DNA of 38,399 bases from Nitrosomonas ureae (lineage in GTDB: Bacteria > Pseudomonadota > Gammaproteobacteria > Burkholderiales > Nitrosomonadaceae), in assembly GCA_945872825.1 (NCBI GenBank), contig CAMCBD010000018.1, positions 1 to 38,399 of the forward strand. Direction: 5' to 3'. Of this stretch, positions 1 through 38,399 are shown in pieces. Within the stretch, counting starts at the first letter, position 1. Every line of letters begins with the position of its first letter. The position numbers were made by a program, and so were the translations under genes. The notes beneath the pieces were generated by a model that ran no database searches, was not told where the DNA came from, and was given only the letters and a program-made list of their open reading frames with translations.

Positions 1-1
1 C

Positions 2-76
2 TTTCATCAAGGTCTTGATAACCAAACTCCCAATGAGGTTTATTATCAATATCAAGCAATTCATCAGGCTGCCTGA
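2..76 (+). CDS. IS3-family transposase, C-terminal end only (cut by window edge)
   Basis: An open frame runs in from the left edge and stops with TGA at 74-76. Its 24 residues include FHQGLDNQTPNEVYY, which matches the extreme C-terminus of IS3-family orfB (DDE) transposases, where a 'HQGLxxxTPxEVY' tail follows the last catalytic Glu helix. The catalytic core would lie to the left, so whether the element is intact cannot be told. The inverted repeat of its right end probably lies in the following 100 bases but I could not define it. Confidence 0.6.
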   Translation, partial: FHQGLDNQTPNEVYYQYQAIHQAA

Positions 77-233
77 GCTTGATTAACTACCCATATCAGA
101 GCTTAATTCTACTCTCAGGTTGGACAGTTGCAGGAGACCACTTCAAACATCAATTCAATGGCAGTGATCATTTCTTTAGGATTCAACAACTGATCGTCGG
201 TGCTATAGGATAGGGTCATAAGATATCTCTCGC
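77..233. other. non-coding stretch between IS3 remnant and porin gene
   Basis: No gene is recognised. The stretch probably holds the right end of the IS3-type element (around 110-150) and then the 3' flank of the porin gene. A short open frame ending at about 213 has no recognisable similarity. Confidence 0.3.
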
Positions 234-1838
234 TCAAAATACAAAATTAAAATCCACCAGGAAGTTATTCGCATCACTTTTACCTGAGTAAATACTTTTC
301 ATAACATCACCGCCAAAAGCATGGCCGAAATAAAGCCGCCATGAGAATTGTTTGCTGTAGGTATGCATAAAACTGATGTCAACCAGTTGGCCGATATCGC
401 TATGACCACCGGAAGCATTTCCCGAATAACCAAATGCGTCAGCGCTCAACGCCGCACCCAAACCACCGTAGAGAAGATCGTTGGAATTGGCCAGTGATAA
501 CTGATGCAGGTTAATGTTCACTTGTGTCTTTGCCATAGGCGACGCGATGATCTCAATAAAAGCATCTTGTATATTCATCAGGTTATAGAAAGGAAATTTG
601 GCGTAAAGACGTCCGCTGGGAACCGCAGAAAAGAAAGTTTGGTGTTTGCCGTCTTGCGCATTCCTATCGCCGGAGCTGCGATAGTACACGGCGCGTAACC
701 ACGGTTTGAAAGGAAGTTTTGTCCATTGATAACCGGCTTCTGCGGCAATTGCCCAGGCTTGATGGGATTGATCAGTCCAGTTACCAAATTGATACGTTCC
801 CCATAATAGCCCATCGATACTGCCTGATTCCGTTTGATGAAGCGTCAGTAAGTGTGCGCCCAGGGTATGAATGTTTAATTTTTCTTGATTGAGTGAAGGT
901 CTTGCATTTGACGAACGATTGTCGATGACCTGCGTATCGCGCTGATCATCATAATTCATATAAAACAAACGGCCTTCCGTTCCTGGCAATAATGCATCTT
1001 TTTTGCTGGTAAGCGCTGTATAAAGTATATTGATGTCGCTGATTTGTTTTTGTCCCTGAACGGTGAGATTACCTTGAGTCGGACGAACTCCACTGACTGT
1101 CATATTGAAATCAGGGCGATCATAGACAACTGAGAAACCATCAAAACTACGTCCGACATAAATCGCATTAAATCCGCCGATAAGGCGTTTTGCGATACGT
1201 CTTCTTTTCAATCCATCGAATTTCTCATTTCCAGAGTCATATTCCATGCCCTCTATCAATTGGAATCGGCCCACTTTCACGAAGGCGCCTGGCAAGCCCA
1301 GATCATTAAACTTAAAGTTAAGATAGCCTTGTTTCAGAAATACATTACTTGCGTTAGCCGATTGATTGGCTAAAAAATAGGCTGCTCCCAGTCCTAAAGG
1401 ACCAACCGAGGGGGAAACCGCATCATTGGGAAGCCCATAAAGACCGCTATATTGCGCTTGTGCAAAACCATCTACATAGGGCGTAGATAGCATCGCCCCA
1501 AGTCTGGCGCGGAGCACCCACAAATCATACGAATTATTAACTGCCGGATTTGGCCTGAAGTAATTCCATGATTCATAACTGCTCATAAACTCACCATTGA
1601 TCCGCAAATATTGATTAATCTGTCCCAATGGTTTTGTTTCGCTCGTTGCTAAGGCAGTATCGACTGATAAAAATATAGTCATGACAAGATAAAAAGCCAA
1701 GGCCTTTAAATCTATTACAAATAATTGAGTAACAGTGCCGCTTTGGATTGTTATCAAGTAACCATTCAATTTCTGCGGTAGTGCTCCAAACAAGAAACTG
1801 TTAAATCGTTTCAGGAAAATTACTTGATTTATCGACAT
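234..1838 (-). CDS. Outer-membrane beta-barrel porin, alginate-export (AlgE-like) type
   Basis: A 534-residue protein with a hydrophobic, signal-like segment (about residues 45-64, ending DTALA before TSETK). The rest is rich in alternating aromatic/polar strands such as FVKVGRFQLIEG and GAHLLTLHQTESG. It ends in VDFNFVF, a terminal Phe of the kind recognised by the BAM complex. The pattern (YLRINGEF near the mature start, 'KVGRFQL.EGMEYDSGN' in the middle) fits the alginate-export family of 18-stranded barrels, whose substrates are often unknown. No TonB plug domain is visible. The first ~40 residues before the signal segment are unusual, so the true start may lie downstream. It is divergent from the hydrolase at 1903 with only 64 bp between them. 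Its neighbourhood suggests passage of a small molecule across the outer membrane for the thiocarboxylate-like cluster, but that is inference. Confidence 0.65.
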   Translation of the reverse strand: MSINQVIFLKRFNSFLFGALPQKLNGYLITIQSGTVTQLFVIDLKALAFYLVMTIFLSVDTALATSETKPLGQINQYLRINGEFMSSYESWNYFRPNPAVNNSYDLWVLRARLGAMLSTPYVDGFAQAQYSGLYGLPNDAVSPSVGPLGLGAAYFLANQSANASNVFLKQGYLNFKFNDLGLPGAFVKVGRFQLIEGMEYDSGNEKFDGLKRRRIAKRLIGGFNAIYVGRSFDGFSVVYDRPDFNMTVSGVRPTQGNLTVQGQKQISDINILYTALTSKKDALLPGTEGRLFYMNYDDQRDTQVIDNRSSNARPSLNQEKLNIHTLGAHLLTLHQTESGSIDGLLWGTYQFGNWTDQSHQAWAIAAEAGYQWTKLPFKPWLRAVYYRSSGDRNAQDGKHQTFFSAVPSGRLYAKFPFYNLMNIQDAFIEIIASPMAKTQVNINLHQLSLANSNDLLYGGLGAALSADAFGYSGNASGGHSDIGQLVDISFMHTYSKQFSWRLYFGHAFGGDVMKSIYSGKSDANNFLVDFNFVF

Positions 1839-1902
1839 AGTCCCGCTTAAATTATTTCTTTGTGCTACTTTCTTCTCAATTCAAAACAAAAATTAAATAA
1901 CC

Positions 1903-2688
1903 ATGGAACATATAACCTCCAAAGACGGCACTCCCATTGCCTGCTGGCATTGTGGCACTGGAATGCCACTGTTACTGATACACGGCACTACCGGGGATCA
2001 CTCCGCATGGGTATCAACACTCACTGAACTGCAGCAGCACTTCAATGTATGGACCATGGACCGGTGCGGACGCGGCCAGAGCGGCGATACTAGTAGCTAC
2101 GCTTTGGAGCGCGAGTGTGAAGATATCGCCACTGTCGTTGATGCGATCGGTGACAATGTCCATCTTCTCGGGCATTCTTTTGGCGGACTTTGTGCTTTGG
2201 AATCCACGCTTTTGACTTCAAACATTAATAAACTCATCCTTTATGAGCCATCGATCTCACTGGCAGGAAGCGGCTGGTCGACGGAACTTGAAATTCGGTT
2301 GCAAACGTTGCTGGATCAAGGAAATCGCGAAGAATCTCTGCTGCTGTTTCTTCGTGATCTGCTCAAAGCACCCAATCAGGAGATTGTTGCGCTGCAAGCG
2401 GGACCGAATTGGCCAATCCGAATTGCCGCAGCGCACACTATTCTGCGTGAGTTGCAAAGTATCGATCGCTATGTTTTTAAGCCACAAAGATTCCATTCGT
2501 TGCAAAATCCGGTTTTACTCCTGGTCGGCGGAGACAGTCATTCGCGCCGCTATGCTACTGCAGAAACACTTCAGCAAAGCTTGTCCAACAGCCGCATGGG
2601 CATTCTTCCCGGGCAGCAACATAGCGCCATGAGAACAGCGCCGGATTTGTTTGTTCATGAGGTTATAGAATTTCTTAAAGCGACATAG
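1903..2688 (+). CDS. Alpha/beta-fold hydrolase
   Basis: A 261-residue single-domain hydrolase. The oxyanion-hole region LLLIHGTTGDHSAW lies near residues 24-37. The nucleophile elbow is GHSFGG (Ser about residue 92). The acid is probably in the LLLVGGDSHSR strand and the catalytic His in GQQHSAM near residue 240. This is the size and layout of esterases, haloperoxidase-like enzymes and thioesterase-like hydrolases; the substrate cannot be read from the sequence. It is the only plus-strand gene in the block. It is divergent from the porin and convergent with the MFS gene 31 bp downstream, so it is not co-transcribed with the minus-strand cluster, although its position suggests a linked role such as hydrolysis of an ester or thioester intermediate. 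No clear Shine-Dalgarno sequence precedes the ATG. Confidence 0.8.
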   Translation: MEHITSKDGTPIACWHCGTGMPLLLIHGTTGDHSAWVSTLTELQQHFNVWTMDRCGRGQSGDTSSYALERECEDIATVVDAIGDNVHLLGHSFGGLCALESTLLTSNINKLILYEPSISLAGSGWSTELEIRLQTLLDQGNREESLLLFLRDLLKAPNQEIVALQAGPNWPIRIAAAHTILRELQSIDRYVFKPQRFHSLQNPVLLLVGGDSHSRRYATAETLQQSLSNSRMGILPGQQHSAMRTAPDLFVHEVIEFLKAT

Positions 2689-2719
2689 CAATCAACAATT
2701 AAAACAGGGCAATCTACAG

Positions 2720-3922
2720 TTACGTTAATGCTTGCACTCTATGCCGCCGCACCGATGCCAATATCACTGTCATCACACAAGCGGCACACAACACGCTGAT
2801 CAACGCTCCCCAACTCAACAGTAAATTGCCGGAATAACCGGACAATGCAGCATATAGTGGAGGCCCCAGCGCAAAACCAGAAAAGAAGGCAAACGAAACA
2901 TAGCTGGATGCGGTCGTCACTGGACCGAAAGCCTGGTCTCTGATCAACATACTCATTGCTATCGCATTAGTCCCCACGGCAGTCAGACCAACGCCAACTG
3001 CACCAACCCATAAGCGCCAGTGATTTTCCGGATCTGTATGCATGGTAACTGCCATGGCACAAGCGGCAATCGCGATGAGGCCGAAAAGCAGTAGTGATTC
3101 ATCCTTGAGCTTCGCGCCCATCGGCGTCAACATGATTCTGGAGAACATTCCCATGATCCCGAAAACAGCAATCAGCAAATCGGCCCAAAACAATGGCATG
3201 CCTTGTTGTGACGCAAAGGTTGGCAAGAAAGTGACGAATGCGGAGAGTGCTATGCCGACGCAAAACTGAATACCCATTAGCCACAGCAATAATGAGGTTG
3301 GGGCTGGGAATGTTAGCCCCTTGCCTGTTCTTGTGTGTTGCTTGGGAATAATAAGAAATGTCGTAATCCCAAATAGTACAGCCACTGGAACAATGATGCT
3401 AAACGCAGTACGCCAGCCATAATGAAACGCGATCGCAGGCAGCACCAAGCCAGCAAAAAGTGCTGCAAGCTGAACGCCAGACTGTTTAAGTCCTACTACT
3501 TTTGCTTTTTTCTCGGATGGAATCTGCTGTGCGATGAGTAAATTGGTGACCGGATTGGCAAGTGCTTGTGCGACCCCGCAAATCGCTGCAGCTACGACTA
3601 AGCCATAAAAATTTTCAGCCAGTGCAATCAGCGTAAAAGCGGCCGCAATGGCATAAAAAAGTACCAGCAATGCAGATCGCGAACTAATGTAATCGACAAT
3701 AGCGCCAGCGCACAGTGATAAAACGGCTGCCAAACCAAATGAACTCATCACCAGATAACCTAACAATTCCGGTTCGAAATGTAAATCCTGACTCAAAAGT
3801 GGTCCGAGTGTACTGGTGGCATATAAGATGAGCATGGGTAATGTCATCGCGAATACCAAAACAATTTGCAGCAGGCGTCCAACAATTGCTGAATTCGGTA
3901 ACTTACTGGAAGCTATTAACAT
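2720..3922 (-). CDS. Major facilitator superfamily transporter
   Basis: A 400-residue, very hydrophobic protein with about 12 transmembrane helices in two six-helix halves. Drug/metabolite exporter features include the loop between TM2 and TM3 (GAIVDYISSRSALL, a variant of the MFS motif A) and the TM5 region around GLKQSGVQLAALFAGL. It is the last gene of the minus-strand accessory cluster, 57 bp after the acyl-CoA dehydrogenase gene. In pdt-type thiocarboxylate loci an inner-membrane MFS protein (PdtE) moves the chelator. By analogy this one may export the cluster product or import its metal complex. Direction and substrate are inferred from context only. Confidence 0.8.
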   Translation of the reverse strand: MLIASSKLPNSAIVGRLLQIVLVFAMTLPMLILYATSTLGPLLSQDLHFEPELLGYLVMSSFGLAAVLSLCAGAIVDYISSRSALLVLFYAIAAAFTLIALAENFYGLVVAAAICGVAQALANPVTNLLIAQQIPSEKKAKVVGLKQSGVQLAALFAGLVLPAIAFHYGWRTAFSIIVPVAVLFGITTFLIIPKQHTRTGKGLTFPAPTSLLLWLMGIQFCVGIALSAFVTFLPTFASQQGMPLFWADLLIAVFGIMGMFSRIMLTPMGAKLKDESLLLFGLIAIAACAMAVTMHTDPENHWRLWVGAVGVGLTAVGTNAIAMSMLIRDQAFGPVTTASSYVSFAFFSGFALGPPLYAALSGYSGNLLLSWGALISVLCAACVMTVILASVRRHRVQALT

Positions 3923-3979
3923 TACGAATAACCTGAATAGAAAATCTCATCACCATTCAACTGACTTATTGAAATGAAA

Positions 3980-5182
3980 TCAGTCAAACGGATAAACAGT
4001 TTGTTGTTGATAATGATTAATGAGCCGGCGTCCTACCGAGCTGATCAGCGATTCATCATTTCCATCCAAAATACGGGATGTGCGCGCTATCCTATTGATA
4101 CCGTAAAGCGGTGTTAAATCGCTGAGACCTTCGGCGCCGTATAGTTGCATCGCGCAATCCGAAGCGATGCATAATGCGCGTGAAGCGGCCATTTTCGCGA
4201 CATTAATTGCGATTTCATTAGGATTTTGCGCATCAACACCGCGTGCAGCAATGCGGATGAGTTCGCGCGCGCTTACAATCGCCTGAAAAGTATTAAAGAT
4301 ATGCTGGCGCACGAGTTGTTTGTCAGCCAACCGGCTAAATTTGCCCCGTATTGAATGAATACGAACACCCATTAAATCCATGCACCGTTGTGCCAGCCCT
4401 ATCCAGTTCATGGACCGCAACAGCCGACCCAAACCGAGCCGCTTGTTCATTAAATCAAGACCGTTTCCCCGTGTGCCTAACAGATTATGCTCAGGCACTT
4501 GCACGGCATTGAAAGAAACCTCTCCCTGACCATACGAATGTCCCATCACCGTGAGTTGTCGCTCAATTTTGACTCCCGATGTATCCATCGGCACGATAAT
4601 CATCGAAAGCGCGCTGTTGAGCGCGGTATCTGCTTCGGCTGTCCGAACTAAAACAGTCATGAAAGTAGCCCGGTCTGCGTTGGAAATGAACCATTTTCTG
4701 CCATTGATATGCCAGCTTCCATTAGACAGTTGTGCAGTAGTCGTGATAAGGCTTGGAATCGAACCACTGTGACCAGGCTCTGTCATGCCATAACTCGGTA
4801 TGGCATCCCCGGTCACCATAAGCTCCAGAAATTGCCCACGAATCACTTCGTTACCGAATTTCAAAAGCATATGCGCATCAAGCGCAGTATGGCTGCCGAA
4901 GATCGCTTGAGAAAACTCTGTTCGCCCTTCCTGCTCTGCAATGATTAAATAATCTTCGAGAGAAGCTATTTTTCCGCCATGCGATAATGGATAAAACAAG
5001 CCGCATAATCCAGTCAGTCTTGCCTGATTCATCAAATCAACTTGCAAACGAAGGGAGGCCTCTCCCACTTCTGCTAACAGCGATTCGTTCGGAATAATCA
5101 CTTCATCGACAAATGCACTCACCTGGCGTGCAAGTGACCGGGCTAATTCCGTATGCGCTGCTTTTCTATTTTGCTCCGACAT
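3980..5182 (-). CDS. Acyl-CoA dehydrogenase family flavoprotein
   Basis: A 400-residue protein of usual ACAD length. The N-terminal helical domain is followed by the FAD/substrate signature YGMTEPGHSGS and NGRKWFISNA (about residues 132-170), then the C-terminal helical domain with GAEGLSD and ILDGNDES (about 371-378). At the position of the catalytic Glu of medium-chain ACADs (the 'YEGT' motif) this protein has Asp (LDG, Asp373), as in the ACAD10/11-like branch. It should use FAD to desaturate an acyl thioester. The ATG overlaps the stop codon of the acyl ligase gene upstream by one base (TAATG), with GAGGACA as a ribosome-binding site, so the two are translationally coupled and probably act on the same acyl group. 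As I recall, the pdt locus carries an acyl-CoA dehydrogenase at the equivalent place; this should be checked. Confidence 0.85.
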   Translation of the reverse strand: MSEQNRKAAHTELARSLARQVSAFVDEVIIPNESLLAEVGEASLRLQVDLMNQARLTGLCGLFYPLSHGGKIASLEDYLIIAEQEGRTEFSQAIFGSHTALDAHMLLKFGNEVIRGQFLELMVTGDAIPSYGMTEPGHSGSIPSLITTTAQLSNGSWHINGRKWFISNADRATFMTVLVRTAEADTALNSALSMIIVPMDTSGVKIERQLTVMGHSYGQGEVSFNAVQVPEHNLLGTRGNGLDLMNKRLGLGRLLRSMNWIGLAQRCMDLMGVRIHSIRGKFSRLADKQLVRQHIFNTFQAIVSARELIRIAARGVDAQNPNEIAINVAKMAASRALCIASDCAMQLYGAEGLSDLTPLYGINRIARTSRILDGNDESLISSVGRRLINHYQQQTVYPFD

Positions 5183-6864
5183 TAATATGTCCTCGGCGTA
5201 AGATCTGTGGTGCTCATCGTAGCCACATTACTTTTGAATCGCGTCATCTCCAGCTCGGTTGTCAGTTGTTTTTTATCAACTTTCCCTGCCGGACCCAGCG
5301 GCAGTTGCCTCAAGTAGCGCAAATACTCCGGCAGCTTGTTTTTTTCCAATCCTTGATCAAGCAAATAGCGAATGAATTGCGTTAAAGATGGCCGTTCGGC
5401 CCCGTCGCGCATGACCAGACAGAGGCAAATCCGATGACCCAAATCTTCATCAGCAACTGGTATGCAAACAGCGCTGACAACATCCAGGTGCGATGCGGCG
5501 ATATTCTCAATTTGTGCAGGGCTGATGTTGACACCCCCTCGAATAATAATTTCTTTTTTCCGCCCAGACAGAACCAGATACCCATCGTTATCGATGAATC
5601 CGAGATCTCCGGTATATACCCAGCCTTCCTTGTCACGATAAAGCGCGTCCAGCTCGGGATTATTCACATATTGCATCGGTGTTATGGGGCCTCTGGCGGC
5701 AACTTCACCAATACAACCTTGCGCCACTTCCTGCTTGTGATCATCGACAATTCTGATCGAACAAACATCTGGATTAGGCCAGCCAGCCTTATGCAAAATG
5801 ATTTCCAAACTATCCTCGAGAGTGGTATGACAATTAACGCCATCCGCCGATCCGTACAGACTGATAAAGCCACATTTGAATGCTTCGGAGCATCGGCGAA
5901 TCGAAGCTTCATCGATTTTTGCCCCACCGCTGATGATTGCGATCAGACTGGAAGTATCCGTTTCTGCCAAGTCCGGATCTGCAGCCATACGTTGAAACAT
6001 GGTGGGAACTCCAAAAATATGCGTTGGCTTAAGCTCCGCAATGGCGCGAATGGCAGTAGCAACATCAAATTGCCGCAGAACCAGCACCGACCCACCTAAC
6101 CAGGATAAAATACCGAATGTTGCGGTAGAACCAAACGCCGTTCCCAATGGCATCAAATAAAGCCCCCGGAAGGTACTGCCATCTGAGTGGATGCGTTGCA
6201 GAAACCGTCCTCGCCCGCCTGCCAATGCATTGTGAGAGTAAGCGATCCACTTGGGATCTGATTCTGTTCCCGAAGAGATTAAGAACCGGACCGGAGAATT
6301 GGGGTCGATTGCTGGCAATTGGCTCGATTCAATCGGCATGGATTGAAATAGTGAATCCATAGCATGCCAACCATCCCGCGCTTCACCGTCGACAATAAGA
6401 ATCCGCAGTGACAGTAAAGTGGGCCTCAATGATTCGATCAATTCGCATAAATCAATTTGAGCGAATTTTGGCTCAACAATAATAACGCGAGCATCACATC
6501 TGCTTAATAGTGATTGAATATCGAGTCGCCCGCGACCGGGTGGAAAAGGCGCAGCAATTGCGCCCAAGGCAGCTGCCGCCAGATCAATCGCACAGTGATA
6601 CCAACTATTACTAAGCTGATAGGCAATCACATCTCCCGCAACAACGCCTAAGGCACGTAAGCTGGCAGCCAAACAGGAAACCTTGTGTTGCAACGCAGCA
6701 TAAGTTATTGTTTTATCCAGAGAAATTACCGCTGCCTTTCCAGGATTCTGCTGCGCATGTTCGCAAAACAACGCGTATAAAGATTTGTTCGGATAAGCGC
6801 CATTCTGTATCCACTGATTGCGAATTTCAACAGGAACCAAATCTAAAATGCCCGAGTGATTCAT
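5182..6864 (-). CDS. AMP-dependent acyl-CoA/acyl-ACP synthetase (adenylate-forming ligase)
   Basis: An ANL-superfamily ligase of about 560 residues. Motifs in order: A3 phosphate loop ISSGTESDPKW (about residue 190, a variant of the usual TSGTTGxPK), A5 YGSADG, A7 YTGDLGFIDNDGY, the hinge KKEIIIRGGVNISPAQIE, and A10 PAGKVDKKQL with the catalytic Lys. It adenylates a carboxylic acid and transfers the acyl group to a thiol acceptor. In thiocarboxylate pathways the acyl-AMP is instead attacked by the sulfur of a thiocarboxylated carrier protein. The frame is open to a TTG at 6876, but the ATG at 6864 has GGAG eight bases upstream and makes a 4-bp ATGA overlap with the stop of the CoA-transferase gene, so I choose 6864. 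It is coupled on both sides to its neighbours. Confidence 0.85.
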   Translation of the reverse strand: MNHSGILDLVPVEIRNQWIQNGAYPNKSLYALFCEHAQQNPGKAAVISLDKTITYAALQHKVSCLAASLRALGVVAGDVIAYQLSNSWYHCAIDLAAAALGAIAAPFPPGRGRLDIQSLLSRCDARVIIVEPKFAQIDLCELIESLRPTLLSLRILIVDGEARDGWHAMDSLFQSMPIESSQLPAIDPNSPVRFLISSGTESDPKWIAYSHNALAGGRGRFLQRIHSDGSTFRGLYLMPLGTAFGSTATFGILSWLGGSVLVLRQFDVATAIRAIAELKPTHIFGVPTMFQRMAADPDLAETDTSSLIAIISGGAKIDEASIRRCSEAFKCGFISLYGSADGVNCHTTLEDSLEIILHKAGWPNPDVCSIRIVDDHKQEVAQGCIGEVAARGPITPMQYVNNPELDALYRDKEGWVYTGDLGFIDNDGYLVLSGRKKEIIIRGGVNISPAQIENIAASHLDVVSAVCIPVADEDLGHRICLCLVMRDGAERPSLTQFIRYLLDQGLEKNKLPEYLRYLRQLPLGPAGKVDKKQLTTELEMTRFKSNVATMSTTDLTPRTY

Positions 6865-8747
6865 TGAAAACTCCAAGGAGAAGCAACTCTGGTATAAGAT
6901 CCTGGAGTCAAGCGTGATCTCAAGCGCGTGTTGTTATGTAAATCTGTTAGATTCTCAATCACAACGGCGGCTGGAACACCAACTTGCTGCAGGATTGCAG
7001 CCCATTCTTCTGCAGTTTTTAACAGGAATAACTCACCCAAGCGCAGCTCAAGCTCTGCTGGTCCACTCTCCGCAACAATGCCAAGTGCTTGGATGAATCG
7101 CTGCATGGTTTTGTCGTCACAGCATTCAATCGCAATTTTCCCCTGTCGGGTCATATAGACCCCATTCAGTACGCTGCTTGAAATTGCATTGATATCGAAG
7201 GAATGATGCCGGTTTTGAAAGTCATCGGCACACAAGAATGTAGCAGCGCTCAGCAGCGACGAAGTCACTTTTGCACCGGCATTGTTCATACAGCGATTGA
7301 GCAAGGCGATGGTAATGCCTTGTGCCGCAATGACACCACCGAGCACATCCAGCAAGGTAAATAATGATCCGCCTTGAGTGCCGCATGTTTCGGAAATTTT
7401 CTGTGCTACACCGGAATAGGCTTGCACCATAAAGTCAGTGCCCGGTATGGCGTTTAATGGAGAAAATGTGCTTTCATCGGTTGTCCAACCGGCTGCATAG
7501 GCGTAAACCAGGGCTGGATTTAGATCCTTCAAATCGCAATAATCAAGATTTAATTGTGCAGCTTTGTTGGGGGCCCAATTGTGCAGAAAAACATCTGCAT
7601 ATCGAATCAGCTCTGCCATCTCAGCCTGGCCCGATGAGGACTTGATATCAATTTCACGAACTGTTTTCAGCCGGTTGATGGCATCGAAACGGGTGGAACA
7701 ACCTTCCGACATCGGCGGCATTCCACGTAACGGATCTCCGCCTGGGGGTTCTATTCGAATGACTTCAGCACCCAACAACGCAAGCAAGTGACCCGCCAGC
7801 GGACCTTGAATTCGGCGGCACGATTCAACAACCCTAAGCCCGCTGAGCGGGAGCGAATTGCTGGCCGGTTTTGCCTGAACATTATTGCCGTCCGTTTTAA
7901 AATCAAATGTCCACGATCCCTTAAGCCATTCATATTTGAAGTGTTCATCATCGAGCCTTACGTCGATTGTGCGTACCGGGCAAATAGACATGCCGGTGTT
8001 CGAACATAAAACCGAAATTTGCTGATACGTTACATTGGAAATTGCAGTAACCAATTCATTGGGAATAGGCGCAATAGCTCTGGCGTAGCGTAATAAAAAA
8101 GCGGTCCAGCCTTTACCTGCCAAGGTTGAGCTAACACCCAGCCGAGTCCAAAACTTTAACCAAGGATCCGCGCTCAGTGTTTCGAGTTCAAAGACAATAC
8201 CATCCGATGATACGAAAGGCGGTGCTGCTGGATACGCAATACTGCCCGGCAATAAGCGCTCAGGTGATTCTGCTGCCGTTGCGTCAGCAATATATTGTGT
8301 TTCACTGAGTAGGGCTGCAGATGCCATGGAAACACAGCTATTCGATATGCTGAGGCCTCGCAATTGACCAATTGCAGCAGCAACACCGCCCTGCAGGGCC
8401 AGTGCGGCGGTAACCGTTGAAACATAATTCAATCCCAGCGGTTGAGTTTTGCTGTTTGCTCGTCCATGTATCGACATAATGCCGCAAGCTGCTTGCATGA
8501 TGTTTTCGGAGAAAGCAGCCGGTTGATCACTATCATCCCACCCAATCACTTCGCAAGTAACCGGTGTGGTATAGGGCGTCTTAAATGCAAAAGATAGCAT
8601 TGCATTCGTCGCAGGATGATCACTGCATTCAATTTCCATCCCTAATGTACTGGATTGATAAAGCAACGAAAATGCTGTCGCAGCAAAATGAGCAGCTGGA
8701 TTTTTTAATGACCCTGCGATAACGCAATCATTTAATGGTTTATTCAT
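6861..8747 (-). CDS. CaiB/BaiF family (class III) CoA-transferase, double-domain
   Basis: A 628-residue protein, much longer than the ~400 residues of a single CaiB/BaiF enzyme. Residues about 301-628 form a standard class III CoA-transferase: SGLRVVESCRRIQGPLAG, the CoA-binding LGAEVIRIEPPGGDPLRG, and a PGTDFMVQAYSG motif whose Asp438 aligns with the catalytic aspartate that forms the acyl anhydride. Residues 1-300 look like a second, decayed copy of the same fold (FVSSDGIVFELE, LKFWTRLG, MSICPVRT resemble the family's C-terminal segment) without the Asp motif. It overlaps the ligase gene by 4 bp and follows the sulfur-carrier gene by 48 bp. It probably moves CoA between acyl groups in the same pathway. 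As I recall, pdt loci contain a CaiB-like gene beside the MoaD-like gene. Confidence 0.8.
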   Translation of the reverse strand: MNKPLNDCVIAGSLKNPAAHFAATAFSLLYQSSTLGMEIECSDHPATNAMLSFAFKTPYTTPVTCEVIGWDDSDQPAAFSENIMQAACGIMSIHGRANSKTQPLGLNYVSTVTAALALQGGVAAAIGQLRGLSISNSCVSMASAALLSETQYIADATAAESPERLLPGSIAYPAAPPFVSSDGIVFELETLSADPWLKFWTRLGVSSTLAGKGWTAFLLRYARAIAPIPNELVTAISNVTYQQISVLCSNTGMSICPVRTIDVRLDDEHFKYEWLKGSWTFDFKTDGNNVQAKPASNSLPLSGLRVVESCRRIQGPLAGHLLALLGAEVIRIEPPGGDPLRGMPPMSEGCSTRFDAINRLKTVREIDIKSSSGQAEMAELIRYADVFLHNWAPNKAAQLNLDYCDLKDLNPALVYAYAAGWTTDESTFSPLNAIPGTDFMVQAYSGVAQKISETCGTQGGSLFTLLDVLGGVIAAQGITIALLNRCMNNAGAKVTSSLLSAATFLCADDFQNRHHSFDINAISSSVLNGVYMTRQGKIAIECCDDKTMQRFIQALGIVAESGPAELELRLGELFLLKTAEEWAAILQQVGVPAAVVIENLTDLHNNTRLRSRLTPGSYTRVASPWSFQ

Positions 8748-8795
8748 GGTTATCGATGTTGTTATTTATCTGTGTAAAACAAATATAAAATCAGC

Positions 8796-9068
8796 TTATC
8801 CTCCGGCGACAGCGGGCAGAATGGTCAATACATCACCATCTTGCAAGCTTGTTGCGAGACCGTCACAAAAACGGATATCGTTATCGTTCACATAGATATT
8901 GATGAAACGATGAGCGGCCCCTCCAGCAATCAGCTTTGCTTTGATACCCGGAAACTGCTGCTCCATTTCATCGATAACTTCAGAAACTTTGAATCCACTC
9001 ATATTGATGCGTTTTTGATCATTCGTGAGCGGCCTTAATATGGTTGGAATAATTACTGTGATTGACAT
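8796..9068 (-). CDS. CysO/MoaD/ThiS-type ubiquitin-like sulfur carrier protein
   Basis: A 90-residue beta-grasp protein close in pattern to mycobacterial CysO: ITVIIPTILRPLT at the N-terminus, HRFINIYVNDNDIRF in the middle, and DGDVLTILPAVAGG as the exact C-terminus. The final Gly-Gly is adenylated by an E1-like enzyme and converted to a thiocarboxylate that donates sulfur. The stop codon follows directly after Gly-Gly (checked on the bases 8796-8807), so no C-terminal trimming is needed, unlike QbsE of thioquinolobactin synthesis. An AAGG ribosome-binding site lies about seven bases before the ATG. It is 137 bp downstream of the JAMM gene. A cysM-like cysteine synthase, the usual partner of CysO in actinobacteria, is absent from this window, which favours a role in special sulfur metabolism over general cysteine synthesis. 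Confidence 0.9.
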   Translation of the reverse strand: MSITVIIPTILRPLTNDQKRINMSGFKVSEVIDEMEQQFPGIKAKLIAGGAAHRFINIYVNDNDIRFCDGLATSLQDGDVLTILPAVAGG

Positions 9069-9205
9069 CGTTGCACCTTCTTTGAATAGCTTGTGTGGTT
9101 TAAAAATAATGCACCCAGACTGGATGGTTCGAATGGATGGGGATGCAGAAATTAACTTATTCCGATTCGATAACTGTTCAATCCGAGCTTCTTCTTGCGC
9201 TGGCT

Positions 9206-9649
9206 TTAGGCAACCATCTGTAATTCCAGTTCAGCTTGATACTGATGAACTATCCGGATTCTTTCTTCAATGATCATCCGATCGACAATACGGAAGCTGC
9301 GAATTTCCTCTTTATAGAGAAAATTCGTTGGAATAATGACGTAATGCGACTGGGGTTCGGTTGCAAATTCAACGTCGGTATGACTCGGATAGGCCTGAGA
9401 ATTGGTATGTGAATGATAGATGACAATGGGTTCTTCACAGCGCGCATCCATCTCTTTCCAGACCTGAAGTTGCTGTTGCGGATCAAATTGAAAAAAGTTA
9501 TCCGATTGCGCCACATTACGCATTGGGATTAGGTGTAATGGCAGATTCGATCCTGCGGGACCAGCGATGACACCACAGGTTTCAATTGGATGATCATTCA
9601 GTGCTTGAGTGATCATGGCATTAACCAGCTTAGAATGTATCGTCAACAT
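9206..9649 (-). CDS. JAMM (MPN+, M67) metalloprotease, Mec/QbsD/PdtG-like
   Basis: A 147-residue single-domain Mov34/MPN protein with a complete zinc site. Glu23 sits in PIETCGVIAG, and the HxH(x7)SxxD motif is YHSHTNSQAYPSHTD (His79, His81, Ser89, Asp92). Bacterial members next to sulfur-carrier genes either trim extra residues from the carrier (QbsD) or split carrier-amino-acid adducts (mycobacterial Mec releases cysteine from CysO-Cys). Here the neighbouring carrier already ends in Gly-Gly, so the second type of reaction is more likely. It lies between the MoeZ-like and carrier genes, the same order as pdtF-G-H and qbsC-D-E. Confidence 0.9.
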   Translation of the reverse strand: MLTIHSKLVNAMITQALNDHPIETCGVIAGPAGSNLPLHLIPMRNVAQSDNFFQFDPQQQLQVWKEMDARCEEPIVIYHSHTNSQAYPSHTDVEFATEPQSHYVIIPTNFLYKEEIRSFRIVDRMIIEERIRIVHQYQAELELQMVA

Positions 9650-9701
9650 AATTCCTAATCTCCTAAATATAAAAGGCTTATTGCCTGATCCATCAAATAA
9701 A

Positions 9702-9724
9702 TCTTATTTCCAGAAGAAATAAGA
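9702..9724. repeat. Perfect hairpin in the gap between moeZ-like and JAMM genes
   Basis: TCTTATTTC and GAAATAAGA are perfect 9-base arms around a 5-base loop (CAGAA). It lies in the 201-bp gap inside the cluster, 53 bases upstream of the JAMM start. There is no T-run directly after it on the minus strand, so it is not a typical terminator. It may be an mRNA-processing or attenuating hairpin, or chance in AT-rich DNA. Confidence 0.35.
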
Positions 9725-9850
9725 CCACATAAAACCCAACGTAAAAACTTACTTTTGATTGCCATGTGATGTTGAATACAGTGCTTACTTTGAAACGCAA
9801 CAAATACTGATTGCTAAAACCCAAAGTAACTTTTTTATTTTGATGCTTAT

Positions 9851-11023
9851 TTAATAGGTTGGCAGTGACTGATCGACATCTTTGATCCACGCAAGAATTC
9901 CACCGTCTAAACTTTTCACGTTGGTAAAACCATATTTCTGCATTTCAACGAGCACATCGCGAGAGCGCATCCCCATTTTGCAATGAAGGACAATGAAATC
10001 CTCTTTATTCATCGTGGCCAAAACTTCTTCCGACATTATTTGATTTTTCGGAATAAGCGTAGCGCCCTCAATATGGACGATATTCCATTCTTCGATGCCG
10101 CGAACATCGATGAGTTGGACATCGGTACCATTTTCTTTGATTGTTTTCAGCTCCCGCGCACTGATCACAGGGATATTGGTACGGCTATCATGGGCTGGGC
10201 GATCTACACCACAGAATCTTTGGTAGTCGATCAATTGAGTGATCGGGGTTCGCACCGGAGCTTTGTGCAGCGGAATAAACCGGTAGCTCATCTCCAGAGC
10301 ATCGTAGACAGCCAGACGCCCCAACATGGTTTCACCGATTCCGGTAATTAATTTAATCGCTTCTGTTGCCATCATGGCACCAATCGAAGCGCAAAGAATC
10401 CCCAATACACCGCCTTCTGCGCAGGATGGCGCCATTTCAGCTGGCGGTGGTTCTGGATACAAATCGCGGTAATTCAATCCCAACCCGCCAGGTGCATTTT
10501 CCCAGAAGACGGAAACCTGCCCTTCAAACCGGTAAATGGATCCCCATACATAGGGTTTCCCTGCCAAAACACAGGCATCGTTCACCAAATAGCGTGTAGC
10601 AAAATTATCTGTGCCATCCACAATCAGGTCATACTCTGAAATAATCTTTCCGGCATTGGTAGCTTCAAGCCGTTCACTGTGAAGCTGTACACGAACATAT
10701 GGATTCAATTCATTGATCGAGTCCCGCGCACTCTCAGATTTCAATCGGCTGATATCGGACTGACCGTGAATAATCTGTCTTTGCAGATTAGACTCATCCA
10801 CCACATCGAAATCAATGATACCCAATGTGCCAACCCCGGCTGCTGCGAGATAAAGTAGCGCCGGAGAACCTAATCCCCCGGCACCGATCACTAGAACCTT
10901 ACTGCTTTTGAGCCGCTTTTGACCTTCCAGACCCACTTCAGGAATTAATAAGTGACGGCTATAGCGTGAAATCTCGTGTTTACTCAACTCTTCTACAGGA
11001 CTAACTAATGGTGGTAATCGCAT
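9851..11023 (-). CDS. moeZ: MoeZ-like adenylyltransferase/sulfurtransferase (E1 domain plus rhodanese)
   Basis: A 390-residue two-domain protein. The ThiF/MoeB domain (about residues 15-255) has YSRHLLIPEVG, the nucleotide loop GAGGLGSP (48-55), GTDNFATRYLVND (137-149) and the conserved Cys201 in PSCAEGG. It lacks the two CxxC zinc pairs of E. coli MoeB, as do actinobacterial MoeZ proteins. The C-terminal rhodanese domain (about 285-388) has LIDVRGIEEW and the active loop HCKMGMRS with Cys348. It adenylates the Gly-Gly end of the carrier at 8796-9068 and then hands over persulfide sulfur from the rhodanese cysteine, making the thiocarboxylate. A GGGAG ribosome-binding site precedes the ATG. 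It is the first gene of the minus-strand cluster, preceded by a 412-bp gap holding a dyad. The symbol is by similarity; PdtF and QbsC are the analogous proteins of chelator pathways. Confidence 0.9.
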   Translation of the reverse strand: MRLPPLVSPVEELSKHEISRYSRHLLIPEVGLEGQKRLKSSKVLVIGAGGLGSPALLYLAAAGVGTLGIIDFDVVDESNLQRQIIHGQSDISRLKSESARDSINELNPYVRVQLHSERLEATNAGKIISEYDLIVDGTDNFATRYLVNDACVLAGKPYVWGSIYRFEGQVSVFWENAPGGLGLNYRDLYPEPPPAEMAPSCAEGGVLGILCASIGAMMATEAIKLITGIGETMLGRLAVYDALEMSYRFIPLHKAPVRTPITQLIDYQRFCGVDRPAHDSRTNIPVISARELKTIKENGTDVQLIDVRGIEEWNIVHIEGATLIPKNQIMSEEVLATMNKEDFIVLHCKMGMRSRDVLVEMQKYGFTNVKSLDGGILAWIKDVDQSLPTY

Positions 11024-11435
11024 AAAAACTCCCTATTCTCTCTAAATTCATTACCTTATCCAATGGACAGCGTAATTCACTTGCTACTCTGTCAGGTCAA
11101 AATTTACTGGCTCATGTTTCATGTATCGGCGTGCGCATCTCGATAAAGAAAAACACTTGCTGTAATTAAGTTCTGCGAAATTTAAATTAAACGAACGCAA
11201 TTGGGAATGCGACAAATTGCCGCGCGACATTTTGTCGCAGCAGCGAGCGGCTGGTTTCAGGTATGATTATTGAGAAGAAAATGCGGTAATTCGTAATTAA
11301 AAATATTGACTTACCAGATATCTTCCGGCACGGACAGGAATGGAAGAATGCTGATGGGCAGGAAAAAACAATCTCACTGATTTTTTGTGGGATCCCTAAA
11401 AATTCATTACTGGAAGTTCAAAACACAACGACACG
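11024..11435. other. 412-bp intergenic region, probable control region of the sulfur cluster
   Basis: No gene is seen. The stretch lies upstream of the moeZ-like gene and downstream of the hydrolase at 11436, both on the minus strand. It contains an inverted repeat (11208-11239, listed separately), a short palindrome CATG-TTT-CATG (11113-11123) and, on the minus strand, a -35-like TTGACC (11095-11100) without a convincing -10. It is the most likely place for the promoter of the seven-gene cluster. Confidence 0.4.
11208..11239. promoter_or_regulatory. Operator-like inverted repeat upstream of the moeZ-like gene
   Basis: TGCGACAAA (11208-11216) and TTTGTCGCA (11231-11239) are perfect 9-base inverted arms with 14 bases between them, so the arm centres are 23 bases apart, about two helix turns. 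This is typical of a dimeric regulator site. It lies about 190 bases before the moeZ-like start codon. No regulator gene is present in the window and I do not recognise the motif. Confidence 0.4.
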
Positions 11436-12326
11436 CTATTTCAAAATAAAATCCCGTACGATTCTAATCTGATTATCATCCATAAGCATCGGCGCATGAC
11501 CGATACCGGATAATTCGACGATTTTGGCTTTCGCACCACGCACTTGCATCTGTGCGGCAGTTCCAGCCGTTAATATATCCGATTCTGTTCCGCGCAAGAC
11601 CAAAGTAGGATTGGTTAATTTATCCCATTGCTCCCATAAATCAATATCTTTGATTTCACGATCTTTAAAGCTGATTGCAATTCTCGGATCATAGCGAAAA
11701 CCAAAGGATCCATCCGCATATTCGCGCGCACTGTGAATCGCCATATGATTCCACTGATCTTCAGTTAATGGACCAAAAGATGCAGAAATCACTTTCATGT
11801 ACTGTTTAAATTCTTCGAAACTAGCAAAGCGCGGATCTTTACCTACATAATCGGCAATTCTTTTCAGAGCAACCGCAGGAATCAACGGACCAATGTCGCT
11901 CAGTATCAATTTATTGATTGTAAAAGGCAGATTCGGTTGTATCGCCAGAATCATTCCAATTAATCCCCCCATGGAAATACCCACCCAATCCAACTTAATC
12001 TTTCTTTGGTATTGCGCCTGGATATGAACCACTAATGACATCGCGTCGGAGAGGTATAGCGGGTAATAATCATAGTCATGCGCATGCGCTAGCCAATCGC
12101 TTTGACCCCGCCCTACTACATCAACAGAAATTACCCTGCAATCCGATTGCAAGGCCTGCGCAAGGTAATCAAAATCACGGCAATTACGTGTTAATCCATG
12201 GACGCAGATGACAACATGTGGATTCTGCGGATCCCCCCAATCGGTATACGCAATATGATGCGGATCTTTTTGCTTGCCATCGGCCGATAACGTAGGGACA
12301 AGTAATCGATTGACTAATGTTTTCAT
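11436..12326 (-). CDS. Alpha/beta-fold hydrolase
   Basis: A 296-residue hydrolase. Features are the strand and oxyanion region VVICVHGLTRNCRDFDYL (about residues 38-55), GRGQSDW, the nucleophile elbow WVGISMGGLIG (Ser near residue 118), an acid strand LVLRGTESDIL and a C-terminal His in LSGIGHAPML. The layout resembles soluble hydrolases such as epoxide-hydrolase and 2-hydroxymuconate-semialdehyde-hydrolase relatives; the substrate cannot be told. It is separated from the sulfur cluster by 412 bp and is divergent from the LpxK-like gene, so it is probably an independent housekeeping-type gene. Confidence 0.8.
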   Translation of the reverse strand: MKTLVNRLLVPTLSADGKQKDPHHIAYTDWGDPQNPHVVICVHGLTRNCRDFDYLAQALQSDCRVISVDVVGRGQSDWLAHAHDYDYYPLYLSDAMSLVVHIQAQYQRKIKLDWVGISMGGLIGMILAIQPNLPFTINKLILSDIGPLIPAVALKRIADYVGKDPRFASFEEFKQYMKVISASFGPLTEDQWNHMAIHSAREYADGSFGFRYDPRIAISFKDREIKDIDLWEQWDKLTNPTLVLRGTESDILTAGTAAQMQVRGAKAKIVELSGIGHAPMLMDDNQIRIVRDFILK

Positions 12327-12506
12327 CGTTTAATTTTGTGCTTATTACATAAATAGATTAAATCAAAACTGAGCGTTCGCATTGCCCAATCTTCACACAA
12401 ATCTTGTCTATCGGATATATGACATAAAAAAATTTTAAATTCCAAATCGATTACCACTTAGAATGAAAGTACAGCTCCATAACTATAACTTGAAAAGAAA
12501 CGAAAT

Positions 12507-13529
12507 ATGAAATTGTCAGAGCTCTATTGGCATCGTATCACTCCATTACACTTTCTATTATGGCCTTTAAGTGTTTTCTATGATTTTTTCTTAGCACTAA
12601 AGAAATTATGCTATTGGCTGGATATTTTGCCTTCGGTCAAGCTACCAGTGTCTGTCATTATGATCGATAGTATCAGTATTGATGATGGCGGCAAAACACC
12701 TCTACTGCTCTGGCTCGTTGATTGCTTACTGGCACATGGCTTTTCACCAGGAATCATTACACGGGGCAACTATGATAATCCTGGGCCACCTGACGCTGTA
12801 ACCACCACCAGTGATCCCCATAGTGTCGGTGGAAAAACATTTCTACTCGCACAACATTGTGGAAAATCATGTCCTGTCTGGGTTGGAAATGACAGAGCCG
12901 AAGTGGCACAAGCACTTCTGAATGCACACCCAACTTGTAATGTCATCATCTGCAATGATGGCATGCAATATTATCGCCTTGAACGGGATATTGATCTGGT
13001 TGTCGTTGATTTTGGCGAGCAGAGCTTCGGCAACGGATTGCTCTTGCCTGCCGGTCCATTACGGATGAACCTTAAGTATTTTTGGAATTCCGGCATTATC
13101 GTAGCAAATGCAAAACCAAATCCTCATACTGATACAAGCAAATGGGGGAAAACCTACAATATGAAGCTGATCAATGAAATTGCTTATAATGTACGCAATC
13201 CGGTAGTCCATCAATTGGTTTCGGATTCCAAAAACAAACGCGTACACGCCATTGCAGACGCGGATAATTCTTGTTGGTTCTTTGATTTTATACAGAAAAC
13301 AGGCCTAAATGCAGAATTACACTCGTACGCAGAAAATCACCGATTTATCCAGCCAGAGATTCATTTTGCTGAAGCAGACATTGTACTCATGCCAGAAGAA
13401 AATGCTCTGCAATGCCGGAGTTTTGCAGATAGCAAGCTTTGGGCGTTGCCCAAAAAAGCTTGGGTCAATAGCGAATTGCAGGCCATCATACTGAAGAAAC
13501 TTGGAAATAATTCGACTCTGCAAAGTTGA
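12507..13529 (+). CDS. Diverged LpxK (tetraacyldisaccharide 4'-kinase) homologue, probably not a normal kinase
   Basis: A 340-residue protein of LpxK length. It has the N-terminal membrane-anchor helix (about 12-38), ITRGNYDN in place of SRGYGG, DGMQYYRLERDIDLVVVD, and GNGLLLPAGPLR, which firmly place it in the LpxK family. LpxK phosphorylates the 4' position of the lipid A precursor at the inner membrane. Several family signatures are altered: the P-loop (normally GGTGKTP) reads DDGGKTP (59-65); the GDEP catalytic motif is GGKT (108-111); DDG is NDG (140-142); FPDHH is AENHRF; and MTEKDAVKC is MPEENALQC. GKT and the overall fold remain, so ATP binding may persist, but normal catalysis is doubtful. 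It may be a paralogue with a canonical lpxK elsewhere. Confidence 0.75.
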   Translation: MKLSELYWHRITPLHFLLWPLSVFYDFFLALKKLCYWLDILPSVKLPVSVIMIDSISIDDGGKTPLLLWLVDCLLAHGFSPGIITRGNYDNPGPPDAVTTTSDPHSVGGKTFLLAQHCGKSCPVWVGNDRAEVAQALLNAHPTCNVIICNDGMQYYRLERDIDLVVVDFGEQSFGNGLLLPAGPLRMNLKYFWNSGIIVANAKPNPHTDTSKWGKTYNMKLINEIAYNVRNPVVHQLVSDSKNKRVHAIADADNSCWFFDFIQKTGLNAELHSYAENHRFIQPEIHFAEADIVLMPEENALQCRSFADSKLWALPKKAWVNSELQAIILKKLGNNSTLQS

Positions 13530-13939
13530 CTATAAATCCGATCCAATCAGCTTATCTTGGCAAGCTATTGAGAAATAACGAGATAACTGATGCAAGACAA
13601 AACACGAGGAAAAGCGGAGCAAATTTATTTGAAAGTCAAATATGCATTGGAATACAAAGAAGAGGTATGCATCATGAAAGCAGCTGAATTCAAAGATTGA
13701 ATAAAATCAATTGAATGGATGAGTCGCGGTCAGCGAGCAAAGGCAGAATAATTCAAGGGTTAAGTTACACCTAAAGCAGTGATCAGCTGCGGAATATAAC
13801 CAAGACATGAGCTTTAATTAGCGGTATCGTTTTTTACGAATTCCTATAATCCATTAGTCTATTTATACTGCCGTGATTCTACGCTGCACCAAAAATACGT
13901 TAGAATATGCCTTTTAGAATATTTATCGGGAGTTCCTGA
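13530..13939. other. 410-bp intergenic region with transposase debris
   Basis: Between the LpxK-like gene and ilvE. It holds the IS1595-like fragment listed separately. A TATAAT at 13845-13850 could be a -10 element for ilvE but has no good -35. The ilvE ribosome-binding site GGGAG (13928-13932) lies at the right end. Nothing else is recognised. Confidence 0.4.
13590..13751 (+). pseudogene. Fragment of an IS1595-family (ISXO2-like) transposase N-terminus
   Basis: From the ATG at 13674 the frame reads MKAAEFKD, stop (TGA at 13698), then IKSIEWMSRGQRAKAE, stop at 13749. If the TGA is read as Trp, the sequence resembles the start of IS1595-type transposases (MKAxEFKxWIKSIExLSxxQR). The same frame is open back to an ATG at 13590. 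The zinc ribbon and the catalytic domain are absent. This is a short decayed remnant, and the match is by eye. Confidence 0.5.
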
Positions 13940-14860
13940 ATGTCGATGGCTGACCGTGATGGTATAATCTGGTATGACGGGAAGATGGTTCCCTGGCGGG
14001 ATGCCAATACGCATGTTTTAACCCATACCTTGCACTATGGATTGGGTGTTTTTGAAGGGTTGCGTGCTTATGAAACAGCGAAAGGACCAGCGATTTTCCG
14101 TTTACAAGAACATACCGACCGCTTATTCAACTCAGCACATATTTTTATGATGAAAATGCCATATGACAAGGCTACTTTGATGCAAGCGCAATGTGATGTG
14201 GTCAAACAGAATAAGCTCGTCTCCGGTTATATTCGCCCTATCGCTTTCTACGGCGCTGAAGCCATGGGACTTTCCGCCAAAACCCTTTCCACACATGTTG
14301 CCATCGCCGCTTGGCCATGGGGAACATATTTAGGACCGGAAGCCCTTGAAAATGGTATCCGCGTCAAAACCTCGTCTTTTACCCGGCATCATGTCAATAT
14401 CAATATGTGCCGCGCCAAATCGGTCACGACTTATGCCAATTCGATTCTGGCCAATCAAGAGGTTGGATTGAATGGGTACGATGAAGCTTTGTTACTGGAT
14501 GTCGAAGGTTATGTGGCTGAAGGATCGGGAGAGAATATTTTTATCGTGAAACAAGGCAAGCTCTACACGCCTGATTTAACTTCATGCCTGGAAGGAATCA
14601 CGCGTGCGTCGGTGATTGACTTGGCTGCTGAAATCGGTATTCCAGTCATCGAGAAACGTATTACGCGCGATGAAATTTATTGTGCTGATGAGGCATTCTT
14701 TACCGGCACTGCTGCTGAAGTGACGCCGATTCGTGAACTCGATAATCGCATGATTGGACTTGGCAAGCGCGGACCGATCACCGCGCAAATACAAACCCTA
14801 TTCTTTGATTGCGTCAAAGGCAGAGCTAAAAATCACGAAGACTGGCTTACCTTTGTTTAA
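13940..14860 (+). CDS. ilvE: Branched-chain amino acid aminotransferase
   Basis: A 306-residue class IV PLP aminotransferase of the usual length. It begins RDGIIWYDGKMVPWRDANTH; HTLHYGLGVFEGLRAY follows at about residues 29-44. The PLP lysine is Lys160 in CRAKSVTTYANS, and the phosphate-binding end is EAFFTGTAAEVTPI. It interconverts Val, Leu and Ile with their 2-oxo acids using glutamate in the cytoplasm. GGGAG seven bases before the ATG supports this start. It is followed after 23 bp by the small zf-CHCC gene, a pairing common in betaproteobacteria. Confidence 0.95.
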   Translation: MSMADRDGIIWYDGKMVPWRDANTHVLTHTLHYGLGVFEGLRAYETAKGPAIFRLQEHTDRLFNSAHIFMMKMPYDKATLMQAQCDVVKQNKLVSGYIRPIAFYGAEAMGLSAKTLSTHVAIAAWPWGTYLGPEALENGIRVKTSSFTRHHVNINMCRAKSVTTYANSILANQEVGLNGYDEALLLDVEGYVAEGSGENIFIVKQGKLYTPDLTSCLEGITRASVIDLAAEIGIPVIEKRITRDEIYCADEAFFTGTAAEVTPIRELDNRMIGLGKRGPITAQIQTLFFDCVKGRAKNHEDWLTFV

Positions 14861-14883
14861 TCAGCTACATTGGAGTTATTTTT

Positions 14884-15087
14884 ATGAATCAACAAACCAA
14901 TAACAAAACACGAGAAATAGAAATTACAACGGATGATCTGCCGCTGCATTGCCCCACACCTGCCATGATGTTGTGGAATTCACATCCGCGGGTTTTTCTT
15001 CCGATCGAAGCAACGGGTGAAGCGCTATGCCCATATTGTGGTACGCACTACACGCTTAAAGGTGGCGCGGTCGCAGGACATCACTAA
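14884..15087 (+). CDS. Small zf-CHCC zinc-finger protein
   Basis: A 67-residue protein with LPLHCPTPAMMLWNSHPRVF and then GEALCPYCGTHYTL. The Cys-His-Cys-Cys set is the zf-CHCC (PF10276-type) zinc knuckle, related to the mitochondrial complex I subunit NDUFS6. The function in bacteria is not established. It lies 23 bp after ilvE with GGAG before the ATG, so it is probably co-transcribed. Confidence 0.85.
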   Translation: MNQQTNNKTREIEITTDDLPLHCPTPAMMLWNSHPRVFLPIEATGEALCPYCGTHYTLKGGAVAGHH

Positions 15088-15201
15088 AGCGGTTTGATTT
15101 CTGAGAAGAACTTGCATTCCGATGATTTATTGGTTATAGCTATCTATCAGCAACTATTTACCACGTTTTATCAACAATCACTCTTTCAAAGAGACTAAAT
15201 T

Positions 15202-16578
15202 ATGCAAGCAATTCCTCATGAGATTTTTAAGGCGTATGACATTCGCGGCATTGTTGGTAAAACGATCACCGCTGATAATGTTGAAAAGATAGGCCATGCG
15301 ATCGGCTCCGAAGCCCGTGCAAGAAATCTGACGGCTATCGCCATTGGCCGAGATGGCCGGTTATCTGGAACTGAATTATCTCAGGCGCTCGCTCGCGGCA
15401 TTCAGAAAAGTGGAATTCATGTGGTGGATGTGGGCATGGTCGCGACGCCCATGCTGTACTACGCTGCACATGAATTGTGTCAATATTCCGGGGTGATGGT
15501 TACCGGTAGTCATAATCCGCCTGAGTACAATGGCTTTAAAATTGTGCTTGGAGGCGAAACGTTAGCGGCTGACACGATTCAGGCGTTGCGTTTACGTATT
15601 GAAAATAACGACCTCGCACAGGGCGCAGGCAATTATTCCGAACATACTATCGTCAATACGTATATTGAGCGGATCACTGGCGATATCAAACTTACTCGCC
15701 CCATCAAAATTGTTGTTGATTGTGGCAATGGTGTCGCGGGTGCATTTGCACCGGCGCTCTATCGTAGTTTGGGTTGTGAGGTAACTGAGTTATTCTGCGA
15801 GGTGGATGGTTCTTTTCCGAATCATCACCCCGATCCATCGGTGCCTGATAATTTGAATGATGTGATTCAGGCGCTAAGAACCAGCGATGCAGAAATTGGA
15901 CTGGCTTTTGATGGCGACGGTGACCGCCTTGGTATCGTTACAAAGAATGGCAATATTATCAATCCTGATCGCCAGCTCATGATGTTTTCAGCGGATGTGC
16001 TGTCGAGAAATCCTGGTGGCAAAATTATTTTTGATGTGAAATGTACTCGGAATCTGGCGCCCTGGATCAGCCAGCATGGCGGCGTGCCGATCATGTGGAA
16101 AACCGGGCATTCTTTCATCAAAGCAAAACTCATTGAGTCAAAGGCATTATTAGCTGGAGAAATGAGTGGTCATTTGTTTTTCAAGGAACGTTGGTACGGT
16201 TTTGATGATGGCTTATATGCCGGTGCACGGCTGCTGGAATTATTGAGCCGCGAAGCTGATATCAATGTCACTCTCAATAATCTGCCCGATAGCATTAACA
16301 CACCGGAGCTTCAGGTTCGCGTTGCTGAAGGGGAAAATCATACGCTGATTGCACAGTTACAAAAAGAAGCAGTTTTCACTGATCCACAGCAAGTTATCAC
16401 CATTGATGGTTTGCGGGTTGAATACAGCGATGGATTTGGTCTGGCGCGTGCTTCTAATACTACGCCGGTTATCGTATTACGCTTTGAAGCCGATAATGAG
16501 ACAGCCTTGAAACGTATTCAGGAAGATTTTCGTCACAATATTCTGCATGCCAAACCGGATGCTCAGCTCCCTTTTTAG
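15202..16578 (+). CDS. Phosphomannomutase/phosphoglucomutase (AlgC type)
   Basis: A 458-residue alpha-D-phosphohexomutase. It has FKAYDIRGIVG (9-19), the phosphoserine loop VTGSHNPPEYNG with Ser103, the Mg2+ loop DGDGDR (Asp237, 239, 241), the sugar-binding GEMSGHLFFKE, and the C-terminal phosphate-binding RASNTTPVIVLRFE. It interconverts hexose 1- and 6-phosphates for LPS, exopolysaccharide and GDP-mannose precursors, and works in the cytoplasm. The length and all catalytic loops are normal. It is followed 25 bp downstream by nadE, so the two may be co-transcribed although their pathways differ. Confidence 0.92.
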   Translation: MQAIPHEIFKAYDIRGIVGKTITADNVEKIGHAIGSEARARNLTAIAIGRDGRLSGTELSQALARGIQKSGIHVVDVGMVATPMLYYAAHELCQYSGVMVTGSHNPPEYNGFKIVLGGETLAADTIQALRLRIENNDLAQGAGNYSEHTIVNTYIERITGDIKLTRPIKIVVDCGNGVAGAFAPALYRSLGCEVTELFCEVDGSFPNHHPDPSVPDNLNDVIQALRTSDAEIGLAFDGDGDRLGIVTKNGNIINPDRQLMMFSADVLSRNPGGKIIFDVKCTRNLAPWISQHGGVPIMWKTGHSFIKAKLIESKALLAGEMSGHLFFKERWYGFDDGLYAGARLLELLSREADINVTLNNLPDSINTPELQVRVAEGENHTLIAQLQKEAVFTDPQQVITIDGLRVEYSDGFGLARASNTTPVIVLRFEADNETALKRIQEDFRHNILHAKPDAQLPF

Positions 16579-16603
16579 TCAGGAATAATACTCCCGGCAC
16601 CTT

Positions 16604-18238
16604 ATGCGTATTGCCATTGCTCAGATTAATAGCACGGTAGGCGATATCACAGGAAATACTGCAAAGATACTGGATGCGGTAAATCAGGCGAAGCAGGCCG
16701 GCGCTTCGTTGGTAATAACGCCGGAGTTAGCGCTGTCCGGATACCCGCCCGCTGATTTATTATTACGCGAAACTTTCTGTCAATCTTGTAACAGTGCACT
16801 GACAAAATTGGTTGAAGCAATTGATGACATCGCATTAATTGTGGGCTATCCCAGTTACCGGGAAGGCAAACTGTATAATGCTGCCTCCGTGATTCAGCGC
16901 GGCAAAATCATTCACACCTATTACAAAAGAATACTCAATCAAGCTCCTTTCTTTAACGAATCCTATTATTTCGATACCGGCTCAGAATCGTGTATATTTG
17001 AACTGGGCGGGGTTAAATTTGGCATTGCGATCTGCGCTGACTTCTGGCTAAGCAACTTGCTCTGCGCAAAAGATTGTTCCGATCTCGATATTTTGTTAGT
17101 ACTCAGCGCTTCGGCTTATCGTATCAACAAGCAAGCTTCTCGTTATCAAATCACCCGTCAATTTATTGAGCAGACTGGTATCTCCATTATTCACACTAAT
17201 TTGGTTGGTGGACAGGATGAACTGGTTTTTGATGGCGCTTCTTTTGCAATGAACCGGCAAGAGGAATTAACCCATCAGCTTGGCGAGTTTGTTGAAACTA
17301 TTGAATTAATCGATATTCAGGACAACCAGCCCATAAAAACTAAGTTGGAAGCTCCACAACTTCCCATAGCCAGTATCTATCAGGCATTATGTTTGGGGGT
17401 TAGAGATTATGTCCGTAAGAACAATTTTCCTGGCGCATTGTTAGGTTTATCCGGCGGAGTAGATTCAGCACTGGTGCTAGCGATTGCGGTCGATGCACTG
17501 GGTGCAGATAAGATTAAAGCTGTTATGATGCCTTCCCAATACACAGCCAGCATCAGTCTGGAAGACGCCAATGAGATGGCTGAATTATTAGGTGTTAAAC
17601 TCTTCGAAAGCAACATCCAGTCATTATTTGGCCAGTATCTGTCAAACATCGAAAGTCACTTTCAAATTACACCTGATTCCACCCCATCGAATACCATGCC
17701 GGAGAATTTACAAGCGCGCATACGCGGGACTTTATTGATGGCGTTGTCAAACCATTCGGGTTCGATTGTACTGACTACTGGCAACAAATCTGAGATGGCG
17801 GTTGGTTATTGCACGTTGTATGGCGATATGGCAGGCGGCTTTGCAGTATTAAAGGACATCAGTAAAACCCTAGTTTATGCGCTCTGCGAATACCGTAATC
17901 AAATTAGCCGGGTCATTCCTGAGCGTATTATTCGACGTGCACCTTCCGCCGAATTACGGCCAAATCAAACGGATCAAGATAATTTGCCACCGTATGAAAT
18001 TTTAGATGCGATTATAGAAGCTTATGTCGAAAAAAATTATTCTCCGGCGGAAATTATTGCGCTGAATTATAGCGAATCAGATGTCAAGAAAGTCATTCAC
18101 TTAATTCATGGGAGCGAGTATAAGCGCCGCCAATCTCCCCCGGGTGTTCGTATTACGCATTGCGATTTTGGCACGGCATGGCATTACCCCATCACATCCA
18201 GCTATAGAGTTTGGTCTACACAATCCAGAGATGAATAG
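16604..18238 (+). CDS. nadE: Glutamine-dependent NAD+ synthetase
   Basis: A 544-residue two-domain enzyme. The N-terminal nitrilase-like glutaminase (about 1-255) has the catalytic set Glu in TPELALSGYPPADLLL, Lys in YYKRILNQAPFFNE, and Cys in GIAICADFW. The C-terminal synthetase (about 265-544) has the PP-loop GLSGGVDSAL, TTGNKSEMAVGYCTLYGDMAGG and RRAPSAELRPNQTDQD. It amidates nicotinic acid adenine dinucleotide with ammonia released from glutamine and carried through an internal tunnel, the last step of NAD synthesis. The length is normal and all active-site residues are seen. Confidence 0.95.
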   Translation: MRIAIAQINSTVGDITGNTAKILDAVNQAKQAGASLVITPELALSGYPPADLLLRETFCQSCNSALTKLVEAIDDIALIVGYPSYREGKLYNAASVIQRGKIIHTYYKRILNQAPFFNESYYFDTGSESCIFELGGVKFGIAICADFWLSNLLCAKDCSDLDILLVLSASAYRINKQASRYQITRQFIEQTGISIIHTNLVGGQDELVFDGASFAMNRQEELTHQLGEFVETIELIDIQDNQPIKTKLEAPQLPIASIYQALCLGVRDYVRKNNFPGALLGLSGGVDSALVLAIAVDALGADKIKAVMMPSQYTASISLEDANEMAELLGVKLFESNIQSLFGQYLSNIESHFQITPDSTPSNTMPENLQARIRGTLLMALSNHSGSIVLTTGNKSEMAVGYCTLYGDMAGGFAVLKDISKTLVYALCEYRNQISRVIPERIIRRAPSAELRPNQTDQDNLPPYEILDAIIEAYVEKNYSPAEIIALNYSESDVKKVIHLIHGSEYKRRQSPPGVRITHCDFGTAWHYPITSSYRVWSTQSRDE

Positions 18239-18278
18239 GATCGATGGAACTTGAATAGTATATCGATATCCTATTTTC

Positions 18279-19789
18279 ATGAACTTTATCTACTTGATCA
18301 TTGCGGTATCAATCCTGTTTCCGGAAAATAGTTATGCACATGAATTACCTGATCTGGGAGATGTATCTCAAGCGACTATCACACCCCACCAGGAACGGAA
18401 AATTGGTTTGCAAATCATGCGTCAGATTCGTGCCGACCCCAGTTATTTGGATGACCCCGAAATAGCCAGTTATCTCAGTAACCTCGGTCATAAATTAATC
18501 GCCAATTCCGATGAGACCAATGCAGGGCAATCGTTTGAATTTTTTGCTCTACAGGACTCATCGATCAATGCATTCGCTTTACCTGGCGGGTTCATGGGAT
18601 TTAATAGCGGATTGATTATGCCGCACAAAGTGAATCGGAATTGGCTGCTGTGATGTCACACGAAATTGCGCATGTGACACAAAAACATCTGGCGCGCATG
18701 ATTGCCGGACAGAAATTCGATTTGATAAAGTCATTGGCGACACTTGCGGTCGCCATTATTGCCGCACGCTCTAATCCGCAAGCGAGTCAAGCCATATTGG
18801 TTGCTTCCCAGGCCAGTGCGATTCAGTCAAAATTGGATTTTACCCGCAAGCATGAAAAAGAAGCAGACCGGATTGGTTTAAGTATCCTGCTCGATGCAGG
18901 GTTTGAACCGCAAGGAATGTCCACTTTTTTTGAACGCCTGCAAAGAGCTGGGCGGTTCCATGAAAATGGCGCGCCTTCGTATTTACGTACTCACCCCATC
19001 ACTTATGAGCGTATCGCAGATATCCAAAATCGCATTCGCGAAATGCCATACCGCCAAGTTCCCGATAGTATCGATTTTTTATTGGTACGCGCTAAATTAC
19101 GCGCTATGCAAGGAAAACCGCATGATGCAGCCATGCAATTTAAATCCCGTTTGGATGAGAAACGATATACCAATGAAGCCGTTGAACGCTATGGCTATAT
19201 TCATGCTTTATTACGAGATAAAAAGAACAAACAGGCAAGTAACGAACTCGCGCATCTATATCAAATATTGCAGCGTGATTCTTCTACAGCGATGCTGACC
19301 AATCATCGATTGGGAAAAACAGTACGCGTTGAAAATAAAAATGTGATTGCAGGCGCAATGATTGAGACACTTTCAGGTAGTGTCAAACTGGCTAATGGAA
19401 AAATTAATGAAGCATTTGATATTTATAAAAGTGCATTAAAAATTTATCCACAGCATCGCGCATTGATTCACGGGTATGCGCATGCTTTAATACAAAACAA
19501 ACAGACTGAAACAGCACTTGCGTTTATTAACAAACAATTACTGCTTATTCCAAATGATCCGCAACTGTTTAGCTTACAGGCTCAATGCTACGCCTTATTC
19601 GGTGATAGAATGCTTCAGCATCGTGCACTGGCAGAATCGTATATGCTCAAGGGACACACTGCAGGTGCGCTTGATCAATTGCAAACTGCACTGCAAAATA
19701 GCAACGGAAATTTTTACCAGCTATCCAGTGTTGAAGCACGTCTTAAACAAATACAAGCACTGAAAGCAGAAGAAGATAAAGAAAAATAA
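18279..19789 (+). pseudogene. bepA: BepA/YfgC-like M48 metalloprotease, split by a one-base frameshift
   Basis: The first frame (18279-18653) gives a signal peptide (MNFIYLIIAVSILFPENSYA), HQERKIGLQIMRQIR and FALPGGFMGFNSGLIM, then runs off as PHKVNRNWLL. The second frame resumes as AQSESELAAVMSHEIAHVTQKH with the zinc motif HEIAH and later KHEKEADRIG (third ligand Glu), followed by tetratricopeptide-like helices to 19789. The family reads LIMAAQSESEL at the junction. A single G missing between ATG and CC at about 18620 would restore this exactly. The restored protein is about 500 residues, normal for BepA, a periplasmic protease and chaperone for outer-membrane proteins such as LptD. It is either a genuine mutation or a sequencing/assembly error. 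The downstream part is otherwise intact with no other stops, which favours a recent event or an error. Confidence 0.85.
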
Positions 19790-19898
19790 AAGCACGCAAT
19801 ATTATTTTGGCAATCCGCACAATACATTCACCTAATTTTCTAAATGAGTCTTTTGATTACTATTTATTCCCGAGTTGCATTCCATCAAGTTTCTCTAA

Positions 19899-21047
19899 AT
19901 GTTAACTGTTAGCATTAAACGAATTGTCATTGTTTTAATCCTGATTTTTGTCTCGGCTGCCTACTACTGGGTTAGCGGCGGGAAAAAAGAATCTAAAGAG
20001 AATCAATATAAAACCCGGAGCATTGAACAGGGCAACATCATACAATCCATCTCTGCTAACGGCACGTTGACCCCCGTTGTCCTTGTCAACGTCGGTACTC
20101 AGGTTTCAGGGACTGTGGCTAAATTATATGCGGATTATAACGATCATGTTGAAGTTGGTCAGATTCTGGCTGAACTGGATCCGGCTTTACTACGGGCTCA
20201 ATTGCAGCAATCCAAAGCAAATCTTCTCAACGCCCAAGTAACCTTGAGAATTGCTGATAGCAAATTGAAACGTCATCAATTGTTGAGAGATAAAGAATTC
20301 ATTTCACTTGAAGCATTACAAATGATCGAACAGGAAATGGAAGTAGCACGAGCGCAGTTGGCAATCAGTAAGGCCCAAGTTGAGCGTGACCAAACTAATC
20401 TCAATTACAGTGTTATCCGGTCTCCCATATCGGGAGTAATCATCGCGCGGAATGTAGACATCGGCCAAACTGTGGCTGCCAATTTCCAAACACCGATCTT
20501 ATTTCAAATCGCCAAAGATCTCCGGCAAATGCAAGTCAACATCAGTGTCGCAGAAGCCGATATCGGCCAATTACATCTTGGCCAGCTCATTAATTTTACC
20601 GTTGATGCGTTTCAGCAACGTAAATTCTCCGGTACAGTGAAGCAAGTTCGACTCAATCCGACGATTCAAGAGAATGTTGTCACGTATAACGTAGTTGCCA
20701 TGGTTGATAATGATGACGGAACCTTATTGCCGGGCATGACGGCTAATATCAATTTTATTGTCAACCAAAAAAATGATGTTTTACGCGTACCCAATGCAGC
20801 CTTGCGTTATCAGCCGAAGGATATTGAGTCGAGTGAAGGTAGCAAAATATCAAAATCAGCCAATCAATCTGTAGTGCACCTTTTAGTAGAAAACCAATCT
20901 ATCCCTGTCAGTGTAATCGCTGGTATAACGGATGGTAATTTCACTGAAATCGTCAAGGGTGAGATAAAAGCAGGCGATAAAGTAATTATTAGTGAAGTTG
21001 TCGACAAAAAGGAATCGGAAAGTAAGTTCAAATTAAGAGTATTCTAA
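19899..21047 (+). CDS. macA: MacA-like periplasmic adaptor (membrane fusion protein)
   Basis: A 382-residue HlyD-family protein. One N-terminal membrane anchor (about residues 7-26) is followed by a lipoyl half-motif (SANGTLTPVVLVNVGTQVSG), an alpha-helical hairpin (about 95-155), the second lipoyl half (VIRSPISGVIIARNVDIGQTV), a beta-barrel (QLHLGQLINFTVDAF) and a membrane-proximal domain. It links the inner-membrane ABC transporter to an outer-membrane channel, TolC-like, which is not in the window. Its TAA overlaps the ATG of the ATPase gene by one base (TAATG), indicating translational coupling. The substrate is unknown; MacAB systems export macrolides, lipopeptides or haem-type compounds. 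Confidence 0.85.
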   Translation: MLTVSIKRIVIVLILIFVSAAYYWVSGGKKESKENQYKTRSIEQGNIIQSISANGTLTPVVLVNVGTQVSGTVAKLYADYNDHVEVGQILAELDPALLRAQLQQSKANLLNAQVTLRIADSKLKRHQLLRDKEFISLEALQMIEQEMEVARAQLAISKAQVERDQTNLNYSVIRSPISGVIIARNVDIGQTVAANFQTPILFQIAKDLRQMQVNISVAEADIGQLHLGQLINFTVDAFQQRKFSGTVKQVRLNPTIQENVVTYNVVAMVDNDDGTLLPGMTANINFIVNQKNDVLRVPNAALRYQPKDIESSEGSKISKSANQSVVHLLVENQSIPVSVIAGITDGNFTEIVKGEIKAGDKVIISEVVDKKESESKFKLRVF

Positions 21048-21805
21048 TGCTTCCGATTCAGACAAATCATGTCGGCCATTCGCTGATTAGAATTAAGAGT
21101 CTTTGTAAAAGCTACAATTTGCAAGATGCCAGTGGAAAGACCGTCACGAATCAAGTTCTGTTTAATATCGACTTGATCATCAATCAAGGTGAATTTGTTG
21201 CCATTATGGGACATTCCGGATCGGGTAAATCGACACTGATGAATATACTCGGTTGCCTTGATACCCCGACAAGCGGATCTTATTGGCTCTCCGAGGAAAA
21301 TGTCGCCACACTCACCAACGATGAACTGGCGCGCATTCGTAACCAAAAAATCGGTTTCGTATTTCAGGGATTTAACTTGCTAAAGCGTGTGACAGCACTG
21401 GATAATGTGGCAACACCATTACTGTATGCTGGTGTCGGCCGTTCTCAAAGCCGCAAACAAGCATTAGAACTTCTCCGTCGCACCGGCTTAGAAAATTTTG
21501 CCATGCATCAGCCCAATCAGCTCTCAGGGGGACAACAACAACGTGTCGCAATCAGTCGCGCACTGATCAACCAACCGCCACTAATTCTAGCTGATGAACC
21601 CACGGGAAATCTTGATACGCAAACCAGTCGTGAAATTATGTTACTGTTTCAGCAGCTTAATCGTGACCAAGGGATTACTATCGTTCTGGTCACGCATGAA
21701 GATGATATTGCAGCTTATGCAAAACGCTTAATTCGCCTAAAGGATGGGCATATTATTTATGATAAGAACAACGATAACGAGGCAATTTTAGATAAGCTCT
21801 CATGA
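21047..21805 (+). CDS. macB: MacB/LolD-type ABC transporter ATP-binding protein
   Basis: A 252-residue nucleotide-binding subunit with Walker [10 protein letters not shown] (about 56-64), the Q-loop VFQGFNLL, the signature LSGGQQQR, Walker [12 protein letters not shown] and a switch His in VTHEDD. This is the ATPase half that E. coli MacB has fused to its permease; here ATPase and permease are separate genes, as in the YknYZ and LolD arrangement. It is coupled to the adaptor gene by a one-base overlap and followed after about 60 bp by the permease. Confidence 0.88.
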
Positions 21806-21868
21806 CCTTTTTCGGTTTAATCACAGTCTCCCATTGAATCCGATTCATGATTGATCTCTACCGACACG

Positions 21869-23092
21869 ATGAATCTATCTGCAATTATTGGTGAAGCACT
21901 GCGTGCCTTGCGTCAAAATCGCTTGCGTACCGGATTAACTATGCTGGGCATGATCATCGGCGTAGCGGCCGTTATTTTAATGTTATCTATTGGTCAAGGC
22001 GCGCAAACTAAAATTAACCAAACCATCGCTGAGATGGGCAGTAATCTATTTATCGTTGTCCCAGGTGCCACATCTTCCGGAGGATTTAGCTTTGGTAGCG
22101 GTAGCATCAGAACCTTAACGATCCATGATGCGCAAGCGATTGCGGAATTACCGACAATCAGTGCAACGGCACCTGTCATTTCGGGGACAGCACAGCTCAA
22201 TTATGCCGCCAAAAATTGGAGCACCCTCATCACCGGCACTACACCGGATTATTTTTCGGTAGGTAATTGGAAAATAGAATCGGGCACATTCTTTACTGAA
22301 TCCGATCTTCGTTCGGCTAACCGTGTAGTTGTGTTGGGATCAGTCACAGCGCAGAACTTGTTCAGTGATGAAGATCCCGTTGGAAAAACCATACGCATAA
22401 CCAACCGCCCTTTCCTCGTAGTTGGTGTGTTAATGGCCAAAGGACAAAGCCTAACGGGGCGTGACCAGGATGACAATATTTTCATACCGATCACAACCAG
22501 CGAGAGACAGGTTACCGGTAATCAGTTTCCCGGCTCTATCCGTCTTATGTTAGTGCAGTGCAAGTCAGCGGATGAAATGGATATCGCTGAAATGGAAATT
22601 ACTCAACTATTACTCCAACGCCATCGTATCGCAAAAGGTAAAGAAAATGATTTCACCGTCCGCAATTTAACGGCACTTGCTGATGTTGCGACAGGCGCTG
22701 CAAAAGTGATGTCGATGGTATTAGGCGCCATCGCATCGGTATCTTTATTGGTCGGCGGCATTGGCATTATGAATATTATGCTAGTATCTGTGACTGAGCG
22801 TACCCGTGAAATTGGTATTCGCATGGCAATCGGCGCCAATCAGCGCGCAATTCTTACTCAATTTCTGCTAGAGGCTATGATGATCTGTATCATGGGTGGG
22901 CTGATAGGTTTGTTACTAGGTATTGGCGGCGCTTGGGTAGTCAGTCAGGTTGCTGATATGCTCATTGTCATTACACTGGGCATGATTGGTTTGGCTTTTT
23001 TATTTGCTTCGGCGGTTGGCATATTTTTTGGTTTTTACCCTGCCAAGAAAGCTGCTTCACTGAAACCAGTCGATGCACTTCGATATGAATAA
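21869..23092 (+). CDS. MacB-like ABC transporter permease (FtsX fold)
   Basis: A protein of about 407 residues with one N-terminal transmembrane helix (LRTGLTMLGMIIGVAAVILML), a large periplasmic MacB_PCD domain, and three C-terminal helices with VSVTERTREIGIRMAIGA, the FtsX-family coupling region, ending FGFYPAKKAASLKPVDALRYE. It works as a mechanotransmission permease with the ATPase at 21047 and the adaptor at 19899. The frame is open from a TTG at 21851, but the ATG at 21869 gives the usual family N-terminus (MNLSAIIGEALRALRQNRLR), so I prefer it. Neither start has a clear ribosome-binding site. Confidence 0.88.
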   Translation: MNLSAIIGEALRALRQNRLRTGLTMLGMIIGVAAVILMLSIGQGAQTKINQTIAEMGSNLFIVVPGATSSGGFSFGSGSIRTLTIHDAQAIAELPTISATAPVISGTAQLNYAAKNWSTLITGTTPDYFSVGNWKIESGTFFTESDLRSANRVVVLGSVTAQNLFSDEDPVGKTIRITNRPFLVVGVLMAKGQSLTGRDQDDNIFIPITTSERQVTGNQFPGSIRLMLVQCKSADEMDIAEMEITQLLLQRHRIAKGKENDFTVRNLTALADVATGAAKVMSMVLGAIASVSLLVGGIGIMNIMLVSVTERTREIGIRMAIGANQRAILTQFLLEAMMICIMGGLIGLLLGIGGAWVVSQVADMLIVITLGMIGLAFLFASAVGIFFGFYPAKKAASLKPVDALRYE

Positions 23093-23146
23093 CTTATCTA
23101 AGTTTAGTCAATTAGCTTGCATTCGGTGCCCAAATAGGAGTAACTC

Positions 23147-23758
23147 ATGACAATCAAAGAGCGCCCTACTTCTGAGTTTCTAGCAATTGTCGTAGTAGAA
23201 AATACAAAAGAAGCGATAACAGTAGGTGAAATCAAAAATGCGCTACATGAGCGTGGTTTTGGTATCTTAATGGCCATTGCTGCCCTGCCCATATGTCTTC
23301 CAATACCCGTACCACCCGGTTATACAACATTCTTTTCTATTCCATTATTCATTTTTTCGATACAAATGACTCTCGGCATGCAAGCTCCCTGGTTACCAGC
23401 CTGGATTGAAAAGAAATCAATCAAACGATTATATCTTGAGAAAATAGTTGCAAAAGCAAACCCTTGGCTCAAGAAAATTGAAAATCGTATGCATCCGCGT
23501 ATGACCTATATCAGTATACATACATGGGAGAGAATTATTGGTATTTTTTCCTTTGTTTTTGCGCTATCGATAGCACTTCCGTTACCCTTGACTAATTTTG
23601 CGCCAGGTTGGGGAATACTGGTGATGTCTCTGGGACTTCTGAACCGAGATGGTGTAACCATATTGATCGGCATGATCATTGGTACGATTGGAATCGGCCT
23701 TACTATGATTATCTTGGTAATGCTATGGATGGGAATGACAATGCCATCATTCTATTGA
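23147..23758 (+). CDS. ExoD-like (exopolysaccharide synthesis) membrane protein
   Basis: A 203-residue membrane protein. A soluble N-terminus (TVGEIKNALHERGFGILMAIAALP) is followed by about four hydrophobic segments, including PICLPIPVPPGYTTFFSIPL and the ending GWGILVMSLGLLNRDGVTILIG. This arrangement matches the ExoD family, named from a Sinorhizobium gene needed for exopolysaccharide production and alkali tolerance; its biochemical role is not known. It begins 54 bp after the ABC permease, with AGGAG before the ATG, and may be read through from it. Confidence 0.8.
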   Translation: MTIKERPTSEFLAIVVVENTKEAITVGEIKNALHERGFGILMAIAALPICLPIPVPPGYTTFFSIPLFIFSIQMTLGMQAPWLPAWIEKKSIKRLYLEKIVAKANPWLKKIENRMHPRMTYISIHTWERIIGIFSFVFALSIALPLPLTNFAPGWGILVMSLGLLNRDGVTILIGMIIGTIGIGLTMIILVMLWMGMTMPSFY

Positions 23759-23930
23759 TTTATTGCCTCAGCAAGCGGTACAGTCTCTGGAGTTATGAAT
23801 CATTGCTCCTATGATCTAAATGGCTCAGAATTCACTTAAGGAGAGTGGTTTGTTTTTAACACGTGATGACCGCAAGATCAGTATTATCGGTGGCTTATTC
23901 CAATTACAGATAGAAACAGTAACAATATAA

Positions 23931-24524
23931 CCTTTAATCTTTGGTAGAGGCCATCATGGCACGGTTAAAGAAAGCAAGGCTGCAGCAGAACTCCGAGCTG
24001 CGCAAGCGATCGTGCTACCATTGGCGCTAGGTTTGAGTCTGGAGCAGACGGCACTTACCATTGTACGTTCGGTAGGTGTCACCTGCAGAATGCGCACCCG
24101 GCATGATCCAGAGACGGGAGAAGAAAATAAAACCACGCGCAATAAACGTGAGTTACGTAACCGCGCCAAGGCCAGTCTGGAGCAGGAAGCCATGATTCTG
24201 GATGAAGTGCTGAGTGAGGTCGCTACCGGTGGTGTGGTCATTGTTCCGCCCTTGAAGCCAGCGGTTGAAGCAGGCTGAGCAAGCCACTGGCGTTGTCCAC
24301 TCTGTACCAGATGCTGGCACGGCATGGCTGGCGCAAACTGGCCCCGGATAAAAGCCATCCACAAGCCGATCCAGCGACGCGCGAGGCGTGAAAAAAAACT
24401 CCCCGAGCGGCTAACCGACGAAATAGCGGCTTTTGCGGTCCCGCGCCCGCTGCACCTAATGTTTCAGGACAAAGCACGTTTCAGCGGGAGTTTGGAACGG
24501 GGGCACACATTCATAGCTGATTAG
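23931..24524 (+). pseudogene. Decayed, truncated IS630-family transposase
   Basis: The frame is open from 23931 and reads TVKESKAAAELRAAQAIVLP and later LEQTALTIVRSVG (helix-turn-helix domain) to a stop at 24276. A shift to the next frame continues LSKPLALSTLYQMLARHGWR to a stop at 24389. A second shift gives KKLPERLTDEI and LHLMFQDKARFS, the region of the first catalytic Asp in IS630/Tc1-mariner transposases (normally FQDEARFG). The protein then ends at 24522. The second Asp and the Glu of the DDE triad are missing, no in-frame ATG precedes it, and two frameshifts are present, so it is inactive. The long minus-strand frames opposite it are shadows. Confidence 0.8.
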
Positions 24525-24662
24525 AAATCATGCAGAAGCACTGTCTAAAAACCAGGCAGCGATTAAAAAAATGTGGTAAGAAACGTGGTGCCTTTTTTAA
24601 CCGTAGAAATAAATATGATTAGTTACATATAATTACAGAACGAATGTGAATGATACCGCCGC

Positions 24663-25115
24663 TCATTTCTTGAGTATCGCAAGTTGTTCTTTCAATGCTT
24701 TAATTTCCTCTTCTGCCCGGATTTGCGGGGTAACGTCTAATTGAACACCTAGGAAATAGAGTAAATTCCCATTGGAATCAAAAAGTGGTGACATTAGTAA
24801 ATGGTTATAAAATAACTCACCATTCTTACGATAATTATGCAGCGTCACTTCAACGGATTTCTTATCTTTTATAGCTTCTCGCAATTTATTAATTTCTGTT
24901 TGATCGTGTTCCTTTCCCTGCAAGAAACGGCAATTTTTACCTACAACTTCCGCTAACGTATATCCAGTTATCGTTTCAAAAGCTTTATTAACATAAACCA
25001 ATGGCATATCCTCTTGATCAGGATCAGCCAGTGACACTCCGTTTACACATGAATCAAGAATCTTGGACAATACTTGTGGAATTAATCCAGGGTCTTTTTC
25101 AACGATAAAATCCAT
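24663..25115 (-). CDS. Short LOV-domain blue-light photoreceptor
   Basis: A 150-residue protein made of one PAS/LOV domain (about 15-130) and a C-terminal coiled-coil helix (RAEEEIKALKEQLAILKK). The flavin signature GKNCRFLQG holds Cys62, the residue that forms the light-driven adduct with FMN C4a. Asn94 (HNYRKNG), Asn104 (LFYNHLL) and Gln125 (LGVQLDVT) are the conserved FMN-contacting residues. No kinase, GGDEF, HTH or other output domain is fused, so it is a 'short LOV' protein like those of Pseudomonas putida, which signal by changes in dimerisation. It has GGAGAG before the ATG and lies 77 bp downstream of the SRPBCC gene, last in a probable three-gene operon with the FAD oxidoreductase. 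Confidence 0.9.
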   Translation of the reverse strand: MDFIVEKDPGLIPQVLSKILDSCVNGVSLADPDQEDMPLVYVNKAFETITGYTLAEVVGKNCRFLQGKEHDQTEINKLREAIKDKKSVEVTLHNYRKNGELFYNHLLMSPLFDSNGNLLYFLGVQLDVTPQIRAEEEIKALKEQLAILKK

Positions 25116-25192
25116 GATTTTCTCTCCAGGTTAATCAATTGTTGGCTAAATAAATACACTTATGCTGGGATTGCCAATTACTTGGTATCAGT

Positions 25193-25657
25193 CTAATCTG
25201 CTTCAATTAATTTCTTGATGTTCTTGACGGTCCGTTCGGTTCCGTCTTGAACAGCAATGCGTACCAGCTTTTCAAATGGCCTTACATGTAAATCGAGACT
25301 CAGCAGCTCAAAGATAAACGTTATCCGGCTATCTGAAGCGTTGACTGATTCAATCACATAGTCACATCGGTAAGGATTAGAAACACCTTCAAAACAAATA
25401 CGTGCCCCTACATCAAAAAATTTAACTTTGAATGTCGATTCAGAGCGATTGCCTTGATCAATGCGCACTTGACGGCATAGTGTCCCCAATTTTATAGGTC
25501 CATCGGTGAGCTTCTCCAACTCTTTAACCTCCGGTGACCATCTGGGATAGTTAATAAGCAAATCATTACCAATAAAATTAAAAAGCTTTTCACTGGGCGT
25601 TTGGATTATTGTATTGGCCTTGCCAATTACAGGGGTATCTTTGAACAAACCAAGCAT
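25193..25657 (-). CDS. SRPBCC (START/polyketide-cyclase-like) ligand-binding protein
   Basis: A protein of about 154 residues with the SRPBCC pattern: IIQTPSEKLFNFIGNDLLINYPRWSPEV at the N-terminus, a central beta-sheet (TFKVKFFDVGARICFEGVS, SRITFIFELLSL) and a long C-terminal helix (GTERTVKNIKKLIEAD). Members bind hydrophobic ligands or act as cyclases; no catalytic assignment is possible. Two ATGs lie six bases apart (25663 and 25657). AGGAGG is only one base before the first but seven before the second, so 25657 is the better start. It lies 25 bp after the oxidoreductase gene and upstream of the LOV gene. Confidence 0.75.
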   Translation of the reverse strand: MLGLFKDTPVIGKANTIIQTPSEKLFNFIGNDLLINYPRWSPEVKELEKLTDGPIKLGTLCRQVRIDQGNRSESTFKVKFFDVGARICFEGVSNPYRCDYVIESVNASDSRITFIFELLSLDLHVRPFEKLVRIAVQDGTERTVKNIKKLIEAD

Positions 25658-25682
25658 TGTCATGCCTCCTGCGTAGTATTTG

Positions 25683-26846
25683 CTAAACCAAGTAAGTATC
25701 TATTCCTGCCAATAATAAGTCATATTGCGCTTCAACCAGTTCTTTAATTGTCAAAGCTGGAATTCCTGTGATCAAATTGCCTTCTGAAACCAACCAGCCT
25801 ACCGCATCTGAAGACCCAAGACTCACTACATAGCCTAATCCATGATAAAGGTAGGGTTCAAGTAGTCCGGGAAAACCGGAATGCCGCACTATATTACGTG
25901 CTACTAACTTCCCTTTCCGAACAGCTGACTGTGCTGTTAATGTATTCGAACCTAACGATTGATAATAAGAACAGTCACCCGCCACAAAAATATTTTGCAA
26001 TGGCTCCTGATTAATCATAACCTGCCCAAAGGCATTTGCGCTAAGAGTATTTTGTTGGTTCTTACCTAAAAATAAAATGGACAAGCTAGAAGGTAACTCA
26101 AACTGTTTTTTTGTTTGATTCTCTGTCAGTAAAATTTGACCATTCTGCTGTTCACGATAATAGGTGTTGGGGTAAAAAGCAATATCCATATCACGCATGC
26201 AAGATTCCACATAAGAACCAAACCCATCAGGAAATTGCCCCAGCACATGTTCACCTGAATGAATCAGGCGTAATCCAGCTTTACTTTTAATTCGATTAAG
26301 AAATTGCTTTATTTCAAACAAGAACTGTATACCCGTTGCTCCTCCGCCCACAACAGAAATAGATTGTTCAGACGAATTGCCCTGGCTTAGTAATTTTGTT
26401 AACAAATCTGATCCATTTGCAATCGTGAAGTCCTGCAAACTCAAAACATTATCTTTTCTTATCGAATCGACAGCCTTACTTTCACAACCCGAAGCAATAA
26501 TCAGGTAATCAAAATTTAAAACTTCTCCATTGAGAATCAATTGTTTTTTATCCTGATATTCTTGTAGCTTATCCTGATCAAAATTTATCGATGCTACAAT
26601 GTGCCGACACCCGTAACGATTTTCTATCTCGGCAAATGGAACCAGCAAATCTGTTAGGGGATATCGGAATGTCTCATGCAGATGCGTAATCTTCACATGT
26701 TGCGTTCTGGGATCAATAATCGTGATATCAGTATCGGGTGCATATTGCAAAAGATTCGTTAATGCAGCAATGCCAGCATACCCTCCGCCTACAATCACTA
26801 CTTTCAATCTCTTTTGTTTCGGTATATTAAACGGCAAAAAAGCCAC
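25683..26846 (-). CDS. FAD-dependent pyridine nucleotide oxidoreductase (NDH-2/AIF-like)
   Basis: A 387-residue two-dinucleotide-fold flavoprotein. The N-terminal FAD motif is VVIVGGGYAGIAAL (about residues 16-29), the NAD(P) motif is ISVVGGGATGIQFLFEI (about 162-178), and the second FAD contact is NIFVAGDCSYYQS (about 308-320). The pattern fits type II NADH dehydrogenases, AIF/AMID-like and sulfide:quinone-like enzymes. No CxxC redox disulfide is visible, so it is not a classical disulfide reductase. It starts with GTG, with AAGGAG directly upstream. It is probably the first gene of the operon with the SRPBCC and LOV genes, so light-regulated redox chemistry is a plausible but unproven role. 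Confidence 0.8.
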   Translation of the reverse strand: MAFLPFNIPKQKRLKVVIVGGGYAGIAALTNLLQYAPDTDITIIDPRTQHVKITHLHETFRYPLTDLLVPFAEIENRYGCRHIVASINFDQDKLQEYQDKKQLILNGEVLNFDYLIIASGCESKAVDSIRKDNVLSLQDFTIANGSDLLTKLLSQGNSSEQSISVVGGGATGIQFLFEIKQFLNRIKSKAGLRLIHSGEHVLGQFPDGFGSYVESCMRDMDIAFYPNTYYREQQNGQILLTENQTKKQFELPSSLSILFLGKNQQNTLSANAFGQVMINQEPLQNIFVAGDCSYYQSLGSNTLTAQSAVRKGKLVARNIVRHSGFPGLLEPYLYHGLGYVVSLGSSDAVGWLVSEGNLITGIPALTIKELVEAQYDLLLAGIDTYLV

Positions 26847-27047
26847 AGCATCTCCTTACCTGATATGCTTGAGAAACAATAATTTTTTCTCACTAAGTCT
26901 TCAATCACATAGATTGATTGTATGAACAATTGCACAAATCCTACTTGCATCAGTAAGATTCGTTAAGTGTTACAGACTAGCACAAATATTACGCTTAGCG
27001 CCTTACTTTAAACTAATCCCAAAACCCCAAACAATAGCAACGCACAA

Positions 27048-27941
27048 TTAATGAGGAACCAGATTTACACACCAGTTTTGTTTGGCCCATTGCCAGAAAG
27101 AAGAAATATCGCCTTCTAAAATTTCTACAGGTGGTTTTTGACCTAAGAAATGTAATGCATCAACTAATTGCGGTAATGCATTCGTAATATTGACCGGAGC
27201 TGCGTTTGTTTGCTTACTGAGCTTCTCACCCAGCGCATTCGTTACCACTGGCAAATGCATATATTGCGGTATTGGATAGCCCAATAATTGCTGTAAAAAT
27301 ATTTGGCGCGACGTTGAATCCAAAAGATCTGCGCCACGCACAACATGCGTTATATTTTGTGCCGCGTCATCCACCACTACAGCTAATTGGTAAGCATAAA
27401 TTCCATCGCCTCTGCGCAAAACAAAATCCCCCACATCACTTCTAAGCCTCTGAGAATATATACCCGATAAAATATCCTCAAACTGAATTGAGTCATCATT
27501 CGTTTGAATGCGAAGTGCATGTGCTTTTTTTATAGATGTTTGATTCTTAAGGCAAGTCCCAGGATAAATAGGCCCGCTCAAACCTATAATGCTGGAATCA
27601 GCAATTTCTTTTCTTGAACAAATACAGGGATAGATTAAGCCTTGTTTACTCAAAGCGTTCAATGCCTCGTGATAGGCTTCAGAACGCTGACTTTGGTAGA
27701 TGACTGCGTCATCCCATTCCATACCTAATCTTTCTAGCACATGTAATATTTTGCTCGCCGCGCCAGGGGCTTCGCGTAGCAAATCAACATCCTCGATTCT
27801 AACCAGCCAATTGCCATGATGAAATTTCGCATCGAGATAGCTGCCCACAGCCGCAACCAATGAGCCAAAATGCAGTGGCCCGGTTGGCGATGGAGCAAAT
27901 CGGCCCCGATAATTAAAATCCATCGATTGAGCGTTTTTCAC
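27048..27941 (-). CDS. gluQ: Glutamyl-Q tRNA(Asp) synthetase
   Basis: A 297-residue protein equal to the catalytic half of glutamyl-tRNA synthetase without the anticodon-binding domain. It has the HIGH-like FAPSPTGPLHFGSLVAA (about 16-32), the zinc cysteines in CICSRKEI and YPGTC, VVRGADLLDSTSRQ, and a KMSKS-like EKLSKQ. It activates glutamate and attaches it to queuosine in the anticodon of tRNA(Asp). The length and motifs are normal for GluQ-RS. It is divergent from mpl with a 184-bp shared upstream region. Confidence 0.92.
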   Translation of the reverse strand: MKNAQSMDFNYRGRFAPSPTGPLHFGSLVAAVGSYLDAKFHHGNWLVRIEDVDLLREAPGAASKILHVLERLGMEWDDAVIYQSQRSEAYHEALNALSKQGLIYPCICSRKEIADSSIIGLSGPIYPGTCLKNQTSIKKAHALRIQTNDDSIQFEDILSGIYSQRLRSDVGDFVLRRGDGIYAYQLAVVVDDAAQNITHVVRGADLLDSTSRQIFLQQLLGYPIPQYMHLPVVTNALGEKLSKQTNAAPVNITNALPQLVDALHFLGQKPPVEILEGDISSFWQWAKQNWCVNLVPH

Positions 27942-28054
27942 TAATAATTAACTAATCGGATATACTAAAATTTAACACAAACACCCAAACAATTTCTTAA
28001 TCAGCTCGCTGTCGATACGCACAACAACTATCGATATTGTCTTATTCAATAGAT

Positions 28055-28060
28055 TATAAT
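28055..28060 (+). promoter_or_regulatory. Candidate -10 element upstream of mpl
   Basis: A perfect TATAAT sits 66 bases before the mpl start, in the AT-rich gap between gluQ and mpl. No good -35 hexamer lies 16-18 bases upstream, so this is weak. Confidence 0.25.
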
Positions 28061-28125
28061 TCTAAAAGACTATTAGTCATATTAGTTGTGTCTGTGAAAT
28101 ATAATCAAGAATTTTTAAACTGATC

Positions 28126-29514
28126 ATGCATATTCATATACTTGGAATTTGTGGCACTTTCATGGGTGGAATAGCGGCCATCGCACGTGAGTCTGGACAT
28201 ACCGTGACAGGCTGCGATCAAGATGTTTATCCACCAATGAGTACACAGCTCGAATCTCAAGGTATCGAATTAATAGCAGGTTATTCACCCGAACAAATCC
28301 AAATCCATCCGGATATATTTGTAATTGGCAATGTGATTACTCGCGGAAATCCATTGATGGAGGAGATACTCAACCAGAATCTGCCTTATATTTCTGGTCC
28401 GCAGTGGTTATCAGAAAATGTTCTGAGAAATCGCTGGGTACTTGCTGTTGCCGGCACGCATGGCAAAACGACAACCAGCTCAATGTTAGCCTGGATATTA
28501 GAGTATGCTGGATTGAATCCAGGATTCCTAATTGGTGGAATTCCTGAGAATTTTGGCCTATCAGCAAGGATCGGCAATATGCCATTCCCTGCTCAGGATT
28601 CCAATTTGGATCCTGCAAGTATCTCACCTTTCTTTGTCATCGAAGCTGATGAATACGACACAGCTTTCTTCGATAAACGCTCTAAATTCGTTCATTATCA
28701 TCCCAGAACTGCAATTTTAAATAACCTTGAATTCGACCATGCCGATATATTCCCGGATCTTTCTGCCATTGAGCGTCAATTCCATCATTTTGTTCGAATT
28801 ATTCCCGGTAACGGTTTGATAGTTGCAAACGGAGATGATGAAAATTTAGAACGTGTTCTAAAACAAGGCTGTTGGACACCCATTGAAGCATTTGGAATAG
28901 AAACAGGCTGGCATTCAGAGTCACAGACAAACGATGCTATGGATATTTTTCTTAACGAAACCTATCAAGGCTGCTTGCATTGGGATTTGTTAGGCGAACA
29001 TAATCGCATGAATGCACTAGCTGCTCTGATCGCCGCACGGCATGCCGGAGTACCCATCAAGACTGGAATAGCGGCATTAGTACAGTTTAAGAATGTTAAA
29101 CGTCGCATGGAAAAGCGCGGCGCTGTCAACGGCATTACTGTTTATGATGATTTTGCACACCACCCTACTGCTATTCAAGCAACATTAAATGGCTTACGAA
29201 CACATGTCGGCAAACAAAGAATTGTTGCAATATTGGAGCCGCGTTCAAATACTATGAAAATGGGTGTATGGAAAGATAGTCTCGCAGATAGTTTAATGGA
29301 AGCCGATCAGGTTTATTGCTTCACTCGTGATTCGCAATGGGCCAAAGCTGCTATGACTCCATTAGGAAGTAAAGTGCATTGTTATGATGATTTGAGTCAA
29401 CTCGTACAAAATATCTCTGCAATCACAAGGCCCGGCGATCATATTTTAGTCATGAGTAATGGTGGGTTTGGCGGCATCCACGAGAAAATACTGTCAACCC
29501 TTCGCGAGAATTGA
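28126..29514 (+). CDS. mpl: UDP-N-acetylmuramate:L-Ala-gamma-D-Glu-meso-DAP ligase
   Basis: A 462-residue Mur-ligase family enzyme. The N-terminal Rossmann part starts MHIHILGICGTFMGGIAAIA. The central ATP domain has the P-loop GTHGKTTTSSM (about 111-121) and EADEYDTAFFDKRSKFVHY. The C-terminal domain has YDDFAHHPTAI and LEPRSNTMKMG. Mpl joins recycled murein tripeptide to UDP-MurNAc in the cytoplasm, so it serves peptidoglycan recycling. The length and motifs separate it from MurC (no MurC-type start, and the ANDAMD-region and TFMGG patterns match Mpl). It is convergent with apt, 28 bp away. Confidence 0.93.
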   Translation: MHIHILGICGTFMGGIAAIARESGHTVTGCDQDVYPPMSTQLESQGIELIAGYSPEQIQIHPDIFVIGNVITRGNPLMEEILNQNLPYISGPQWLSENVLRNRWVLAVAGTHGKTTTSSMLAWILEYAGLNPGFLIGGIPENFGLSARIGNMPFPAQDSNLDPASISPFFVIEADEYDTAFFDKRSKFVHYHPRTAILNNLEFDHADIFPDLSAIERQFHHFVRIIPGNGLIVANGDDENLERVLKQGCWTPIEAFGIETGWHSESQTNDAMDIFLNETYQGCLHWDLLGEHNRMNALAALIAARHAGVPIKTGIAALVQFKNVKRRMEKRGAVNGITVYDDFAHHPTAIQATLNGLRTHVGKQRIVAILEPRSNTMKMGVWKDSLADSLMEADQVYCFTRDSQWAKAAMTPLGSKVHCYDDLSQLVQNISAITRPGDHILVMSNGGFGGIHEKILSTLREN

Positions 29515-29542
29515 TTTAACAGTTATAGTTGAATGTAATAGT

Positions 29543-30070
29543 CTAGCCGCCTTCAAACTCACATAACGAAAACACCTTACACCCTAAATTCTCCAAACGA
29601 ACCCGGCCACCCACATCTGGCAAATCAATTACAAAACAGCATTCAACGACTTCTCCACCCATGTCCTGGATAAGGCCCACGGCAGCTTCTGCAGTTCCAC
29701 CCGTTGCAATCAGATCATCGATGAGAAGTATCCGATCCCCAGGCTGTATAGCATCTACGTGGATTTCAATTCGATCACTACCGTATTCCAATTGGTAGTC
29801 TCTCCCTATCGTTTCTGCCGGAAGTTTATTCTGCTTACGGATCGGGACAAAGCCCTTCTGCAATTGGTACGCCACAGGCGCACCAATAATAAAGCCACGC
29901 GACTCAATCCCTACGACTTTATCAATCTCCATATTAATGTATCGGTTTGAAATTTCCTGAATGGTTGTACACAGCCCAATAGGATCTTTTAGTAAGGTTG
30001 TAATATCTCGAAACATGATTCCATGATGCGGATAATGCGGAATAGTACGAATATGCGATTTAATTGACAT
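29543..30070 (-). CDS. apt: Adenine phosphoribosyltransferase
   Basis: A 175-residue type I phosphoribosyltransferase. It has [18 protein letters not shown] at the N-terminus, the [16 protein letters not shown] segment, KQNKLPAE, and the PRPP loop [14 protein letters not shown] (about 117-130). It makes AMP from adenine and PRPP in purine salvage. All motifs and the length are normal. It lies downstream of nirK on the same strand, but a strong terminator between them suggests its own promoter. Confidence 0.95.
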
Positions 30071-30131
30071 AAAATTGTGCTGATCAACAATAAATGAAGA
30101 ATATTAACTACTTATTTATAATTGCATAAAT

Positions 30132-30164
30132 AAAAAAGCCTCAACCGATGGGTTGAGGCTTTTT
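30132..30164. terminator. Rho-independent terminator downstream of nirK
   Basis: GCCTCAACC (30138-30146) and GGTTGAGGC (30151-30159) form a perfect 9-bp stem with a GATG loop. It is flanked by a run of six A on the left and five T on the right, so on the minus strand the hairpin is followed by a U-run. It ends the nirK transcript 34 bases after its stop codon and would also work on the other strand. Confidence 0.9.
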
Positions 30165-30197
30165 AGTTACTACTTCAACGTTACACTAAATCAAATC

Positions 30198-31295
30198 TTA
30201 GTGATCCATTGCAGCTTTTGCATCAAAGCTCTTTGGTGCTTTAACTTGGGTCATAAGATCATCGTCCCATTTGCCTTCAACATTCATATGAGCAGCAGCA
30301 CCCAGCAATACAGCTTCAATCAGATTATGACTCAGGTATACATAGAGTCCTGGTTGTTTGAATTCATACGCTGCAGCAACAGCTGAGCCGGCTGGCACAA
30401 ACCAGGTTTCCTGGCTGGTCAAAGGAACGTCATTGAAAGAACCACCGACCCAGTACAGATCAGCATGACCACCAATCAAGTGCGGATAGGAAGGACGGTT
30501 AGCTTGTGAGTGAATAAACAATACTTTCTCGCCCACTTTGGCTTTTAATGCATTGTCACCTGTCAGTGCACCAACAGCGCCATTCAATACTACGTGCGTT
30601 GGAATGAGCCCTGTTGCCACTTTCAGCATATCAGCCATGCCCTCAGCTGGTGAACCGTAGGTTTTGAAATTGCCTTTGTCGTCTTTTGGCAGATAGAAAT
30701 CTTGTTCGCCGACATAATAAGCACGATCATAGGTGTATGGCTTGCCCTTTGCATCTTTCAAACCACCTTTTGGCAATACCATAACCGCACCACTCATACC
30801 AGAAATAACGTGAAAAGGAATCATGGTTCCACCTGGTGCGCAGTGGTAAACAAATACGCCCGGTTTAATCGCTTTCCAGCGCAACACAACTTCTTCACCA
30901 GGTTGTACCAGGGTTAAACCAGCACCACCCAATGCACCCGTTGACGCGTGGAAATCCACGTTATGTGCCAGCGTACTAGTTTTTGGGTTAACTAATGTTA
31001 GTTCAACATAGTCGCCTTCATTCACTACGATGAGCGGACCAGGAATACTACCATTGAAAGTTAAACCCCATACTTTTGCACCAGGGGCAACTTCCACCAA
31101 TTTCTCTGTAGTTACCATGCGTACTTCAACAATCTTTGGTCCTTTGCTTACCTGATCGTGCACAGGTACATTTGGCGGAACCACCAATTCTTGTTTTACA
31201 CGCGGTAATTTAGAAATGTCTTGTGCCACGGCTACTTGTGTAGCAGCAAAACAAAGCAATCCTAACCCTAATACTGCCTGAACAGCTTTAATCAT
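30198..31295 (-). CDS. nirK: Copper-containing nitrite reductase
   Basis: A 365-residue periplasmic protein with a signal peptide ([20 protein letters not shown], then VAVA|QD) and two cupredoxin domains. Type 1 copper ligands are His111 (AHNVDFH), Cys152 (YHCAPGG), His162 and Met167 (FHVISGM). Type 2 copper ligands are His116, His151 and His323 (LSHNLIE). The catalytic Asp114 and His272 ([10 protein letters not shown]) are present, so the enzyme should be active. It reduces nitrite to NO. In ammonia oxidisers it shapes NO/N2O production and nitrite tolerance. GGAGG precedes the ATG. Unlike the ncgABC-nirK operon of N. europaea, it stands alone here, between apt and an antiporter gene, and ends in a strong terminator. 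No NsrR or FNR box was recognised upstream. Confidence 0.95.
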
Positions 31296-31531
31296 ATACC
31301 CTCCATAAATGATGAACTTTGCGCTTTTTTTTATGCGCCATTCTTAATTTATTGGTGCAACCTCAAATTGCCCCAACACCTCCCCTTTTCCTAAATCTAA
31401 AGAGCAAAGGGCAGCTTGGAAACTATACACTTTCTTCGGTGTACTGTCCATTTTTCATGGCGTAAACTACTGAAATCTTTTTAATTAAGTCACAATACGA
31501 GCAGGGATTTTATTATTGTATGAATGAATAA

Positions 31532-33523
31532 TTATGCAACTTTACCTTGCAGTAATCTAATTTCTGCAGCGGCCAAGTTATCCTGCGTGCCTCTCAGCAC
31601 AATAACATCGCCAAGTTCCAATCGTGTCTCGTCAGTAGGCATTGACCCGCGAATATTCCGCCTTCTCACAGCGGTAACTTCAACAGCCAAGCTTGTCAAA
31701 TTGATGTCCCCCAAAGTCTTATTGATAGCAGCTGAACCCGGAATAATGGTAATCGTCAGTAAGCGTGGAAGTAAATTTTCACCACCGTCTTCCATCTCAT
31801 CAGTTATGCCGTAATAGAAACCGCGCAATAAGCTATAACGCTGTTCACGAATTTCCCGTATGCGCCGTAAAATACGGCCTGTTGATATGTCAACAAACAT
31901 CATAGCATGCGATGCCAACATTAAACTTCCTTCCATAATCTCTGCAACCACTTCTGTCGCACCAGCTTCTTTCAGCAAATCAATATCCGAATCATCACGC
32001 GTCCGGACAACAACAGACAATTCTGGACGTAATTCCTGAATATGCCTTAGAATTTTTAAAGCGGAAACGGTATCGGCATAACTGATAACCAATACTTTTG
32101 CACGCATCAAACCAGCGGCAATTAATACTTCGCGCCGCGCAGCATCACCATAAACAACCGATTCTCCCGCGCTGGCCGCTTCATGTATGCGCTGCGGATC
32201 GAGATCCAAAGCGATAAAGGGTATAGATTCCTGCTCCAATATACGCGACATACTCTGACCACTTCGCCCATAACCGCATATAATGACATGGTTTTGTGCC
32301 GCCATAGTCTGCGCAGCAAGGGAAGTTATCTGCATGGCTCGATACATCCATTCTGATCCGTAAAAACGCTGAACCACCGGTTCGCTATATTCGATCAGGA
32401 AAGGCGCGACAAACATCGACAAAACCATGGCCGCCAGGACAGGTTGAAGAACTGAGCTTTCGATCAATCCCATTGCGCCCGCTTGTGCCAGTAAAACAAA
32501 TCCAAATTCCCCAGCTTGCGACAAATTCATTCCTGTTCTAACCGCCACACCAGAGTCTGTTCCAAACCAGCGTGATAATCCTGCTATTACTACTATTTTC
32601 AATAAAATGAGCGCCGCCAGAATCACAAATACCCAAAGGAAGTTTTCTATCACCACTTGCATGTCTAGTAACATGCCAATCGTGATAAAAAACAAACCCA
32701 ATAAAATATCCCGGAATGGCTTGATATCGTCTTCGACCTGATAACGATATTCCGTTTCAGAGATGAGCATACCTGCAAGAAATGCCCCTAAAGCCAATGA
32801 CAATCCGGCCAATTCGGTCAGCCATGCAAGACCCAGGGTAATCAAAAGTACATTGAGAACAAATAGCTCCGAGGACTTCTGGCGGGCAACCAAATGAAAC
32901 CATGGGCGCATTAACTTATGTCCTAAAAACAGGATAAATGTCAATACAGTGATTATCTTGAATATGGCAATAGCAAGCATCAAACTGAAATCATTCGTAT
33001 CGCCATCGACTTCGGTTGCCAGAGCAGGAATAATGATCAGTAATGGGATAACTGCCAGATCCTGAAAAAGTAATATACCAATCACCTGTCTGCCATGTGT
33101 AGAATTGAGTTCAGCCCGCTCTGCCAGCATTTTGATCACAATGGCGGTAGAAGACATCGCCAGAGCACCCCCTAATACAAGCCCAATACGCCAATCCAAT
33201 CCAAGCATCCATACGATCGCCATCACCAAAATAATGCTGACTATGACCTGCGCTGTGCCAAATCCAAACACAATGCGCTTCATGGTCAACAATTTTGGCA
33301 GGCTGAATTCCAGACCGATGCTGAACATCAGGAATACCACCCCAAACTCCGCCAAGTGACGAGTCTCATCGGTTTCAGGGATCCAGCCCAAAGCATGCGG
33401 TCCTATAATGACACCCGCTAGCAAATAACCCAACATGGGGGGTAAACGCAGCATACGAAAAACAACCACGGCCAAAACTGCGATGGCTAACAAGATGAGT
33501 ACGGGTTGAAGAGGGTTAAGCAT
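31532..33523 (-). CDS. KefB/YbaL-type monovalent cation:proton antiporter (CPA2) with RCK domain
   Basis: A 663-residue protein. Residues about 1-385 form a CPA2 membrane domain with some 12 helices, including GYLLAGVIIGPHALGWIPE, LGGALAMSSTAIVIKML and LGAFLAGMLISETEYRYQVE. Residues about 410-535 form a TrkA-N (RCK) domain with the NAD loop IICGYGRSGQSMS, and residues about 575-660 a TrkA-C domain ending LELGDVIVLRGTQDNL. It exchanges K+ (or Na+) for H+ across the inner membrane, gated by nucleotide binding. Kef systems are controlled by glutathione adducts, and the genes for glutathione synthesis (gshA-gshB) lie divergently just upstream, which supports a Kef-like role though the exact subtype cannot be fixed. 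Confidence 0.88.
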   Translation of the reverse strand: MLNPLQPVLILLAIAVLAVVVFRMLRLPPMLGYLLAGVIIGPHALGWIPETDETRHLAEFGVVFLMFSIGLEFSLPKLLTMKRIVFGFGTAQVIVSIILVMAIVWMLGLDWRIGLVLGGALAMSSTAIVIKMLAERAELNSTHGRQVIGILLFQDLAVIPLLIIIPALATEVDGDTNDFSLMLAIAIFKIITVLTFILFLGHKLMRPWFHLVARQKSSELFVLNVLLITLGLAWLTELAGLSLALGAFLAGMLISETEYRYQVEDDIKPFRDILLGLFFITIGMLLDMQVVIENFLWVFVILAALILLKIVVIAGLSRWFGTDSGVAVRTGMNLSQAGEFGFVLLAQAGAMGLIESSVLQPVLAAMVLSMFVAPFLIEYSEPVVQRFYGSEWMYRAMQITSLAAQTMAAQNHVIICGYGRSGQSMSRILEQESIPFIALDLDPQRIHEAASAGESVVYGDAARREVLIAAGLMRAKVLVISYADTVSALKILRHIQELRPELSVVVRTRDDSDIDLLKEAGATEVVAEIMEGSLMLASHAMMFVDISTGRILRRIREIREQRYSLLRGFYYGITDEMEDGGENLLPRLLTITIIPGSAAINKTLGDINLTSLAVEVTAVRRRNIRGSMPTDETRLELGDVIVLRGTQDNLAAAEIRLLQGKVA

Positions 33524-33607
33524 ACTGTAGTAAATAACCTATTTTGGATTTAAAAAAACCATAAGATACTTCAGGATCGGGCTCGCCACAATCTACTCAA
33601 CACATAA

Positions 33608-33616
33608 TGCTATAAT
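33608..33616 (+). promoter_or_regulatory. Extended -10 promoter for gshA
   Basis: TGC directly followed by TATAAT forms an extended -10 element 27 bases before the gshA start codon, giving a short leader. The -35 region is poor, as is usual for extended -10 promoters. Confidence 0.55.
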
Positions 33617-33643
33617 GGCATTGGATTAATACTTCATATAGAA

Positions 33644-34942
33644 ATGCCAATACCACACCTCTCTACTGCCCTGCGCGGCCCTATCCTTGATCTTGAGAAT
33701 CGTATTATTAATGCTATGCCAACCATTGAACATTGGTTAAGAACCAAATGGCGTGAACACACGGTCCCTTTTTATTGTTCGGTCGACTTACGCAACAGTG
33801 GTTTTAAATTGGCACCCGTTGATACAAATCTGTTTCCGGGCGGTTTTAATAACCTTAACCCGGAATTCATTCCGCTTTGTGTACAAGCGATGATGAGTGC
33901 CATCGAAAAGATATGCCCGAATGCTCATAGCATACTTTTGATACCAGAAAATCACACCCGCAACACCTTCTACTTGCAAAATATCGCAACATTGCAAGGT
34001 ATTATGCAGCATGCCGGTTTAAATGTACGCATTGGTACTTTATTACCCGAAGTTACAGTCGCGACCCAAATTGATCTTCCAGACGGGCAAACCATTACCC
34101 TTGAGCCCATCATACGCAAAAATAATCAATTAGGCGTCAACAACTTTGAGCCTTGCGCTGTACTCCTTAACAATGATCTGTCAACAGGTGTTCCGGAGAT
34201 ACTGAGAAATCTGAATCAAATTGTTATTCCACCTTTACACGCAGGCTGGGCAACACGGCGGAAATCCAATCACTTTGCCGCCTATGATCGAGTCGCGCAA
34301 GAATTTGCTGACTTGATCGGCATTGATCCTTGGTTGATCAATCCCCGCTTTACTTCGTGTGGCGAAATTAACTTTCGCGAGAAACAAGGAGAAGAATGTG
34401 TGGCGAGTGCTGTCGACCGAATTCTTTCGATCATTAAGAGAAAGTATCAACAGTATGATGTCAAGGAAGATCCCTTCGTCATCGTCAAAGCCGACTCCGG
34501 TACTTATGGTATGGGGATCATGACGGTTAAGGATGGATCCGACATCTATAAGCTGAATCGCAAGCAACGCAACAAAATGGCTGTGGTTAAAGAAGGATTA
34601 CAGGTCTCAAATGTCTTGGTCCAGGAAGGTGTTTACACATTTGAGAGCATTAATGAGGCTGTCGCAGAGCCCGTTATTTACATGATTGATCGCTATGTCG
34701 TCGGCGGATTTTACCGGGTACATACCGGGCGTGGTGTCGATGAGAACTTGAATGCACCCGGCATGTATTTTGTTCCTCTGGCATTTGAAACCACTTGCCT
34801 GGTACCTAAAAGTGCAGCACAACCCAATTCCATTCCAAACCGCTTCTATGCATACGGCGTTGTTGCGCGTTTGGCCTTGCTGGCTGCCGCGTTAGAATTA
34901 GAACGAGATCATTCCGAAATGACCGCGGCACTTCCTGCTTAA
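33644..34942 (+). CDS. gshA: Glutamate-cysteine ligase (Thiobacillus/Acidithiobacillus-type GshA)
   Basis: A 432-residue enzyme of the proteobacterial GshA group that is unlike E. coli GshA. Characteristic segments are VPFYCSVDLRNSGFKLAPVD, FPGGFNNLNPEF, LLNNDLSTGVPE, and FVIVKADSGTYGMGIMTVKD, the last resembling an ATP-grasp loop. It joins glutamate and cysteine with ATP, the first step of glutathione synthesis. It is followed seven bases later by gshB, and the two form an operon behind an extended -10 promoter. Confidence 0.9.
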   Translation: MPIPHLSTALRGPILDLENRIINAMPTIEHWLRTKWREHTVPFYCSVDLRNSGFKLAPVDTNLFPGGFNNLNPEFIPLCVQAMMSAIEKICPNAHSILLIPENHTRNTFYLQNIATLQGIMQHAGLNVRIGTLLPEVTVATQIDLPDGQTITLEPIIRKNNQLGVNNFEPCAVLLNNDLSTGVPEILRNLNQIVIPPLHAGWATRRKSNHFAAYDRVAQEFADLIGIDPWLINPRFTSCGEINFREKQGEECVASAVDRILSIIKRKYQQYDVKEDPFVIVKADSGTYGMGIMTVKDGSDIYKLNRKQRNKMAVVKEGLQVSNVLVQEGVYTFESINEAVAEPVIYMIDRYVVGGFYRVHTGRGVDENLNAPGMYFVPLAFETTCLVPKSAAQPNSIPNRFYAYGVVARLALLAAALELERDHSEMTAALPA

Positions 34943-34949
34943 AGGCAAA

Positions 34950-35897
34950 ATGAAACTCGCTTTTATTATTGATCAGCTGGATTCCATCAAAACCAGCAAA
35001 GATTCTAGTTTCGCAATGATCTGTGAAGCGGTTGCTAGAAACCATCAGATTCATGTGCTCTATCAGCACGATATCGCATTGATCGAGAATTTTGTCACAG
35101 GCTTTTCTCGTGCACTGACTTTGACAGACGATCTTCAGGATAAGCATTGGTTTAAAACCAGTGAAATTTCCGCAACGCCGCTCTATGAATTTGATGCCAT
35201 AGTGATGCGCAAAGACCCACCGTTTGATCTGGAATATGTTTACAGCACGTATTTACTCGAATTGGCTGAAACTCAAGGTGCATCGGTAATCAACAGTCCT
35301 CGCGGTATTCGTGATCATAATGAAAAACTGGCGATTGCCAAATTTCCACAATTCATTGCGCCTACCCTGGTAACTAGCCAGCCTCATTTAATCAGAGAAT
35401 TTCTCAGCAACCATCAAGACATCATTTTAAAGCCACTCGATGGCATGGGTGGTGCCAGTGTATTCCGTGTGCACAGTGCAGATCACAATATCAATGTGAT
35501 TTTCGAAACACTGACTCACTACGGAACACGAACGATCATGGCGCAACGTTATATTCCTGAAATTGCCCAGGGAGACAAACGCATACTCCTCATTGCTGGA
35601 AAGGCAGTACCCTACGCGCTGGCGCGCATTCCGAAACCCGGTGAAACACGCGGCAATTTGGCTGCAGGCGGAACAGGAAGAACACAACCATTATCAGCGC
35701 GTGATAAGGAAATCGCAGAATGTCTCGGACCTGAATTAGTCAAATCCGGCTTAATGCTGGTCGGGCTGGATGTCATTGGCGATTATTTAACTGAAATAAA
35801 CGTCACCAGCCCGACAGGTATGCAAGAAATAACAAAACTAACAGGATTTAATGTGGCCGGAATGATGTTAGATGCAATAGAAGACAAATTCCAATAA
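34950..35897 (+). CDS. gshB: Glutathione synthetase
   Basis: A 315-residue ATP-grasp enzyme. It begins MKLAFIIDQLDSIKTSKDSS. It has IVMRKDPPFDLEYVYSTYLL, INSPRGIRDHNEKLAIAKF, the ATP-binding IILKPLDGMGGASVFRV (about 166-182), RIPKPGETRGNLAAGGTG and LDVIGDYLTEINVTSPTG with Mg2+ ligands. It adds glycine to gamma-glutamylcysteine. The length and motifs are normal. It lies seven bases after gshA and is convergent with ftsH. Confidence 0.95.
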   Translation: MKLAFIIDQLDSIKTSKDSSFAMICEAVARNHQIHVLYQHDIALIENFVTGFSRALTLTDDLQDKHWFKTSEISATPLYEFDAIVMRKDPPFDLEYVYSTYLLELAETQGASVINSPRGIRDHNEKLAIAKFPQFIAPTLVTSQPHLIREFLSNHQDIILKPLDGMGGASVFRVHSADHNINVIFETLTHYGTRTIMAQRYIPEIAQGDKRILLIAGKAVPYALARIPKPGETRGNLAAGGTGRTQPLSARDKEIAECLGPELVKSGLMLVGLDVIGDYLTEINVTSPTGMQEITKLTGFNVAGMMLDAIEDKFQ

Positions 35898-35948
35898 ACA
35901 ACTCCCACCGCAGCATTGTGTCATTTAGTCTTTTTAGTATCATTATTG

Positions 35949-37778
35949 TCACTGCGCGTTTGGTTGCTGCGCAATAATCGCCTGCTTGAGCTTGAATATC
36001 TCCGGCTGATTGAGTGTTTCCGTTTTCAGTAGCGCTTCAGCGGTCTGATCAAGCAGAGCGCGATTGATCTGAAGTATATTGATTGCACGTTCCAGGGCCT
36101 GATCAACCAGCACACGCACCGCAATATCGATCTTGTTGGCAGTTTCTTCGCTGTAATTGCGGTTCTGCGGCATCGGTATATTAGGCTGCAGAAAGGCAGA
36201 CTGTTCCCGTTCATAAGCCACGTTGCCCAATGTCTCGCTCATGCCGTAACGCAACACCATGGCGCGGGCAATGTCCGTGGCGCGCACCAGGTCATCCGCC
36301 GCACCGGTAGAAACCTCCTGAAACACCACCTGTTCTGCCGCCCGTCCGCCCAGCAGTACCGCCATTTTATTGAGCAGTTCCACGCGCGTCATCAGAAATC
36401 GGTCTTCGGTAGGGCGTTGTATGGTGTAACCCAATGCACCAACACCACGTGGAATGATGGATACCTTGTGAATTTCATCGGTCCCGGGTAATGCCAACGC
36501 AACCATCGTATGCCCCAGTTCATGAAACGCCACCACGCGCCGCTCTTCAGGATTTAACAAACGATTACGTTTCTCCAGACCGGCCACGATTCGCTCGATA
36601 GCGTTATTGAAATCATCCATCGTTACCGATGTGGCTACACGCCGCGTGGCAAGCAAGGTGGCTTCATTGATAAGATTCGCCAAATCTGCTCCGGTAAAAC
36701 CCGGCGTTAAAGCGGCAATCTGTTCAATTTTGACATCCATATTCAGCTTCACTTTTTTCGCATGCACGGTCAGAATTTGTTCTCGCCCGATCTTATCGGG
36801 GCGATCCACCAGCACTTGGCGGTCAAACCGGCCGGCACGCAGTAATGCCGGATCAAGAATTTCCGGCCGATTGGTTGCCGCCAGCAGCACAATACCGCTA
36901 CTGGAATCAAAACCATCCAGTTCTGCCAGTAATTGGTTTAGCGTTTGTTCTTTCTCATCATGCCCTCCGCCCAATCCGTAAGCACCACGAGCGCGCCCCA
37001 GTGCATCTAGCTCATCGATAAAAATAATTGCTGGCGCCATTTGACGCGCCTGTTCGAACAAATCACGCACTCTGGCTGCCCCCACACCAACAAACATTTC
37101 AACAAATTCCGAGCCGGAAATGGAAAAAAACGGCACACCCGCTTCACCAGCCACAGCGCGCGCCAATAATGTTTTTCCGGTGCCCGGCGGGCCTACCAGC
37201 AAAATTCCCTTTGGCGCACGCCCGCCCAAACGGCCATAATCCACAGGATTTTTCAGGAAATTGATAATTTCCACCAATTCTTCTTTTGCTTCATCCACGC
37301 CTGCCACATCATCAAAGGTCACCTTGGTTTCTTTTTCCACAAAAACCTTGGCGTGGCTTTTGCCGATCGACATCAATCCACTACCCATGCTACTGCCCAT
37401 TCGGCGGATGACAAACAGCCAGATACCGACGAAAATCGCCGTTGGCACAATCCAGGAAAGTAAATCGCGCACCCAAGTACTTTGTACCACACCGGTATAA
37501 ACCACATTATGCTTGTCCAGCACTTCGGCTAGATCTGGTTCCACCCGTGTAGTAACAAAATCCTTAAATCCGTCTGCGTTTTTTTCTTTCAGCGTCCCAA
37601 AGATCTGGTGCTCGGTAATCGCAATCTCGGCCACACTCCCCTGTTCAAGCAAATGTTGGAAACGGCTATATGGAATGGGTTCTACTTGCGTATATTGCGA
37701 ATACAAATTCTGTATCAACAACAGCCCCAGTATCGCCACGATGGCAAACCAGAAATTAATTTGTGATTTTTTATCCAT
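35949..37778 (-). CDS. ftsH: ATP-dependent zinc metalloprotease FtsH
   Basis: A 609-residue AAA+ membrane protease. TM1 (about 9-25) is followed by a periplasmic domain and TM2 (about 107-125). The AAA domain has Walker A GPPGTGKT (196-203), the pore loop region [19 protein letters not shown], Walker [12 protein letters not shown] and the arginine finger in LRAGRFDRQ. The peptidase domain has the zinc motif HELGH (419-423) and a third-ligand region [15 protein letters not shown]. It extracts and degrades membrane and short-lived cytosolic proteins. The neighbours of a primary betaproteobacterial ftsH (rlmE, folP, glmM) are absent. That, with the unusual C-terminal tail ([17 protein letters not shown]), suggests it may be a second copy. 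GAGGAC precedes the ATG. Confidence 0.93.
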
Positions 37779-37845
37779 TGATTGTCCTCTAATAAAGGTA
37801 TATGGGTAAATAGTATAGTGGATTCGAATTTCGGACAGTTAAATT

Positions 37846-37915
37846 ACCTCCGGCAGAGCCGGAGGTTTATAGCTGGAGCCCCTCAAAGGGGCTGTTTGTG
37901 AGCCGCTAAAGCGGC
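37846..37915. repeat. Three tandem hairpins at the 3' end of the IS200-type element
   Basis: Three perfect hairpins follow one another: ACCTCCGGC/GCCGGAGGT with an AGA loop (37846-37866), AGCCCC/GGGGCT with a TCAAA loop (37877-37893), and GCCGC/GCGGC with a TAAA loop (37902-37915). They lie directly beyond the tnpA stop codon. Imperfect or perfect hairpins at the ends are recognised by Y1 transposases of the IS200/IS605 family. Three in a row is more than the usual one or two, and they could also act as transcription stops between tnpA and ftsH. Confidence 0.75.
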
Positions 37916-37917
37916 AT

Positions 37918-38346
37918 TTACATATCCAGTTTCAACTGATCATATCGCTCATCTTCCTTTTCCTGATCTCGTATATACGCTCTGACCATTTCTTCATTCA
38001 AACCCGCAGTCGAAACAAAATATCCACGCGCCCAAAAGCTTTCTCCCGTGAAGTTCTTTCTTCTTCCCAATTGATGCGCTATTGCTATCGCACTTTTACC
38101 TTTGATAAAACCCACCATATGCGATACCGAGTACTCCGGTGGAATACTTATGCACATGTGGATGTGATCCAACATTAAATGGCCTTCTACAATCTCACTT
38201 TCTTTCTGATTTGCAAGATCATGCAGCACTTCTCCTATATGCTTCCTGAGCTTGCCAAATATCAACTTCTTCCGCCGCTTGGGTATAAATACCACATGAT
38301 ATTTACAATCCCAGCGCGTATGGCTCAAACTTTGGTACTCCTTCAT
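37918..38346 (-). CDS. tnpA: IS200/IS605-family Y1 transposase
   Basis: A 142-residue HUH transposase that looks complete. It has SLSHTRWDCKYHVVFIPKRR at the N-terminus, the HUH motif in LMLDHIHMCISIPP (His-Ile-His), GFIKGKSAIAIA and GESFWARGYFVSTAG. The presumed catalytic Tyr is in VRAYIRDQE. It cuts and joins single-stranded DNA at hairpin-marked ends through a 5'-phosphotyrosine link. All signature residues are visible, so it may be active. Confidence 0.93.
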   Translation of the reverse strand: MKEYQSLSHTRWDCKYHVVFIPKRRKKLIFGKLRKHIGEVLHDLANQKESEIVEGHLMLDHIHMCISIPPEYSVSHMVGFIKGKSAIAIAHQLGRRKNFTGESFWARGYFVSTAGLNEEMVRAYIRDQEKEDERYDQLKLDM

Positions 38347-38355
38347 CTTTGACTC

Positions 38356-38378
38356 CTCGTCTCGTGGTTGGGACGAGA
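38356..38378. repeat. Hairpin at the 5' end of the IS200-type element
   Basis: CTCGTC (38356-38361) pairs with GACGAG (38372-38377); an alternative register pairs TCTCGT with ACGAGA (38360-38365 and 38373-38378). It lies just upstream of tnpA and is the likely left-end hairpin. Confidence 0.5.
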
Positions 38379-38399
38379 ACGGTACGACGATTGCCGTAA

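Follow-up and report, generated by a model that had tools for sequence, protein, structure and literature searches.

The pdt cluster includes a TonB receptor gene, pdtK, and the qbs cluster has a ligase-methyltransferase arrangement together with a sulfur carrier capped as GG-CF. Very few thiocarboxylic acids are known from nature (PMC6006322), and PDTC and (thio)quinolobactin are termed siderophores (PMC6006322, PMC1779556). In the platensimycin case, PtmA3 was reported to form an aryl-CoA and PtmU4 to convert it to the thioacid with a carrier protein as sulfur donor, and the activity of PtmU4 Asp430 mutants fell 125-400-fold (PMC6006322). The core neighbourhood treated here has been in print for N. 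europaea and Nitrosospira multiformis since 2006 (Iyer et al., Table 1 row 4a; PMC1779556). We analysed a 38-kb stretch of a Nitrosomonas ureae contig (the window), in which a preliminary description had placed a pdt/qbs-like thiocarboxylate pathway with its own product. That reading holds.

Gene content of the core cluster

The seven minus-strand ORFs at 2720-11023 are real, with the coordinates and order described earlier. Their families were confirmed by Pfam and NCBIfam (MFS_1, acyl-CoA dehydrogenase with three domains, AMP-binding with its C-terminal domain, CoA-transferase III, ThiS, Prok-JAB, and ThiF plus rhodanese).

9851..11023, minus strand: MoeZ-like E1 (ThiF) with rhodanese, PdtF/QbsC counterpart (PF00899, E 7.8e-78; PF00581, E 1e-16)
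9206..9649, minus strand: JAMM/JAB protease, PdtG/QbsD counterpart (PF14464, E 4.5e-28)
8796..9068, minus strand: ThiS/MoaD-like sulfur carrier ending ...PAVAGG, PdtH/QbsE counterpart (PF02597, E 6.6e-16)
6861..8747, minus strand: COAT, two-domain CoA-transferase, catalytic Asp D438 (PF02515 in two stretches, E 1.1e-68)
5182..6876, minus strand: acyl/aryl-acid ligase of the PtmA3/PdtJ kind, 564 aa, alternative ATG start at 6864 possible (PF00501, E 5.1e-54)
3980..5182, minus strand: acyl-CoA dehydrogenase, Asp D373 (Pfam Acyl-CoA_dh N, M and C domains)
2720..3922, minus strand: MFS transporter, probable product exporter (PF07690, E 6.4e-36), after the dehydrogenase in the 23 and 26 colinear loci described below

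The CoA-transferase gene (COAT) had been called CaiB-type; its product does belong to the CoA-transferase III family but is of a two-domain, 628-aa kind, unlike ordinary CaiB. The COAT/ligase and ligase/dehydrogenase overlaps can be read from the sequence as described earlier, with ATGA at 6861-6864 common to the COAT stop and a ligase ATG, and TAATG at 5182 common to the ligase stop and the dehydrogenase start. Against four relatives, dN/dS was at most 0.25 for the core genes and for the neighbouring hydrolase and porin genes wherever dS was estimable, the JAB comparison with L023 being saturated. Judged by these low ratios, the cluster genes are under purifying selection.

Conservation of the gene order

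Among distinct loci picked by COAT alone, the seven-gene order recurs in 23/23 from ammonia- or methane-oxidisers and in 26/29 from other proteobacteria; the arrangement is therefore more than chance. Relatives of COAT, the ligase and the dehydrogenase lie beside carrier, E1 and JAB genes in these same loci, which removes the earlier reservation that they might belong to fatty-acid or carnitine loci, and the window cluster does not fit an ordinary locus of that kind, with its one-domain CaiB and no carrier genes. None of 46 actinobacterial COAT loci had a carrier, E1 or JAB match nearby, and a ligase match lay directly after COAT in 43 of them. Overall, the comparison splits the loci into at least four cluster types.

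COAT-kind CoA-transferases were present in 35 of the 125 genomes of the family, and JAB accompanied them in 34; the exception is G003, where a 5.4-kb contig begins within COAT and truncates it. In eight related genomes JAB persists in the absence of COAT, accompanied in some by the carrier and c3 (a GH88-fold gene described below), a pattern that would fit a second function of JAB and carrier. The locus has decayed repeatedly among relatives, and its remnants hold dehydrogenase or c20 pieces, as decay predicts. An assembly of N. europaea strain ATCC 25978 (L033) contains the complete set of genes.

Conserved residues of the enzymes

In the E1, which matched the NCBIfam MoeZ model NF005902 with 631.7 bits (cut-off 647), C201 and the rhodanese C348 are at least 97% conserved across 60 rows. 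The JAB HxHx10D motif is present in 60/60 rows, and the window JAB, the sole Prok-JAB match of its genome, has desampylase as its only NCBIfam match (61.8 bits versus a cut-off of 130). The carrier ends in a bare VAGG in the window and in a total of 44 of 60 rows, with extra residues in the other 16; since the window carrier is uncapped, there is no obvious capped substrate for the protease here. A Pfam scan of ten proteins at 234-12326 found no cysteine synthase. The sulfur-transfer chemistry predicted for the cluster has good support from homology.

COAT D438 is at least 97% conserved (61 rows) and aligns with an Asp of each of the three solved one-domain chains displayed. For the ligase, the nearest solved chains are salicylate- and DHB-AMP ligases and a fatty-acid ligase. 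Its D345, within YGSADGVNCH (341-350), occurs in 61/61 proteobacterial and 42/45 actinobacterial rows, and the position is Glu in three aligned aryl-acid ligases. Long- and medium-chain fatty-acid ligases are its top NCBIfam matches (283 and 277 bits, under cut-off), above DHB-AMP ligase (237 bits), so an aryl substrate is uncertain. The dehydrogenase, whose best solved relatives are ACAD11 8v3u and 2wbi, has Asp at the D373 position in 56/56 rows, where MCAD-type enzymes have Glu; ACAD11 likewise has Asp there.

Additional members and an insertion sequence

The seven genes lie inside the extent first assigned to the cluster, but conserved neighbours lie outside it: an opposite-strand hydrolase gene, a porin gene and c3 belong to the cluster as well.

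1903..2688, plus strand: alpha/beta hydrolase (PF12697, E 2.8e-18)
234..1838, minus strand: alginate-export-family protein (porin), presumed outer-membrane beta-barrel (PF13372, E 1.5e-27)
145..237, minus strand: 5' end of c3, about 31 codons, GH88-fold protein, remainder on another contig (C144)
1..144, no strand assigned: terminal part of a high-copy insertion sequence, which disrupts c3 and closes the contig (repeat matches and junctions read)

The hydrolase was found in 21/23 and the porin in 22/23 distinct AOB (ammonia-oxidising bacteria)/methanotroph loci, both in 0/29 others; the hydrolase is thus confined to the AOB/methanotroph type. The gene c3 travels with the block and is absent from 5/29 other loci. 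The intact copy of L031 has a predicted fold (pLDDT 91) matching 2fv0/1vd5 with Z 42 over 342-344 aligned residues. This is the six-hairpin fold of the GH88 family (profile E 5e-23; Pfam GH88 itself just E 0.16). In the profile alignment, c3 lacks the full catalytic Asp pair of GH88, with Asp conserved at D149 and a consensus Ser at D88, the positions of the catalytic Asp residues of Bacillus UGL.

Window positions 1-150 matched at least 40 places in the same genome, a count from scoring 40 of 63 candidates; 20 of these matches start at contig base 1-3, and the c3 insertion junctions were read on two contigs. Because c3 is interrupted, the native product may not be completed in this strain. 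It is a real possibility, although one we rate below even, that the insertion also cuts off the downstream part and leaves the pathway incomplete; the two junctions and the repeated decay of the locus in relatives point this way, against which all seven core genes remain intact, their dN/dS is low, and some loci do without c3.

TonB receptor and the nature of the product

The preliminary description saw no TonB receptor. Within the 38-kb window this stands, as nothing matched the linked receptor, but one is linked to the block in relatives: it lies nearby in 10/23 distinct AOB/methanotroph and 5/29 other loci, and was not matched nearby in the remaining 13/23 and 24/29. Nine sister-AOB copies share 58-68% identity with the block-adjacent receptors of Hahella (L047) and Rugamonas (L046), and 60-65% with the Paracidovorax copy (L056). 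Linkage in sister AOB favours a metallophore-like product, and a metallophore is the likeliest product class; the metal role, like the thioacid metal chelator suggested earlier, is what we infer from such evidence.

An amidohydrolase neighbour was read out in 18 of 20 distinct loci and has a His-rich stretch in all 18, which was counted in favour of the pathway proposed below.

No excess of Fur boxes was found upstream of the MoeZ, porin and hydrolase genes (observed means 11.6, 11.0 and 11.6 of 19 versus 11.3, 10.7 and 11.4 for shuffled sequence). For N. europaea, the CAS test was reported negative both in the presence and in the absence of iron (PMC3050691), which speaks against a simple iron siderophore. 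Both results would suit a thioacid that is an antibiotic, signal or thioester building block, with no role as a metal chelator. The antibiotic thioplatensimycin is made with this same cassette, which is also part of the yatakemycin cluster (PMC6006322), and the Pseudomonas block is linked to PigD/PigE-like prodigiosin pyrroline genes in loci none of which matches the linked receptor. Such a product nevertheless seems unlikely on balance, given the homologous receptors linked in both groups of loci and the naming of PDTC and (thio)quinolobactin as siderophores. One of the Pseudomonas loci, L162, has another TonB receptor.

Proposed pathway

Drawing on the observed gene content, order, conservation and key residues, and on the receptor linked in relatives, we consider it probable that the cluster encodes a dedicated thiocarboxylic-acid pathway with a metallophore as its likeliest product, every reaction, substrate and metal role below being one we infer. 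The rhodanese/E1 would adenylate the Gly-Gly end of the carrier and convert it to a thiocarboxylate, after exposure of Gly-Gly by the JAMM protease where carriers are capped. Using ATP and CoA, the ligase would activate a small carboxylic acid, probably an aryl or heteroaryl one; D438 of COAT would then hold the acyl group while CoA is swapped for carrier sulfur, giving the thioacid (R-COSH). The dehydrogenase may oxidise the acyl-CoA by aromatisation or desaturation, and c3, more speculatively, probably works on the precursor ring. Export would use the MFS protein, plus the outer-membrane barrel in AOB, and linkage in sister lineages suggests that the metal-loaded product is re-imported via the TonB receptor.

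It is improbable that the cluster makes PDTC or a close relative of it from lysine-pathway dihydrodipicolinate, a route with no extra ring-forming gene in which the dehydrogenase aromatises and c3 handles the six-ring precursor. The F-G-H-I-J order as in pdt (PMC7415375), the dehydrogenase and c3 travelling with the block, and the predicted c3 fold, shared with enzymes that act on an unsaturated six-ring carboxylate and thus suggestive by analogy, are all consistent with it; however, the pdt string contains additional genes (C, K, P, E, L, M, O and N; PMC7415375), and c3 is broken in the window genome and absent from 5/29 other loci. We give very little weight to the carrier, E1 and JAB serving cysteine synthesis (CysO/CysM/Mec-like) or protein modification (SAMP-like) beside an unrelated acyl operon, for although desampylase is the sole NCBIfam match of JAB and some relatives keep JAB and the carrier without COAT and the ligase, the strict colinearity with COAT, ligase, dehydrogenase and MFS genes, JAB in 34/35 COAT genomes and the content of the remnants all oppose it.

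Within the metallophore reading, AOB (Betaproteobacteria) and some gammaproteobacterial methanotrophs might share a thiocarboxylate chalkophore, a small thioacid exported by MFS protein and porin, recovered by the TonB receptor and supplying copper to ammonia or methane monooxygenase. We regard this as an unlikely extension; if true, it would reveal metallophores of a class other than methanobactin, and would do so in organisms, N. europaea among them, that are described without siderophore or chalkophore biosynthesis. In a 2022 review, N. europaea ATCC 19718 is listed as having neither, and N. eutropha is credited with aerobactin genes, so that not all AOB are thought to be siderophore-less (PMC9693385). 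A thioacid gene set is carried by many ammonia oxidisers, among them N. europaea, a species described as producing no metal-scavenging molecule of this sort. If the product is a metallophore, the metal supply of nitrifiers and methanotrophs needs rethinking; even if not, the cluster could lead to a new thioacid, and c3 and the receptor are handles provided by the locus comparison.

Comparison with known systems

The F-G-H-I-J gene kinds and order of pdt are those of the window (gene string, PMC7415375; gene kinds, PMC1779556), and no authentic pdt locus was recovered among the sampled genomes. The pdt receptor has no matched counterpart in the window but has one linked in relatives of the cluster. 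With qbs the window shares the E1/JAB/carrier trio and the COAT-ligase pair, but its 564-aa ligase has no methyltransferase match and its carrier ends in GG. Three qbs-like loci were found (L029, L109 and L147), with COAT and ligase 36-39% identical to those of the window. These have a tryptophan dioxygenase and an aminotransferase, a methyltransferase match follows the ligase directly (inside the 916-aa ORF in L029), and the L147 carrier ends GG-CF. Such tryptophan/kynurenine ring-forming genes, present in all three, were absent from the ten proteins scanned at 234-12326.

The thioplatensimycin/thioplatencin cassette (PtmA3 and PtmU4, PtmS1, PtmS2/3, PtmS4) has, like the window, a carrier, JAMM protease, MoeZ-like E1 and second-domain catalytic Asp, and by analogy COAT D438 would match Asp430 of PtmU4. 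As in the PtmA3/PtmU4 family, the ligase gene adjoins and overlaps COAT, with E1, carrier and protease in the same cluster. The platensimycin sulfur-supply genes lie elsewhere in the genome (PMC6006322), in line with the lack of nearby matches to them at the 46 actinobacterial COAT loci, whereas the window has all parts in one colinear cluster, plus dehydrogenase, MFS, c3, porin and hydrolase. The neighbourhood of Iyer et al., with E1-rhodanese, JAB, ThiS-like, CaiB-like and AMP ligase genes as in the window, is very probably the same locus in relatives; the passages on it do not mention a dehydrogenase, an MFS protein, c3, a porin, a hydrolase or a receptor (PMC1779556). The core neighbourhood was therefore known already, and what is added here is the larger cluster with its linked receptor and a testable product.

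Conservation of the seven-gene block

The preliminary description proposed seven minus-strand ORFs, encoding a MoeZ-like E1/rhodanese, a JAMM protease (JAB), a sulfur carrier (ThiS-like), a CaiB-type CoA-transferase (COAT), a ligase, a dehydrogenase, and an MFS transporter, and all of them were found at the positions assigned, with the expected domains (Pfam and NCBIfam). COAT, at 628 aa, is of the two-domain kind. In the window sequence, the COAT and ligase genes share ATGA, and the ligase and dehydrogenase genes share TAATG. For these genes and two neighbors, an alpha/beta hydrolase and an alginate-export-family porin, dN/dS against the related loci L021, L022, L031, and L023 was 0–0.25 wherever dS could be estimated; dS was saturated for JAB versus L023. 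The JAB of the cluster is the sole such protein in the source genome, and ThiS-domain matches there numbered three (the cluster carrier, a ThiS-like ORF of 77 aa, and part of an ORF of 704 aa). An ordinary CaiB or fatty-acid locus was ruled out by the two-domain architecture of COAT together with the gene linkage.

The window proteins were mapped by tblastn onto COAT-bearing loci of relatives, which were picked by COAT alone, so that the presence of the other genes was not built in. The order MoeZ-JAB-carrier-COAT-ligase-dehydrogenase-MFS was colinear and on one strand in all 23 distinct loci of ammonia-oxidizing bacteria (AOB) and methanotrophs (two duplicate rows removed) and likewise in 26 of 29 other proteobacterial loci (five duplicate rows removed). 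Of the three exceptions, L046 has its dehydrogenase, a distant one, at another place, and neither L162 nor L164 has a dehydrogenase or MFS gene of the cluster kind. Three qbs-like loci (L029, L109, and L147), the truncated contig L028, and Actinomycetota were kept outside this table. Among 46 actinobacterial COAT loci, a ligase match directly followed COAT in 43, two had a distant upstream ligase, and one had none; a dehydrogenase match was present in 12, and carrier, E1, or JAB matches near COAT in 0. In L064, L068, and L105, the COAT, ligase, and dehydrogenase genes are consecutive without a linked carrier module, and these loci may be the nearest relatives that the pathway has among Actinomycetota.

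Additional genes of the cluster

The seven genes first described stood, but the cluster proved larger than claimed, as the AOB/methanotroph type also includes the hydrolase, the porin, a GH88-fold protein (c3), and an amidohydrolase (c20). The hydrolase gene follows the block on the opposite strand in 21 of the 23 loci, and the porin gene follows it in 22. c20 was present in 20 of the 23; the window and L040 stop short of its place. A His-rich stretch, which varies in sequence (L021:1466-2734 and homologues), was seen in c20 from 18 of the 20 distinct loci, that is, all those read out (L033 and L036 excluded), and suggests metal binding. c3 was found in 22 of the 23 loci, the copy in the window being broken, and in 24 of the 29 other proteobacterial loci as well, which makes it part of the core.

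No Pfam match was obtained for c3 at 0.001. Its predicted structure (pLDDT 91) matched unsaturated glucuronyl hydrolase (Foldseek; Z 42), as did a profile built from 30 c3 proteins (E 5e-23). Because the consensus residue at the Asp88 place is Ser, with an invariant Asp at the Asp149 place, c3 is unlikely to act as a typical glycosidase.

In the window, c3 starts at 237, and its match ends near 145. Positions 1–144 belong to a repeat with at least 40 matches in the source genome, 20 of them beginning at contig base 1–3, and the remainder of c3 lies on another contig of that genome, C144. At the junctions, the ends read TG...CA and three bases appear to be duplicated, a pattern consistent with the IS3 family. 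Thus, c3 is interrupted in the source genome by a high-copy insertion sequence (window 1–144; L171).

A linked TonB receptor

The earlier statement that a TonB receptor is missing holds for the window, where none matches, but not for its relatives, where a receptor lies near the block in nine AOB loci (eight of Nitrosospira/Nitrosovibrio and L026, from the genus of the window) and in the methanotroph locus L063. The L032 and L026 receptors were verified by Pfam. The nine AOB receptors were 58–68% identical to block-adjacent receptors in Hahella L047 and Rugamonas L046, 60–65% to that of Paracidovorax L056, and 45–51% to those of Acidovorax L054 and P. aegrilactucae L060; the block-adjacent receptors of N. 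eutropha L036 and Ralstonia L045 did not match the linked receptors. The best NCBIfam match of the five receptors tested was the TonB-siderophore subfamily, under its cut-off. Co-inheritance of the receptor with the block favors re-uptake of a metal complex. In N. aestuarii (L024:1864 and L041:4625), the upstream gene at the place where Nitrosospira has its receptor encodes an AAA/ankyrin-repeat protein.

Conservation of key residues

Residue conservation was read from alignments whose rows contain a few duplicate loci. Across 61 rows, conservation of Asp438 of COAT was 97% or higher, and this residue aligned with an Asp in three solved one-domain chains; the matching Asp430 is required in PtmU4, a characterized relative, according to an excerpt of its report (PMC6006322). 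The solved chains nearest to the ligase were salicylate- and 2,3-dihydroxybenzoate-AMP ligases and a fatty-acid ligase, and its top NCBIfam matches were fatty-acid ligases, all under cut-off. The Asn of DhbE, which presumably touches the substrate hydroxyls, falls in a two-residue gap in the alignment with the window ligase, indicating that the DhbE-type hydroxyl contact is not retained. The ligase contains the stretch YGSADGVNCH, the Asp345 of which was found in 61/61 proteobacterial and 42/45 actinobacterial rows, and the place of Asp345 is taken by Glu in the three aryl ligases aligned. The remaining three actinobacterial rows have Glu (two) or a gap (one), and the two with Glu are probably the two distant upstream ligases.

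In the dehydrogenase, Asp373 was present in 56/56 rows, and the same residue is found in ACAD11; MCAD-type enzymes have Glu at this place. The HxHx10D motif of JAB was present in 60/60 rows. The carrier ended in VAGG in 44 of 60 rows and had extra residues after it in the other 16, with both states among AOB. By analogy with the protease QbsD, which trims a capped carrier (excerpt of PMC6006322), the bare and capped carriers within AOB would fit trimming of the capped forms.

Distribution and loss

COAT matched 9 of 37 genomes of the same genus, including the source genome, and 35 of 125 family genomes, spread over two of four genera. In other order members, 11 of 24 had weaker matches alone, to the second domain (best E 9e-31). 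At E 1e-60, the source genome was the sole match among 369 genomes sampled from the class; at E 1e-100, matches were found in 17 of 398 genomes of one Pseudomonas genus and 12 of 398 of the family of P. otitidis, the two sets partly overlapping. A scan of named genomes confirmed at least 564 relatives, and the best 80 of these comprised N. europaea ATCC 25978 (L033), an N. eutropha assembly, Nitrosospira, Nitrosovibrio, and two Methylococcales assemblies, together with Ralstonia, Rugamonas, Hahella, Acidovorax, Pseudomonas, and many Actinomycetota.

JAB was present in 42 of the 125 family genomes, among them 34 of the 35 with COAT. In the eight JAB-only genomes (L178-L185), JAB was 66–83% identical to that of the window, and COAT and ligase were gone. 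All eight neighborhoods were read, and they contained JAB-carrier-c3, JAB-carrier-c20, JAB-dehydrogenase, or a lone JAB; in L178, L179, L181, and L182, the remnant adjoins abh2, the gene flanking the cluster in the window. Evidently, the family has lost the cluster more than once, and these eight loci represent either its decay or a remaining role for JAB and the carrier.

Phylogeny and cluster types

A COAT and ligase tree was built by a quick method from 68 rows, omitting L028 and 38 of the 46 actinobacterial loci; L147, L029, L109, and L060 are among those flagged for long branches. The AOB grouped with the two methanotroph loci in a single supported clade, which contained subclades of Nitrosospira/Nitrosovibrio and of most Nitrosomonas. 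The methanotroph assemblies L063 and L044 carry the AOB-type cluster including hydrolase and porin. Judged from one flanking gene, which matched 18 of 30 relatives (best identity 85%), the L063 contig looks genuine.

At least four cluster types were distinguished: AOB/methanotroph, TonB, PigD/PigE, and qbs-like. In Pseudomonas-type loci, the thioacid block adjoins homologues of PigD and PigE, the enzymes of prodigiosin pyrroline synthesis, and most of these loci also encode an O-methyltransferase and a second MFS protein. This arrangement was seen at L048:2792-7761 and in L049, L051, L052, L055, L057-L059, L061, L062, L140-L146, L148-L153, L162, L164, L166, and L167. L048 matched NF053554 at 1429 bits, above the cut-off, and NF053552 at 663 bits, below the cut-off of 950. 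A literature search found nothing on the PigD/PigE-thioacid combination. The qbs-like loci (L029, L109, and L147) differ in having a tryptophan dioxygenase and a ligase followed by a methyltransferase match, and one lies on a Burkholderia multivorans replicon; L147 shares its genome with the PigD/PigE-type L146.

A pdt locus was sought in 398 Pseudomonas-genus genomes and 398 genomes of the P. otitidis family (some in both). The neighborhoods read covered 14 of 18 places in the former, 4 of 12 genomes in the latter, and another stretch around L060, leaving out G603, G632, G596, G920, G921, G937, and G1196. Those neighborhoods all belonged to the PigD/PigE, TonB, or qbs-like types, and in none was pdtCKPELMFGHIJON recognizable.

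Product and comparison with known systems

No excess of matches to a Fur-box consensus was detected upstream of three genes relative to 30 base shuffles per sequence. In the literature searched, including the excerpt of a Fur study (PMC3050691), nothing was found on expression of the cluster genes in N. europaea. That excerpt cites CAS-negative tests of N. europaea, and a 2022 review, as excerpted (PMC9693385), describes the organism as without siderophore and chalkophore biosynthesis; together, these argue against N. europaea making an iron siderophore under the growth conditions used, so copper, or another use, becomes the question to test. Among the uses considered, a metallophore is the likeliest for the product, although unproven.

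The thiocarboxylic link for Nitrosomonas is already in print, since Iyer et al. (2006), in the portion consulted (PMC1779556), assigned both N. europaea and N. multiformis to the PDTC/quinolobactin class; the core is therefore not new. The present analysis adds the full extent of the cluster, its four or more types, the c3 gene, the receptor linked to the block in relatives, the recurrent loss of the cluster, and the insertion in c3. The cluster is likely a thioacid pathway, and its proposed chemistry follows that of the PtmA3/PtmU4-type thioacid cassette of thioplatensimycin, as set out in the excerpted report (PMC6006322).
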